This document shows, one piece after another, positions 1-48,612 of a stretch of 48,612 bases of DNA (the first letter of the stretch is position 1; every line of letters starts with the position of its first letter). A program made the position numbers and the translations under genes. The stretch comes from a virus. The DNA lies in the IMG/VR virus record IMGVR_UViG_3300048904_000453, positions 1-48,612 of that record, one strand, 5' to 3'. The notes beneath the pieces were generated by a model. That model saw nothing but the letters and a program-made list of their open reading frames with translations, was not told where the DNA came from and did no database searches.

Positions 1-1158
1 ATGCTCACGATCAAGCAGATTGACGCTGCAAAACCCAAAGAGAAACCTTACAGGGTTGCAGATGGAAACGGACTATTCCTCTATGTGCCGGCATCCGGAA
101 AGAAGGTCTGGCAGGTGCGCTACCAGTTCGACGGAAAAGAGAAGGTGCACACGATCGGGAAGTATCCGGAGATTGGCCCGGCGGATGCCAGGAGCATGGC
201 ATTTGAGCTGAAACGCGATTTGGCTATTGGCCTTAATCCGGCCGTTAAGAAAAAACAGAAGGGAAAGCAACCGGACTCGTTTGGTTCAATTTTCGAGGAG
301 TGGTACAAGCATAAGAAGCAGGTTTGGTCTGAAAAGTACGCCAGTGAACTCAGGCGCATGTTTGATGACGACATCCTTCCTTATATTGGCAAGCTGCAGA
401 TGGATGACATCGAGCCGATGGCTCTGCTGAAGGTGTTGCGCAGGTTTGAGGAACGGGGCGCGATGGAGCGAGCCAACAAAGCGCGGCGCCGCTGCGGTGA
501 AGTGTTTCGCTATGCAGTCGTCACCGGACGTTGCAAATACAATCCGGCGCCAGACCTTGCTGATGCAATGAAAGGCTATCGCAAACAGAACTATCCGTTC
601 CTGCCGGCCGACCATATACCAGCGTTTAACGCAGCGCTAGCCACTTATTCAGGAAGCGTCATTTCCCGCGTTGCTACCCAAATCCTTCAGTACACCGCCC
701 TGCGCACTAAAGAGATGCGTAGTATGCAATGGACAGACGTCGATTTCGAAAACGACCTGATTACGATCGCCGCGGGCGTGATGAAAAATCGCAAGCAGCA
801 CGTTGTGCCGATGTCACGCCAGGTAAAGGCGTTGCTGAAGTTCCTGCACCCAATCACCTCCACCTCGGCATTCGTATTCCCCGGCCGCAATGACAAATCC
901 AAATCAATCAGTGACGCGGCCGTGCTGCTGGTAATTCGCCAGATTGGCTATGAGGGCCTTGCCAGTGGGCATGGTTTCCGGCACCAGTTCAGCACGATTC
1001 TGAACGAGCACGGCTGGCCGCATGATGCGATAGAGCGTCAGCTGGCTCACGTCGATCGCAATAACATCCGAGGCATCTATAACCACGCGCAGTACCTTGA
1101 AAAACGCAGGGAGATGATGCAATGGTGGGCAGATTATCTGGAAGGAAATGGGGCGTAA
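1..1158 (+). CDS. intS: P4-type tyrosine integrase (IntS-like)
   Basis: Site-specific recombinase that integrates and excises the prophage. The 385-residue length is normal for the family. Residues about 1-90 form the arm-type DNA-binding (DUF4102) domain, 95-195 the core-binding SAM-like domain, and 215-380 the catalytic domain. Visible catalytic residues are Arg235 (TALRTKEMR), His324 and Arg327 (HGFRHQF), His350 (RQLAH) and nucleophile Tyr360. The protein ends in the MQWWADYL motif common to P4/IntS/HK620-type integrases. Its start is the first base of the window, so its promoter and attL are not visible. The pairing with a TorI-type excisionase and an argW 3' end at the other end of the element suggests an IntS-type enzyme using tRNA-Arg argW. 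The family call is secure; the ortholog name is inferred from context. Confidence 0.95.
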   Translation: MLTIKQIDAAKPKEKPYRVADGNGLFLYVPASGKKVWQVRYQFDGKEKVHTIGKYPEIGPADARSMAFELKRDLAIGLNPAVKKKQKGKQPDSFGSIFEEWYKHKKQVWSEKYASELRRMFDDDILPYIGKLQMDDIEPMALLKVLRRFEERGAMERANKARRRCGEVFRYAVVTGRCKYNPAPDLADAMKGYRKQNYPFLPADHIPAFNAALATYSGSVISRVATQILQYTALRTKEMRSMQWTDVDFENDLITIAAGVMKNRKQHVVPMSRQVKALLKFLHPITSTSAFVFPGRNDKSKSISDAAVLLVIRQIGYEGLASGHGFRHQFSTILNEHGWPHDAIERQLAHVDRNNIRGIYNHAQYLEKRREMMQWWADYLEGNGA

Positions 1159-1164
1159 TGCCCC

Positions 1165-1464
1165 TCAAATCGTCGGCCTGTCATCCTCATGCATGGTCGT
1201 GATTTCATGCGTCACCACTCCCACCACTGCGATATCTTCCAGCAGGTCATCCATCAGGAATGCGCCATCGTCGGTAATCAGGCGCCGCGGATGAATCATG
1301 ATCATCGCCCACTCATACATGCCTGACATATCAATTAGCACCTTGTCACCGTTTACCGGGTAACGCTGCTTATCGATTATGCACCTGCGGCCGTTCAGCT
1401 CCACCATGCTGGAAGTCTCGCGCGTAGACAGGATGTGCTGCAGCGGCTGAAGCAGAAAGGTCAC
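1165..1464 (-). CDS. Small protein translationally coupled to umuC (possible UmuD/S24-like remnant)
   Basis: Encodes 99 residues. I chose a GTG start at 1464 because it overlaps the umuC stop as GTGA and makes the N-terminus resemble small enterobacterial prophage proteins I recall beside umuC. A later ATG at 1407 would give 81 residues, and an upstream ATG at 1563 would run deep into umuC. The C-terminal part (DDLLEDIAVVGVVTHEI) resembles the end of UmuD/LexA-type S24 peptidases, but I see no clear Ser-Lys dyad and the protein is shorter than UmuD (about 139 residues). It may be an accessory or degenerate partner of the polymerase. Its function is unknown. It lies convergent with int, 6 bases from the int stop. 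Confidence 0.6.
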   Translation of the reverse strand: MTFLLQPLQHILSTRETSSMVELNGRRCIIDKQRYPVNGDKVLIDMSGMYEWAMIMIHPRRLITDDGAFLMDDLLEDIAVVGVVTHEITTMHEDDRPTI

Positions 1465-2726
1465 TTCGCTACTGGCAGGTCCGACAGCCTGGTGGTGTAT
1501 GCCGGCGACAACATTTCTCGCTTCATCTCCCAGGATTTCTGGATACCCTGTCCTGCAAACCATAATTTCCCCTTCCCGCTCTGGTTGAGACCATCAACGA
1601 CACGCATCAGCGATTCGCTATTGGCCTGTGGTTTGAATTCGTCAAAGAGATTAAGCTGAGACACACCCTGACTGTAGAAGTCGCCCAGCATCACGCCTGC
1701 TTTCATATACCGGCATCCGTCGCGCCAGATGTGGTCGAGACCCTGCATGGCAACGCGTATTATTTCTCGCGTGTCATTCGTTGGGGTCAGGAGTCTGCCC
1801 ATGACCTGGTTGCCATAGAACACTTCACCTTCTGCATGTGGGCTTGTTCGGACGAACACCGCTACCTGACTGCAATACTGACGCTCCCTTCTCAGCTTCT
1901 CAGCCGCGCGCTCAGCATAAGAGCAAACAGCCTGCCTCATGTCCTCGTATTCAGTGATGCGCGAACCAAATGAACGGGAGCAGACAATCTGCTGCTTAGT
2001 CGGAGCGAACTCTTCCAGCTCGAGGCATGGCTCGCCGCGCAGCTCACGGATGGTTCTTTCCATTACGACAGTGAAGTTATCGCGCATCAGCTTGATGGGG
2101 CTGTTCGCTAAATCCAGGGCTGTGTTAACACCCATGATTTTTAGTCGTTTGGCGATTCTCCTTCCTACGCCCCATACATCCTCGACGTCAATCAGCGCCA
2201 TAAGTTTTCGCTGACGCTCCACGTCAGACAGGTCAAGCACGCCGCCGGTCTTCGTCCACTTTTTTGCAGCATGATTAGCCAGCTTCGCCAGCGTCTTTGT
2301 CTGTGCAATGCCAACGCCAACAGTGAGGTGCGCCTCCTGCTTTATTCGTGCTCTCACCTTTCGGCCGAGTTCATCGAATGACTGCAGTCTGTCCAGTCCG
2401 GTGACGTCCATGAATGCCTCATCAATTGAATAGACCTCAACCGACGGCGCCATATCTTCGAGAATGGTCATCACCCTGTTGCTCATGTCGGCATACAGCG
2501 CGTAATTGCTGCTGAATACGTGAATCTTGTGCCGGCGGATTTCGTCCTTCAGCTTGAAGTAAGGCGCACCCATAGGGATTTTCAGCTCTTTCACTTCGGC
2601 GCTGCGGGCGATTACGCAACCGTCATTGTTGCTGAGCACCAGAACTGGCTTACCGCGCAAATCAGGCCTGAAAACCGTCTCGCAGCTGGCGTAAAACGAG
2701 TTCACGTCAACGAGCGCAAACATCAC
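1461..2726 (-). CDS. umuC: UmuC-like Y-family DNA polymerase (Pol V catalytic subunit)
   Basis: Error-prone translesion polymerase, 421 residues, full length compared with UmuC (about 422). The first catalytic Asp is in ALVDVNSFYASCE (Asp7), and the palm motif YSIDEAFMDV supplies Asp102 and Glu103. SNNDGCVIARS (about 32-42) is the finger segment with the conserved nucleotide-binding Tyr/Arg region. The helix-hairpin-helix region follows (VEDVWGVGRRIAKRL), then the little-finger domain. The start overlaps the stop of the upstream small gene by four bases (ATGA), and the downstream 99-residue gene overlaps its stop, so this is a three-gene operon. A LexA box at 2985-3004 implies SOS induction. 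No complete umuD is visible, so activity may depend on host UmuD'. Confidence 0.95.
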   Translation of the reverse strand: MMFALVDVNSFYASCETVFRPDLRGKPVLVLSNNDGCVIARSAEVKELKIPMGAPYFKLKDEIRRHKIHVFSSNYALYADMSNRVMTILEDMAPSVEVYSIDEAFMDVTGLDRLQSFDELGRKVRARIKQEAHLTVGVGIAQTKTLAKLANHAAKKWTKTGGVLDLSDVERQRKLMALIDVEDVWGVGRRIAKRLKIMGVNTALDLANSPIKLMRDNFTVVMERTIRELRGEPCLELEEFAPTKQQIVCSRSFGSRITEYEDMRQAVCSYAERAAEKLRRERQYCSQVAVFVRTSPHAEGEVFYGNQVMGRLLTPTNDTREIIRVAMQGLDHIWRDGCRYMKAGVMLGDFYSQGVSQLNLFDEFKPQANSESLMRVVDGLNQSGKGKLWFAGQGIQKSWEMKREMLSPAYTTRLSDLPVAK

Positions 2727-2962
2727 ATGCCGCCGTTTGGATTGAATACCTGAAACACGCGCTCATCACCTTCCGATGTCGAAATATCCCGGAAAACTGA
2801 CTTGTGAGCCTCGATCCAGTTGTTGGCTTGCCGTGGCGTGTAATGCCAGTTCAGGCGCTCAAGTTCACTGACAAAGTCGAGTGTGCTTACGGTGTAGCGC
2901 CCAGCAGCATCGCGTTTGATTGCGAATCTGAAGGCGTCTTTGATTTCGTAGTCGCGGGGCAT
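2723..2962 (-). CDS. Small phage protein, first gene of SOS-controlled umuC operon
   Basis: Encodes 79 residues beginning MPRDYEIKDAF. I prefer the ATG at 2962, about 8 bases after a GGAGGGAG ribosome site. The in-frame ATG at 2968 sits too close to it, and any start further upstream lies inside or beyond the LexA box. The protein has an aromatic-rich centre (LNWHYTPRQANNWI) and ends with FQVFNPNGGM. I recall similar proteins ahead of umuC-type genes in enterobacterial prophages, but know no function. Four-base ATGA overlap with umuC implies translational coupling. Expression should be DNA-damage inducible. A modulator of the polymerase or of SOS is possible but is inference only. Confidence 0.75.
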   Translation of the reverse strand: MPRDYEIKDAFRFAIKRDAAGRYTVSTLDFVSELERLNWHYTPRQANNWIEAHKSVFRDISTSEGDERVFQVFNPNGGM

Positions 2963-2984
2963 GGTCATCTCCCTCCCTGATAGA

Positions 2985-3004
2985 TACTGTATATAAATAC
3001 AGTA
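2985..3004 (-). promoter_or_regulatory. LexA box (SOS operator)
   Basis: TACTGTATATAAATACAGTA differs by one base from the 20-base enterobacterial SOS consensus and keeps the CTGT-N8-ACAG palindrome intact. It lies 22 bases upstream of the first gene of the umuC operon, so it should place that operon under LexA control. A strong match like this predicts tight repression. Confidence 0.92.
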
Positions 3005-3098
3005 ATATCGATCGGTGGGATCGATCAAGTCGCTGCGCTTGAGGAATTTGTAAAGCCATTGGTGGGTAAAGAAATTTAGTTTTTTAACTGATGGTGTT

Positions 3099-3126
3099 TT
3101 GACTTAAGCGATTAGAAATCTACGCT
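3099..3126 (+). promoter_or_regulatory. Candidate promoter for small lipoprotein gene
   Basis: TTGACT (3099-3104), a 16-base spacer and TACGCT (3121-3126) precede the lipoprotein start by about 38 bases. The -35 is good and the -10 is poor. The surrounding 3065-3160 stretch is AT-rich and holds no gene. Confidence 0.35.
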
Positions 3127-3164
3127 TAATTAGCAACATATCGTTGCCTTAACGGGGAAAGGAA

Positions 3165-3338
3165 ATGATGAAGAGCTTTTTAGGTGGGATGATCATAATT
3201 ACAAGTCTAATGACATTAGCAGGTTGCCAGCATGAAAGCCCTGCTGTAGGTCCGGATGGCAGACCGCACGCGCCAAGTGGTGAGTCCGTGCCAGGCGGCC
3301 CATTAGGTAAGGGTCCGGTTGGTCAGCCTCAGGCATGA
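3165..3338 (+). CDS. Small lipoprotein
   Basis: Encodes 57 residues. A signal peptide with hydrophobic core ends in the lipobox LAGC, so Cys21 would be lipidated. The mature part is only about 37 residues, rich in Gly and Pro, and ends GPVGQPQA. The ribosome site is GGGGAAAGGA just before the ATG. It is transcribed opposite to its neighbours, which is typical of a lysogenic-conversion cargo gene with its own promoter. Export and lipidation are well supported by the sequence. The function is unknown; envelope location is inferred. Confidence 0.7.
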   Translation: MMKSFLGGMIIITSLMTLAGCQHESPAVGPDGRPHAPSGESVPGGPLGKGPVGQPQA

Positions 3339-3344
3339 TTTAAA

Positions 3345-3374
3345 GTCAGCAGGCACCTTTTAGTGCTTGCTGAC
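3345..3374. terminator. Stem-loop between convergent genes
   Basis: A 12-base-pair stem (3345-3356 with 3363-3374, one G-U pair) around a 6-base loop lies between the plus-strand lipoprotein stop and the minus-strand gene whose stop codon is in the loop. No good T-run follows on either strand, so termination would be weak. Confidence 0.4.
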
Positions 3375-3557
3375 GCCAAAGAGATACATCGCTAACTCAG
3401 CTACGCAGCTCCCGTCCTCATCTTCAAACATCTCAGCCATGTAACCAACCAGAGATTCATTGGTGATCGGGATTCCCTCATCAAGCATGTTAATCACCGC
3501 CTGCCCCATGACGGTACGCACTGCATCCATCGCAAGGTCGCAAACTTCAATGTCCAT
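3360..3557 (-). CDS. YmgB/AriR-like small regulatory protein
   Basis: Encodes 65 acidic residues. The segment MGQAVINMLDEGIPITNESL resembles the core of YmgB/AriR (GQAVTNLML...), followed by a second helix ending ELAMYLFGV. In E. coli that family connects to biofilm, acid resistance and RcsB phosphorelay signalling. A strong ribosome site (AGGAGG) lies about 5 bases before the ATG. The gene is isolated between two opposing units and lies antisense to any read-through from the upstream lipoprotein gene. The family assignment is by recalled similarity and is moderate; the gene itself is likely. Confidence 0.55.
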   Translation of the reverse strand: MDIEVCDLAMDAVRTVMGQAVINMLDEGIPITNESLVGYMAEMFEDEDGSCVAELAMYLFGVSKH

Positions 3558-3683
3558 GCATCCTCCTGTAGTGGAGTCTTAACGGTACGCCTGCATCAAG
3601 GTAATCACATAAGAAACGGCTCAAATGGTCTAACCTCAAGGTTACACCCGCAGCCTGCATGAAGATGGACGCGGTCTTGAGCT

Positions 3684-3705
3684 GCCCCGTCGCCGGGGCT
3701 TTTTT
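3684..3705 (+). terminator. Intrinsic terminator, plus direction
   Basis: GCCCCG (3684-3689), loop TCGC, CGGGGC (3694-3699) and six T residues. The T-run overlaps the stop codon of the minus-strand tail-fibre gene. It would stop plus-strand transcription from the 3.1-3.7 kb segment. On the minus strand no T-run follows the stem. Confidence 0.8.
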
Positions 3706-4996
3706 ATGCGTCGAGACCGTCAATAGCTTTCATGCGCATAAGAAGCTCTTCAATGACTGTTTCCTGTTTCTTTAATCTTTCAACTAAAGCAATGATCGCT
3801 TCTTGGTGCATTGCCGCTGATGCTCCAGCAACGTCGAGATATAGCGGATTGTCAACCTCTTCACCATTGACGAGTTTTTTAATAACTCCTTCATCAACAG
3901 TTACAGCTTCGGGTATTAGCGCCTGCACATCCTGCGCAATCAATCCAACGCCGACCGACTCTATTCCATCGCGACGTATCCATTTATATCCGCGAATCGC
4001 CAAGAAATCAGGATTATCAAGGATGCTTTCGCCGCCAATTAACTCAATATTGTTTTTTAATCTTCTGTCTGATGAATTGACCCAACTGCCGTTAATGGCT
4101 ACAGCATTTCCTCCCTCCCTGAATTGCCAGGTGTACCACGACCCATTTGCGAATATGCCCCTGTTAATGTAAAAATAGTTTCCGATAAATTCCAAAAATT
4201 CATCTATTCCATACGCTGACCAAGCTGAGTTTGTACCATAGCCATAGTTAAATCCTCCATAATTGTTCGTTTGTCCTGAGGATGTGTTTGGACGATAACT
4301 ACTGCGGGATAGAATCCTTGCTCCCGACGTAGATGAAAATCGCTGAATATCAGTAGTGACTATTCCGCCTGATTTATTATTTATAGTGTCGAGTCGGGCG
4401 TCATTACCCTGCGCAACAGTTCCAGAAGTTGTTCCGTAAGAAACGCCCATATTTGCTCGGGCTGTCGCCGCCTGCGCTGGGGAGCCAAAGGCAAGATTGC
4501 CATTCAGATACAAACCACCATTGATGTCCTGACCACCGTTAGCAACAATTCTTCCTGTAAATGTCGCTCCGTCCAGGCTTGCTTTGTTGGCAAACTGAGT
4601 TGCCATATAGCCCCAGCTAGGCCCCTGCCATGATGTGCCGTCGGGCAACGTTACTGTAACTGTTCCAGTACCGGTGAAAATCTGCTGCCAGTTAGCTTTA
4701 TCTAGGTTAAAGCCGCGAATTGCGTACGTGACTTGTGATGCCAACTGAGCAGTAATCGCCGTCATCGTTCCGTATGGCACGGGCGTCCATGACTGACCTG
4801 ACGCTGTCGGCCCAGTAAAATTCTCCATTAAAGTAAGAGATGTATTCGACTCGATCGACTTAACACCAAGCGTATATGCCAGACCTCCTACAGTTGATAC
4901 CAGAAAGTCATTCACTTTTAATTCAGTAGTGAAACTAGTTCCTGTGCCTGTGACGGTTGCTGAGTTATTTGTTAGAGCAATGGTGCCTGCTGGCAT
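3704..4996 (-). CDS. Tail fibre with C-terminal S74 intramolecular chaperone
   Basis: Receptor-binding side or tip fibre of 430 residues. I use the ATG at 4996, which has GGAG 7 bases upstream; an upstream in-frame ATG at 5029 lies inside a terminator. The N-terminus carries a short tail-attachment domain (MPAGTIALTNNSATVTGTG). The middle has fibre-like Gly/Asn-rich repeats and an Ala-rich linker (SPAQAATARANMGV). The end is a peptidase S74 domain: SSDRRLKNNIELI contains the self-cleavage Ser-Asp, followed by GLIAQDVQALIPEAV and a C-terminal coiled coil (MHQEAIIALVERLKKQE). The chaperone trimerises the fibre and is then cut off. It is the last gene of the late operon. A cor moron with its own terminator precedes it, so late transcripts must read through to reach it. 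Confidence 0.9.
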   Translation of the reverse strand: MPAGTIALTNNSATVTGTGTSFTTELKVNDFLVSTVGGLAYTLGVKSIESNTSLTLMENFTGPTASGQSWTPVPYGTMTAITAQLASQVTYAIRGFNLDKANWQQIFTGTGTVTVTLPDGTSWQGPSWGYMATQFANKASLDGATFTGRIVANGGQDINGGLYLNGNLAFGSPAQAATARANMGVSYGTTSGTVAQGNDARLDTINNKSGGIVTTDIQRFSSTSGARILSRSSYRPNTSSGQTNNYGGFNYGYGTNSAWSAYGIDEFLEFIGNYFYINRGIFANGSWYTWQFREGGNAVAINGSWVNSSDRRLKNNIELIGGESILDNPDFLAIRGYKWIRRDGIESVGVGLIAQDVQALIPEAVTVDEGVIKKLVNGEEVDNPLYLDVAGASAAMHQEAIIALVERLKKQETVIEELLMRMKAIDGLDA

Positions 4997-5010
4997 AGTT
5001 TTCTCCGGGC

Positions 5011-5038
5011 AATAAAAAACCCGGCGCAATGGCCGGGT
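5011..5038 (-). terminator. Intrinsic terminator after cor
   Basis: On the minus strand ACCCGGC, a 6-base loop and GCCGGGT are followed by six T residues. It ends the cor transcript before the tail-fibre gene. Antiterminated late RNA could pass it. Confidence 0.85.
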
Positions 5039-5050
5039 CTTTATAATGGA

Positions 5051-5168
5051 GCTGCTGTGCCGGGTGCCTCCCGGTGAACCTTACAGTCGTCGGTCCGCGT
5101 CTCGTTTGTATTCAATCTTTCGAGAGAAATAGACTGTCGCCCCACCGCATAGGGGTATTCACAGCAGC
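5051..5168 (-). ncRNA. Candidate structured RNA in the cor 3' UTR
   Basis: A 118-base non-coding stretch folds, by eye, as a closed multibranch structure. A 9-base-pair closing stem (5051-5059 with 5160-5168) encloses three hairpins: 5060-5064 with 5070-5074; 5083-5088 with 5132-5137, extended inside by 5100-5104 with 5121-5125; and 5140-5143 with 5152-5155. The minus-strand terminator 5011-5038 directly follows in the direction of cor transcription. The pairing is symmetric, so the strand is inferred from cor and that terminator. I cannot name a known RNA family. Confidence 0.5.
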
Positions 5169-5207
5169 AGATGGAATTTAGCTTATAAATCTGAAATCGT
5201 AAACCTA

Positions 5208-5435
5208 TTAAGCTTTGTCACAAGTTGAGCTCGTGAAGTTATTGGCGCTGACCCACTTCCAGCCAAAAGGATTACCTGCATAATACTGAGTCTGATTAGC
5301 TTGCTTTCGCACGCCGTAAATAGAAACTGTCGTATCCTGCCCGCCAATTCTTGCATTAGCAGTGCACTGTTGAGGTGGGAGCGTCTGGCATCCGGCTAGT
5401 ACAGAAGTAATGATTAAGAGGAAAATTTTATTCAT
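5208..5435 (-). CDS. cor: Cor-like superinfection-exclusion lipoprotein
   Basis: Encodes 75 residues with a lipoprotein signal (SVLAGC, Cys16). The mature part resembles the Cor family of phages N15 and phi80 (CTANARIGGQDTTVSIYGVR, NPFGWKWVSANNFTSSTC). Cor blocks receptor use by FhuA, preventing re-infection by phages that bind it. Two or three mature Cys could form disulfides in the periplasm. Position between the tail tip and the fibre genes is where cor is found in related phages. A promoter at 5462-5490 and terminator at 5011-5038 make it an autonomous moron that could be expressed in the lysogen. The lipoprotein call is firm; the Cor identity is good but recalled. Confidence 0.75.
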   Translation of the reverse strand: MNKIFLLIITSVLAGCQTLPPQQCTANARIGGQDTTVSIYGVRKQANQTQYYAGNPFGWKWVSANNFTSSTCDKA

Positions 5436-5461
5436 TTTTTCATCCTTGTTTATTTCGTAAC

Positions 5462-5490
5462 TTTATACCTTTACCGCAAGGAATCATCAA
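5462..5490 (-). promoter_or_regulatory. Sigma-70 promoter of cor
   Basis: On the minus strand TTGATG, a 17-base spacer and TATAAA lie about 27-55 bases upstream of cor in an AT-rich gap (5436-5521). Both hexamers are close to consensus, consistent with expression independent of late transcription. Confidence 0.65.
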
Positions 5491-5521
5491 ATTTATTTAT
5501 TATTTATCACGATCAAAATTA

Positions 5522-6202
5522 TCAATACCTCTGCACATTTACTGCTACCAGTCGGTTTCGGTAGTTTGTAAGCGTTCCTGTGCCACCTCCCCCCGAATTT
5601 GTATTACCTATGTAGCCGCTAGTAATTTGCGTGCTACTACCATTGAATCTAGCGCTGCTTGCGTATTGCGCCACCACTGGATATACCTGACCGCCTACGC
5701 TGACCGTGCCTATATAGCTTCCCGTGTATACCGGCGCTACAGCCCACTCACCGTCTAGGTTGAAGTTAGCATTAAGTCCTGAACCTGTGTCGGAACCCTC
5801 ATCACCTAACTTCTGTACATCCCGCAAAACCTTCGTCTCATTTGTCAGAATGCATCTCCCTTGCGAGTCGTTGATTTGAATGCCCCATGCAGGGATTGGC
5901 TGAAATTGATATCCGAAAATATAAACGTTTACCGTTCTTGCTGGCCCAGCACACCTTAGGCTCCAAACCCCACCAGATAATTCCAGTGCTTCGCAAGTGC
6001 TTAGAGTGTTACCTTGGGATCCATTGCTATTAGCAAAAATAAACCTTATCGCTCCATCATTGTTGAAAAGATTTATTAATGCTCCGCTACCCGACGCTTG
6101 GGGAACATTAAGTACTCGTTTTTCTAGGAGGGTTAGCGGCATTGTGTCGCCGATATAAAAAGGAACTCCAGCAGAGTCTGTAAGAATCGCTCCGTAAGCC
6201 AT
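5522..6202 (-). CDS. Tail-tip accessory protein (DUF6453-like)
   Basis: Encodes 226 residues beginning MAYGAILTDSAG, the same MAYG start as the next gene upstream, which suggests two related tail-tip accessory proteins. The sequence is beta-rich and ends with Gly/Ser-rich repeats (NTNSGGGGTGTLTNYR). It follows J by two short genes, where other lambdoid phages carry small fibre-adaptor or tip-decoration proteins. The DUF6453 name is from memory and needs a profile search. No signal peptide or membrane segment is seen. Only one base separates it from the upstream gene. Confidence 0.7.
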   Translation of the reverse strand: MAYGAILTDSAGVPFYIGDTMPLTLLEKRVLNVPQASGSGALINLFNNDGAIRFIFANSNGSQGNTLSTCEALELSGGVWSLRCAGPARTVNVYIFGYQFQPIPAWGIQINDSQGRCILTNETKVLRDVQKLGDEGSDTGSGLNANFNLDGEWAVAPVYTGSYIGTVSVGGQVYPVVAQYASSARFNGSSTQITSGYIGNTNSGGGGTGTLTNYRNRLVAVNVQRY

Positions 6203-6203
6203 A

Positions 6204-6506
6204 TTACCTCACGAAAACAAGAATATTTCCAGGGACGTTGGGGAATGTGCCAGCCGAATAATCCGAGCTTGATACCTGAATGACAATCATGCTGGATCCG
6301 CTTGTGTACATCCTCTTTCTGCCATTACCACTTCTGTCTCCGCTGGGCTGAAATAAATAGTCAAGTGAGTATCCTGAAGGTAATGAAAAGGATTGGTTGT
6401 AATTACTGGATGCATCAATCGTAATAACCCCTAGAGCATTAATCTTGACCAGTCCAGTATTGTTATCGACTCCATTGGCATCCCATGTTCCAAAGCCGTA
6501 GGCCAT
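6204..6506 (-). CDS. Small tail-tip accessory protein
   Basis: Encodes 100 residues beginning MAYGFGTWDANG. It is beta-rich with a short hydrophobic end (NILVFVR). The start overlaps the J stop, implying translational coupling with the tail-tip protein. Similar proteins lie after J in other siphophages, where they are thought to decorate or extend the tail tip. The specific role is unknown. Confidence 0.72.
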   Translation of the reverse strand: MAYGFGTWDANGVDNNTGLVKINALGVITIDASSNYNQSFSLPSGYSLDYLFQPSGDRSGNGRKRMYTSGSSMIVIQVSSSDYSAGTFPNVPGNILVFVR

Positions 6507-9500
6507 TAGCTAAGTTTCCCCATTCTGACGCGCAGCACTCCATTCCCGTCATATACGCTTATCTGGTTATTAGTTTGGACCATGCGGCCATTCCCCGGCT
6601 CATATCCATTATTTTCGAATACTCCGTTCTTATTCAGGCTCCATCCTGTTGTGCCGGAAACATAGTTCACTGACTGAATGAATTCGCCAATTTTTGCATT
6701 GGTGATCGAGCCGTTCTGAATAAATGCAGAGTTAATGAACACCTGTCCGTTCAGGGCGGCAAACGCCAGCTGGTAGTTTCCAGGCTCGCTCCCGGTGTAA
6801 ATGCCGAACTGGTCAGCATTAAACGCCACCGTTGACTTATACGAGGTGCCTGAAGGCTCAATACCGATCGCCATACCTGCGCTGTAATAGGTGTCCCCGC
6901 GCGTAATACCCATGCGCAGCGTATATGAGGCTTTAGCGGTTCCGTTATCAGTTACAGTGGCTGTCAGCTTTTCGTTTACTGCAGCATTCAGATCTCCTAT
7001 CTGAGCCTGCACCTGCGTTTCCAGCTGCGCCATTGCCTGTGACACTGTCGCCACAGTGGTTTTCACGGTAATGATGTCAGCGCGAACCTCTCCATTGATA
7101 GCGAACTGGTGATCGACAGTGGCGTTGTTATCCAGCGCGTTCTGCAGCATTCCTTCGATATTTGTATCGATTTTTCCGGTAAGATTTTCGAACGCTTCTG
7201 AGTTTCGAATCGCATCGTCGATGTAATCAATCATTCCAGGAATATCAGACGAAGCCTGACCTGATGCCTGGACGAATGCCGATACACCGAATGCATTCTT
7301 GGTGCGCACATACATGTAGTATGTCGTGTCAGCCTTCAACCCGTGAAGCGTCCACTGCGAAGCTCGACCAAGGAACTGCGCTTCATTCTCTACGGCGCCA
7401 ATGCTGCTAGCTGGCACCTCTCCGGTGTACCAGAACTCGAAGGATGTATCGGTTGTTGCTGACACGCTCATCACCGGCACGATGTCGGCGGAGAAGATGC
7501 CAGGCGTCCACTGAATGAAAGTTGGTGCAGAAGGAGCGCCGATTACAAGGCTAACCTGCGTTTCCGCGCCCTTCATGCCGTTCTCATTCCGGCCACGCAC
7601 ACCGAGCGAGTAGCTGCCAGCTTCCAGACCGTAAAAGTCATATCGGAACTGGTCAGTTTCGTACTGAGCCACTACCTTGCCGTCCATACTGTAGACATAG
7701 AGCTCGAAAACGATCTTCTTAGTGAGCGTTGCAGTCTCCCACGTCGACGACACCTGAATAGTCTCGCTGTTGACGTTGATGATGCGCAGGTTCTCAATGT
7801 TCGGCACACGATAACCATTTAGCGTATCGCCGGGCGTATCGAATACCGCGCCATCATCAACTACAGCCTGCTTATTAGGGTCGTACAGCGTTGCAGAAAT
7901 GGAGTAAACCGAGTTGTTCTCGTCTTCAGAAATACCCATGATGCGAAACAGGCGCGGCGCGACATCATCAGTAGAAATCACGAACACGGTGCCATCACGC
8001 ACCCACGCTGGCGCAGTTTTGAGGCGGATAACGCGACCTGTGACACTGGCAATCTCGTATTTAATGAACTTGCCAGTTGAACCCATGATCGACATTTTGT
8101 CTCCGCTGCCGGCCAACTCAGACACATCAGCATCAACCGTTATTGACGTGCCGCTGTGCGAGATGATTCGACCGCCGAGGCGCGTGGCTGCATAGTTGTT
8201 ATCAAGAATCTCAACTACATCACCGGGGATAAAGCGGATAGCTTCGCGCGCCATCTTGAAGGTGTATTTTTTTGTCTCTCGCTTGCAGGTCTCAAGCATC
8301 CACTTACCTGTTCGGTAAGCCTGGCCTCGTGAGGTGCAACCGAAGGCCTCCATCGTGGTTTCGTTGTAACCGTAGCGGTCGATCATTTGATCGTCAGACA
8401 CGTATTCTTTCACTTGTGACCAGCCGTTATTAGGGTCGGTCCACGAAACAATTACCGCATTGACACGCTCCGAACGCTTCATCGACCCGCCAGTAAATAA
8501 CCCATCCACTACGTTTGCATTAGTGATTGATGCAACCGGGTCCTGCGGGTTATCCAGCATCACTGAGAAACGCATGCCATCCCATAATGCGATGCCACGG
8601 AACATGCCAGCGATATCGTCCAGCAGGTCGCGCGCGCTTTTCTGCTCTGTGATGTATGCATTAAGCGTGAAGCGAGGCTCTTTGCCGCCAAAGCCATCAT
8701 CTACAAGCTGATCGCAAAACTGCGAAAGCACGTACAGGCTGCCGTCATCGACATCAACATAGCCCGCGCGTCGTGCCAGACCGTAACGCGTGTTCTTCAC
8801 CAGTGCGCGGAACAACCAGGCTGGATTGTTCGTCCATGCCGATTTGAACCCACCTGTCCAGATTCCAGTGTAAGTGCGGGCGATCGGGTCATAGTTATCC
8901 GGCACATCGACAATCAACCCGCGCAGATGGTAGGTGCGAGATGGCGTATCTGTGTACTGGTCACGGTCAACCACGCAGCCAGCTACAGCAGCATAGGGGT
9001 ATGACAGGTTATCGTCGGTGATTTCGGTGAAGCTGTTCCAGATGGTTCCGTTGTTCAGCAGGTCGCTAGAGCTGTCAGCTGTAACGCGGCGCAGGCGGAT
9101 GTCGAATGGCTTAGTTTCTGGCGCGTCAAACAAGTGTGCTTCAAGGTATTCACCAGACTGCTTACCGGTGATCGTCACCGTCTTCTGGATTTGCCATGCA
9201 CCGGCGCTACCCGAGCGGGTTTCGATTACCATCGTCACAGATGTTTCGTGCTGATTACCTTTGCTGTCCTGCTCAACAAGGCTGGACACGCCGATATTCA
9301 TACGCACGCGATCGACATCAGTGTCCGTTACCGTGCGCACCAGAGGCGTAGCCTGAGTCACGTCGGTGTTAACGACCGTAGTCGCCTCAATGGTATTGAA
9401 GCCGTTGATTGGCGTCTGTGTCGCCGTGCCCGGGCGCCACGCCACGCTCACACCATTAATCGTCGTGCCGCCGAGGGAATCGGTGACCGGCGTCTTATTC

Positions 9501-9646
9501 AGCATGAACGAGGAAAGGTGCTGCTGGTCTACCGGTCCGTAGATTGGGCCTTCACTGATAAGGTCGAGAACGCGGAGGAATTGCTTCGATTTGAGGTTGT
9601 CGTCGATTAATTTTGGAGTACTGCCACCGCCGCCGCCTGAGCCCAT
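6506..9646 (-). CDS. J: Tail tip / host specificity protein J
   Basis: Central tail-tip protein of 1046 residues, slightly shorter than lambda J (1132). The N-terminus is characteristic: Gly/Ser-rich MGSGGGGGSTPK followed by LISEGPIYGPVD and TPVTDSLGGTTINGV. Fibronectin type III-like domains follow around residues 600-790 (YSLGVRGRNENG; TTYYMYVRTKNAFGV). A helical section (about 800-900) precedes the C-terminal beta-rich region that in lambda contacts the receptor. The protein forms the tail spike hub, penetrates the outer membrane and determines host range. It lies in the usual order I-J and is separated from I by 9 bases. Confidence 0.96.
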   Translation of the reverse strand: MGSGGGGGSTPKLIDDNLKSKQFLRVLDLISEGPIYGPVDQQHLSSFMLNKTPVTDSLGGTTINGVSVAWRPGTATQTPINGFNTIEATTVVNTDVTQATPLVRTVTDTDVDRVRMNIGVSSLVEQDSKGNQHETSVTMVIETRSGSAGAWQIQKTVTITGKQSGEYLEAHLFDAPETKPFDIRLRRVTADSSSDLLNNGTIWNSFTEITDDNLSYPYAAVAGCVVDRDQYTDTPSRTYHLRGLIVDVPDNYDPIARTYTGIWTGGFKSAWTNNPAWLFRALVKNTRYGLARRAGYVDVDDGSLYVLSQFCDQLVDDGFGGKEPRFTLNAYITEQKSARDLLDDIAGMFRGIALWDGMRFSVMLDNPQDPVASITNANVVDGLFTGGSMKRSERVNAVIVSWTDPNNGWSQVKEYVSDDQMIDRYGYNETTMEAFGCTSRGQAYRTGKWMLETCKRETKKYTFKMAREAIRFIPGDVVEILDNNYAATRLGGRIISHSGTSITVDADVSELAGSGDKMSIMGSTGKFIKYEIASVTGRVIRLKTAPAWVRDGTVFVISTDDVAPRLFRIMGISEDENNSVYSISATLYDPNKQAVVDDGAVFDTPGDTLNGYRVPNIENLRIINVNSETIQVSSTWETATLTKKIVFELYVYSMDGKVVAQYETDQFRYDFYGLEAGSYSLGVRGRNENGMKGAETQVSLVIGAPSAPTFIQWTPGIFSADIVPVMSVSATTDTSFEFWYTGEVPASSIGAVENEAQFLGRASQWTLHGLKADTTYYMYVRTKNAFGVSAFVQASGQASSDIPGMIDYIDDAIRNSEAFENLTGKIDTNIEGMLQNALDNNATVDHQFAINGEVRADIITVKTTVATVSQAMAQLETQVQAQIGDLNAAVNEKLTATVTDNGTAKASYTLRMGITRGDTYYSAGMAIGIEPSGTSYKSTVAFNADQFGIYTGSEPGNYQLAFAALNGQVFINSAFIQNGSITNAKIGEFIQSVNYVSGTTGWSLNKNGVFENNGYEPGNGRMVQTNNQISVYDGNGVLRVRMGKLS

Positions 9647-9655
9647 GCTTTCACC

Positions 9656-10180
9656 TTAACTAATTGAGATATTCCAGTCCTGATTGTTCGACGTGTCGAT
9701 GCCAAGGCTGATTACGTTTGAGCCAACAACCATCTCACCCAATAGCAGAGGAACCGGTCTGCCCTGCCCAATGCGGTTCTCCGCGCTGGTGAATGAGTTG
9801 TTGGTGATGGAATTGCTGTCCTGATCCGCTGATGAGCTCGTCTTCATGTGCGAGGTCATATAGAGCGAATAGGCAACTGAAGCGACAGTGACCGCGACCA
9901 TAATCCACACGGCCGCCACCGCCGAAATCGAACCTTCTACGATCGGCACGAACAACACCGTAGCGCCATCTTTGATATGCCGGTTCATGTGGAATTCAAG
10001 GTTGTCGGCTGAGATGTCGCTGCCATCGATGCGCATGCGCAGTCGGGTTTGGTAGAAGTCGCGTTTGAATGCTGGGCACTGAGCCAGCAACAGGCGTAAC
10101 CCCTGGGATGGGGTATCTACGTTTAAAGCGATTTGGCGGAAGTGTCGTCGTAAATTCCCCGCAAATCTAAAGATGAGCAT
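9656..10180 (-). CDS. I: Tail assembly protein I
   Basis: Encodes 174 residues and matches lambda gpI in length and context. The N-terminal half is a ubiquitin-like domain, and residues about 75-110 contain a hydrophobic segment (AAVWIMVAVTVASVAYSLYM). The C-terminal end contains VPLLLGEMVVGSNVIS. gpI is needed for tail-tip assembly but is absent from mature virions. The start at 10180 overlaps K by 58 bases, as in related phages, and no closer in-frame ATG gives a complete domain. Confidence 0.9.
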   Translation of the reverse strand: MLIFRFAGNLRRHFRQIALNVDTPSQGLRLLLAQCPAFKRDFYQTRLRMRIDGSDISADNLEFHMNRHIKDGATVLFVPIVEGSISAVAAVWIMVAVTVASVAYSLYMTSHMKTSSSADQDSNSITNNSFTSAENRIGQGRPVPLLLGEMVVGSNVISLGIDTSNNQDWNISIS

Positions 10181-10851
10181 TGTTCATGCCTCCAGATGGA
10201 GTGGATCAGGGGTACGTGAATCTGACGAAGCGGTTCGCGGCGGCTAAGCCTGCCGTGCACTTCGTGATGCAGGACGATGTTGTCACCAAGCCAGATCATG
10301 GCGTGGCATGGGTCGCACTCGGGAAAGGCGCGGCGGATAATCACATCGCCTGGCTGAATAGCCTCGAAGCCAACCTCGTGAAATCCGTTGGATGCCATGT
10401 TCTTTAGGTAGAGGTTTTCACCGCGGACCCACCAACCGTTGGTTCTCTCGAAGTCGGGCAAATCAATGCCGCACAGATGATATGCGTCCCGAAACAGCGT
10501 GTAGCAGTCCATCACGCCATGCTCGAACCGGCGCCCCAGCAAATGCGGGACAGGCCGGAATTTTCGTAGCTCACCACCACTTGCCAGCCACCAGTCGATG
10601 CCGGATGCCAGTTGTGCAGTGCGATCGGCAGCGGACAGCACCAGTTTTTTCTCAGGGTGAGAATGAAAAACGGCGGTGATTTCTCCCGACGCTTCTGCTT
10701 CAAGCCAGTCATTTTCGCCTATCCGGAAGTTACGCCCCGGTTCAGGATGTTCATTCGCGCAACGCCACAAGCGGTTATCGTCGATAATCAGCCCGCACAC
10801 CTCATTTGCTGACTCGGCAGCGTATGCCAGGCATTCAGATTCAATCATCAT
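10123..10851 (-). CDS. K: Tail assembly protein K (JAMM plus NlpC/P60 peptidase)
   Basis: Two-domain protein of 242 residues. The N-terminal Mov34/JAMM metalloprotease-like domain shows the zinc motif in FHSHPEKKLVLSAAD (His63, His65, Asp76). The C-terminal NlpC/P60 domain has Cys116 in HGVMDCYTLF, His183 in CHAMIWLG and a further His at 195/196. In lambda this protein acts during tail-tip assembly, and the peptidoglycan hydrolase half may help DNA entry. It overlaps L by four bases and I by 58. Confidence 0.94.
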   Translation of the reverse strand: MMIESECLAYAAESANEVCGLIIDDNRLWRCANEHPEPGRNFRIGENDWLEAEASGEITAVFHSHPEKKLVLSAADRTAQLASGIDWWLASGGELRKFRPVPHLLGRRFEHGVMDCYTLFRDAYHLCGIDLPDFERTNGWWVRGENLYLKNMASNGFHEVGFEAIQPGDVIIRRAFPECDPCHAMIWLGDNIVLHHEVHGRLSRREPLRQIHVPLIHSIWRHEQCSSLDLRGIYDDTSAKSL

Positions 10852-11552
10852 GACACCTTAGCTGAGCCGGGATAGCCGCCGTATGGCAACGCACTTGGTT
10901 TAGCGAAACGAAGACGGCAGCCGCTGCGATGCTTGGAGCATTTATCTCGCGACATGTCGGAGGTTGGGTTGTCTTTCTCGTCAGCAACGGGTCCGCCGGA
11001 GTAACCGCAACCATCGCCGCGATAAACCCACTGGCAGACGTCAGCCAGAATTGTACGAGCCGGAATAATCGCATTGTCGCAATCGACCGGAGTGGCAAGG
11101 TTATAGGTGACCGTCTCGAAGGTTTCTTCCGCCATTTCCTCGATAACGTAGCGCGACACCGCTTCCATAGTCGGATCTGCATCAGCGTTTCCGTTCGGAA
11201 AGTTAACCGCGTCGAGATGCTTAACCAAAACCTGCCGGCGCGTTACTACTGCACCCAGCGCATCCTCGAAATCGTGGTTGATGCCGGTTATCAGTCCGGT
11301 GATGTTTGCCACTTTCATCGTCGGCCGCGAATAGGTGCCTTCTGACTTAACCTCAAAGCCTTCAACGTCAATGGGGTATGCCGAATAAGCAACTTTCTGC
11401 CAGATGACGTCGTTGAAATAACCGTTTGTTCCAGCATGAAATCGGAGAACGTCGCCACCAAATGCTTGCAGGTCCACTTCGTAAAGGTCGAGCATTGCTC
11501 CGACACCGGCTTCAACACTCTCTATGATGAGTTCTGCTGGTATATCTCTCAT
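10848..11552 (-). CDS. L: Minor tail protein L
   Basis: Encodes 234 residues, the usual gpL length. The C-terminal region holds four cysteines (Cys173, Cys182, Cys205, Cys212) in CQWVYRGDGCGYSG and CSKHRSGC, matching those reported to bind an iron-sulfur cluster in lambda gpL. The protein is part of the tail-tip complex joined to M and H. ATGA-type overlaps occur on both sides (M upstream, K downstream). Confidence 0.95.
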   Translation of the reverse strand: MRDIPAELIIESVEAGVGAMLDLYEVDLQAFGGDVLRFHAGTNGYFNDVIWQKVAYSAYPIDVEGFEVKSEGTYSRPTMKVANITGLITGINHDFEDALGAVVTRRQVLVKHLDAVNFPNGNADADPTMEAVSRYVIEEMAEETFETVTYNLATPVDCDNAIIPARTILADVCQWVYRGDGCGYSGGPVADEKDNPTSDMSRDKCSKHRSGCRLRFAKPSALPYGGYPGSAKVS

Positions 11553-11902
11553 CTCGGCACCTGCTCAAAGGTTGCTGTCAGCTGGCTTAGGCTTCCCGTT
11601 GTTTGCAGTGACCATGACCGACATACATACAGCCCTTGCACGCCGGTATCCGATGGCGTCCAGTTGAACGCCTCCACCGCCATGCGTGCCTTCAGGAATG
11701 CATCCACGGCTTTGGCTGTGTTTGGACGGCTGCACTTCGAATCGTCGCGCCCAATGAACGTCAGCGAGTATTTTCCCATCAATGGGTTGATGCCCTTAAC
11801 CTGACGCTGTTCATAGCCATCGCCCAACTTCACGACGGCTACATCAGGCGAGCGATCGCCCGTGAAGCCCTTTTGAGGGCTCCATGTGAAAGTTTCTGGC
11901 AT
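11549..11902 (-). CDS. M: Minor tail protein M
   Basis: Encodes 117 residues with the lambda gpM start (ETFTWSPQKGF) and the conserved VKLGDGYEQRQVKGINP segment. It caps the tail-tip complex and contacts tube and tape measure. It overlaps L by four bases and is 11 bases from H. Confidence 0.94.
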   Translation of the reverse strand: MPETFTWSPQKGFTGDRSPDVAVVKLGDGYEQRQVKGINPLMGKYSLTFIGRDDSKCSRPNTAKAVDAFLKARMAVEAFNWTPSDTGVQGLYVCRSWSLQTTGSLSQLTATFEQVPR

Positions 11903-11913
11903 GGGATTTCCTG

Positions 11914-14900
11914 TTATTTACGAGGTTGAAGCATGCCGCCCGGGCGAGTGCTCTGGTCTTTCATCTGATAAAGCGCGACCTGCTTCATCATGCCTGCCAT
12001 TTTATTCATGGTGGCGTCGTCAATGCCGTTTGTGGTCTGAATGTGGAAATGCACTTCCTGCTGAATAGTGCTGCCACTTCCTCCCGCACCGCCAATATCC
12101 CGGTTGCTGATTACCGATCCATTGTCGCCGGGGATCATGTACTGGCTGCCATTGCTGGCTTTGAAGATTTCAGGCTTACCGCCTTCACCTACGCGGTACA
12201 TGGAATTGGCGTTTACGGGACCGCCGTGCTCGCGCATGCCTGCGAGTGACATTGTTTGCGCTGTAGTCATAGCCGTGGTGTAGCCAGCCAGGCCAGCCGC
12301 TGCCGCGCCGCCTGATGTTGCTACAGACGCCATCATTGCAGCAGGAGACCATGCTGCGAGTAATGTGGCCGCTGCAGCTGCGCCAGTGGCAGTTGATGTT
12401 GCAAGTGCCGCAGCTGCCGTCGCTTGGTTGGCTGCAATGGCTGTCTGCTGTGCCGTCTGCCCCATTACCGCAGATTCAACCCATCGGATGCCCATTTCCA
12501 CCAAACTACTTACCACACCATTCAGAACTGCTGAACCAAGATTGGCGAAGGCTTCTGATAGGCTTTGAGTACCATTGAGAAGGCCCGTAATGGCGTTAGA
12601 TGCGCCACCGCCTAACGATTCAATGGCTGTTCCGAGCAGTTCATTTGATTCACTCTGAGCCTTATAAATCTGCCACTGCGCCGCGATCCTTTGCTGCTCG
12701 TATTCGTTATTAGCTGCATTTCGCAAAGAAAGCCCTTGCTGCTCACTAATCAACTTCTGCTGCTCAAACTGTTTGATGAGCGAGAGCTTTTGAGCATTTT
12801 CATTGGCAAGCTTCTGAACAGGATCGATTTCTCCGACGGCCTCTAAAGCGGGCGATACCACTTGCTGAGCTCTGATTTTTGCAAGGTTGACCTGATGCTG
12901 CTTTTCAAGCTGCTCTGCCGTAGCGTTAGCCTGCTGTTGAGTGATTTTCTTCGCAGAGAGCGCAGTCTGCAGGTCTTCAACATCCTGTTTGTAGCTCGCG
13001 TTCTCTCTGGCTTCCGGCAAGAGTTTCTCTGCCGCCGCCTGAGCTCGAATCGCATTTCCTGTATCCCATTTAGCAGCTGCATATTGCCCGGCCAGCTGCA
13101 AATCTTTGGCTGTTGCCGCACTACCAAGAGACTGCTGTGCAGTGAGGATCGCCTGGTCCCTGCTTAGCTGACGAGTCGAGTCTCCTGCTAACTCTGACTG
13201 CTGTTTCAGGTTAGCCAGTTTTTGCGCGATGGACTCAGCCTGATTTTCAGCCTTTTTGCCTTCTGCTATTCCCGCGCGAGTTTCTTTGTTTCGGTTTGCT
13301 TCTGCTTGTTGAAGGTCGTATTGGGCACCAGCCAGTTCACCTGCAGTATTTATCTGGTTCTGATTGCCACCCTTAGCGTTAGCCTCCATTCTCGCCTTGG
13401 TGACGGCGCGTAGACGCTTATCAGTGATGGCAAGTAAGGCGTTCTCATCCTGCAAATCCTTGTTGAACGCGTCAGCCTGATCGCTTCGCGGGATCTGCAG
13501 ACTGGTTGAGTTGAATTTCTCCTTCGCCCGGCTGGCAAAATCAATCGCATTACCAAATTGATTCATCAGGCCAGAAGCAACTCCAGCGGCCTCACCATCT
13601 CGTTTAAGCAGGTCGATACCCTGCGCAAAGGTGCCATTCATCTGTGCGCGTAGAATGCCGGTCTTGCTGACTGTCTGGCTCAGTTTGTTCTGAGCTGTCT
13701 CATTCTGCGCCAGCAGTTGCGTGTGCTCGCTCTGTGCATCTGTCAGTTCTGAAAGCGTAACCTTGTAGAGCAGGCTGCCTTCCTGAAGATAACTAAGCGT
13801 GCGGCGTAGTCGGAATTGCTGCAGCTCGTTAGATTCAAGGTTGGACTGGTTGTCCTTGATCGCATCAGCCTGTGCCTTGATGGATTTGGTTGCATTGTCG
13901 ATTTCAGCGGCTAGCTGAACCTGACTCATGCCTTTCATCTTGGCAACAACACCATCAAGCTTGTCAGCGAAGTCGATGCTTTCCTGCCGGGCCTGCTGCA
14001 TCTTCTGATACAGATAAAATATGCCGGCGGCAGCAATCACAGCTGCGCCTGCAGGTCCGCCAATTAACGCCAATGCTCCTCTTGCTAACCCGCCAACCGT
14101 GGTAGTTGCAGCAGCTGATGCTGCGGTAGCCGTTCTTGTCGCTGCTGCTTCTGCTAGCTGAGCTTCTGCATAGGTTGCTGACCGCTGGATAGCAACTGAC
14201 TTCATTGCGATCAGGTTTTCGAGAGCGAACGCTTCCGCAGCCGATCCTCTGGCAACATTGTATTCAGTCTGAGCCAAGGCAAGGTTTGACAATGCCATCT
14301 CTTTGTCCAGACCAGCCTTAATGGTCGTCACTCGAGCGGCATTGGCAATTGCTGCTGTTGATTGCGCAGTAGCGGCGGTCTGCGCTTTCGCGGCGAGTGA
14401 ATCGTCGATGCGAGCTTTGGTTGCGAGAGCCAACGCGCCAGCAAAACGTCCACCAAAAACTACGGCAGCGACAGCAATGGCATTCGCTACAACATCAAGA
14501 TTCTGACTAAGCGAGATAACGCTATCGTTAAACACTCGAATAGTGGTCGATACGCTCGAACTTTCCCCAACGAACTTAGTGATGTTGTTGGTGGCGATCG
14601 TAAAGGCTTGCCCCATAGTGGTTACGGTATTGGCGAACTCTTTTGCGATCGCCCCGCTCTGTTGAAGTAGCCCATTCACTACGACTTCAGTGGTTAGCTT
14701 GCCTTGCGCCGCCATGGCGCGGAGCTGCCCAATTGTTACACCCAGCGAATCCGCAAGCGCCACAGCTAAGCGGCTTCCGTTCTCTGAGATTGAGTTGAAT
14801 TCCTCGCCACGCAGAACGCCAGACGCGAGAGCTTGTGAAAGCTGCGTCATCGTCGAGCTGGCTTCTTCGGTCGTGGCACCAGATACTGCCAATCCTTTGT

Positions 14901-15357
14901 TGATTGTCGAGGTCAGTGTGATTAGGTCTTTAGTGCTTGTGCCGGCGCTGCGTGTTGCACGCTCGAGGCGGCCATACAAAGTTGCAGTAGCTGCCAGGCT
15001 GCTCATGGTGTTCTGGGAAATGTCGAAAACGCGCTGAGTCACTTCAGCCAGTGATTCATTGGCCCGGACGGAGTTAGCCAGTTTGTTGTTGACGGTTACC
15101 CACTCGTTGCCATATGCGGCTACCTGCTGTACAGAAATGGCAGCAATAACGCCACGGGCAATGGTACTTAAACCAGATAATGTGCGCTGCATCGTTGCCA
15201 CAGAGCGCTCGGTGCGGTTCACACTCGCTTCGAGCCTCCCCATGCTGCCGCCCATGCCATTCAGCGCAGCATCGACTTCGCGACGAGCAGCAAGCAAGCG
15301 TGCGGTATCCATATCAACTTCATAAATAATGCTGCCTGCGTTTAAAGTACCTGCCAT
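11914..15357 (-). CDS. H: Tape measure protein H
   Basis: Encodes 1147 residues from the ATG at 15357, which has GAGG 7 bases upstream. The upstream in-frame ATG at 15375 abuts a terminator and lacks a ribosome site. The N-terminal part has the tape-measure core (about residues 60-280). Then come Ala-rich helical repeats, hydrophobic segments near 425-450 (GPAGAAVIAAAGIFYLY), long coiled coils to about 900, a Gln-rich stretch and a C-terminal domain that may be processed, as in lambda gpH. It sets tail length and probably forms a channel at ejection. A cargo segment (15.4-16.4 kb) separates it from its chaperone. Confidence 0.95.
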   Translation of the reverse strand: MAGTLNAGSIIYEVDMDTARLLAARREVDAALNGMGGSMGRLEASVNRTERSVATMQRTLSGLSTIARGVIAAISVQQVAAYGNEWVTVNNKLANSVRANESLAEVTQRVFDISQNTMSSLAATATLYGRLERATRSAGTSTKDLITLTSTINKGLAVSGATTEEASSTMTQLSQALASGVLRGEEFNSISENGSRLAVALADSLGVTIGQLRAMAAQGKLTTEVVVNGLLQQSGAIAKEFANTVTTMGQAFTIATNNITKFVGESSSVSTTIRVFNDSVISLSQNLDVVANAIAVAAVVFGGRFAGALALATKARIDDSLAAKAQTAATAQSTAAIANAARVTTIKAGLDKEMALSNLALAQTEYNVARGSAAEAFALENLIAMKSVAIQRSATYAEAQLAEAAATRTATAASAAATTTVGGLARGALALIGGPAGAAVIAAAGIFYLYQKMQQARQESIDFADKLDGVVAKMKGMSQVQLAAEIDNATKSIKAQADAIKDNQSNLESNELQQFRLRRTLSYLQEGSLLYKVTLSELTDAQSEHTQLLAQNETAQNKLSQTVSKTGILRAQMNGTFAQGIDLLKRDGEAAGVASGLMNQFGNAIDFASRAKEKFNSTSLQIPRSDQADAFNKDLQDENALLAITDKRLRAVTKARMEANAKGGNQNQINTAGELAGAQYDLQQAEANRNKETRAGIAEGKKAENQAESIAQKLANLKQQSELAGDSTRQLSRDQAILTAQQSLGSAATAKDLQLAGQYAAAKWDTGNAIRAQAAAEKLLPEARENASYKQDVEDLQTALSAKKITQQQANATAEQLEKQHQVNLAKIRAQQVVSPALEAVGEIDPVQKLANENAQKLSLIKQFEQQKLISEQQGLSLRNAANNEYEQQRIAAQWQIYKAQSESNELLGTAIESLGGGASNAITGLLNGTQSLSEAFANLGSAVLNGVVSSLVEMGIRWVESAVMGQTAQQTAIAANQATAAAALATSTATGAAAAATLLAAWSPAAMMASVATSGGAAAAGLAGYTTAMTTAQTMSLAGMREHGGPVNANSMYRVGEGGKPEIFKASNGSQYMIPGDNGSVISNRDIGGAGGSGSTIQQEVHFHIQTTNGIDDATMNKMAGMMKQVALYQMKDQSTRPGGMLQPRK

Positions 15358-15374
15358 TCGCTTTTCCTCGGGCA

Positions 15375-15399
15375 TAAAAAAACCCCGCCGGAGCGAGGT
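15375..15399 (-). terminator. Intrinsic terminator after BamE-like gene
   Basis: On the minus strand ACCTCGC, loop TCCG and GCGGGGT are followed by a T-run. It lies between the lipoprotein gene and tape measure, so it marks the end of a cargo unit inside the late operon. Confidence 0.8.
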
Positions 15400-15419
15400 T
15401 TAATGTTTGTGTTTGATGC

Positions 15420-15716
15420 TTAAAACTTAGATTTACTTACTGAGTAAGATTCGACTTTTCCATCATGAGTTTTGACCGTCAATATCTTGGCATCGGCGCC
15501 GAACGCACTGCCGATGCTGTATGTCCACATGAGTAGTTCATTACCTTCTGAATCCACAGTGGTTGACGAAGGCTTGCCAAAGTAAGAGATGACCTCTTGT
15601 TTAGTTGTCTGCCCTTTATGCACATTGGCTAGTTTCGATTCATCAAAATTGTTGCCGGTATATACGCAGCCAGATAGAACCATTGCCAGCAAAGATCCAA
15701 TAATCAGCTTCTTCAT
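15420..15716 (-). CDS. BamE/SmpA-like lipoprotein
   Basis: Encodes 98 residues from the ATG at 15716, preceded by GGGGGAAGGAA. The signal peptide ends in LSGC (Cys17). The mature part matches the BamE/SmpA/OmlA fold pattern: HKGQTTKQEVISYFGKPSS, then a strand pair LLMWTYSI and VKTHDGKVESYSVSKSKF. In E. coli BamE belongs to the outer-membrane assembly complex; phage copies are of unknown role and may alter the envelope of the lysogen. The gene has its own terminator and an extended -10-like TGCTAGGAT upstream, so it is probably a moron. The lipoprotein call is firm and the fold call good. Confidence 0.75.
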   Translation of the reverse strand: MKKLIIGSLLAMVLSGCVYTGNNFDESKLANVHKGQTTKQEVISYFGKPSSTTVDSEGNELLMWTYSIGSAFGADAKILTVKTHDGKVESYSVSKSKF

Positions 15717-15802
15717 TTCCTTCCCCCAAAAGCGTGTCGTGGGATAAATCCTAGCATGGAGTGGGCGCAAGTTGGTGCAAAACCATAAGCACTGATCATC
15801 TA

Positions 15803-16066
15803 TCAGGATTCACTATCTTCTTGGTTCAGATTACTCTCAACGCGATCCATTTGTTTTTTCCATTGGTCATTAGCCATGTCATAAAAAGACAGGCTTACAT
15901 GCCCGCTGATTAAAGACATCATGGCTGCAGAACTGAATAGATAAAACCCTCGCAGCCTTGTGCCAATATTTTCATAGGTGATTTCTATGGACAGACCGCC
16001 TTTAAAGGTATCCTTTCCGTCCGATATGGCTGCTGCTTTCTGTGCATCTCTTCGTGAAAATGACAT
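15803..16066 (-). CDS. Hypothetical protein, antisense overlap with plus-strand gene
   Basis: Encodes 87 residues from ATG 16066 with a GGGAG about 10 bases upstream. A hydrophobic stretch (FYLFSSAAMMSLISGHVSL) lies near the centre and the C-terminus is acidic. Its first 27 codons are antisense to the start of the plus-strand gene 15987-16373, so at least one of the two starts is probably wrong. I do not recognise a family, and it may be spurious. Confidence 0.3.
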   Translation of the reverse strand: MSFSRRDAQKAAAISDGKDTFKGGLSIEITYENIGTRLRGFYLFSSAAMMSLISGHVSLSFYDMANDQWKKQMDRVESNLNQEDSES

Positions 16067-16373
16067 TAAGTACACTCCCGTCCTTGTTGGCACAAGTCAA
16101 AGAAGAAGTGATGGAATGGGTTTTATTGTCAACTCTTCAGACTTGCAACAAATATTAATTACATTAATTGAATCTAAGTACTTCTGGGGCACGGTAGCGG
16201 GCGGTATATGGGCATTTACTAAGCGACATAATCATAAAACGATTATTATTGAGAAGGATGGCTACAAATTCAAAGCTTCAGGAATGAGTCAGCAGGATCT
16301 TGAAAAGTCACTTGAAGGTGCACAAAGACTTGTCGTTACGCAGAGAGAAAGGAATGAAAGAGACCTGCAGTGA
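15987..16373 (+). CDS. Plus-strand cargo gene, EACC1-like small protein
   Basis: Encodes 128 residues from the ATG at 15987 with AGGTG upstream. The N-terminal part is a mixed alpha/beta region (GMGFIVNSSDLQQILITL). A Gly-Ala segment GTVAGGIWAFTKRHNHK precedes a strand-rich end (IIIEKDGYKFKASG) and a final helix. The layout recalls the small effector-associated EACC1-like proteins, which are adaptor modules in bacterial conflict systems, but this is weak similarity from memory. The gene is AT-rich compared with its neighbours and lies on the strand opposite to the tail genes, between the tail assembly gene and the BamE-like gene. Its stop directly abuts the stop of the tail assembly gene. Confidence 0.6.
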   Translation: MDRPPLKVSFPSDMAAAFCASLRENDIKYTPVLVGTSQRRSDGMGFIVNSSDLQQILITLIESKYFWGTVAGGIWAFTKRHNHKTIIIEKDGYKFKASGMSQQDLEKSLEGAQRLVVTQRERNERDLQ

Positions 16374-17051
16374 TTAACGCCTCTCTTTTTCTCGCCTTCT
16401 GGACTTCCTCGCCAGATAGTCATCAGCAACCGAATCGTATTCTTCCTTGGTGAAGCCCTTTTGCTCCGGATATTTGGCAGCCAACAGCAACTGAAAATCG
16501 GTCATCGTAAGCTGCTCCGCCTCTTCACGACTCATGCCAAGATGCGTTCGCGCTGCGCTGATGTATTCGAATGCATTGAACTCACTGGATGCCTGAGCGC
16601 CTTCGTGGCGCTGTAGCTTGCGCACTTTGGCCTTGCCGATCACACCATGCGCCATGAGCGATCGGGCAATGATGACCATCTCCTCCGGCCCCATGCGGCC
16701 TTTTCGATAAACGAAAGTCCACTTGCCAGACCTGCCTGGCACAATCTCGCCTGTCAGTGCTGATACATCATGATTTGAGCAAGCCTGAAGCACCGACATT
16801 GCGGTGACGATCGCTTTCTTACTGTATTGCGGCGAAGCGAGATGTGAAGTCAGCCAGGCGGGAATGGTTCCGAACGCTTTGAGCGCCTTACGCATCATGC
16901 CGCCCACCTCATCGTTATACAGGTCATACAGTGCCTGCACGATTTCATCTGGCTCACCGATTCGCGTCATGTTGATGAACGACGGTCGGAAGAAGTATTC
17001 ATTCTCTCCATCGATAATCACGCACTCGCCGATTTCCTTCAATGGCGTCAT
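16374..17051 (-). CDS. Tail assembly protein (DUF6246-like, G/T position)
   Basis: Encodes 225 residues from ATG 17051, which has GGAGGAAAA directly upstream. It begins MTPLKEIGECVI and contains the end LGMSREEAEQLTMTDFQLLL typical of phage tail assembly chaperone C-termini. It occupies the position of lambda G/GT, between the major tail protein and the tape measure, so it probably chaperones the tape measure. There is a single uninterrupted frame and no sign of the -1 frameshift used in lambda. DUF6246 is a recalled name. Confidence 0.8.
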   Translation of the reverse strand: MTPLKEIGECVIIDGENEYFFRPSFINMTRIGEPDEIVQALYDLYNDEVGGMMRKALKAFGTIPAWLTSHLASPQYSKKAIVTAMSVLQACSNHDVSALTGEIVPGRSGKWTFVYRKGRMGPEEMVIIARSLMAHGVIGKAKVRKLQRHEGAQASSEFNAFEYISAARTHLGMSREEAEQLTMTDFQLLLAAKYPEQKGFTKEEYDSVADDYLARKSRRREKERR

Positions 17052-17100
17052 TTTTCCTCCATAAGCATTATCAAGGGCTGAAGACAGCCCTTTGGAATGG

Positions 17101-17844
17101 TTACGAAGAAGTGACTGTAACCGCTGTGGTGCCGGTGAAATTGCCATCCGTCGATGTGAATGTGATGGTCGCAGAACCGGCAGCAACCGCAGTGACCAGG
17201 CCGGTATTGCTAACTGTCGCTTTAGTTGCGTCAGAAGTCGTCCATGCGCCGGTGCGGTCGGTTGCATCGGTAGGCTGAACTGAGCCGGTCAACTGGCGGG
17301 TCGCGCCCACAGCGAGAGAAGCGGTCGCCGGTGTCACGGTCACGCCGGTCGCTGGAACAGTTTCATCGGTGTCGATTACCTGAATGGTGGTCGCATCACC
17401 CACTTTGAATTCAGTGGTAAAGGTCACGATGTCATTTGTGCCTCCATCAGAACTCAGCGCGGTGACGACCATGTAACCCTGGAATGTGATTTCGCCATAT
17501 TCCATGCGAACCCAGATACCCGGCTGGCGGCGGGCTTTCAGTTCACCTGCAAAATACTTGATGAAGCGACCCACACCGTACTGGTCCAGCTTACCTTTCT
17601 TGCGAACTTCACCTTCAAAGCTGATGGTGAAATCTGAGTTGGTGATGATGCTTTCAACAAAGCCGCCACCATCATCCGCATCTGAAGTTACTGTGTTAGG
17701 TGAGAAGTCCCACCCTTTGCTTGTTCCGGCAGCCAGCGCTTTCCACTCCGATTCCTGCGGCAGCGCATCGCTGCAGCCATCGGCAACTTCAAGCACAACG
17801 GCGCCACCGAACAAACGTTCGTTGCTGTTCTGGCAATCAGCCAT
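17101..17844 (-). CDS. V: Major tail tube protein V with C-terminal Ig-like domain
   Basis: Encodes 247 residues. The N-terminal 160 residues are the tube domain (FTISFEGEVRKKGKLDQYGV, ARRQPGIWVRMEYG). Residues about 165-247 form a BIG2 Ig-like domain (GVTVTPATASLAVGATRQL, LVTAVAAGSATITFTS) that would project from the tail surface and bind cell-surface sugars weakly. Tube hexamers stack around the tape measure. The architecture equals lambda gpV, although the N-terminal sequence differs. Confidence 0.93.
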   Translation of the reverse strand: MADCQNSNERLFGGAVVLEVADGCSDALPQESEWKALAAGTSKGWDFSPNTVTSDADDGGGFVESIITNSDFTISFEGEVRKKGKLDQYGVGRFIKYFAGELKARRQPGIWVRMEYGEITFQGYMVVTALSSDGGTNDIVTFTTEFKVGDATTIQVIDTDETVPATGVTVTPATASLAVGATRQLTGSVQPTDATDRTGAWTTSDATKATVSNTGLVTAVAAGSATITFTSTDGNFTGTTAVTVTSS

Positions 17845-17869
17845 GGGGTAATTCCTCTTTGACGTTTAT

Positions 17870-18253
17870 TTAGCTGCCGAAAGTGGCAACAAACTGAAGC
17901 CGATAGACCAAGCGGCCTTCGGTTGTTTGGACGGGGGCTGGAATGCCGCCGAGGTTTTCCAGATAGCCGACGCAAGCGTCAGCCATTGGGTTTTGCTGAA
18001 CGAAATCGATGATGTCCTGCACGCGCTGGTCCACCGCCCCATTACCTGACTTAGCGCCGACTACATCGACGATGATGTAATACTGTCCGCCTAACTGGTT
18101 GCGAATAGAGCCGCCGCCATTGGGACGAAACACCATGAACTTATCGGCCTGGTTGCCGGTGTCGTTCCACACGAGCAACTGAGTAATGAATCCTGCCGTC
18201 AGGTCAGCATCATTGAAGAAGTTACGCACGCGCGTATGCATTGGAGGATTCAA
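17870..18253 (-). CDS. Tail terminator protein (U-like)
   Basis: Encodes 127 residues directly upstream of the tube gene in transcription order, where the tail terminator lies. The sequence has alternating strands and a helix (DQRVQDIIDFVQQNP) and ends LVYRLQFVATFGS, similar in layout to terminator proteins of N15/T1-like phages. The start may be the ATG at 18253 or one four codons later. It would cap the tube and join it to the head. It overlaps the upstream gene by four bases. Confidence 0.7.
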   Translation of the reverse strand: MNPPMHTRVRNFFNDADLTAGFITQLLVWNDTGNQADKFMVFRPNGGGSIRNQLGGQYYIIVDVVGAKSGNGAVDQRVQDIIDFVQQNPMADACVGYLENLGGIPAPVQTTEGRLVYRLQFVATFGS

Positions 18254-18618
18254 AATGACATCTCCTTCTGCACAACACGATCGATAACATCTCGGCTTTC
18301 TTCGAACCCTTTAGTGAGAAATTCTTTCTCAGCCGTGGCGCGACGGAACCGCTGCGGATTTGCCGGGTCATGCACGTAAGCGGCGTATGAAGCGGTGTAG
18401 CCAACACGACCGGTGATGCGAGCGCCATTAATGACGATTTCACGGAACTGGCTGTTGAGCAGATAAGACGTATCGATTGGTGTGTAGATTGCTGCCTGTG
18501 ATGCGCCGACTACCATCGCGCTAGTGAGAGCGCGAACGATGCGCCGGTCCTGAATGTTATCGATAGCGCGGTTAACGTTGCGTGAAACCTGCCTGATGCC
18601 TTTTACTTTCACGCCCAT
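18250..18618 (-). CDS. HK97 gp10-like tail completion protein
   Basis: Encodes 122 residues. The N-terminal helical part (VSRNVNRAIDNI) and the segments IYTPIDTSYLLNS, YTASYAAYVHDPANPQRFRR and EKEFLTKGFEES are typical of the HK97 gp10/lambda Z-like family, which completes the head-proximal end of the tail. Four-base overlap with the next gene, two bases from the previous one. Confidence 0.85.
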   Translation of the reverse strand: MGVKVKGIRQVSRNVNRAIDNIQDRRIVRALTSAMVVGASQAAIYTPIDTSYLLNSQFREIVINGARITGRVGYTASYAAYVHDPANPQRFRRATAEKEFLTKGFEESRDVIDRVVQKEMSF

Positions 18619-18620
18619 GG

Positions 18621-18968
18621 CTACACTCCGGTAATAATCGCGAAATCGTCTGCCGTGCGATCAAAGGTATCGGCGTAACGGATAGCCTGCATAACCTCAT
18701 CGGCGCCTGCCGCAATTGGGTCAGGATTGTCAGACACTCCAATGAGCAGGTAATCGCCGGTGTCAGCCAGCGCATACTCTGTCCACACGGTGTTCTTCAC
18801 CACCTTCTCGCCACCGATGTCGCCAAGCCGCTTTGAAAGCCCGCCCTGATAATCACAGGCAATCACCAGTGGCGCTTCGAACATCGGGTCGCCGTAATCA
18901 TTGCTTTCGCCTGTGCGCTTCCATATCGTCGCCTGAGCGGTGTATGACCAATTGGCTAAAGATGACAT
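18621..18968 (-). CDS. Head-tail joining protein (minor capsid, stopper-like)
   Basis: Encodes 115 residues, beta-rich, with WSYTAQATIWKRTGESNDYG at the start and a central strand pair. By position between the connector gene and the gp10-like protein it should be the head-closure/stopper protein. Only genomic order and general composition support that role. I recall similar N15- and T1-like proteins. Confidence 0.7.
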   Translation of the reverse strand: MSSLANWSYTAQATIWKRTGESNDYGDPMFEAPLVIACDYQGGLSKRLGDIGGEKVVKNTVWTEYALADTGDYLLIGVSDNPDPIAAGADEVMQAIRYADTFDRTADDFAIITGV

Positions 18969-18969
18969 G

Positions 18970-19137
18970 TCATTTCCTCCAGCTGGTCACTACGGGCTTC
19001 TCAGCGGCAATTCGTGGGCAGTTAATCACCCACTCGCCGCTGCTGTTCACGTAGCCGGTTGTCTGCCGGCCGCTTGACGTTTTCACCCACACGCGCTCGA
19101 ATGGCTTGGGCGGTTGTGATGCCGGTTGCCAGTCCAT
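18970..19137 (-). CDS. Small protein in the head-tail joining cluster
   Basis: Encodes 55 residues (MDWQPASQPPKPFERVWVKT at the start, ending VVTSWRK). The ATG overlaps the stop of the upstream connector gene (TAATG), and the stop lies one base from the next ATG and contributes its ribosome site (GGAGGAAATGA). The tight coupling and lack of any other gene in this 168-base interval support it as real. The middle (SGRQTTGYVNSSGEWVINCP) looks like a small beta sheet. The function is unknown. Confidence 0.7.
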   Translation of the reverse strand: MDWQPASQPPKPFERVWVKTSSGRQTTGYVNSSGEWVINCPRIAAEKPVVTSWRK

Positions 19138-19514
19138 TAGCAGCCACCAATCACATCGAAGAAGCCAACACTTGTGCCAACGTCAATCGGCAGCAGCGCG
19201 GTGCATCCGGATGTGTCCAGCGCCGCCAGCGTATTGCGCACCGTCTTCACATCGCCGCTGTAGTCAAACGATCGGGACGCCCCTGAAGGCGTTGACTGTG
19301 ACTTTATGCGCTGACTAAAGGCGGTGATAGCCATAAGGGTAACGGCGTACACCTGAATCAGTGTCATGTCGCATTCATCGTAGCCAGCCGCCTCCAGGCA
19401 CATGCTTATACTGCCCAGCTTGCAGAGGTAGGCATCAATCATGAAATCCGGGATGGTGTAACCCAGCGCAGATAACTGCTGTTTAACCTGCGCTGCCGTT
19501 ATCTGCACTGCCAT
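19137..19514 (-). CDS. Head-tail connector protein (DUF7370-like)
   Basis: Encodes 125 residues. It is helical with ITAAQVKQQLSALGYTIPDF and a conserved SQSTPSGASRSFDYSGDV block, then a C-terminal tail (GFFDVIGGC). Similar proteins in N15/T1-like phages lie at this place and are taken as adaptor/connector proteins below the portal. The DUF name is recalled. It overlaps the downstream small gene by one base. Confidence 0.75.
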   Translation of the reverse strand: MAVQITAAQVKQQLSALGYTIPDFMIDAYLCKLGSISMCLEAAGYDECDMTLIQVYAVTLMAITAFSQRIKSQSTPSGASRSFDYSGDVKTVRNTLAALDTSGCTALLPIDVGTSVGFFDVIGGC

Positions 19515-19516
19515 GA

Positions 19517-19918
19517 TTACTTGTCCTTTTTGGTTGCAGCTGTCAGCGCTGCTTCTGCTTTATCTGCACGATCGTTTGCTGCAGCAAGCTCAGTAGCGTG
19601 AGTGGTCTTCAGCTGCTCCAGCGCGTCGGCATGCTCTTTGTCTTTCGCTTCAGCTGCATCCTGAGTGGTCTTCAGCTGCTCCAGCGCGTCATTCAATTTC
19701 GACTGCAACACAGATGTGTCAGTGCTAACCGGTGCAGACGGTGTAGCCACTTCGAAGGTCAGCTTCTCGCCTTTCTTCTCGGTGGCCTTTTCAGCTTTAC
19801 CCTGAGCAAGCCACTTTTCAGCGACCGAATCCTCTACGTCATAAACCTGACCAGCCTCCAATTTCTGGAAGCTGGCACCGGCAAAGAGGTTTGCTACCAA
19901 TACCTTTACGAGTGCCAT
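19517..19918 (-). CDS. Capsid-cluster protein with internal repeat
   Basis: Encodes 133 residues. An N-terminal strand-rich domain (LVKVLVANLFAGASFQKL...GQVYDVEDSVAEKWLAQGKA) is followed by a charged coiled coil with two copies of DALEQLKTT 21 residues apart. It sits between connector and major capsid genes, the position of lambda FI-type accessory proteins, but I see no sequence link to FI. The role is unknown. Confidence 0.7.
   Translation of the reverse strand: MALVKVLVANLFAGASFQKLEAGQVYDVEDSVAEKWLAQGKAEKATEKKGEKLTFEVATPSAPVSTDTSVLQSKLNDALEQLKTTQDAAEAKDKEHADALEQLKTTHATELAAANDRADKAEAALTAATKKDK
19600..19690. repeat. Imperfect tandem duplication inside coiled-coil gene
   Basis: A 28-base identical sequence occurs at 19600-19627 and again at 19663-19690, a 63-base (21-codon) period that keeps the reading frame. 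It doubles the DALEQLKTT heptad segment of the host gene. Confidence 0.9.
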
Positions 19919-19927
19919 GTTTGTTCC

Positions 19928-20998
19928 TTAGCTCGAAGCGTGGATAACTGAGTATTTGTTGTTGATATCCTGCTTAACCATCAGGCCCATCGCGCCCCAT
20001 GTACGCCAGATGTAATCGCTGTTGTAGAACGGGCGCGGGTCGGCGACAGTGCCAATTGCTTGTCCAACGATCGGAGCAATCACGCCTGCAGTCAGCGGAA
20101 CAATCAGGATTTCGTTACCTGACAGTTGCGCATCTTCTTTGATACCAGCGATGCCGGACAGCTTCAGGAACTCTTCCAGAACGGTGCGGGTCGCATTCAC
20201 ATCGAAGTAACGTTCAAGGTTGGACATGATTTCTGCTGACACATACCAGGTCTGAGGCGCGTACTGGCTGTTTGTCACACGAACCACGTCACGCAGTGCG
20301 ATAGCATTGGTGCGCAGCGCTACCGGATCGGTGCTGGTTGCAAAGTTGAACGTCAGCGTTACCTGAGCAACGCGTTCGTCAGCCTTCAGGCCTTTCCAGG
20401 TTAGGCCATCAAACTTCACGTAATTGCCTTCAGAGTCGCGGAAGCCGTTGAACATGTAGTCAACGTACTGACGCTGCACATCTTCGACAGAGCCGCGCTG
20501 TGCATCAGCCTGAGACTGAAGAGCCGACGGACTGTTGAAAATAGGATCGCGCCAGTTGAACTTAAAGCCTGAGTCATGCACCGGCACCATCGTGCCATCA
20601 AAGGTGTAGCTCTTGGCATCCAGCGCCGCGCCAATCTGACCTGACATGGACGTATGAGCCCAGCCACGACCACCAGTGCGAGCGTAGTCATAGCGTGACT
20701 GCTCAATACGAACAGAGCGCGAAAGAGGCATCAGGTCGTTTAGCAAAGTGAACTGAGTGGTCGGCTCGAACTGAGCCAGAACAGTGGTATCGAAAGCGCG
20801 ATACAGGCGGCGGATGTCATCAACTGCGTTTACCGCATCCAGTCGCCCGGAATCTTCACGGACGCCACGCACGCGACCAATGAAGTCAGCGGCAGCCTGA
20901 GCACCTTCGTTACGCGCAATTTGCAGCTCGGCAAACTGAGACTGGTTAACCTCGAGGTTTCCAGTGCGTTCGCCCAGAGAACGGGAAAATACAAACAT
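19928..20998 (-). CDS. Major capsid protein (DUF6260-like)
   Basis: Encodes 356 residues. It has no close lambda E or HK97 gp5 sequence, but its position after the decoration protein and before the connector genes, and the segments NDLMPLSRSVRIEQSRYDYAR, NGLTWKG-like loop, LKLSGIAGIKEDAQLSGNEI and a C-terminal MGLMVKQDINNKYSVIH, fit an HK97-fold shell protein. I recall the family as DUF6260. The long N-terminal helical part (about 1-60) could act as a scaffold-like delta domain. No protease site can be assigned by eye. Confidence 0.8.
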   Translation of the reverse strand: MFVFSRSLGERTGNLEVNQSQFAELQIARNEGAQAAADFIGRVRGVREDSGRLDAVNAVDDIRRLYRAFDTTVLAQFEPTTQFTLLNDLMPLSRSVRIEQSRYDYARTGGRGWAHTSMSGQIGAALDAKSYTFDGTMVPVHDSGFKFNWRDPIFNSPSALQSQADAQRGSVEDVQRQYVDYMFNGFRDSEGNYVKFDGLTWKGLKADERVAQVTLTFNFATSTDPVALRTNAIALRDVVRVTNSQYAPQTWYVSAEIMSNLERYFDVNATRTVLEEFLKLSGIAGIKEDAQLSGNEILIVPLTAGVIAPIVGQAIGTVADPRPFYNSDYIWRTWGAMGLMVKQDINNKYSVIHASS

Positions 20999-21009
20999 TC
21001 AGGTGCTCC

Positions 21010-21444
21010 TTACTTAATCACAACGCGCAGCAGGTCACCTGCGGCAGCGGTATATGCTTTGTCTTCTTCGACATAGCAACGAATTGACTCATCACCGGCT
21101 TGAACCTTGACCTGACCATTTGCGATCGACAAAGGCTGCCCTTTTTTGTAGGTGCCGGCAGCGGCGCGTACGTTCAGGAACATGCCCTGCAATGGCTGAA
21201 TGCCAACGACCAGCTCACCGACAGGAATGCTGTCATCAACAGTCAGGCAGCGCAGATAATCGAAGTTGGCCACATAAAGGATCGCCTGCTCGTTACCTGC
21301 AACTGATGCGGTGAATTTGCCTGCATCGAAGAAGCCGATCGTGCCAGGCTTAGTTGCCGCTACAGCCGCACCTTCACGGTTAAGCAGAGGGTTAGGGAAT
21401 ACGCCACCGGCGTGAATTACGTGCTTTCCATCTTTAGCCATCAT
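21010..21444 (-). CDS. Capsid decoration protein-like
   Basis: Encodes 144 residues. The sequence is a beta-rich small domain (GTIGFFDAGKFT, LSIANGQVKVQAGDESIRCYVEE) ending LLRVVIK, typical of DUF2190-type decoration proteins that stabilise expanded shells. It lies between protease/scaffold and major capsid genes. The second Met could be the start. Confidence 0.7.
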   Translation of the reverse strand: MMAKDGKHVIHAGGVFPNPLLNREGAAVAATKPGTIGFFDAGKFTASVAGNEQAILYVANFDYLRCLTVDDSIPVGELVVGIQPLQGMFLNVRAAAGTYKKGQPLSIANGQVKVQAGDESIRCYVEEDKAYTAAAGDLLRVVIK

Positions 21445-22641
21445 TTACTCCGGCATTTCGCTGAGGGATTTATCTGAGTTGACCTGACGCAGAGAGCTAT
21501 TCAGGCCGATGGATGTCTGGCATTGAGCAAAGAGCTCATTCAGCGGCTCGCCATCAAGCGTATTCACCGCGATTTCAGTCATGCCGAACTTGGCTTTAAC
21601 TGCTGCGCGTTTTTCGCTCTTCTCTTTGTCAGAGTTAACTGCCATGCCGTTTTCGATGGTGCTCAGTTTTTCGGCGAACGGCTTGAACCATGCCGGAGCT
21701 TCATCGCTATTGGTGGCGGTCTCTTTGGCCTTTTTGTCAGCCTCTTCTTTCTCTTTCTTGGCCTTTTCATCAGCTGCAGCTTTCGCTGTCGCATCTTCGG
21801 CGGCCATCTGGTTGTAAGCGTCCATCAGCTCAGCATCGGACTTACCTTCAACGTCGATGCCTTTCGCTTTCAGCGCATTGGTGATGAGTTCTTTCATCGG
21901 GTTTGCTTCCTCTTTGACGGAATTGCTGTTGGCGCTGAAAAACGCCTTTAGCTGGTTAAAAATTGATTTGAGAGCGGGGTCTTGCGTTGAATCGATATCG
22001 GGTGACTGGCCCTCTGACAGGTTGACAACTTCCAGTTCCTGCTCGGTGCCATCGGAGTTAACGAAGATGCCTACTCCCTCCTCCGGCGTTCCGGCGCCAG
22101 CCTCATCCAGCAGCACAGCAACGTGGTCGAACATCATGTTGGTGGCGATTTCGTTGTACTTCTTGCCCTTCGATTCGCCATTGGCTGCGATGCCGGAATA
22201 AAGCAGGCCGGTGGAAATGTGGATCGGTTCGACGTTTGCTTTGGCAGCCATTTCGTCCAGGCGGTTAATCAGACGCTTGCCGTTTTCACTGGCTTCGGCA
22301 TAGCGGCGGTCGACGTACATGTCACCAACCACTTTGCCGTCTTCGTGCGTGACGTTTTGAAGCCATGCGCCGACGTGATAGTTGTTCACCGCGCGGACAT
22401 CGCGGGCCGATACATGCTTGCCATCCACTTTCGGGTGACCGAACGGCATTGGATTTCGCTCAAGCGTGTTAAACGCCTTTTCAATTTCTGCTGCCGGGTA
22501 CAACTTCCGGTTCATCACGATATCGTCGACAACGGGCGTGATGCCGCGAACCACGATGTGTGGTTTGCCGTCGATGGTTTCAGTGGTGATGTTTGAAGCG
22601 GAGTTGACGACGGTCAGCACGTTAACGCGATTGCGCTTCAT
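21445..22641 (-). CDS. Prohead protease with C-terminal scaffold region (DUF2213-like)
   Basis: Encodes 398 residues. Residues 1-200 look like the DUF2213 protease: VVRGITPVVDDIVMNRKLYPA, FGHPKVDGKHVSARD, ISTGLLYSG and FDHVAVLLDE. Residues 225-400 are low-complexity, acidic and Lys-rich (AKAAADEKAKKEKEEADKK) and resemble a scaffold, as in lambda C/Nu3 and related fused genes. An in-frame Met249 has a purine-rich site upstream and could start a separate scaffold. The protease would clip scaffold and capsid N-termini during maturation. Confidence 0.85.
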   Translation of the reverse strand: MKRNRVNVLTVVNSASNITTETIDGKPHIVVRGITPVVDDIVMNRKLYPAAEIEKAFNTLERNPMPFGHPKVDGKHVSARDVRAVNNYHVGAWLQNVTHEDGKVVGDMYVDRRYAEASENGKRLINRLDEMAAKANVEPIHISTGLLYSGIAANGESKGKKYNEIATNMMFDHVAVLLDEAGAGTPEEGVGIFVNSDGTEQELEVVNLSEGQSPDIDSTQDPALKSIFNQLKAFFSANSNSVKEEANPMKELITNALKAKGIDVEGKSDAELMDAYNQMAAEDATAKAAADEKAKKEKEEADKKAKETATNSDEAPAWFKPFAEKLSTIENGMAVNSDKEKSEKRAAVKAKFGMTEIAVNTLDGEPLNELFAQCQTSIGLNSSLRQVNSDKSLSEMPE

Positions 22642-22665
22642 GCTGTGTCCTCATGGTATGAATAG

Positions 22666-23634
22666 TTAAGCGGCTTGTTGCCACTCCTTGCGCTCTTTGG
22701 TTAACTTTTCAACGAGACCGGTATTCACAATCTTTCCTTTCTCGTCGAGCAGCACAGGAATGTTGCCGCAATAGCAGTGATAGCGGTTACCGCGCTCGGC
22801 GTAGAACGCTTCGACTTGCTCGGTGGTATAAGTGTGACCGTGACGGGCAGCATGCCATGTGCGCGTTGTTGGCTTCAGCGCTGACAGCCAGAGGATGGCA
22901 GTGTTCAGGCCTAACCTTTCCTTTGCCCAATCCGTTTCAAGCCACTGTGCTTTGCGTAATGCCCCTACCTGCTCTGTCTGGGCGATGTTCTTGGCCTGCG
23001 CCATCGACACATCCAGCCGCTTACTGATGATGCGGGCAGTTTCACGCGGGTTAATGCCACGACCGATTGAGTCGGACACGACAGTAGCCAGGTCAGCACG
23101 AGCTGCGTCGCTAATGCCTTTCCAGTCGCTATAGGTCGATACGTAGGCTGCGGCAATCTGGTTCTGATATGCCGGGCTGCTCAGCAACTGCGCAAGCGTG
23201 GTTTGCTGCTCGTAGACGGTCGACTGTACTGACAGGTTGGTAAAAGCCTGCCGGGTACCGCGCTCATACTCTGCGGCTACATAGCCCAGCGCCCACATGT
23301 TTTGACTGCCACCGTCGAGGAGGTGATCGTCAAGTATCACCTGAATACGCTGCAGCAGGTCAGCCTGTTGCGCCGCCGTCATGTCGTAGATGTAAGTGCC
23401 GGCGTTAACCTGGTAAATCACATCGCCGTATACCGCATGCGAAGCGTTACCGATGCGCTCGATGCCGGTTAACCGTTCATCAAAGAGCTGCTTAAGCGCG
23501 AGTTTAATCTGGTAATAGCGATCATCGATGTCGCGGTACATCCGGCCAACCTGACGCGATGATTGTGTCGGGTCAGCTTTGTTACGGGGAATTATCGGTG
23601 TTCCGATTCGGTTTCTCGCTGGCGTCGTCGTCAT
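22666..23634 (-). CDS. Phage Mu F-like minor head (head morphogenesis) protein
   Basis: Encodes 322 residues. The C-terminal part has NIAQTEQVGALRKAQW, PTTRTWHAARHGHTYTTEQV and NRYHCYCGNIPVLLD, the usual signature of SPP1 gp7/Mu gpF head proteins. These proteins bind the portal, enter the procapsid and may be ejected with the DNA. An AAGGA site lies 8 bases before the start, which is inside the end of the portal gene (53-base overlap). Confidence 0.9.
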   Translation of the reverse strand: MTTTPARNRIGTPIIPRNKADPTQSSRQVGRMYRDIDDRYYQIKLALKQLFDERLTGIERIGNASHAVYGDVIYQVNAGTYIYDMTAAQQADLLQRIQVILDDHLLDGGSQNMWALGYVAAEYERGTRQAFTNLSVQSTVYEQQTTLAQLLSSPAYQNQIAAAYVSTYSDWKGISDAARADLATVVSDSIGRGINPRETARIISKRLDVSMAQAKNIAQTEQVGALRKAQWLETDWAKERLGLNTAILWLSALKPTTRTWHAARHGHTYTTEQVEAFYAERGNRYHCYCGNIPVLLDEKGKIVNTGLVEKLTKERKEWQQAA

Positions 23635-25030
23635 TCAGCGGGTCCTTATCGTTTAGCTTTTTGTTTGGGTCAGGCGTCGATGGTGCCTTGCGTGGTTCAA
23701 GTTCACCGACGGTGCGCACCTCGTTTTCGTCAATCGCTGGCGTGCCAAATGCCTGCTGCGTGTCTTTCGCTACAGAGGCCATTGCCTGCATGTTGGCGAT
23801 CTTCTCTTTCTCGCTTGGTGCGAGTAGGTCAGACCATGCCAGAGTGACTTCGCCGGATGTCGGCGCGTCGATAACGCCAATCTTCCAGAAGCGCTCCAGC
23901 AGCATTTGCACGACTGATGTCTGGAATCCCCAGCGGCGACCGTTGCAGCGCTTGGCCCAGTCTGCCTTATCCTCATCAGATGCGAGACGTCCGGTCTGCT
24001 GACCGAACAGAATGGTGAACGGGCATTGAATTGAGGATGAGAACTCATTTGCCGTAACCGTCCAGCTTGGCGCCGGGTCGGCTGCAGCAACTGACAGAAC
24101 TGATGTGGTGCCAGACTGAGTGACGAGCGCCGAATCAGTACCGCGATTCAGCTTCATCATCTTATCGTTCATCGCTTCGCCGAGGTTTTCGTAACCGGCA
24201 TCTTTCGCCATCTTGGCGATCGCCACCATGTCCGTCTGTGCGTCGAAGCTTATGCCTAACTGACGGCTGGCGTTCTTCAGGAAGCCTTCGGCGCTACCAC
24301 CGGAGATTTTCTCGAGGTCCAGCAGCTTGTTGTAGCCAGCGCGAAGGAATGGCACGCCGGATAGCATATTTTCATCTTCCGAGCCTTCACACAGGATGAT
24401 GACGCGATCGGGGTGGACTGTAACGCTGCGCACCGGCCCGTATGTGCCATCGTCACCCACTGGCTGCTCGTTGAACTGGAAGTTCACCGGCTCACCGTAG
24501 GTTTGCGACATGGTGTCCGTGTCGAAGTTTCCCGGCTTAATCTGTGATTCCCACGCAGGGATTAGTTTGACGATCGCCTTATCGCGCAACCGGGAAACAA
24601 CGGCGGTGTCCACTGGCTCTTTCCATTCGCGCCCATCTTTAAACTGGATGAGCAGCGCTGAATATCTGCCAACCAGATTGCGGCGGTCAGCATCTTTGAT
24701 TTTCGCCCAGTGCTTGCTCAGTAACTTGGTTGCAGCCTTTTCCCACGGTGTGGTTTCGGTCGATTCTTTGTTCTCGTCACCGTCGATAATCGTCGGCTTA
24801 TCCGTCCAGCAAGATTCCAGCAGCTTATGCACGGCGGCATAGGCGACAGGGTTACGCTCGTAGGCGCGGTAGTACTGGTCGAATCCGAGTTCATCGGGAT
24901 AGCCGAACTCCTCGTACAGCTTTGTGCGCTTGGTGTTGCCATTTCTGGCGCCATACATCATGCGCTGTCGGCCCACAGCATCAGCGAGGGCGTTCACTAG
25001 GAATTGCTCCCCGTTGCTTAGTTCACTCAC
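23582..25030 (-). CDS. Portal protein (DUF1073-like)
   Basis: Encodes 482 residues. It begins with a helical domain (YGARNGNTKRTKLYEEFGYP) and contains the wing/stem pattern of DUF1073 portals: FDQYYRAYERNPVAYAAVHK, HPDRVIILCEG, ISGGSAEGFLKNASRQLGIS and QCPFTILFGQQTGRLASDEDKADWA. It forms the dodecameric ring at the capsid vertex through which DNA is packaged. The C-terminal tail is polar and disordered (PSTPDPNKKLNDKDP). It lies between terminase and the Mu F-like gene, as expected. Confidence 0.93.
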   Translation of the reverse strand: MSELSNGEQFLVNALADAVGRQRMMYGARNGNTKRTKLYEEFGYPDELGFDQYYRAYERNPVAYAAVHKLLESCWTDKPTIIDGDENKESTETTPWEKAATKLLSKHWAKIKDADRRNLVGRYSALLIQFKDGREWKEPVDTAVVSRLRDKAIVKLIPAWESQIKPGNFDTDTMSQTYGEPVNFQFNEQPVGDDGTYGPVRSVTVHPDRVIILCEGSEDENMLSGVPFLRAGYNKLLDLEKISGGSAEGFLKNASRQLGISFDAQTDMVAIAKMAKDAGYENLGEAMNDKMMKLNRGTDSALVTQSGTTSVLSVAAADPAPSWTVTANEFSSSIQCPFTILFGQQTGRLASDEDKADWAKRCNGRRWGFQTSVVQMLLERFWKIGVIDAPTSGEVTLAWSDLLAPSEKEKIANMQAMASVAKDTQQAFGTPAIDENEVRTVGELEPRKAPSTPDPNKKLNDKDPLNDDDASEKPNRNTDNSP

Positions 25031-25041
25031 TGATGAGCTCC

Positions 25042-26514
25042 TTAGAAGAATATTGCGCCGGTCTGTTTGTGGTTGGTCTTCGCTACAGCAAAGTAGCGGA
25101 ACGCATCAGCACCATGCGATGTGAAGTCGTGCAGTGGTTTATCTTTCCAGCAGCCGCGCTTGTCGTCCCACTCCTTGCGATAGCCCTCGAGATGAGAGAT
25201 GCCCTGCTCACATTTAGCTGCGTCAAAGGCACATTTGGAGAGGATTTCACGCACTGAGTCGATGCCGGTGTCAACGCCAAGCTTTGGCGCGACCTTAAAG
25301 CGAATTGAGTAAACCTGACCGTCGATTTCAAAACCTTCAGCCGCTATCTGTTTGCGGCTTTTGCCGTCGCCAGCAAATTCACGGTTATCGATGTCGTGTG
25401 GTGCCCAATGGTCACCGTATTCGTAGCCACGGTCTTTCAGCACCTTCATGTAATGGCGCAGGCCTTCGCCGCTGTTCTCGTAGTAGTCGATGACATGGAA
25501 CTCATCACCAACCTCACGAATAAACCAGATGGCCGTTGAGTCGCCTACCCCGATATCCCAGAAGGTATGAACGAGCTGATGCGAGTTGTCCGGCAGTTCA
25601 CCAACTCGCTTGTTGGTGTAGAGCCAGCGGAATTGTTTGGCGTAGTAGGCCCCTTCGACTGACTGTTCAAACGCTTCTGCCGGTATCGATGGATACTCGC
25701 GCTTCATGTCGTCGCCGAGTGTTTTCTCTTTGGCGTAATACCAGGCCTTCTGGCGCTCGTTCAGGTTGATGCCTTGCTTCGCCTCGATATCGTCAAAATA
25801 ATCGCTCAGGCGCTGCGGGAGTGGCTCTACCGGGTCGATTGCATAGAGTGGATTCTTCCACCAGGAGAAGAAGAAAAACTTCCAGTCGAGGTTGGATAGC
25901 TGCTTACCCTGCAACATCGCTTTCTCGGCAGTTTGGCAATAGTCGAAGAAGTAACTGGCCCGGCCTTCAGCAGTGCTTTCAATGGTCGTAAAGCAATCGC
26001 TCGACACAGCTTCGAATGCGCCGGTGACTATCTCCCGCGCTTTATCAGGAAACTTGGCGCATATCTTTCCGAACTCGGATACGTGCAGGAATCTCAGCGT
26101 GCCTCCACGAAATGACGTGCTGACATAGAGCGAACCGCCCTTCTTGAATACCAGCTCACCCGCCGAATCATTGCTGGCCGGATTGGCTGCCCTGATTTCT
26201 GCCGGCAGCCGGTCGTATGCATACTTCACTTTTTCGCGGAACAGGCGCTTGGCATCGTTCAGGGTGTGGGCGATCAGGGCGCACTTAGCAGCCTCAAACA
26301 GCGCAGCATCCAGCTGAATGATGCAAACCTCAGTAGTGAAGCCAAGCTGACGTGCTTTCAGGATGATGTTGCGGGTATGCATACCTTCGAAGTATTCGAG
26401 CTGCTCCGGCGTCATCTTGAACCGGACTGGCTTGCCTTCTTTGTCGGTAATCCAGTAGAGGTTGTTCAGGCGCCAGAGTTTGTCAGCCAGCAGCTTGAAA
26501 TGCTCAGGTTTCAT
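25042..26514 (-). CDS. Terminase large subunit
   Basis: Encodes 490 residues. The ATPase half has a deviant Walker A (ILKARQLGFTTEV), a Walker B-like LHVSEFGKI and coupling motif TIESTAEGR. The nuclease half has acidic metal-binding positions in HTFWDIGVGDSTAIWF, HWAPHDIDNREF and TSHGADAFRYFAV. It translocates DNA into the capsid and cuts it. The start overlaps the stop of the small subunit gene by one base. Confidence 0.95.
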   Translation of the reverse strand: MKPEHFKLLADKLWRLNNLYWITDKEGKPVRFKMTPEQLEYFEGMHTRNIILKARQLGFTTEVCIIQLDAALFEAAKCALIAHTLNDAKRLFREKVKYAYDRLPAEIRAANPASNDSAGELVFKKGGSLYVSTSFRGGTLRFLHVSEFGKICAKFPDKAREIVTGAFEAVSSDCFTTIESTAEGRASYFFDYCQTAEKAMLQGKQLSNLDWKFFFFSWWKNPLYAIDPVEPLPQRLSDYFDDIEAKQGINLNERQKAWYYAKEKTLGDDMKREYPSIPAEAFEQSVEGAYYAKQFRWLYTNKRVGELPDNSHQLVHTFWDIGVGDSTAIWFIREVGDEFHVIDYYENSGEGLRHYMKVLKDRGYEYGDHWAPHDIDNREFAGDGKSRKQIAAEGFEIDGQVYSIRFKVAPKLGVDTGIDSVREILSKCAFDAAKCEQGISHLEGYRKEWDDKRGCWKDKPLHDFTSHGADAFRYFAVAKTNHKQTGAIFF

Positions 26515-27032
26515 TAAGCCCCCTGAGACAATGAATCCATCAGGTCAGAAATGCTGTCGGTGACGTTGTTCTTTTCGCCAGTATCGATGTTGTAAGCCTC
26601 GCGCTCAGCTTTGATGATCTTCACCTGCGCGTCGACGCCTGCAACGAGTGAGCGTGAAAGAGAGGCATGATTCTCTTCGGTGAAATCAACGTCATCGAGG
26701 AAGTCACCAAGCTTGTTTGCGATTCTTCGCCAGCGAGCTAAATCCGTCCGGTGTTCAATCACAACGCCAGCGGCTTCATCGGCTGCTTCGTTGACGATCT
26801 CCTCATCGGTTCGCACATGTTCGCGCGAACCATCAGTGCGAACCTCTTTGCGAACAAGCTTCTGCCTGGTGGCTTTCTGCACCTGTTCTGTGAGGTCTCG
26901 CTGCCAACCGTTTTGCGTTGCACGCTTACGGATAGCGGTATCGCTAACGCCATGCTTATCAGCTATAGCGCGTATGGACAACGAACCAGCGCGGTAAGCC
27001 GATTCGATGGCCTCCCAATCTGGTGATGCCAT
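26514..27032 (-). CDS. Terminase small subunit
   Basis: Encodes 172 residues. A helix-turn-helix occupies residues 10-40 (AGSLSIRAIADKHGVSDTAIRKRATQ), followed by a charged linker and a long helical oligomerisation region. It recognises the packaging site and recruits the large subunit. It starts the structural block; the gap upstream (27033-27103) is AT-rich and shared with a divergent plus-strand gene. Confidence 0.9.
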   Translation of the reverse strand: MASPDWEAIESAYRAGSLSIRAIADKHGVSDTAIRKRATQNGWQRDLTEQVQKATRQKLVRKEVRTDGSREHVRTDEEIVNEAADEAAGVVIEHRTDLARWRRIANKLGDFLDDVDFTEENHASLSRSLVAGVDAQVKIIKAEREAYNIDTGEKNNVTDSISDLMDSLSQGA

Positions 27033-27103
27033 ATTTTAATTTCCTAGTGCCATTTAATTATTTTTAAAGATGATCAATAGTGAAACACTAACAGGAGGAT
27101 TTC

Positions 27104-27520
27104 ATGAGTGATAATGGCCCTTTGCTACCTGGTTTAAACCCCGAACACTTAGCTAACATGCAACGATCCCTAGCCTATTCTCGTCCACTTCCAGACCCGA
27201 ACTTTGCCGACCAGTTTTATTACAGGCTCATACGTTGGATAAATGACTTCCATCGAGATTTGGATGATGAGCATGAAGTAGGAGGCCAGTTGGCTAGCTT
27301 TGGGAGATTCGTAGAGTTCCATTTCACCGACATTAGCTACTGGAACCCATCCCTAATTTCTTTTATCGGCAAGCTAGAGGACGGAAGTCCTGTTGAGTTA
27401 GTTCAGCATGTAAACCAAATCAACATTTTATTGATCAAGAAGAAGCGCCTGAAGCCTGACGAGCCAAAGAGACCAATCGGTTTCGCCTCTTGGCCTGAAT
27501 ATGACGAATATAAGAAGTAG
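27104..27520 (+). CDS. DUF6173-like cargo protein
   Basis: Encodes 138 residues with a strong ribosome site (AGGAGG, about 6 bases from the ATG). The segments FDDEHEVG-like DLDDEHEVGGQLASFGRF, YWNPSLISFIGKL and LVQHVNQINILLIKKK match my memory of DUF6173, a small alpha/beta protein found in mobile elements, with unknown function. It faces against the late operon, so it is probably expressed from its own promoter in the AT-rich gap upstream. No signal peptide or membrane segment. Confidence 0.65.
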   Translation: MSDNGPLLPGLNPEHLANMQRSLAYSRPLPDPNFADQFYYRLIRWINDFHRDLDDEHEVGGQLASFGRFVEFHFTDISYWNPSLISFIGKLEDGSPVELVQHVNQINILLIKKKRLKPDEPKRPIGFASWPEYDEYKK

Positions 27521-27563
27521 TCGACCCATCATCAGGCGCACTCGCAAATGCGCCTTGAGATGG

Positions 27564-28108
27564 TCACGCCGCCTTGCCTTCCATCAGTGAGACCATATCG
27601 GGATCAAGTTGGTCAATTAGGTTTTGGCGGGCTTCATTCAACAGTGCTTTTCTTCCACCTGAACCCCACTTACCCATCTTGCTAGCGCATTGGCTGATAT
27701 CTTTCGTTTCGCCGCCAATCAGGTGGTCTAGCCGGTTAAGCTGGTTGAGAATGTCGAGCGACTTGGTTCGGCTTTCGATGAATGTGTTGTAAACACGATC
27801 TCGAACTCAGGCTTAATCCATGCCGCGTAGCGAACGGCAATCATCTCTACGCCCCAAACACTTTGGGAATCGCCGCCACGAATTACCTTAAGTGATTGAT
27901 TATGTTCCAAAGGACTTTTTTGTCCTCTGGCATCCAGCGCATACACGAAGCGCTTTACTGATGAGCTGCGGATAAACTTGCTTGGCTTCTGCGATTCTGT
28001 CGCTTCACCATTCAGGACGGCAGCGGCATGCAAGTCGTTTAAGCAATAGCGGCCTTCACTGTCCACTCGGACGGAAACGCCGTTAACGGTTACGGTTGGA
28101 TATGTCAT
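27564..28108 (-). pseudogene. KilA-N domain protein broken by a one-base frameshift
   Basis: The first frame (27801-28108) encodes the KilA-N DNA-binding domain start: NGVSVRVDSEGRYCLNDLHA, KPSKFIRSSS and GVEMIAVRYAAWIKPEFEI. At 27795-27803 the frame shifts. The next frame continues the family pattern (VYNTFIESRTKSLDILNQLN, LIGGETKDISQCASKMGKW, RKALLNEARQNLIDQ) to a stop at 27564. In the original frame the protein ends early after an unrelated tail. Loss of one C (GAG ATC CGT to GAG ATC GT) explains it. KilA-N proteins often act as antirepressors or regulators. A sequencing error remains possible. Confidence 0.8.
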
Positions 28109-28242
28109 GGTCGATTCCTTTTAGGAAGATGAGCCTGTCGCACAGAACAGCCGCCACCCGAGAGGCCGCCATGATGCCAACGGTTGTTCTCAGACTCAGC
28201 TTTCTGAAAGGCTCGGGTTTGATTTGCGCGTGCGAGGCGCAT

Positions 28243-28268
28243 AAAAAAGGCCTCGCGAATGCGAAGCC
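28243..28268 (-). terminator. Intrinsic terminator after Rz
   Basis: On the minus strand GGCTTCGC, loop ATTC and GCGAGGCC (one G-U pair) precede six T residues. It lies 35 bases beyond the Rz stop and ends the lysis unit unless antiterminated by Q. Confidence 0.85.
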
Positions 28269-28302
28269 GATGGTTCTCGTTGTAACGTAGGGTCAGGTAA
28301 AA

Positions 28303-28767
28303 CTATTTTCTGCACTGCTCAATGATGTACTGCTGCAATCCGGCTATTTGCTTCCCGGCAATTTCGATACGACTTCTGAGGGTCCAATAATTTCGCTCAG
28401 CGGAGTCAGCAAGTCGGGGGCTGGTTGCATCATCCACGCCGGTGGTGCCGGTGTCGTTGTTCGCTGGGCACTTTGCGTTGAGCTGCAGCCGACGCTTGCC
28501 AGTAGCAACATCATCATGCAGCAGATCGATAGTCGCCTGAGCATCAGCTAGTTCCTTCGTGTATTTAGCGTCGAGAGCGGCAACATCGCGCTGACGCACC
28601 TGCATGTCATCAATCGTGGCATTCGCCTGCTTAAGCGCATCAGAAGCTTTATCGCGCTGAGCTTTGTAGTCGATGGCGTTGCCACGGTAATACAGCGCCA
28701 TGCATCCGGCTGATATCAAGCCAGCTACCAAGAGCAGCAGCAATCCGATCGTCGCCTTAGATATCAT
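28303..28767 (-). CDS. Rz: Rz inner-membrane spanin
   Basis: Encodes 154 residues. An N-terminal membrane anchor (IGLLLLLVAGLISAGCMALYY) is followed by a periplasmic coiled coil with Ala/Asp/Lys heptads and a C-terminal helix (IAGLQQYIIEQCRK). With Rz1 it spans the periplasm and fuses inner and outer membranes in the last lysis step. Rz1 is nested in another frame. The start overlaps the end of the endolysin gene by 11 bases. Confidence 0.93.
   Translation of the reverse strand: MISKATIGLLLLLVAGLISAGCMALYYRGNAIDYKAQRDKASDALKQANATIDDMQVRQRDVAALDAKYTKELADAQATIDLLHDDVATGKRRLQLNAKCPANNDTGTTGVDDATSPRLADSAERNYWTLRSRIEIAGKQIAGLQQYIIEQCRK
28344..28544 (-). CDS. Rz1: Rz1 outer-membrane spanin lipoprotein (nested in Rz)
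   Basis: Encodes 66 residues in a different frame wholly inside Rz. The signal peptide ends in ASVGC (Cys20). The mature part is Pro-rich (TTTPAPPAWMMQPAPDLL), as expected for Rz1. It is anchored to the outer membrane and meets Rz in the periplasm. Nested coding is the usual arrangement. Confidence 0.9.
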   Translation of the reverse strand: MLRRLSICCMMMLLLASVGCSSTQSAQRTTTPAPPAWMMQPAPDLLTPLSEIIGPSEVVSKLPGSK

Positions 28768-29260
28768 TTGAGCTTTCCGCCAGGCAAAGAGAACGCTCCA
28801 TGTCGCGGCGGTTCATCAGGCCTTTCCACTTCATGCCCCCGGCGTAAACCCAGCGGCGCAGCTCTTCGCACGCTCCAGCCTGGTCGCCAGCGTTAAGCTT
28901 TTTCAGCAGCGTGGATTTGGAGAAGGCGGACGCGCCGACGTTGTAAGTGAAGCTGTAGAGCGCGGCACGGGGATACTCGCCCAGCGGCACCTTCACCATC
29001 GAATCGACAGCCTTCTTAACCGGCTGTAGGTCATTCCACATCAGGCGATCGCACTCACGGTCGGTATACTTCTTTCCCTTGACGATGTCCGAACCGGTAT
29101 GACCATCGCAGACAGTCCATACACCGGCCACATCTTTGTAAGGCTCGTACACACGACCCTCTACTCCATCCTTTCCGCCGAGGAATACCGTTGCGATAAG
29201 CATGGCTCCGCCGCCTGCAGCAGCAATAAGCCTGTTGCGCAGTGTGTTAGACATTGCCAT
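28757..29260 (-). CDS. SAR endolysin (phage 21 R-like lysozyme)
   Basis: Muramidase of 167 residues. I use ATG 29260, which has GAGG 9 bases upstream in the end of the holin gene; an upstream ATG would extend into the holin gene. The N-terminal weakly hydrophobic segment (LIAAAGGGAMLIATVFLGG) is a signal-arrest-release domain rich in Gly/Ala. The triad is Glu34, Asp43 and Thr49 in EGRVYEPYKD and GVWTVCDGHTG. The protein is exported by Sec, held inactive at the membrane and released when the pinholin depolarises it. Cys51 may join the activation disulfide network. Confidence 0.93.
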   Translation of the reverse strand: MAMSNTLRNRLIAAAGGGAMLIATVFLGGKDGVEGRVYEPYKDVAGVWTVCDGHTGSDIVKGKKYTDRECDRLMWNDLQPVKKAVDSMVKVPLGEYPRAALYSFTYNVGASAFSKSTLLKKLNAGDQAGACEELRRWVYAGGMKWKGLMNRRDMERSLCLAESSNDI

Positions 29261-29264
29261 TAGG

Positions 29265-29507
29265 TTAATCCTCGGTGAGGTCGGGCGCGGTGGGCCAGCG
29301 TTGCAGCGCTTTAATCTGCGCCATTGTGGCCTTGCGTTTGTAATACCAGTTGATGCCGAGCGTGAATAGCGCAACCAGAATACCGGCCAGCACGCCAACA
29401 GCACTCCATTCATCGGGACTTAACCGGGTCAGCAGACCGTTGGCAATTGTCCCGGCAGATGCGCCGTATGCCGCGCCTGATGCCAGTTTGCTCATATCGA
29501 TACTCAT
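29265..29507 (-). CDS. Pinholin of phage 21 S family
   Basis: Encodes 80 residues with two membrane segments: SKLASGAAYGASAGTIANGL (Gly/Ala-rich, which would flip out of the membrane) and SAVGVLAGILVALFTLGIN, followed by a basic tail. A second Met at residue 5 follows an Asp and mirrors the dual start of S21, in which the longer form is antiholin. The ATG at 29507 has GAGG 5 bases upstream. Depolarisation by pinholes activates the SAR endolysin. Confidence 0.88.
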   Translation of the reverse strand: MSIDMSKLASGAAYGASAGTIANGLLTRLSPDEWSAVGVLAGILVALFTLGINWYYKRKATMAQIKALQRWPTAPDLTED

Positions 29508-29753
29508 ATACACCTCGCTGTTCGCTTGGTGCCGCCTGTAGTCGTAAGAAAAGTGCGCGCACCCCCACACAGCAATGAGGGTCTGAATAAGTTTTGGGAT
29601 GGCGCAAAAGAAGAAAAGGCCCGCCAAGGCGAGCCCATAAATATTTTTGATTAAATAGCCTGCGAATGATGCCGATAACTCTAGTTTGGAATTATCATAT
29701 ATCCGCGCTTAGCGAGAACATGCCCCACATATTTATTGGCAAGGATTCCCAAA

Positions 29754-30143
29754 ATGTTAAAAAAAATAACTCTTCTATCTGCACTGACTGTTTCAGCATT
29801 TTTTCAGCAAGCTCAAGCTGCTGACGCAATTGATGGCTGGACGTATATAAGCAACACTGCCAACTCTAATTTTTATGTCAAAAACGGCACCCTTAAACAA
29901 AAACAAGGTGTGCGCTCAATGCTCATACAGCAAGTTCCCAGCTCAAAAACCAGTAACGATGAGGTTTTGTTTAGGCGAGTGTCCATACCTGTTCAGGCAT
30001 GCCTGGACGAGTATGGCGAAATCTCAATGTATGACTTAGGTGGTAGATTGGTAGCTAAGTTTGATTACGTAAAAGGCGGCTCGAGCGTTGCTGCATTTAC
30101 TGCCGACCTAATGTGTATCAATGCGGATAAGCCACTTAAGTAA
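29754..30143 (+). CDS. Secreted small protein on the opposite strand
   Basis: Encodes 129 residues from ATG 29754, 8 bases after AAGGA. A clear Sec signal peptide ends AQA-ADA (about residue 23). The mature part has two Cys (in VQACLDEY and LMCINADK) that could pair and contains no recognised domain (GWTYISNTANSNFYVKNGTL). It is a plus-strand cargo gene between the late promoter region and the lysis cassette, with a bidirectional terminator behind it. A lysogenic conversion role is inferred from signal and orientation. Confidence 0.65.
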   Translation: MLKKITLLSALTVSAFFQQAQAADAIDGWTYISNTANSNFYVKNGTLKQKQGVRSMLIQQVPSSKTSNDEVLFRRVSIPVQACLDEYGEISMYDLGGRLVAKFDYVKGGSSVAAFTADLMCINADKPLK

Positions 30144-30151
30144 GTTCATAT

Positions 30152-30188
30152 AAAAAAAGCGCCATCGGTTGGTAGCCGCGGCGCTTTT
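30152..30188. terminator. Bidirectional terminator, candidate tR'
   Basis: Stem GCGCC (30159-30163) with GGCGC (30180-30184), an A-run before and T-run after. It serves the plus-strand secreted-protein gene. In the minus direction it ends with seven T residues about 100 bases after the candidate late promoter, where a Q-dependent phage has tR'. Confidence 0.8.
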
Positions 30189-30258
30189 ATGTCACTCACT
30201 GTGATGGAAATTGTCGCTGCTGGCTCATTTAAGAACACTTACGGCAGCTTACATCCAA

Positions 30259-30287
30259 ATTGTGGCTCATTGGCTCAATGGAGTCAA
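30259..30287 (-). promoter_or_regulatory. Candidate late promoter PR'
   Basis: On the minus strand TTGACT (30282-30287), 17 bases and CACAAT (30259-30264) lie just after the Q gene. Two copies of TGAGCCA, 8 bases apart (30263-30269 and 30271-30277), fall between or on the hexamers, with a third at 30221-30227. This is where Q-binding elements occur in P21-like phages. The terminator at 30152-30188 is downstream. Confidence 0.6.
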
Positions 30288-30293
30288 CCCCTA

Positions 30294-30782
30294 CTATGCG
30301 ACTTTTCTAATTTTCACTACACGTTTGCGATCGTTAAAAGCATTTAGCAGCGGAGTGTAGAGAAGATACAAACTCGCATTAAGTATTTCGTCCACTTCTC
30401 GCCGGCAAGTAATCATCGACGGCACGCGATAGCTTTCACCACCGCGACCCGACATTTTGCGAGGACTTGCACACTTGTGGTAGTAAGATGCGATCGCACG
30501 CTTGGAAGAGCCGTGAGCGTAGTAACTGAGCAGGATGCCAAGAGCTTTTTTATCGATGCACATGACGGAGTCCACGACCTGAGAAATCAAGAGTCCGTCA
30601 TCATCGTTGCACATTGGCCGGTATGTATATGATTGTGGTTCAACAGTAGCCATGTATTGCGCTATGACGCTGGTCATGCGCTTTTCCAGCCTTCCTGAAT
30701 ATACCCACGCTCCCCACAGTTCTAACCAGCCATTCAGCCAGTAATGTTGCTCTTTGCTGAGATTAAGCTCGCGTACTGGCAT
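30294..30782 (-). CDS. Q: Late antitermination protein Q
   Basis: Encodes 162 residues, helical and basic. The start region (YWLNGWLELWGAWVYSGRLE) and the central LGILLSYYAHGSSKRAIASYY, with a putative DNA-binding helix and Cys residues, fit the DUF1133/Q-like antiterminators of lambdoid phages. It is the last gene of the PR operon, directly before the late promoter. It should modify RNA polymerase at PR' to read through tR' into lysis and structural genes. The family call rests mostly on position and composition. Confidence 0.75.
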   Translation of the reverse strand: MPVRELNLSKEQHYWLNGWLELWGAWVYSGRLEKRMTSVIAQYMATVEPQSYTYRPMCNDDDGLLISQVVDSVMCIDKKALGILLSYYAHGSSKRAIASYYHKCASPRKMSGRGGESYRVPSMITCRREVDEILNASLYLLYTPLLNAFNDRKRVVKIRKVA

Positions 30783-30999
30783 GTTTCACCCCCATGATTT
30801 TGGCTGTGTGCTTAATGATTCGGTAATCAACCGGGAAGGTGTTGCGGGTGCGATACATACGCAATAGCTGCCACTTCTGTCTGAGGTAGTCTGGAAGGTG
30901 ATTCTTGTGATGAGTTTTTATCTTGAAATATTTTTTCTTGAAATCATTTCCATTGGCTATAGCGTATAGCTTTTCCATTTCGATCGTTGTTCGGGTCAT
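30763..30999 (-). CDS. Hypothetical basic protein upstream of Q
   Basis: Encodes 78 residues from ATG 30999, which overlaps the stop of the PAPS reductase-like gene as ATGA. A longer start would reach into that gene. It is Lys/His-rich (NDFKKKYFKIKTHHKNHLPDY) and probably binds nucleic acid, but I know no family. It overlaps Q by 20 bases. Confidence 0.65.
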   Translation of the reverse strand: MTRTTIEMEKLYAIANGNDFKKKYFKIKTHHKNHLPDYLRQKWQLLRMYRTRNTFPVDYRIIKHTAKIMGVKHASTRA

Positions 31000-31832
31000 G
31001 CGGCCTCCATTGAAAAATCGAATCCCATTTGTCCGCCGAACGCTTCGCAGCTTTCCGAACAAGAACCTGTGTCGTACTGCCGCATTGATGTCATCCTCGA
31101 AGCGAGTTCATCTCTTCCGGTGTCGGAAAATAAAGCGATCACCTGCTCTAATGAGGTGTTGCTGCGGTACATGATCTTGTCTTGCTTGGCGTCGAAGGTT
31201 TGAAGGGTTTGGATGAATTTTGCTGCAAGTTCCGGCTCGTCCTTGGCGGCCAAGGCTACTTTTTGAAGGCTCTTTTTGATGCAGAAAACGCAGTTGCCTA
31301 AATGCTCCTGTATCTCCAGATCGAAAGGTTGTCCTTGCCACCATTCGATTACATCCTGCTTTTCGAAATCACTAATCTCGGCCAGATATCGAATGCCGGG
31401 CTTTGGTGTTGTGCGTTTGGGTTCGTCAGCCCTCATCCCCAACCAGGTCGTATAATTCCCTCGCCCAAATTGTTCATCGCAGTATTTTATGAATGGCACT
31501 GTTTTCATTCTGTCCGTACAGAACGCGCCGCCAACATATGGATGACCATACTTTTTTAGCATGCGTTTCCATGGCGTGAGGTCGGGACCAATGCGATCGG
31601 TGCTGAGAATTTCGTAAGTGCTGGGCTTGTTCATTTCCGGGTTGGGGATAACGCGGAGGCAGGTAAGTTTGATGTTCCAGTGCTTGACTATGTTGCGGAT
31701 AAATTCGTAGGTTTTGGGGTGCTCTGCGCCGGTATCCATGAATATGAATTCCGTTTCCGGATCTCTTTCTTTCATGAGGTGAGCCAGGTACGCAGAAGTT
31801 CGCCCGCCAGATAGACTGACGACATTTTTCAT
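30996..31832 (-). CDS. PAPS reductase-like PP-loop protein
   Basis: Encodes 278 residues. The N-terminal PP-loop motif is VSLSGGRTSAYLAHLM (SGGRTS), followed by a Rossmann pattern (FIFMDTGAEHPKTYEFIRN). Cys pairs occur in FCTDRMK and GNCVFCIKKS, and others near the C-terminus (GSCSESCEAFGG). These features place it with the adenine nucleotide alpha-hydrolase superfamily that includes PAPS reductase, TtcA-like enzymes and the phosphorothioation protein DndC. Its substrate is unknown: sulfur assimilation, RNA thiolation or DNA modification are open. The start overlaps the NinG stop by four bases, so it is made with the nin genes. Confidence 0.75.
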   Translation of the reverse strand: MKNVVSLSGGRTSAYLAHLMKERDPETEFIFMDTGAEHPKTYEFIRNIVKHWNIKLTCLRVIPNPEMNKPSTYEILSTDRIGPDLTPWKRMLKKYGHPYVGGAFCTDRMKTVPFIKYCDEQFGRGNYTTWLGMRADEPKRTTPKPGIRYLAEISDFEKQDVIEWWQGQPFDLEIQEHLGNCVFCIKKSLQKVALAAKDEPELAAKFIQTLQTFDAKQDKIMYRSNTSLEQVIALFSDTGRDELASRMTSMRQYDTGSCSESCEAFGGQMGFDFSMEAA

Positions 31833-32434
31833 GCTGCCTCTCTTTGCTTATTGAGCTCTCTGGTTTTCTGACGGTAATGCGCCGCCAGCTCCTGCAGTTC
31901 TTCCCTCGTCCACTTTCTCAGCTCGTGCGGGTCCATCAGGCGATCAAACGCAGCCTGACCGATTTTCTTAATCAGGTTTGGCGTGTAGTTTTCGATGTTG
32001 CCGGAGAGGTGCTGGTTACAAGGAACGCATTGCTTATGGCAGTTGGTTTCGTCGTAACGTGTGGCCGGTGATGCGCCGCGGGTGCGGTAATGGCCTGCGT
32101 CATATTTGCCCTCATGAAAACGCCCGCAGCTGATGCACGGCTCGGCGGTGTCACGGGTGCGGATATATTCGTTGAAGGCGGCTTGTGCTTGTTTGTGGAA
32201 GTGGCTGAGGGGTTGTAGTGCTAACTTGCGGACTTTGATACTGCGTCTTTCCTGCTGCGCTTTATCCTTTCGTCGTCGTTCCGCTTCCTGTATCGACTTC
32301 TGCCGGTCCTTTTCTCTTTTGGCTAATGCGATGACCGTTCCGCATTCCGGGCTGCACCAAGTTTGATTCTGAAAGGCTGGATGGAACCATTCGCGGCAGT
32401 CTGGGTTTTTACATCGCCTTCTGACTTTCCTCAT
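31829..32434 (-). CDS. ninG: NinG recombination protein (Rap-like)
   Basis: Encodes 201 residues. The N-terminal Cys motif (RRRCKNPDCREWFHPAF, WCSPECG) and the C-terminal HNH-like zinc region (EPCISCGRFHEGKYDAGHYRTRG, HKQCVPCNQHLSGN) match NinG/Rap, a Holliday-junction endonuclease that helps focus phage recombination. The length is near lambda NinG (204). Ribosome site GGAGGAAGCG precedes the ATG. Confidence 0.94.
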   Translation of the reverse strand: MRKVRRRCKNPDCREWFHPAFQNQTWCSPECGTVIALAKREKDRQKSIQEAERRRKDKAQQERRSIKVRKLALQPLSHFHKQAQAAFNEYIRTRDTAEPCISCGRFHEGKYDAGHYRTRGASPATRYDETNCHKQCVPCNQHLSGNIENYTPNLIKKIGQAAFDRLMDPHELRKWTREELQELAAHYRQKTRELNKQREAA

Positions 32435-32600
32435 CGCTTCCTCCGCACATCCTGAAATTCGGGTCGCTCATTAGCTCCACCTCGCAAGCGCTGCAGCAAT
32501 AGGTCTCGCAATCGGCCAGGGTAATGGCGCAGAACACGCACACCAAAGCAGATAGCTCGCCAGCGCCAGTAGGCGGATTTGATGGGGTTGTTTTGTTCAT
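32409..32600 (-). CDS. Small Cys-rich protein, overlapping frame
   Basis: Encodes 63 residues from ATG 32600, with GGGAGGAGT just before it. Cys residues occur as CVFC, CETYCCSAC and C in the tail, suggesting a zinc site. The last 26 bases overlap the start of ninG and supply its ribosome site. About 170 bases overlap a 91-codon gene in another frame, so the two may be real overlapping genes, or only one may be functional over its whole length. Confidence 0.55.
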   Translation of the reverse strand: MNKTTPSNPPTGAGELSALVCVFCAITLADCETYCCSACEVELMSDPNFRMCGGSDEESQKAM

Positions 32601-32706
32601 ACTCCTCCCACTTGAGGTCTGTTTCGCAAGATTCGCATGCGACTGAGTACCAGTGCTTATCTTCACTGGTTAGGATGGTGTGGCAGCGGTGGCAGCGTTT
32701 TCTCAT
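32431..32706 (-). CDS. Zinc-ribbon-like small protein with overlapping tail
   Basis: Encodes 91 residues. The first 40 residues have two Cys/His pairs (RCHRCHTIL and ACESCETDL), which strongly suggests a zinc ribbon. The C-terminal half is Arg/Trp-rich and lies opposite in frame to the 63-codon gene, so it may be unconstrained. The start overlaps the previous gene stop (ATGA). Confidence 0.6.
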   Translation of the reverse strand: MRKRCHRCHTILTSEDKHWYSVACESCETDLKWEEYEQNNPIKSAYWRWRAICFGVRVLRHYPGRLRDLLLQRLRGGANERPEFQDVRRKR

Positions 32707-32873
32707 CGCGTGAACCTAACTCTGTTAGCCACAGATTGGCGCAGCCCTTCCAGATAGCTGAAAGTGGTTACTTGGGATTCGGTGGGTTGTGGCTGGCGTT
32801 TATTGCGGGGTGATTTGGTGTCGTAGATGGCGTGGTTTTCGTAGCGCTCCCAGATGGATTTTCGTCTCTTCAT
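32703..32873 (-). CDS. Small protein in nin-like cluster
   Basis: Encodes 56 residues (MKRRKSIWERYENHAIYDTK at the start, ending NRVRFTR). Both ends overlap neighbours by four bases (ATGA), and it fills the only gap in an otherwise continuous operon. Basic and helical in the C-terminal half. No family recognised. The double coupling makes it likely to be real. Confidence 0.65.
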   Translation of the reverse strand: MKRRKSIWERYENHAIYDTKSPRNKRQPQPTESQVTTFSYLEGLRQSVANRVRFTR

Positions 32874-33076
32874 CTCACCCTTCTCCTGCTATCAGTAGCG
32901 TTGTGCCTGATTTGTGAAAGCATGGCTGGCGTTTTCTTCAGGCCAAGGAATGTCGCCTTCGAGTTGATTGCCTGCTGGCTTTTGCCGAGCAGTTCGACAA
33001 GTAAATCGGTGGGTGATGAGGGGTATTCATTGCAGAGGATTTCGATTTCCTCTCGACTCCAGTGGCGTTTAGGCAT
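32870..33076 (-). CDS. Small helix-turn-helix (SANT/Myb-like) protein
   Basis: Encodes 68 residues. HWSREEIEILCNEYPSSPTD and LLGKSQQAINSKATFLGLKK look like the helix pattern of Myb/SANT-like or GcrA-type DNA-binding domains. The C-terminus is Arg-rich. It overlaps ninB by eight bases and the next small gene by four. It probably binds DNA; the target is unknown. Confidence 0.7.
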   Translation of the reverse strand: MPKRHWSREEIEILCNEYPSSPTDLLVELLGKSQQAINSKATFLGLKKTPAMLSQIRHNATDSRRRVR

Positions 33077-33527
33077 TTTGTTTTTCCTTCAGCTTTTGGT
33101 ATTCGCTGTCGTGCGGGATTGTCAGCGCCAGGCCGAACTGCGCGCACCACCGCTCAACCTGATTCAGAAAGAAATGCATCTCTCCTGTATCAAGGTTGGA
33201 TGTGTGCCGGGGTTCGTAGGTGGTGACCTTCTCGCCGGTAACGAAGTCGGTGTAGGTGATTTCTTCGCATCCAAGATAGGTGCGCTTGAGGTTTCGCTTT
33301 ACCCATTCAGGCGTGGCGTCGGCACGGCCGGACTTGATCAGATAGGCGCTGATTTCGGCGTACCACATATGGGATAAGGAGTTCTGGTTGATACTTCGTT
33401 TTTCTTTCCACGGCTTGAGGGTGAGCCGGTAACATTCGCCAGATTCGAGCAGAGGAAGAAGCTGTTGCCCGATGGCGCTGAAGTTCGATTTATGCAACCG
33501 AACCCCATTTTTAGAGATATCGGTCAT
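33069..33527 (-). CDS. ninB: NinB recombination protein (Orf homolog)
   Basis: Encodes 152 residues. The segments LTLKPWKEKRSINQNSLSHM, EWVKRNLKRTYLGCEEI and PRHTSNLDTGEMHFFLNQVE are signature NinB/Orf sequence. In lambda, NinB binds single-stranded DNA and SSB and helps load annealases, replacing host RecFOR. It would work with the ERF and SSB of this phage. A noncoding stretch of about 55 bases follows upstream of its start. Confidence 0.93.
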   Translation of the reverse strand: MTDISKNGVRLHKSNFSAIGQQLLPLLESGECYRLTLKPWKEKRSINQNSLSHMWYAEISAYLIKSGRADATPEWVKRNLKRTYLGCEEITYTDFVTGEKVTTYEPRHTSNLDTGEMHFFLNQVERWCAQFGLALTIPHDSEYQKLKEKQNA

Positions 33528-33582
33528 GTGATTTATTATGTTTATATTTAAGCGGTGCTTATTTCCCTGGTGTCGTTCCTAG

Positions 33583-33720
33583 TTACTTATTCGGATACGG
33601 CCAGGAATGATCTATGCCCGCAGATGAAAGAATTCCGGTAACGGCCAGATAAGCCAAAACCAGCGCGAATATAACAATTGCTGATATTTCAAGTGTTTTA
33701 AAGAAATGATGCTTAGCCAT
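33583..33720 (-). CDS. Single-pass membrane microprotein
   Basis: Encodes 45 residues. A basic start (AKHHFFKTLE) is followed by one membrane helix (ISAIVIFALVLAYLAVTGIL) and a short tail. A GAGGG ribosome site lies 6 bases upstream. It sits alone between ninB and the next small gene. Its role may be inner-membrane, such as lysis or exclusion, but nothing shows which. The region 33721-33872 upstream holds no supported gene, only an AT-rich stretch. Confidence 0.55.
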   Translation of the reverse strand: MAKHHFFKTLEISAIVIFALVLAYLAVTGILSSAGIDHSWPYPNK

Positions 33721-33872
33721 AAATATCCCTCTTCAGTTTGTGTGTATTGAACTCTCCATCTGAAAATAAGATGTTACCGGTAAAGCGCAAGTTAAATTCA
33801 CACCATGAAACATAAAGCAGAACTTATTGATTTTTTGCGGTGCGAAAATACAACTTCCAGGATTAACAGCAA

Positions 33873-33983
33873 TCAGCGCCCCTGGTTTGGTCGTTGATGC
33901 TCGACTTTTGCTGCCGGTTTGCTCTCACCAAATACGCGCTTAATCAGCTCAGCGCGGGTCAGTCCGTGAATTACCTGTGTCAT
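33873..33983 (-). CDS. Microprotein coupled to upstream small gene
   Basis: Encodes 36 residues ([20 protein letters not shown] at the start). The ATG overlaps the stop of the upstream gene as ATGA, and AGAGGG lies 8 bases before it. Helical and basic at the C-terminus. No family recognised. Confidence 0.55.
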   Translation of the reverse strand: MTQVIHGLTRAELIKRVFGESKPAAKVEHQRPNQGR

Positions 33984-34174
33984 GATGCAGCCCTCTTGCC
34001 AGAGAAAAGCTTGCCGGATGCAAACAGCAGTGCGAGGTGAACGTGCGATGCTGCGCTACGCATGTGCAGCTCTTCAAGATTTTCGAGATCGATGATTACC
34101 GGGCCACGGTGATTGGGGTGATCGGCAACGTAATACGATGCGATTACGTGTGAGTCTTCATAGGTTAAATTCAT
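33980..34174 (-). CDS. Small protein after helicase gene
   Basis: Encodes 64 residues ([20 protein letters not shown] in the middle). The ATG overlaps the helicase stop (ATGA), and the stop overlaps the next 36-codon gene. The C-terminus is basic. Unknown function; translation coupling argues that it is real. Confidence 0.65.
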
Positions 34175-35562
34175 ACGTCAGCCCCTTTGTTGTAGCGGCG
34201 TGATTGCTGTTGAGGTTGCTCAGGCTTGGCGCGGCACAATCTGGCGGCCTCTTCCTGATCGGTTGGCTGGAAATGACCGTTGTTGAAAGCTTGATAGACC
34301 GTGCCGAGTTGACCGAAGCGGTTCTTGGTGACGATGATTTCTGCCAGTTTTGCAGCCGGTGATTCTTCGTCGTAAACGGCTTCGCGGTAGAGCATGATGA
34401 TGCTGTCGGCGTCCTGCTCAATGCTTCCTGAGTCACGTAGGTCTGCGTTTGTCGGGCGGCGCTGACCTTTCGGGCGCTTCTCAACGTCACGCGATAACTG
34501 ACTCAGTGACATGACAGGCGTCTTCAGGTCTTTCGCCATGCGCTTCAGGCTTCCGGATATGTGCGCGATAGCGAGATCGTTGCGATCTGCCTTTGGCTTA
34601 TCAATCAGCCCAAGGTAGTCGACAAGGATGAGAGACAGCGCCGGATGGTTGCGCTTGTGGCGTTCTGCAATGGCCCGGATTTGCTCAACGTTCATCTTGC
34701 TGGCATCGACAATCCACACATCCAGATCCAGAAGTCGCTTCATGCCCAGCGTAACTTTCGCCCAGCCTTCGTCGTCCATCTTCGCCGGGTTACGAAGCGA
34801 CGATACGGGAAGGTTTCCAGCGCCTGCCAACTGGCGTTCGATAATCTGGTTAGCGTCCATCTCCATGCTGAAAATCAGCACGCCGCGATTATCCTTGCTG
34901 CCGGGTAGCTGCTGCCGGCCAACACCTTCCGCCACTGTGAGTGCAAATTCCGTTTTACCCATGCCCGGACGTGCCGCGACGATCACCAAGTCAACCGGGT
35001 TGATGCCGCCAGTAATCTGGTCAAGCTCTGGAATGCCGGTTTTCAGCGTGTCGGACTCTTCACCCTGTCTAACGCGCTTCTCCAGCAGCTCCTGATAACC
35101 GTCGAGAACGTCACGGATATGCATTGGCCTGATTTCATCACCGGGGCGGTCAATGTCGGTCAGCGATGCCATGAACTGATTAATGGCGTTGAGCGCTAAT
35201 TCATGATTGCCTGCCGAAGTAATCTCACGTTTGCCAGCGTCCATCAGTTCGGTAAACCGGCGCACCTTGTGATAGTCAGCCACAACGCGTGCGTAGCCTT
35301 TCAGATTTGCTGCTGATGGGCATTTACGCGTGGTTTCCATGATGTGAGCGACGTAGTCATTACCCATGGCTTCCGCAATCATCATGCCGTCAATCAGGCC
35401 TCGCTGTTTCGCCTGACGCTTAATCTCGCCAAATGCGCGGCGGTACAGATCAACGCTGAATGCGCTGTCGTCCAGCGTGGCGATCACGTCACTCGCATCA
35501 GGTGTGTATCCGCCAATCAGCAAGCCGCCGATCACACTGGCTTCGATATCGGTGTTAATCAC
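34171..35562 (-). CDS. DnaB-like replicative helicase (P22 gp12 type)
   Basis: Encodes 463 residues. An N-terminal DnaB-like helical domain ([19 protein letters not shown]) is followed by a RecA-type ATPase with Walker A at about 197-204 ([10 protein letters not shown]), Walker B ([12 protein letters not shown]) and the [14 protein letters not shown] segment near the C-terminus. The phage brings its own helicase instead of a lambda P-type loader, as in P22. It overlaps O by four bases. It would be recruited by O at the origin inside the O gene. Confidence 0.95.
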
Positions 35563-36605
35563 AATGACCCCTCCTTGACCTTACGCAGCGTCTCCGGCTT
35601 CATCAGCGTGTCGAAGTTCGCACACCAACCCGTTCCGTCCGGCCCACCGAAGTAGAAATCTCGCGCGCTGCCGATGAATGCTTTGAAATAATTCCTGAAT
35701 CCATCCACGTTTTTCTTGGCCAGTACAGTAACCAGCTCACGGATGGCGATTTCACGATCTCGATACAACTCAGCAGGAGGCATGCGCCCGTCAGTCACTT
35801 CGTTGTAGGCATCGATCACCGACTGGCAATCGATATCCACGCTCTCGCGCTGCCACTTCTCGGCATCTGACAGGTAACCGTCAAACCGCTTAACACGGCA
35901 GATGTTCTCCGGCTTAGGCAAGGTTTTGTCTTTCGGCTTCCACACGGTTAGCGCCCAGCGCGTCACAAGACAAACATCCTGCAGCGTGTAGGCTTTGCGT
36001 GAAGTGGTGGCGGTCATCAGGCGAAGGTAAGGCTCGGCAGAACGACATGATGCGCTGGCTAGCTGGTTGTAATAATCAACCGCTTTCTGCGCCTCTTCCA
36101 GATCGCCCCCTTGGGGGGTAAGGGGGGTGTTATCTTTTATATTTTGAATAATATCTTTTGTGTGTTCCGTTTTGGTAACACTCTGAGTTACCGCTTTGGG
36201 AACATTTATTGTTCCCGACTTGGTAACAATGTTATCTATTTGGGAACAGGTAGGTATTTGCCAATCAGATATGTTTTTGTTTGGCCCGATTTTGCTTCCT
36301 TCTTTCAACAAAACTTTCATAGCGATCAGTTCGTTCTTGGCAATGTTTGCCTTGGGTCTACTGATGCGGCACAGCTCTGCTAACTGACTATCTGCAATGC
36401 GATCCATCTTCTTTTTGAAACCGTATGTCTTACGACAAACAGCGTGTGCCACCTTGGCCTGATTGCGCGTCAGATTAGCCCCGATCAGCTCCTCGTAAAG
36501 CTCCATTGCCAACATGATGAACCCGTCATCAATATCAGCCACACGTTGCTCCACTGCCCTCAATTTGGGCCTTAAGGGTGAGACGTTGTCATAAGCGAGG
36601 TTCAT
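35559..36605 (-). CDS. O: Replication initiator O-like protein
   Basis: Encodes 348 residues. The N-terminal winged-helix domain ([60 protein letters not shown]) matches lambda-type O proteins and should bind the iterons. The centre encodes a linker that overlaps the iterons and AT-rich origin (36126-36248). The C-terminal part is helicase-recruiting by analogy. A GAGGGG site lies 8 bases before the ATG. Confidence 0.92.
36126..36248. other. Replication origin: four iterons plus AT-rich element
   Basis: Four imperfect inverted-repeat iterons of the form GTTnCCGnnTTGGnAACA lie at 36164-36180, 36187-36204, 36211-36228 and 36231-36248, spaced about 20-24 bases. Directly beside them (36126-36160) is an AT-rich stretch suited to unwinding. 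The placement inside the O gene is as in lambda. Confidence 0.75.
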
Positions 36606-36607
36606 TT

Positions 36608-37438
36608 CTAATCCCCTCGCTGGTCGGCATACTGAGCATATTCAGCCAGTATCAAGTTAATTTCAGCAGCGGTTACCGGAGCTAACGTAAGGATGTCGCC
36701 ATGAGGGTTTTCTTCATGGCACACAATTTCCGCGGTTTTTAAAAGCTCGACCAGGCGACGCGCGCGAGTTGCGCTGAACTGCGGCATAGCAGCGCTGCGT
36801 GACAGCTTGGTTTTGCCAGCAGCCTTCACCTTAGCCATCTGCTCAAGCGCAACAGCGCCAGCTTTCGGCCCATGCTCGCGTGAGAGCGCCACTGCTGTTG
36901 TAGCCGCCACGGCGCCAGTCTTGACCATCTCGATCAGCTCATCGCCGCAGGTAAGCAGCTGGAGATGGTGATCGACATCTGAAGGAGAACGCTTAACTCG
37001 CTTGGCGATCTCAGCCGGTTCCCATCCCTGATTAGCCAAGCGCTGATATGCCGCCGCGCGTTCCAGTGAGGTTAGCGGCTTGCCCTGACTACTGGTAACC
37101 ATGAAGGCAATGCGATCGGCTTCAGTACCGGAAAAATCCTTGCACTCAAGGCGCGGGATTTCGGTACCGGATTCAGTCGCCAGCAACGCACCGTGATAGC
37201 GATGGTGACCGTCGATTATCTTGATGCCTTTGTCGGTCACCTGAACCGCCAGAGGCGGCACAAATTCACCGGCGATGTAAGCGTCGCGGAATTCTTCAAT
37301 GTGCGCCTGGTCGATTTCACGCACGTTGTAACCCGGCTCGATATACAGCTCAGACAGCGGCACCAGGAACGTTTTCTTGGCTGACATTTCGGTGCCGTTT
37401 TTCTCTTTGGCCTTGTAAAGCGAAAGTAAACTACTCAT
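36608..37438 (-). CDS. ParB/Spo0J-like DNA-binding protein
   Basis: Encodes 276 residues. The ParB N-terminal nuclease-like domain is visible as YNVREIDQAHIEEFRDAYI and KIIDGHHRYHGALLAT, followed by a helix-turn-helix (EPAEIAKRVKRSPSDVDHHL). The C-terminal part is helical. No parA partner or parS site is visible, so partition is unlikely; a regulatory or replication role between cII and O is inferred. A strong AGGAG site precedes ATG 37438. Confidence 0.8.
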   Translation of the reverse strand: MSSLLSLYKAKEKNGTEMSAKKTFLVPLSELYIEPGYNVREIDQAHIEEFRDAYIAGEFVPPLAVQVTDKGIKIIDGHHRYHGALLATESGTEIPRLECKDFSGTEADRIAFMVTSSQGKPLTSLERAAAYQRLANQGWEPAEIAKRVKRSPSDVDHHLQLLTCGDELIEMVKTGAVAATTAVALSREHGPKAGAVALEQMAKVKAAGKTKLSRSAAMPQFSATRARRLVELLKTAEIVCHEENPHGDILTLAPVTAAEINLILAEYAQYADQRGD

Positions 37439-37474
37439 AATTACTCCTGTATGTTGATCCAGTTAATCCATACA

Positions 37475-37756
37475 TCAGGCGTCGAATGTTCCAGCATTCG
37501 GCGCTTTTTCTTTGGCGCTTATCGCCTCTATCGTTTCCTGCACTAACCGGCCCATCGGGCTAACTTCCCAAGCCATGCGAGCCGTACAAATCACAGCCGC
37601 AATAAAGCGCCAGTCAGCTCGGCTAATCTTCGTCTCATGGCACCCAACGCCTTTAGCGAACTCTCGCCCGGTCATTTGAGACACAGCCAGTAGAAGATCT
37701 GTTTGAGTGCGGTTAATCTCGCTCTCTGTTGGTTTGCTGTAGTTTGCTGATTCCAT
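37475..37756 (-). CDS. cII: CII-like transcription activator
   Basis: Encodes 93 residues from ATG 37756, with AAGGA about 10 bases upstream. A longer in-frame start lacks a site. The helix-turn-helix region (TGREFAKGVGCHETKISRAD) and length agree with CII. In lambda, CII activates repressor and integrase synthesis and is degraded by FtsH. It follows cro and nutR in the PR operon. Confidence 0.85.
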   Translation of the reverse strand: MESANYSKPTESEINRTQTDLLLAVSQMTGREFAKGVGCHETKISRADWRFIAAVICTARMAWEVSPMGRLVQETIEAISAKEKAPNAGTFDA

Positions 37757-37819
37757 TGCGTAATATTCCTTTGTTGAATTAGTTGCGTGACATTGCGGTG
37801 AGCAAGTCACTTGGGTTTT

Positions 37820-37858
37820 GCCCTGGTGTTCCGAGGGCGGTCAGATTGATAAAGAGCG
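37820..37858 (-). promoter_or_regulatory. nutR site (boxA, boxB)
   Basis: On the minus strand CGCTCTTTA (boxA, 37850-37858) is followed 11 bases later by GCCCT-loop-AGGGC (boxB, 37820-37838). It lies between cro and cII, as in lambda, and should bind N with NusA and NusB. Confidence 0.75.
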
Positions 37859-37865
37859 GTGCCGC

Positions 37866-38063
37866 TTATGCGGCTGCGTTTTTGCTGCTTGGGAATGGTC
37901 GGGTTTCTTCTGCAACAACCTGGCCATCAGGCAAGGTCGTGATAAATATCTTCCGGCCAACTCGTACTGCTTTGCTGATTGCCGTCTGGTGAACGCCGAT
38001 AATGTCGGCGGCTTTTGCCTGACCGTTCTCCTTGACGTAATCAGCGAGAGTGATCTTTTCCAT
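37866..38063 (-). CDS. cro: Cro repressor
   Basis: Encodes 65 residues closely similar in pattern to lambda Cro: ITLADYVKENGQAKAADIIG, GVHQTAISKAVRVGRKIFI, DGQVVAEETRPFPSSK. It binds the operators shared with CI and favours lytic growth by lowering early transcription. It is the first gene from PR. Good GGAGGAAA ribosome site. Confidence 0.95.
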   Translation of the reverse strand: MEKITLADYVKENGQAKAADIIGVHQTAISKAVRVGRKIFITTLPDGQVVAEETRPFPSSKNAAA

Positions 38064-38094
38064 CGGTTTCCTCCGCGTGATTACCGATGGAGTA

Positions 38095-38122
38095 ATAATA
38101 CTACGAGTATTAATTAAATCAA
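38095..38122 (-). promoter_or_regulatory. PR promoter
   Basis: On the minus strand TTGATT (38117-38122), 16 bases and TATTAT (38095-38100) drive cro. Operator 1 overlaps the -10 and operator 2 the -35. Confidence 0.75.
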
Positions 38123-38159
38123 TACCTACGGTATTTCATATTTTAATAACTGAGGTATT
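38097..38159. promoter_or_regulatory. OR operators (three 15-bp sites)
   Basis: Sites at 38097-38111, 38121-38135 and 38145-38159 share the palindrome AATAC-N5-GTATT (third half-site AATAA in the last one) at a regular 24-base spacing. They should bind CI and Cro. The same half-sites occur in OL. Confidence 0.9.
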
Positions 38160-38164
38160 AGAAT
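38136..38164 (+). promoter_or_regulatory. PRM promoter
   Basis: TAGAAT (38159-38164) ends 7 bases before the cI ATG, so the message may be leaderless, as in lambda. The -35 (TCATAT, 38136-38141) is poor, and operator 2 is adjacent, consistent with activation by CI. Confidence 0.5.
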
Positions 38165-38170
38165 CAGGGA

Positions 38171-38884
38171 ATGAAAAACACAAAGACGTTGACGCCGGAA
38201 CAGCTGGAAGACGCTAAGCGCCTCAAGGCTCTGTACGAGTCGAAGAAGAAAAGCCTGGGCATTACCCAGCAACATATCGCGGACGCTCTGGACATAACAC
38301 AGGGTGCCGTAGGTCATTACCTAAATGGCCGCAACGCGCTTAACTTAAGCGCAGCTTTAACTTTTTCTCGCTTACTCCAGGTTCCTGTTTCTGATTTCAG
38401 TCCATCGTTGGCAAAAGAAGTGGATGGAGCCTCTGCGCCCGCGCTCGATAAAAACGTGACCTACGCTGGACCATACGAACCAAAAGGAAGGTATCCTATG
38501 CTCAGTTGGGTCAGCGCAGGACAATGGGAAGAAGCAATGGAACCCTATTCGATCAGCGAGATAAATGAATGGTATGAATCTGATGTGCCGATTCAGGGCA
38601 CAGGATTCTGGCTGAAAGTCGAGGGCGATTCGATGACGGCACCGATCGGGCAAAGCATTCCCGAAGGCCACAGTGTGCTGGTTGATACCGGTAGAGAAGC
38701 AAAGAATGGATCGCTTGTCGTCGCCAAGCTAATTGATGCTAATGAAGCGACATTTAAGAAGCTCATCATCGACGGCGGGCAGCGCTACCTAAAAGGCCTT
38801 AATCCTGCATGGCCGATGACACCCATCAACGGTAACTGCCGCATCATTGGTGTTGTTGTTGAATCCAAAGTTAGATACGTGTAG
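38171..38884 (+). CDS. cI: CI repressor
   Basis: Encodes 237 residues. The N-terminal helix-turn-helix is GITQQHIADALDITQGAVGH (about 30-49), followed by a linker. The C-terminal S24 domain has the cleavage site Ala99-Gly100 (VTYAGPYE), catalytic Ser154 in EGDSMTAP and Lys196 in ATFKKL. The lengths agree with lambda CI (236). RecA-stimulated self-cleavage would induce the prophage. It is the first plus-strand gene of the immunity region and probably autoregulates from PRM. Confidence 0.96.
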   Translation: MKNTKTLTPEQLEDAKRLKALYESKKKSLGITQQHIADALDITQGAVGHYLNGRNALNLSAALTFSRLLQVPVSDFSPSLAKEVDGASAPALDKNVTYAGPYEPKGRYPMLSWVSAGQWEEAMEPYSISEINEWYESDVPIQGTGFWLKVEGDSMTAPIGQSIPEGHSVLVDTGREAKNGSLVVAKLIDANEATFKKLIIDGGQRYLKGLNPAWPMTPINGNCRIIGVVVESKVRYV

Positions 38885-38902
38885 CTACACCCCGCTTAAT
38901 CG

Positions 38903-38924
38903 AGCCGCTTAGAGCGGCTTTTTT
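38903..38924 (+). terminator. Intrinsic terminator after cI
   Basis: AGCCGCT, loop TAG, AGCGGCT and six T residues lie 19 bases after the cI stop, before OL. Confidence 0.85.
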
Positions 38925-38965
38925 ATTACCTGCAAAAAATAAATTCCTTTCACAATCATCATTTT

Positions 38966-39026
38966 AATACTTCTCATATTATTTTTAATACTCTGGGTAT
39001 TGCCATAAAATAATACCTAGAGTATT
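38966..39026. promoter_or_regulatory. OL operators (three 15-bp sites)
   Basis: Sites at 38966-38980, 38987-39001 and 39012-39026 repeat the OR pattern AATAC-N5-GTATT (the first has ATATT in the right half). The spacing of 21 and 25 bases is less regular. Together with OR these would allow DNA looping by CI octamers. Confidence 0.85.
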
Positions 39027-39028
39027 GT
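39000..39028 (+). promoter_or_regulatory. PL promoter
   Basis: TTGCCA (39000-39005), 17 bases and TATTGT (39023-39028). OL sites overlap both hexamers. It drives the N-to-torI operon. Confidence 0.75.
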
Positions 39029-39070
39029 TTATCCACAGCAGGACGCTGGCGAACAACGAAACGGATTTCA

Positions 39071-39105
39071 GCTCTTTAAAAATTTAGCCCTGTGAATACA
39101 CAGGC
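39071..39105 (+). promoter_or_regulatory. nutL site (boxA, boxB) in PL leader
   Basis: GCTCTTTA (boxA, 39071-39078) is followed by CCTGTG-AATA-CACAGG (39089-39104) as boxB-like hairpin, at the same spacing as lambda nutL. The remaining leader (39106-39236) is without genes; a CGGAA/TTCCG hairpin is visible at about 39182-39203. Confidence 0.65.
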
Positions 39106-39236
39106 CGAGGCTAGTGCTTCGGGCAAGAGATAGGTGGAGCTTACGCCAGTCAGGATGGTGGACCTGAGAAGCCTATGAAGTTCGGAAACGTCACGGGTTC
39201 CGGCTCTTGCACCCAAGCACTCATTGAGGAATACCC

Positions 39237-39491
39237 ATGAACAGAAATCAACGCCGTATGGCTGCGTACAACGCACGTAAAGCCACTGAACAGATCGAAC
39301 GTGACGGTTACACCAAAAGAATCGATCGGGCCTTCACGAAGCTCTCATTGGGCTGCACGACGAAGGTTGCCCGCGCCACATCCTCCCCTAGTCTGCGTGA
39401 TAAGCCGGAGGGGGGAGGGGTTTGTTTGCCGGATGTGGCTCAGTTCGCAGCTGGCTATCGGAAATCTAAAGACAACGTGACGGCGAGGTGA
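39237..39491 (+). CDS. N: N-like early antitermination protein
   Basis: Encodes 84 residues. The Arg-rich N-terminus (NRNQRRMAAYNARKATEQ) is like the boxB-binding motif of lambda and HK97-type N proteins. The end (GVCLPDVAQFAAGYRKSKDN, then VTAR) matches what I recall of related N-like proteins. It is the first gene downstream of PL and follows a nutL-like site. It should bind boxB RNA and modify RNA polymerase so that it reads through terminators later in both early operons. Confidence 0.75.
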   Translation: MNRNQRRMAAYNARKATEQIERDGYTKRIDRAFTKLSLGCTTKVARATSSPSLRDKPEGGGVCLPDVAQFAAGYRKSKDNVTAR

Positions 39492-39817
39492 TGATGGAAG
39501 CCATTCTCAACCAGTTTAAACAAGTGGCGCCATATGTCGTCATCCGCGTGAAAGAGAAAGTAACCGCGGCAATGTCGGAATCAGAAGTGATGGCAGTTAT
39601 CCATGAGGAGATTGTCGCTTACTTCACGAATCATGGACGCCTTGCGATTCAGCACATGACGCTTGGAGGCAATGAACGTGCGACCTTTGCTAGCGTAATG
39701 TACGAGCTACTCAAGCCGCTGACGAGTCGGGTTATCGCAACCACTAACCCGCTGTACGAAGAATATGTCCGGCGGTCGGGTAAAACGGGCGCGCGCAATT
39801 ACATCACAAACGCATAG
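39488..39817 (+). CDS. Hypothetical early protein
   Basis: Encodes 109 residues, predominantly helical (NQFKQVAPYVVIRVKEKV, MYELLKPLTSRVIATT). The start overlaps the N stop. Three adjacent Met codons make the exact start uncertain. A terminator overlaps its stop. It has no recognised family. Confidence 0.65.
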   Translation: MMMEAILNQFKQVAPYVVIRVKEKVTAAMSESEVMAVIHEEIVAYFTNHGRLAIQHMTLGGNERATFASVMYELLKPLTSRVIATTNPLYEEYVRRSGKTGARNYITNA

Positions 39818-39839
39818 GTCGCTTAGGCGGCCTTTTTTT
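39817..39839 (+). terminator. Intrinsic terminator, candidate tL1
   Basis: GGTCGC, loop TTAG, GCGGCC (one G-U pair) and seven T residues directly after the second PL gene. Needs N for read-through. Confidence 0.8.
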
Positions 39840-39893
39840 ACGCCACCTGTTTACTAAACAGCGTGGGCGCAGCAGAACTGATAAGAGGTGAGT

Positions 39894-40718
39894 ATGCCTA
39901 ATCATGTAACAAATGAGGTGCGCGTCGTTGGCGGCACCAACAAAGAACGCGCCGCATTCATTCGATCTATCACGGATAAGTTTGGTCGAATCGACTTTAA
40001 TAACATCACTCGCATGCCAAAGAGCATGCATATCGACGAAAGCGGCGACGTTGAGATGATGGCCTCAGCAATTGCGGGAAAACCGATGGCTGACTTCTAC
40101 TTTGGCGATGTTATGACTGTGCCAGAGGTAACTGAAAAGTTACGCCAGCGCGGTTCCAAAGCAAGCCACATCAAGAAAGTAATACATCACGCACAGCTCC
40201 GCGTAAGCAACAAAGAGCGCTATGGCTTTTACTCTTGGTACGATTGGTCACGAGTGAAATGGGGGACAAAGTGGAACGCATACGACGTTGAGATGCCTGT
40301 GCCAGCGGTGAAAGAGCGAGTTAAACATGGCCATCGTTATCGCAAGACCCATGTAACAGCTTATGCGAAGCGTCTGTTCAAAAAGCGCCTCAAACGCCAC
40401 GCTGAATCAGGCGCCGAGTTGCTGATCCGTTTTGATACTGCGTGGGCTAGCCCCGACCCAATTTTCGAGGAAATGGCAAAGCGATTCCCGCACCTTGAGT
40501 TCCACATTCGCTACGCCGATGAAGATACAGGCTCTAATTGCGGGCAGTATCACATCAAAGGCGACAACATTCACTCCAGCGACATCGCCCCGAGCTGGGG
40601 AGACCAATCGCCTGATGAAAGACGTAAATGGACAGAATTCGCTTTTAGGCTGACGCGCCCAAACGTTGATCCAAAAGAATATGGTTACAACGAAAATTGG
40701 GAATACATCGAAGACTAA
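39894..40718 (+). CDS. Api92-like protein (DUF1281, ferredoxin-like)
   Basis: Encodes 274 residues from ATG 39894 (GAGG 6 bases before). The N-terminal MPNHVTNEVRVVGG, the middle WSRVKWGTKWNAYDVEM and the end FDTAWASPDPIFEEMAKRF, LEFHIRYADEDTG match Api92/DUF1281-like proteins carried by phages, plasmids and integrative elements. Function is unknown; the ferredoxin-like fold is only a family note. The middle section (residues about 130-180) is very basic. Confidence 0.8.
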   Translation: MPNHVTNEVRVVGGTNKERAAFIRSITDKFGRIDFNNITRMPKSMHIDESGDVEMMASAIAGKPMADFYFGDVMTVPEVTEKLRQRGSKASHIKKVIHHAQLRVSNKERYGFYSWYDWSRVKWGTKWNAYDVEMPVPAVKERVKHGHRYRKTHVTAYAKRLFKKRLKRHAESGAELLIRFDTAWASPDPIFEEMAKRFPHLEFHIRYADEDTGSNCGQYHIKGDNIHSSDIAPSWGDQSPDERRKWTEFAFRLTRPNVDPKEYGYNENWEYIED

Positions 40719-40744
40719 GCCCGCCCCCGAGCGGGTTTCTTTTT
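40719..40744 (+). terminator. Intrinsic terminator after Api92-like gene
   Basis: CCCGC, loop CCCCGA, GCGGG and a T-rich run (TTTCTTTTT). It overlaps the end of the gene. Confidence 0.75.
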
Positions 40745-40765
40745 ACCTACACCAAGGCCAAAACC

Positions 40766-40843
40766 ATGAGCACACAAGATTGCATTATCTGCTGGGTAGT
40801 GACTGTGTTGCTGATGGGGTTGGCGATGATAGAGAGGATTTGA
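40766..40843 (+). CDS. Single-pass membrane microprotein
   Basis: Encodes 25 residues, almost all one hydrophobic helix (IICWVVTVLLMGLAMIERI). AAGG is upstream and the stop is one base before the next ATG. The last codons supply the ribosome site (GAGAGGATTTGAG) of the next gene. This is a weak but reasonable small gene. Confidence 0.45.
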   Translation: MSTQDCIICWVVTVLLMGLAMIERI

Positions 40844-40844
40844 G

Positions 40845-41201
40845 ATGAAACACACACTGAAAATTTACAAAGATACACCGCTACACGCCGAGTACATGAA
40901 GGCTAGATTCCCAACTGGTCAGTCACACCCACGTTCTTTTGAGTTAGAGGGTCATCGCTGGGCATATGAAGCAACCTCTTTCGATGATGTTGGTGATTTT
41001 GACCGCCTGTACCGTTTCACAGATGATGATATTGAAATTCCTGACAACACCGATTTGCGTGACTCTTTCGCAGCGGCTGCTTTGATTGGTCTGGCGTCAA
41101 ATCGCTCAATGATTGATGTGATGGGGGGTGAGTCAATTACGTATGTCGCCGAGGGCGCATGGAAGTTAGCCGACGCAATGCTCCGCGCCAGGGGCCAGTA
41201 A
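40845..41201 (+). CDS. Hypothetical early protein
   Basis: Encodes 118 residues, soluble, with an acidic centre (SFDDVGDFDRLYRFTDDDIE) and a C-terminal helix with AEGAWKLADAMLRARGQ. Clear ribosome site. Similar small proteins occur in PL operons of lambdoid phages, with no known function. Confidence 0.65.
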   Translation: MKHTLKIYKDTPLHAEYMKARFPTGQSHPRSFELEGHRWAYEATSFDDVGDFDRLYRFTDDDIEIPDNTDLRDSFAAAALIGLASNRSMIDVMGGESITYVAEGAWKLADAMLRARGQ

Positions 41202-41208
41202 CCCGCCC

Positions 41209-41334
41209 TCACTGCCTCCGGCAACGCTCCGAGCACTTACGCACTTCATCCCAGCACTTCTCCCACTTTTTCCGCCAAGTGAAAGGTCGCCCACACACGG
41301 TGCATATTTTGGTTGGGAGTTCACTTTTCTTCAT
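41209..41334 (-). CDS. DUF2256-like zinc microprotein on the opposite strand
   Basis: Encodes 41 residues with an almost family-length DUF2256 pattern: [20 protein letters not shown] and CSERCRRQ. Four Cys suggest one zinc. GAGGTG lies 6 bases before the ATG. It runs against the PL operon and lies convergent with the preceding gene, 8 bases from its stop. DUF2256 has unknown function; I know it mainly from chromosomes. Antisense placement in the phage is unusual. Confidence 0.7.
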
Positions 41335-41433
41335 AACGCACCTCATCTGGAAAGTGATGCAGAGGGATTATTTTAGATGAATTTAGAGCGGTCGCAACGA
41401 TGTGGCCAGCAACCGATGACAGGAGAGTTATAG

Positions 41434-41655
41434 ATGGCAAAAACTCAGATGCAATTAGCCAACAAAGCCTGGCGAAATCTCACTAAGAGGTATGGTTGGC
41501 AGCGCGCTTTTCAAACTAAACGAGCGTGGAGAGCGTTCTGTCGGGAAAATGCCGGCGCAACACTGGAATCACAAAATGAGGGAATGACAGAACCATTCAA
41601 GAACTATGCAGATGCTGAGTGGCAGGTCATGGAAGAGATGAGTTACTGGGATTGA
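41434..41655 (+). CDS. Hypothetical small protein
   Basis: Encodes 73 residues with a basic, aromatic N-terminal half (NKAWRNLTKRYGWQRAFQTK) and acidic end (ADAEWQVMEEMSYWD). Strong AGGAG site before the ATG. No family known. Confidence 0.65.
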   Translation: MAKTQMQLANKAWRNLTKRYGWQRAFQTKRAWRAFCRENAGATLESQNEGMTEPFKNYADAEWQVMEEMSYWD

Positions 41656-41757
41656 GTGACACCGCAGAGCTGATTGCTTAGTCAGCTCAACGGTGCATTC
41701 CGCACCAACGCTTAAGAGTCGAGCCCTTGAGCAACAAATAGAACGTTACATCCTTAC

Positions 41758-41784
41758 GCCCGGCGCAATGCTGGGCTTCTTTTT
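41758..41784 (+). terminator. Intrinsic terminator
   Basis: GCCCGGC, loop GCAAT, GCTGGGC (one G-U pair) and TTCTTTTT, directly upstream of the coiled-coil gene. Confidence 0.75.
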
Positions 41785-41801
41785 GCCTGAAGGAAATGCA
41801 A

Positions 41802-42773
41802 ATGAGTGAAACAACGGATCTTGTCGTCATTGAGAAGGCCAACGCCCTCACCGTTTTCAAATCAGCCGACCAGATTGAAGAGATTCTGGCAAAGGTTGAG
41901 CGTGAAGTTATGTCCTTTGTGCCGGATGTCACCACGGCGAAGGGCAGAAAGGAGATCGCTTCACTGGCCTACCGCGTATCCCAGACGAAATCTTACCTGG
42001 ATGGCTTGGGTAAGGATTTGGTCGCGGAGCTGAAAGAGGTTCCAAAGCTAATCGATGCCAACCGCAAGACGGTGCGCGATCGCCTGGATGTTCTGCGTGA
42101 TAAGGCTCGCCAGCCGGTAACGGATTGGGAGGCTGAGCAGGAGCGAATCAAGGCCGAAGAAGAAGCGCGTATCGCTGCTGAAAAGCTGGCGGCACAAATC
42201 GAAGCCGAACACGAAATCGCCCTACTTCTGAATGAAAAATTCGACCGTGACGCAGCTGAAGCCAAAGCCGAAGCAGAGCGCCAGCGCATTGCTCACGAAG
42301 AAGAGATTAAGCGTCAGGCTGTCGAGCAGGCACGCATTGAGGCTGAGCAGAAAGCCCAGCAGGAACGCGAAGCAGCAGCACGTCGTGAGGCTGATTTGAA
42401 GGCAGCGAAGGATAAGGCTGAGGCAGACGCAAAAGCCGCACAGGAACGTGCAGAGCGTGAAGCCAGAGAAGCGCAGGAGCGCACCGCAAGACTGGCGCAG
42501 GAAGCGCGTGAGCAGGCTGAGCGTGAGAAACAGGAGGCTATCGAGGCTGAGCAGCGCAAAGCCAGAGCAGCGGAAGATGCCCGCTTGGCTGAAGAGAAAC
42601 GCATCGCTGACGAAGCCGCAGCGCGTGCAGCCAATGAAGCGCACAGGAAGACGATCGGAACAGCGGTAGTAAACGCCCTGATGGGTCACGCCGGACTGAC
42701 TCGCGTGCAGGCCATCGACGTTCTGATGCAAATCAAAGACGGCAACATCCCGCATACCAGCATCACCTACTGA
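41802..42773 (+). CDS. Coiled-coil (TolA-like) phage protein
   Basis: Encodes 323 residues from ATG 41802, 7 bases after AGGA. The N-terminal 110 residues are a helical domain (VEREVMSFVPDVTTAKGRKE, LAYRVSQTKSYLDGLGKDL). Residues about 115-280 are an Ala/Glu/Arg/Lys coiled coil (EAEQERIKAEEEARIAAEKL) and the C-terminus forms a short globular end (TRVQAIDVLMQIKDGNIPHT). Similar proteins are found in the PL operon near recombination genes. A role with ERF or SSB is possible but not shown. Confidence 0.75.
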   Translation: MSETTDLVVIEKANALTVFKSADQIEEILAKVEREVMSFVPDVTTAKGRKEIASLAYRVSQTKSYLDGLGKDLVAELKEVPKLIDANRKTVRDRLDVLRDKARQPVTDWEAEQERIKAEEEARIAAEKLAAQIEAEHEIALLLNEKFDRDAAEAKAEAERQRIAHEEEIKRQAVEQARIEAEQKAQQEREAAARREADLKAAKDKAEADAKAAQERAEREAREAQERTARLAQEAREQAEREKQEAIEAEQRKARAAEDARLAEEKRIADEAAARAANEAHRKTIGTAVVNALMGHAGLTRVQAIDVLMQIKDGNIPHTSITY

Positions 42774-42806
42774 TTTAACCACTTAACCAACACCAAGGAA
42801 TCACCC

Positions 42807-42947
42807 ATGCAGACTTACGCCGTCGCTGGGGCCACCCACATGGGTGACTTCGGCTTTAACACGTCACAACTCGACCGTTTAGTGCGCCGCCTCCGTTCTG
42901 GCCTGCGCTCACTTCTGGACACTCTGAATCAGCGAGGCGAACCATGA
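42807..42947 (+). CDS. Small protein upstream of ERF block
   Basis: Encodes 46 residues (MQTYAVAGATHMGDFGFNTS at the start, then an Arg/Leu helix). AAGGA lies 7 bases before the ATG, and the stop overlaps the next start as ATGA. Position near the recombination genes recalls lambda kil and gam-region small genes, but there is no sequence match. Confidence 0.6.
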   Translation: MQTYAVAGATHMGDFGFNTSQLDRLVRRLRSGLRSLLDTLNQRGEP

Positions 42948-43057
42948 GAACACGTCATTTCAGAAAGGCTCAGGAGCTTTCGCGTGAAGCCGTCCTGTAT
43001 AGCAGCCCTGCCAAGTGGGCGGTGGCGATGAATCTTTTGCGGAGAGCTATCAAATGA
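42944..43057 (+). CDS. Basic microprotein in overlapping run
   Basis: Encodes 37 residues (RTRHFRKAQELSREAVLYSS at the start, ending NLLRRAIK). ATGA overlaps on both sides. Unknown function; coupling supports reality. Confidence 0.6.
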   Translation: MRTRHFRKAQELSREAVLYSSPAKWAVAMNLLRRAIK

Positions 43058-43224
43058 AATTCCCTCAGTCACGAATCGCGCTTATTTCATGGCACCGGCA
43101 CTACCTGGTTTTGGCAAGAGAGAGCCGCAGCAATGGCGACCGCGAATCAGCGGCACACCTTCTTTCAATGGCATCAGAGACGCGCAAATGCATAACCATC
43201 CTTCACACCAAGACAGCAGCGTGA
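43054..43224 (+). CDS. Small protein in overlapping run
   Basis: Encodes 56 residues (MKFPQSRIALISWHRHYLVL at the start). ATG 43054 overlaps the previous stop; the stop overlaps the next GTG start. Helical with two Arg-rich segments and no known family. Confidence 0.62.
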   Translation: MKFPQSRIALISWHRHYLVLARESRSNGDRESAAHLLSMASETRKCITILHTKTAA

Positions 43225-43376
43225 GTGACGAAGCTGTCTGGAATGATTTTGTACAGGGAATGCTAGGTGAATTAGCCGACCCTATGACATACGAGCAAGC
43301 CGCAAAGGATGCGATTGCCGATCACCGCACGGAACGCCAGTTTGAAATGATGGGAGGCATGAATGAGCGTCTATAA
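43221..43376 (+). CDS. Small acidic protein before ERF
   Basis: Encodes 51 residues if the GTG at 43221 is used. I chose it because it overlaps the previous stop as GTGA. An in-frame ATG at 43188 would give 62 residues. The sequence is SDEAVWNDFVQGMLGELADP followed by a helix with MMGGMNERL. It overlaps ERF by 14 bases. Unknown function. Confidence 0.55.
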   Translation: MSDEAVWNDFVQGMLGELADPMTYEQAAKDAIADHRTERQFEMMGGMNERL

Positions 43377-43992
43377 GGCGATTAGCGCTGTAGCCAAGGA
43401 AATGGCTGAGAAAGGCATTAGCAAGGACCGCAAGAACGTGCAGCAGGGGTTTCAGTTTCGCGGAATAGACCAAGTTTATAACGCACTGGCACCCGTGCTA
43501 GCAAAGCATGGATTAGTCATTCTGCCTCGCATCACCGAGCGAACGGTAACTGAGCGAACCACACAGAAAGGCGGCGTCCTGTTTTACGTTGTGGTGAAGG
43601 CTGAGTTCGATTTCGTTGCCACTGAAGACGGCAGCATTCATACCGTGACGACATACGGTGAAGCCATGGATAGCGGCGACAAGGCGACCAACAAGGCTAT
43701 GTCGATCGCCTACAAGTACGCAGCGTTTCAGGCTTTCTGTATTCCTACGGAAGAAACCGCAGTTGATCCGGATGCAGAAGCCCACCATGTGGCGCCACAA
43801 CAAAAAGCCAAGCCTGAGCCGGATGCAGCGCTGGCTGCGTTCACTGAGGCAGCTATGAAGAAGGCAACGCTGGAAGAGTTGAAACAGGCGTTCGGTGAAG
43901 CATGGCAAATGCTTGATGGCACGCCAGAGCAGCAAAAAGCGAAAGAAGTTTATGACATCAGGAAATCAGAATTGGAAGGAGCAGCAGCATAA
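43363..43992 (+). CDS. erf: ERF-family single-strand annealing protein
   Basis: Encodes 209 residues. The core (KAISAVAKEMAEKGISKDRK, FQFRGIDQVYNALAPVLAKH, and GDKATNKAMSIAYKYAAFQAF with the IPTE end) is the ERF signature. It anneals complementary single strands and supports phage circularisation and recombination, as in P22. The C-terminal helical part probably contacts partners. It is one base from SSB and probably works with SSB and NinB. Confidence 0.95.
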   Translation: MSVYKAISAVAKEMAEKGISKDRKNVQQGFQFRGIDQVYNALAPVLAKHGLVILPRITERTVTERTTQKGGVLFYVVVKAEFDFVATEDGSIHTVTTYGEAMDSGDKATNKAMSIAYKYAAFQAFCIPTEETAVDPDAEAHHVAPQQKAKPEPDAALAAFTEAAMKKATLEELKQAFGEAWQMLDGTPEQQKAKEVYDIRKSELEGAAA

Positions 43993-44390
43993 TGCCAATT
44001 AATGTGATCACAATATCCGGTAACGTCGGCAAGGATGCCGTTTTGCGCGTCACCCCAAACGGCAAGCACATCGCCACCTTCTCTCTGCCGGCCAAATCTG
44101 GATTTGGCGACAACGAAAAAACCTCATGGCTGCAGTGCAAAATGTTCGGCGCGATGGCCGAGAAATTAACTCAGAGCATCACCAAGGGCGCGAAGGTTAC
44201 GGTAAGCGGTGAGTTTGTTCTTGAAGAGTGGGATCGCGACGACGGCAGTAAGGCGTCTATCCCTACAATTTTGGTTCGTGACATCGATCTGCCACCGAAA
44301 CAATCGGGAAACGGAGCGCCATCGAATCAGCCGCAATCTCGTGGGCAATCTACCGCATCTAACCAGTTTGATCCGGATATCCCCTTCTGA
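43992..44390 (+). CDS. ssb: Phage single-stranded DNA-binding protein
   Basis: Encodes 132 residues with an OB fold: NVITISGNVGKDAVLRVTPN, then TSWLQCKMFGAMAEKL and KVTVSGEFVLEEW. The linker is Gln/Ser-rich and the C-terminal tip DPDIPF is the acidic tail used to bind repair proteins. It is shorter than host SSB (about 178). The start overlaps the ERF stop (TAATG). Confidence 0.95.
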   Translation: MPINVITISGNVGKDAVLRVTPNGKHIATFSLPAKSGFGDNEKTSWLQCKMFGAMAEKLTQSITKGAKVTVSGEFVLEEWDRDDGSKASIPTILVRDIDLPPKQSGNGAPSNQPQSRGQSTASNQFDPDIPF

Positions 44391-44415
44391 TTTAAACCAC
44401 CAATGAGGCCTCATC

Positions 44416-44739
44416 ATGAACCACTCACCGGTACAACCGGCGCATTTGTCACGCCTGGATGCAGCTGACGAAGTAATAAAGCGCCGTAAGCAGGAAGTGC
44501 TGAATGGGGTGATGGCGGCCTTGCAGGCGCAGGCTGTCGGTGCTGACCACCCTCGCCTGTTAACGCCTGAGCGAAAGCAATCGCTCTACATCAAAGAGAT
44601 TGAGCGGCGTGAGCATTACGAGATGTCAAAGCGCCCACCGCTGCCACAAATCATCGTGACGAAGAAAGTCGACGATTACGAGTGGCGCGACTTTACCAAC
44701 ACTATTCTAGGGCGTTTCGGCGCAATCAGACAAGAGTAG
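44416..44739 (+). CDS. Hypothetical protein downstream of ssb
   Basis: Encodes 107 residues, helical and polar, with RRKQEVLNGVMAALQAQAVG and a C-terminal KRPPLPQIIVTKKVDDYEW. No family recognised. Co-located with recombination genes and clearly spaced in the operon. Confidence 0.65.
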   Translation: MNHSPVQPAHLSRLDAADEVIKRRKQEVLNGVMAALQAQAVGADHPRLLTPERKQSLYIKEIERREHYEMSKRPPLPQIIVTKKVDDYEWRDFTNTILGRFGAIRQE

Positions 44740-44807
44740 CGGCACAGCGCCGCGCCAGATTAATCGACGCTGGCCTGTACCCGGTTGGCGAATGAGGGGA
44801 AAGAGAT

Positions 44808-44978
44808 ATGAGCGGACATTGTGAAAATTGCGGATGCCGTAAGGTTTCAGGCTACTGCACCAATTGCCAGGAGGAGGCTTACATCGCGTTTGAGCAGGCT
44901 CCCAAAATGCAATTCAGTGAAGAGTTCATGCAGAAAGCATGGCGTCAGGAATCCGAGCGCGAGGCCACCCATGACTAA
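44808..44978 (+). CDS. Small zinc-finger-like protein
   Basis: Encodes 56 residues. Two CxxC pairs (HCENCGC and YCTNC) near the N-terminus suggest a zinc site. The remaining helix is acidic. The ribosome site AGGGG lies 8 bases before the ATG; its stop overlaps the next gene by eight bases. Unknown role. Confidence 0.65.
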   Translation: MSGHCENCGCRKVSGYCTNCQEEAYIAFEQAPKMQFSEEFMQKAWRQESEREATHD

Positions 44979-45408
44979 CCCGCAACTAAAAGCACATTGC
45001 GAAGACGTTATCGCCAATCCGCAAGACCATCTGGATTGGGTGGTGGATATGGCTAAGGAAGCTCTTGCCGCACTCACCCAACCTGCGAGCCCGGCTTTGA
45101 AGCTGCCTGATGCATTCTCACCACATGACGCCAAAATGTTTTGTGCGGCACATGGAGTAACCGGTGCTTACGAGCTGGCATCGAAAATGGCTAACTATGC
45201 CGTTGATAAGGTTGTGCGCCTCAATGCCCCACACACAGCACCAATAGAGCCTATATGTGCCACAGGTGGTGCAGAGTGGGTGAATGTGCCGCGCGAGCCT
45301 ACACGACAGATGATGTCACAAGGTCACTTTGCAATGGCTGGAACTGACAGGGGTAAGTTTCGTCGCATTTATCAGGCCATGATTGCTGCAGCGCCGGAGG
45401 AAGAATGA
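44971..45408 (+). CDS. Ea-type phage accessory protein
   Basis: Encodes 145 residues from ATG 44971; the longer in-frame start is in another gene. It has a helical N-terminal part (NPQDHLDWVVDMAKEALAAL) and the C-terminal AEWVNVPREPTRQMMSQGHF, a motif I recall from Ea/Ead-like phage accessory proteins that hold substrate-type repeats. Unknown function. Four-base overlap with the next gene. Confidence 0.65.
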   Translation: MTNPQLKAHCEDVIANPQDHLDWVVDMAKEALAALTQPASPALKLPDAFSPHDAKMFCAAHGVTGAYELASKMANYAVDKVVRLNAPHTAPIEPICATGGAEWVNVPREPTRQMMSQGHFAMAGTDRGKFRRIYQAMIAAAPEEE

Positions 45409-45644
45409 TTAGTGATGAGAGATTGGAGCAATTCGCTCACGATAAGCGCATGTGCAATGTCACTGAAGAAATCGCATCAATGGCGAAGGAGCTGCTGGCG
45501 CTGCGTAAGGCGTTTAGTGAGCCGTTTTGTTTCACTGATAATGCCGGTATCGACCTTTGGCATATGAGCGAATCATTTGAAGTTTGGCCTGAGAGAGAGG
45601 GCGACATCAGCATCCCTCTCTTTCGCAAGCCAGTAATTGACTGA
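45405..45644 (+). CDS. Ea-type small accessory protein
   Basis: Encodes 79 residues (ISDERLEQFAHDKRMCNVTE, then EIASMAKELLALRKA). It resembles the helical N-terminal segment of Ead-like proteins in the PL operons of lambdoid phages. ATGA overlap with the previous gene. It ends 7 bases before the convergent YedK gene. Confidence 0.65.
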   Translation: MISDERLEQFAHDKRMCNVTEEIASMAKELLALRKAFSEPFCFTDNAGIDLWHMSESFEVWPEREGDISIPLFRKPVID

Positions 45645-45650
45645 CCGCTA

Positions 45651-46331
45651 TCACGCCACCGGGTCATCAATTTCTTCGACCAGCTCACCACCCTGATTAT
45701 GGATATTCCCAACCTTTTTGCTGACCGAATGCCAGTTGAAATCCTTCTCCGGTACCGCAGCATCGTTTGCGATTTCGTGTGCACGCTCAGGCGAGGTTTC
45801 TTCGCTCAGCCATTCACGCACAGCATCAGCAGTAAGCACCAGCGGGCGCCGGTCATGGATATCGACCATCCCCTTGTTGCTTGATGATGTGACGATGACG
45901 AAGCCCTCTTTATCATGGTCTTTGCCATAGGGCGCCTTGCCGATAGCTGCGAAGAAGAGCGGTATTTTCTTTTTGTGGTAAATGAAATATGGCTGCTTCT
46001 TGCTGCCGTCTTTCTTCCATTCGTACCAGCCGTCAGCCGGCACAATGGCGCGGCCGTGATTCCACAATGGTTTGAACATGCGGCCGGTAGCAGCGGTTTC
46101 GCCGCGGGCATTGATGAGCGGTTGCTTATCCCACCACTCTGGCCCATAGCCCCAGTAAACCGGATCGAGATGCAACTCTTCCTCACGTTCGTTGAGCAAT
46201 AGCACCTTCGTTCCGGGGGCGACGTTAAACCGCCCTATCGGTTCCGGGTCGTACTGGATTTCGTCAGCCTTCAGGCCGAGCGATTCAAAGTAGTCATCTC
46301 TGCTGCTGTACTGCGCGAATCGTCCACACAT
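45651..46331 (-). CDS. yedK: HMCES/YedK-like abasic-site protein
   Basis: Encodes 226 residues from ATG 46331, 6 bases after AGGAGG; an in-frame GTG is two codons upstream. Cys2 (MCGRFAQYS) is exposed after Met removal and is the nucleophile that cross-links to abasic sites in single-stranded DNA. FNVAPGTKVLLL, LINARGETA, IVPADGWYEW and DIHDRRPLVL are the other SRAP motifs, with Asn, Glu and His catalytic positions. It is in reverse orientation inside the PL operon next to ERF and SSB. It could protect abasic sites in phage DNA. No LexA box is visible upstream. Confidence 0.93.
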   Translation of the reverse strand: MCGRFAQYSSRDDYFESLGLKADEIQYDPEPIGRFNVAPGTKVLLLNEREEELHLDPVYWGYGPEWWDKQPLINARGETAATGRMFKPLWNHGRAIVPADGWYEWKKDGSKKQPYFIYHKKKIPLFFAAIGKAPYGKDHDKEGFVIVTSSSNKGMVDIHDRRPLVLTADAVREWLSEETSPERAHEIANDAAVPEKDFNWHSVSKKVGNIHNQGGELVEEIDDPVA

Positions 46332-46386
46332 AAGCACCTCCTGTTTTAAGGATAGCGCGGTATACTCGCATCAGGAGGACAACATC

Positions 46387-46629
46387 ATGTCTCACAACTT
46401 AGCGGCACGCAGCAGTGAAGATCGCGACAGGATAAACGTCGATTTGGCAGCATCTGGCGTTGCGTTCAAAGAGCGTATGAATCTGCCGGTTATCGCCATG
46501 GAAGTGGAGATGCAACAACCAACAGAGCTTCGCGAATACTTCAAAGAGCGCCTGCAGCATTACAGGAATGTCGCGCTGCAATTCCCGCGAGGCAGCGATC
46601 CGGTTTATCAGAAGGAGGAAGGGAAATGA
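46387..46629 (+). CDS. Conserved prophage protein of unknown function
   Basis: Encodes 80 residues (MSHNLAARSSEDRDRINVDL, GVAFKERMNLPVIAMEVE, then LREYFKERLQHYRNVAL). I recall close homologs in enterobacterial prophages but no function. Ribosome site AGGAGG and a TATACT -10-like element (46361-46366) lie upstream in the divergent gap with yedK. The next gene overlaps by four bases. Confidence 0.75.
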   Translation: MSHNLAARSSEDRDRINVDLAASGVAFKERMNLPVIAMEVEMQQPTELREYFKERLQHYRNVALQFPRGSDPVYQKEEGK

Positions 46630-46895
46630 GTGAATATCAGTGCTTCTATTTAGACGGGCCAAGGGAAGGTGAAATTTGCCATTCTGAATATCAGCCGCGT
46701 GAAGGCCGCGAGCAAGTAACTATGATTGGCTCATCAAACAAAATACCGCGACCTGAATCAAACCATCAGGATTATTTCCGTTATTTAATCACGAGGAATG
46801 ATGGAACGTATTGCATCGCTTCGACATTCAGCTTTTTAGATTCGGAATTGCAGGCGCTAGAGAAAGCGAAAGCTGCTGGCCTGAAGCCCTTCTAA
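46626..46895 (+). CDS. Hypothetical small protein
   Basis: Encodes 89 residues (YQCFYLDGPREGEICHSEYQ at the start, C-terminal helix SELQALEKAKAAGLKPF). The fold is probably alpha/beta. ATGA overlap with the previous gene. No family known. Confidence 0.7.
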   Translation: MSEYQCFYLDGPREGEICHSEYQPREGREQVTMIGSSNKIPRPESNHQDYFRYLITRNDGTYCIASTFSFLDSELQALEKAKAAGLKPF

Positions 46896-46915
46896 GCTAA
46901 ACTTTTGACGATAAA

Positions 46916-46938
46916 CCTCGCCAAGGCGGGGTTTTTTT
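46916..46938 (+). terminator. Intrinsic terminator
   Basis: CCTCGCC, a short AA loop, GGCGGGG (one G-U pair) and seven T residues, between two small-gene clusters of the PL operon. Confidence 0.8.
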
Positions 46939-46958
46939 ATTGCCTATAGGAAACCGAA

Positions 46959-47171
46959 ATGACACATCCAGATCCGATAGATGAAGCAGCAGAACATGAA
47001 CAGAGAATGATTGAGTTGGCTTTGCTGAACAGGCCTCGCCCGACAATGACTTTCACCGGCGCATGCCACTACTGCGAAGAGAAGGTGGACAAGGGCTTCT
47101 TCTGCTGCCCTGAATGCAAAGATGATTATGAGCGTATTGAGCGTGCGGCTAAGCACCGGAGGGCAGCGTGA
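46959..47171 (+). CDS. TraR/DksA-type zinc finger protein
   Basis: Encodes 70 residues. The C-terminal zinc motif is CHYCEEKVDKGFFCCPECKD (CxxC...CxxC), as in phage and plasmid TraR/DksA-like proteins that bind RNA polymerase through the secondary channel. The helical N-terminus (HEQRMIELALLNRPRP) supplies the channel part. Overlaps the next gene by four bases (GTGA). Confidence 0.75.
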   Translation: MTHPDPIDEAAEHEQRMIELALLNRPRPTMTFTGACHYCEEKVDKGFFCCPECKDDYERIERAAKHRRAA

Positions 47172-47446
47172 AGATTAGTTCGCTTAAGCCTGGTGACGTC
47201 GTTTACATGCTATACCGGCACAAGATGGGCAATACGACCATCAGCACGATATCTGTTTGGCGTGTCAGCATAAAAGAGGTTTATGACGATCACGTCATCG
47301 CATCGGTCAACGGAAATGCAGCGCGCAAGTATCGCGAGCGCGAAGTGGCTACATGGAAGAAGAGTGAGCCGGTGCTGATTCGCAGCCGAATGGGATATTC
47401 ACGCCTCGCTACGAAAGCCGAGAAAGAAGCGCTCAAGTCTAAGTAA
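47168..47446 (+). CDS. Hypothetical phage protein
   Basis: Encodes 92 residues from GTG 47168. It is beta-rich in the first half (KPGDVVYMLYRHKMGNTTIS), basic throughout (ARKYREREVATWKKSEPVLI). A coupled start after the TraR-like gene makes it likely real. No family. Confidence 0.65.
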   Translation: MKISSLKPGDVVYMLYRHKMGNTTISTISVWRVSIKEVYDDHVIASVNGNAARKYREREVATWKKSEPVLIRSRMGYSRLATKAEKEALKSK

Positions 47447-47492
47447 TCCCCTACCCCATTAACTTGTATCGCGCTCTGCGTGAGGAGTTGTT

Positions 47493-47666
47493 ATGCGCCG
47501 GAATTCATTTTTCGCACCAACTATTGTGGCCGCCATGATGAGCATGGCTCGCTCATGGTCACCGCCTGTCTCTCACTGGCACTCTCACCCAACCGCGCCG
47601 GGTGCAAAAGCAACAAACGCGGCAGCAATAAAACGGCAGTCGAAGAAGCGCCGCAATCGGAAATGA
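47493..47666 (+). CDS. Small basic protein upstream of excisionase
   Basis: Encodes 57 residues (MRRNSFFAPTIVAAMMSMAR at the start, ending IKRQSKKRRNRK). GAGGAG lies 5 bases before the ATG. The stop overlaps the next start (ATGA). It is in a different frame from a 96-codon open frame that covers the same region. The Pro/His-rich middle and basic end recall small phage proteins near the xis gene. Confidence 0.6.
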   Translation: MRRNSFFAPTIVAAMMSMARSWSPPVSHWHSHPTAPGAKATNAAAIKRQSKKRRNRK

Positions 47667-47770
47667 CCGCCACCTGCGAAGACATCACCCCGACTGAGGT
47701 CATCATCGATTTCAGCCTTCTCGCTGCAGTAATCATCGCTTTTATCCTCGGCAAACCACCTAAGGAGTGA
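47663..47770 (+). CDS. Membrane microprotein
   Basis: Encodes 35 residues with one membrane helix (VIIDFSLLAAVIIAFILGK) and short termini. Start overlaps the previous stop (ATGA). Its stop supplies AGGAG for a further small open frame. Likely real; unknown role. Confidence 0.55.
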   Translation: MTATCEDITPTEVIIDFSLLAAVIIAFILGKPPKE

Positions 47771-47772
47771 GT

Positions 47773-47877
47773 GTGGCTATATGGTCGCATTTGCTCTTAT
47801 TGGGTGGGGTTGTCGTTATATACCGACATTGGAGAATTCAATTATGGAATTGCGCGAAGACACGCTCGTTGACCTGA
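47773..47877 (+). CDS. Possible membrane microprotein before excisionase
   Basis: GTG start at 47773, AGGAG 5 bases upstream, 34 residues with a hydrophobic stretch (IWSHLLLLGGVVVIYRHW). Its last 11 codons overlap the excisionase gene in another frame. The signal is weak, and it may be an unused reading frame. Confidence 0.3.
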   Translation: MAIWSHLLLLGGVVVIYRHWRIQLWNCAKTRSLT

Positions 47878-48038
47878 AATTCATCATGGCCGATACTGGT
47901 TTCGGCAAGACCTACATTTATGACCGTGTAAAAGACGGCACCCTCTGCAAGCCTATCAAAATCAGCGGACGCTCTCGCTGGAAATATCGCGATCACCTGG
48001 AGTTCAAAAACAAGCTCATTTCCGGCTGCGGCGGGTAA
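47844..48038 (+). CDS. torI: TorI-like excisionase (recombination directionality factor)
   Basis: Encodes 64 residues from ATG 47844 with GGAG upstream. It is close in sequence to TorI (about 66 residues): LVDLKFIMADTGFGKTYIYD, then a basic wing (KISGRSRWKYRDHLEF) and KNKLIS end. TorI of the KplE1 prophage is the excisionase for IntS at argW and also binds the response regulator TorR. Its location beside attR, with IntS-like integrase at the other end, agrees with that pair. It lacks its own terminator before the attachment site. Confidence 0.9.
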   Translation: MELREDTLVDLKFIMADTGFGKTYIYDRVKDGTLCKPIKISGRSRWKYRDHLEFKNKLISGCGG

Positions 48039-48111
48039 AATGCTGGGTAAAGAATTCTTCCAATCTGAAAAACTCTATATGGTGCAACTTGTTAGGCGGT
48101 GGATTAGACGT

Positions 48112-48126
48112 CTGCAGGGGACACCA
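48112..48126 (+). other. attR core (3' end of tRNA-Arg argW)
   Basis: CTGCAGGGGACACCA equals the 3' end of enterobacterial argW tRNA as I remember it (the last T-stem bases, acceptor strand and CCA). It lies about 74 bases beyond torI with no complete tRNA in front, so it is an attachment-site fragment. It marks the right prophage boundary. Confidence 0.75.
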
Positions 48127-48146
48127 GATTTTCATCGTTCTCCCGC

Positions 48147-48356
48147 CTAAAACAGCCATCTCGCCAGAGCAAGTGTCAGTCCAGCGGTGCTCATTATTCC
48201 CGCCACAATCCATTTCGTTTGTTGATTTATCGCCTGATGAAGATCGCTTTTAGTGGCGTAGTTCGATTTAATCTCCGCAATATCCGTTTTCATCAGCGCC
48301 ATATCGGTTTTGATATCGTCGATATCCGCTTCAAGCTTTGAAACGCGCTTTTCCAT
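48147..48356 (-). CDS. XhlA-like membrane protein, paralog 2 (host flank)
   Basis: Encodes 69 residues from ATG 48356 (GGAG 5 bases upstream), a two-part protein: charged coiled coil (MEKRVSKLEADIDDIKTDMA) and a membrane helix (KWIVAGIMSTAGLTLALARW). The architecture is like XhlA/holin-accessory proteins. It is nearly identical at both ends to the next gene, so the two are tandem paralogs. It lies outside the predicted attR, probably in the host chromosome or an adjoining element. Confidence 0.7.
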   Translation of the reverse strand: MEKRVSKLEADIDDIKTDMALMKTDIAEIKSNYATKSDLHQAINQQTKWIVAGIMSTAGLTLALARWLF

Positions 48357-48381
48357 GTTCACTCCTTGATCATCAATTCAC

Positions 48382-48612
48382 TCAAAACAACCAGCGAGCC
48401 AGTGCCAGCGTCATACCTGCGGTACTCAGCATCCCCGCGACTATCCATTTTGTCTGTTTGCTCAACTCCTGATGAATTCTCCCAATATCCTGATGCACTT
48501 TGCCGATCTCCTGATAAAGATCGCTTTTGGTGACGTAATTCGATTTGATCACCGCGATATCCATTTTCATTTCATGAATATCCGCTTCCAGCTTTGACAC
48601 GCGCTTTTCCAT
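48382..48612 (-). CDS. XhlA-like membrane protein, paralog 1 (host flank)
   Basis: Encodes 76 residues up to the ATG at the window edge. The start agrees with its paralog. The coiled coil has an extra QDIGRIHQEL-type segment (VHQDIGRIHQELSKQ), and the end WIVAGMLSTAGMTLALARWLF is a membrane helix. Upstream sequence is not in the window, so its ribosome site cannot be checked. It is probably from the host side of attR. Confidence 0.7.
   Translation of the reverse strand: MEKRVSKLEADIHEMKMDIAVIKSNYVTKSDLYQEIGKVHQDIGRIHQELSKQTKWIVAGMLSTAGMTLALARWLF

Follow-up and report, generated by a model that had tools for sequence, protein, structure and literature searches.

Between the superinfection exclusion gene cor and the tail fibre gene of the viral record IMGVR_UViG_3300048904_000453, the initial annotation had read a multibranched RNA in the 3′ UTR of cor that it could match to no known family. 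What is this RNA, is it more than the end of the cor mRNA, and what could it do? We addressed these questions using the entire stretch of 48,612 nt (in the following called the window) together with related loci in phages and bacteria.

The RNA downstream of cor belongs to the STnc100 family

A search of the whole window against Rfam 15 yielded one family at gathering thresholds, STnc100 (RF02076), which matched the minus strand at 5012–5194 with 76.4 bits (E-value 1.2e-14) against a curated gathering score of 47 bits; the initial annotation, which had been unable to match the RNA, was thus incomplete on this point. The match spans the complete model (1–206; window 5194–5012) including the 3′ terminator, and from its inferred start to the end of the T run the RNA measures ~157 nt (5012–5168, minus strand). 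When region 4900–5600 was searched by cmscan at E-values up to 1, STnc100 was the sole family listed; DicF (RF00039) had no match there or elsewhere in the window. Our own covariance model, R1, scored 81.2 bits over 5051–5168, the window copy being part of its training set, and the window RNA has a covarying core fold in common with other STnc100 members. By blastn, the window copy itself matched no E. coli genome. The RNA is a real, conserved and structured member of a known, functionally unexplained family; this kind of family was known already, and the present member is new.

A second candidate at 29606–29713 (minus strand; E-value 1.7e-4) is flanked by the antitermination gene Q and the holin region and has a CUAAGCG loop as well as a terminator-like hairpin. 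We rejected it as an STnc100 copy, its score of 22.6 bits being below the gathering threshold and R1 finding nothing there. A match in Pseudomonas phage PseuP_222 was likewise discarded, as by its coordinates it covers merely 33 nt at the terminator.

The fold contains a pseudoknot supported by covariation

The minus strand at 5012–5194 folds with −62.2 kcal/mol (z = −3.5); none of 200 dinucleotide shuffles folded as well, and z is −3.3 when flanks are included. The plus strand folds less stably (z = −2.7; two of 200 shuffles equally good), and the minus strand is therefore the better one. On it, helix P1 closes a junction of the hairpins P2, S2 and P5, and the terminator follows. The initially annotated 9-bp closing stem is real, formed by 5160–5168 with 5051–5059 (GCUGCUGUG/CACAGCAGC), and the three hairpins are evolutionarily supported. 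P2 (5141–5156) has a conserved CUnnGCG loop and one bulged base; the S2 hairpin extends over 5076–5096, with GGACC (5092–5096) pairing to GGUUC (5076–5080); and P5 (5060–5074; CCGGG-AGGCA-CCCGG) is nearly invariant. The stem and hairpins of the multibranched fold thus stand; missed were a promoter-like element described below and a pseudoknot, in which the strand following P2 (ACAGUC, 5132–5137) pairs with GACUGU in the S2 loop (5083–5088) to form helix S1. Between S1 and S2 lies an insert (5097–5131), a candidate target-pairing region, which differs greatly in length and sequence from one family member to the next. Within this insert, AAACGAGA is nearly constant among the cor-linked copies, in whose alignment AAAC and AG are invariant and UCUC is largely kept, and a small hairpin, UCUCG/CGAGA (5121–5125 with 5100–5104), is predicted, with no covariation to assess.

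A covariance model cannot represent a pseudoknot. In the window match, S1 is absent from the structure line of the Rfam STnc100 model, and a small Rfam helix placed over the S1 strand has broken pairs in the window RNA. The term pseudoknot does not occur in one study of related RNAs (PMC13192938) and is used of other RNAs only in another (PMC12370729); within the part of the literature that our search covered, the pseudoknot appears to be new.

We gathered 126 copies from viral contigs and phage records, which were reduced to 62 at 90% and to 43 at 87% identity. Because the exact P5 motif was used for collection, P5 and its loop may seem over-conserved in this set. Nearly all kept copies have P1 closed by GTG/CAC, the CUnnGCG loop of P2, P5, and S2 ahead of P5, and in 62 of 62 base pairing is possible between the strand after P2 and the apical portion of S2. 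Compensatory changes were found at six of the nine P1 pairs and three of the four P2 pairs in 35 divergent copies, and at four and two, respectively, in the cor-linked copies. In locus L276, a U-A pair of P1 that is constant in the other copies is replaced by C-G, with both sides altered. P5 shows a change from C-G to U-A in N15, and dicF-linked copies have CCTGG/CCAGG.

In the composite alignment A2, the segments for S1 and S2 had been chosen for pairing, so their 100% pairing there does not count as evidence; for these two helices we relied on a permutation test and on a plain alignment, A4. The permutation test asked, in the 43 divergent copies, whether the strands of one copy are more complementary to each other than strands swapped between copies. 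Own strands scored 15.72 versus 9.86 for S1 and 13.63 versus 8.02 for S2, values reached in none of 20,000 permutations. Two of three control pairings were flat, including those with the variable insert, and the third, the post-P2 strand against the 5′ arm of S2, slightly exceeded chance (110/20,000). Alignment A4 was made by MAFFT from 11 distinct cor-linked copies, with no structural information supplied. Double, compensatory changes occur in it at 11 of 26 pairs and in all five helices, which none of 500 shuffles matched, and in slid controls the paired fraction collapsed from 96.5% to below 50%. The check proposed with the initial annotation, covariation in cor-flanking regions of related phages, thus came out in favour of the structure. 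The cor-linked variants of S1 are ACAGTC/GACTGT, CAGTCAAA/TTTGACTG, AAGCCA/TGGCTT and TCAGCC/GGCTGG. This permutation-tested pseudoknot model provides defined bases for mutation.

Genetic context and a probable promoter of the RNA

All features in this section lie on the minus strand. Upstream of the RNA, cor (5208–5435) encodes a superinfection exclusion lipoprotein of 75 amino acids (PHROG 1119, “Cor superinfection exclusion protein”, E-value 3.1e-25) with 47–50% identity to the Cor proteins of vB_EhrS_49 and N15. Downstream follows a tail fibre gene with a Peptidase_S74 chaperone domain (3704–4996; PF13884, E-value 4.9e-9; PHROG 1980, E-value 9.6e-82). The fibre reading frame begins with a TTG at 5029, within the terminator, and an ATG with a GGAG site is available at 4996, which is probably the true start rather than the TTG. 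Between J and cor (5522–6506) lie two small genes matching PHROG 425 (membrane-associated, moron class) and PHROG 557 (outer membrane protein); a pair of small genes occupies the corresponding position in N15 and vB_EhrS_49 as well.

The previously noted promoter of cor, TTGATG-17 nt-TATAAA (5462–5490), can be read directly from the sequence and is absent from the output of our automated scan because the scan requires a T at the last −10 position. Many cor relatives have a similar promoter at a similar place, TTGATG or TTGAAA combined with TATAAG or TATAAA (mean best promoter score of the region 8.73 versus 8.37 ± 0.09 in shuffled sequences). As had been proposed, this promoter reaches the compact non-coding structure between cor and the fibre gene. 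The terminator (5012–5038) consists of a hairpin at 5019–5038 and a T run at 5018–5012; it is real and lies outside the interval 5039–5207 in which the element had been placed. The terminator scan entered the hairpin, as symmetric, on the plus strand, and the T run is that of the minus strand. It is common to cor and the RNA.

Directly ahead of the RNA, a second, probable promoter (5175–5203) consists of a −35 element TTTACG (5203–5198) and a −10 element TAAATT (5180–5175) spaced by 17 nt, a modest match with 8 of 12 consensus positions. Its −10 element ends 6 nt upstream of P1, implying a start at ~5168. The automated promoter scan did not list it. In N15, vB_EhrS_49 and L084, elements with 8–9 of 12 consensus positions are present at identical spacing and position, and in the near relatives L266–L271 the hexamers are kept while the spacer varies; L129 and L327, read by sequence, have no obvious promoter ahead of the RNA.

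The family copies fall into two subtypes, CCCC, to which the window RNA belongs (50 copies), and GCGG (11 copies). At a fixed position, the CCCC subtype shows a sigma70-like promoter (score 7.42 versus 6.01 ± 0.16 in shuffled sequences, 0/500), and 37 of its 50 copies have a terminator within 90 nt in the 3′ direction. The GCGG subtype gave no promoter signal (437/500), and none of its 11 copies had such a terminator. Only the fixed-position promoter test separates the subtypes; the unrestricted score barely exceeded that of shuffles (7.69 versus 7.27). A sigma70-like promoter belonging to the RNA itself is thus probable. The RNA does lie 3′ of cor, as initially described, and is probably more than a 3′ UTR, because the promoter-like element is placed so that transcription would begin with the first base of P1. 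With this promoter in a fixed place and kept among relatives, the RNA probably forms the 3′ UTR of the cor mRNA and at the same time is a gene in its own right.

The RNA is a cassette in the cor moron

Seventeen of 80 viral cor loci have the RNA after cor, always at one spot ~40 nt past the stop codon and on the cor strand. No copy was detected in the remaining 63, most of which pass from the stop codon to a terminator within tens of bases; in near relatives of the window lacking the RNA, this hairpin 3′ of cor is closely similar to the window's terminator. Genomes of Pantoea and Enterobacter show the same passage from cor to a terminator within tens of bases, and among 14 bacterial cor loci Pseudocitrobacter vendiensis alone has the RNA. 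Because it is present at a single spot in 17 of 80 loci while the others reach the terminator, the RNA is a cassette in the cor moron. On the cor tree, its presence and absence switch at least five times, two of these switches being forced by well-supported branches, with gain and loss indistinguishable in direction. Naturally occurring cor loci that have or lack the RNA offer ready controls. The order cor–RNA–fibre is the same in N15 and Erwinia phage vB_EhrS_49. The RNA positions there are L122:3993–4175 and L123:3972–4157, and neither record annotates an RNA, that of N15 giving a terminator only and that of vB_EhrS_49 nothing.

Relatives at other loci and between dicF and dicB

The other CCCC copies lie behind Q, by phage tRNAs, before an esterase gene or before holin genes. 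The GCGG copies occupy left operons, where they lie directly behind DicF in the interval from the repressor region to kil or dicB; these early copies include SfV, phiES15 and dicBF. In E. coli MG1655, R1, whose training set included GCGG-type relatives, matched between dicF and dicB with 60.9 bits; the Rfam STnc100 model itself also hit related dicF-linked loci, at scores below threshold (34–41 bits, E-values 2e-5 to 9e-4). In the MG1655 element P1 reaches 21 bp and both pseudoknot helices are readable. With a P1 of up to 21 bp, the dicF–dicB element is a possible RNase III substrate. The element (L359:743–894; 1649442–1649593) fills the dicF–dicB gap and is unannotated, and similar elements are found in L264, L161, L220, L265, L197 and L145. 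Its kinship to STnc100, which draws a well-studied K-12 operon into the family, appears to be new within the part of the literature that was covered.

Of 5426 complete E. coli genomes, 3384 had STnc100-like sequences, at up to 13 places each, and 4520 had the dicF–dicB element. Under strict filters, R1 matched in ten of 296 sampled Enterobacterales species genomes. Tandem STnc100-like pairs on the same strand occur in L103 and in G170:C1:2236946–2237287, with a further G170 copy on the opposite strand.

Likely function of the window RNA

Widespread as it is in E. coli, the STnc100 family has no demonstrated function in the literature searched. In E. coli O157:H7 EDL933, transcript reads were reported for its 11 STnc100 copies and a Northern band for STnc100_4, and some EHEC copies carry ribosome footprints (PMC5331693). 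In Salmonella LT2, binding of RpoD and RpoN was reported at promoter regions of STnc100 (PMC10794520), STnc100 is present in vesicles of Shiga-toxin-producing strains, where its role is hypothetical only (PMC12370729), and the STnc100-related PasD is bound by Hfq and found in RIL-seq pairs (PMC13192938).

We regard it as likely that the window RNA is an STnc100-family sRNA gene forming a second moron after cor, probably with its own promoter, and that this pseudoknotted RNA most likely acts in trans in the lysogen; the early suggestion of a possible sRNA agrees with the family identity. The gene would have been inserted between the stop codon and the terminator of cor in an N15-like tail operon. 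Transcription from its sigma70-like promoter would begin with the first base of P1; the RNA would in addition form the 3′ end of the cor mRNA, and a single terminator would end both transcripts. The closed junction with its loop–strand pseudoknot would hold the variable insert, yielding a stable sRNA made in the lysogen, to which Hfq would bind at the terminator U tail. Targets would be host or phage RNAs, and we infer that they would be recognized by base pairing through the insert at 5097–5131. That the P2 and P5 loops are so highly conserved hints at a constant partner, for which target pairing via a variable insert gives no explanation; this counts against the proposed mode of action. Further points against it are the modest promoter match, the lack of an obvious promoter in L129 and L327, and the footprints on some copies.

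A cis-acting 3′ UTR element, stabilising the cor mRNA or shielding its 3′ end and lacking any free sRNA function, would fit the position of the RNA, which follows cor directly in the same orientation, downstream of the conserved cor promoter and ahead of the terminator, and the second subtype is indeed embedded in an early operon without its own promoter or terminator. We consider this unlikely, however, since no copy was detected at 63 of 80 viral cor loci, the same fold occurs without cor after Q and near tRNA, holin and esterase genes, and a positioned promoter is a feature of the window subtype. A sponge role, in which the RNA would capture an RNA-binding protein or small RNAs of the host, also appears quite unlikely. 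A protein might bind at the constant loops, and the prophage anti-sRNAs AgvB and AsxR exist and were found near relatives of the STnc100 family (PMC13192938), but neither AgvB (RF02702) nor AsxR (RF02703) matched in the cmscan of 4900–5600 at E-values up to 1.

Constant loops in a compact fold would also suit a processive antitermination element that modifies RNA polymerase in cis, as would the occurrence of one subtype early in left operons and the frequent location of the other downstream of Q in late regions. The model for such an element, the HK022 put RNA, is ~70 nt long with two stem-loops close behind the promoter, acts in cis on RNA polymerase and is described with no mention of a pseudoknot (PMC9378689). 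A terminator follows directly in 37 of 50 copies of the window subtype, and the early copies sit behind the first terminator, not ahead of it; these features make antitermination very unlikely. A small-protein gene with incidental structure is highly improbable despite RefSeq hypothetical proteins under some coliphage copies and the footprints on some EHEC copies (PMC5331693), given core lengths that differ by numbers not divisible by three, the strong covariation of the helices and the lack of any ORF of at least 40 amino acids beginning inside the window RNA.

Beyond the preferred reading of a trans-acting sRNA, it is possible, if on balance doubtful, that lambdoid phages have recruited one pseudoknotted scaffold at dicF–dicB or kil in the left early operon, behind Q in the late region and in the cor moron, with constant loops for a constant partner and inserts for local targets. 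If so, the near-invariant loops CUnnGCG (P2) and AGGCA (P5) would bind a constant host protein or RNA, and STnc100 and the unexplained dicF–dicB region would form one RNA superfamily with a common biochemical activity.

Comparison with known systems

The HK022 putL and putR RNAs, compared via their description in PMC9378689 alone because the HK022 annotation that we retrieved carried no put feature, are likewise structured phage RNAs. They are located in early operons, whereas the window RNA has a 118-nt pseudoknotted core, belongs to the tail operon and is followed by a terminator. PasD1 and PasD2 of EPEC, which we liken by description only, are prophage-encoded, Hfq-bound, equipped with a terminator and structurally related to STnc100, and their seed regions are reported to be different (PMC13192938). 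The dicF–dicB element of the E. coli K-12 Qin prophage has the same P1-P2-pseudoknot-P5 layout as the window RNA; it differs in its GCGG-kind P2, in a P1 of up to 21 bp and in the lack of an own promoter and terminator in its subtype. Closest is STnc100 (RF02076) itself, which has equivalents of P1, P2, S2 and P5, the 3′ terminator and the prophage location in common with the window RNA, the latter being found downstream of cor in the tail operon rather than in the late Q, tRNA or lysis region.
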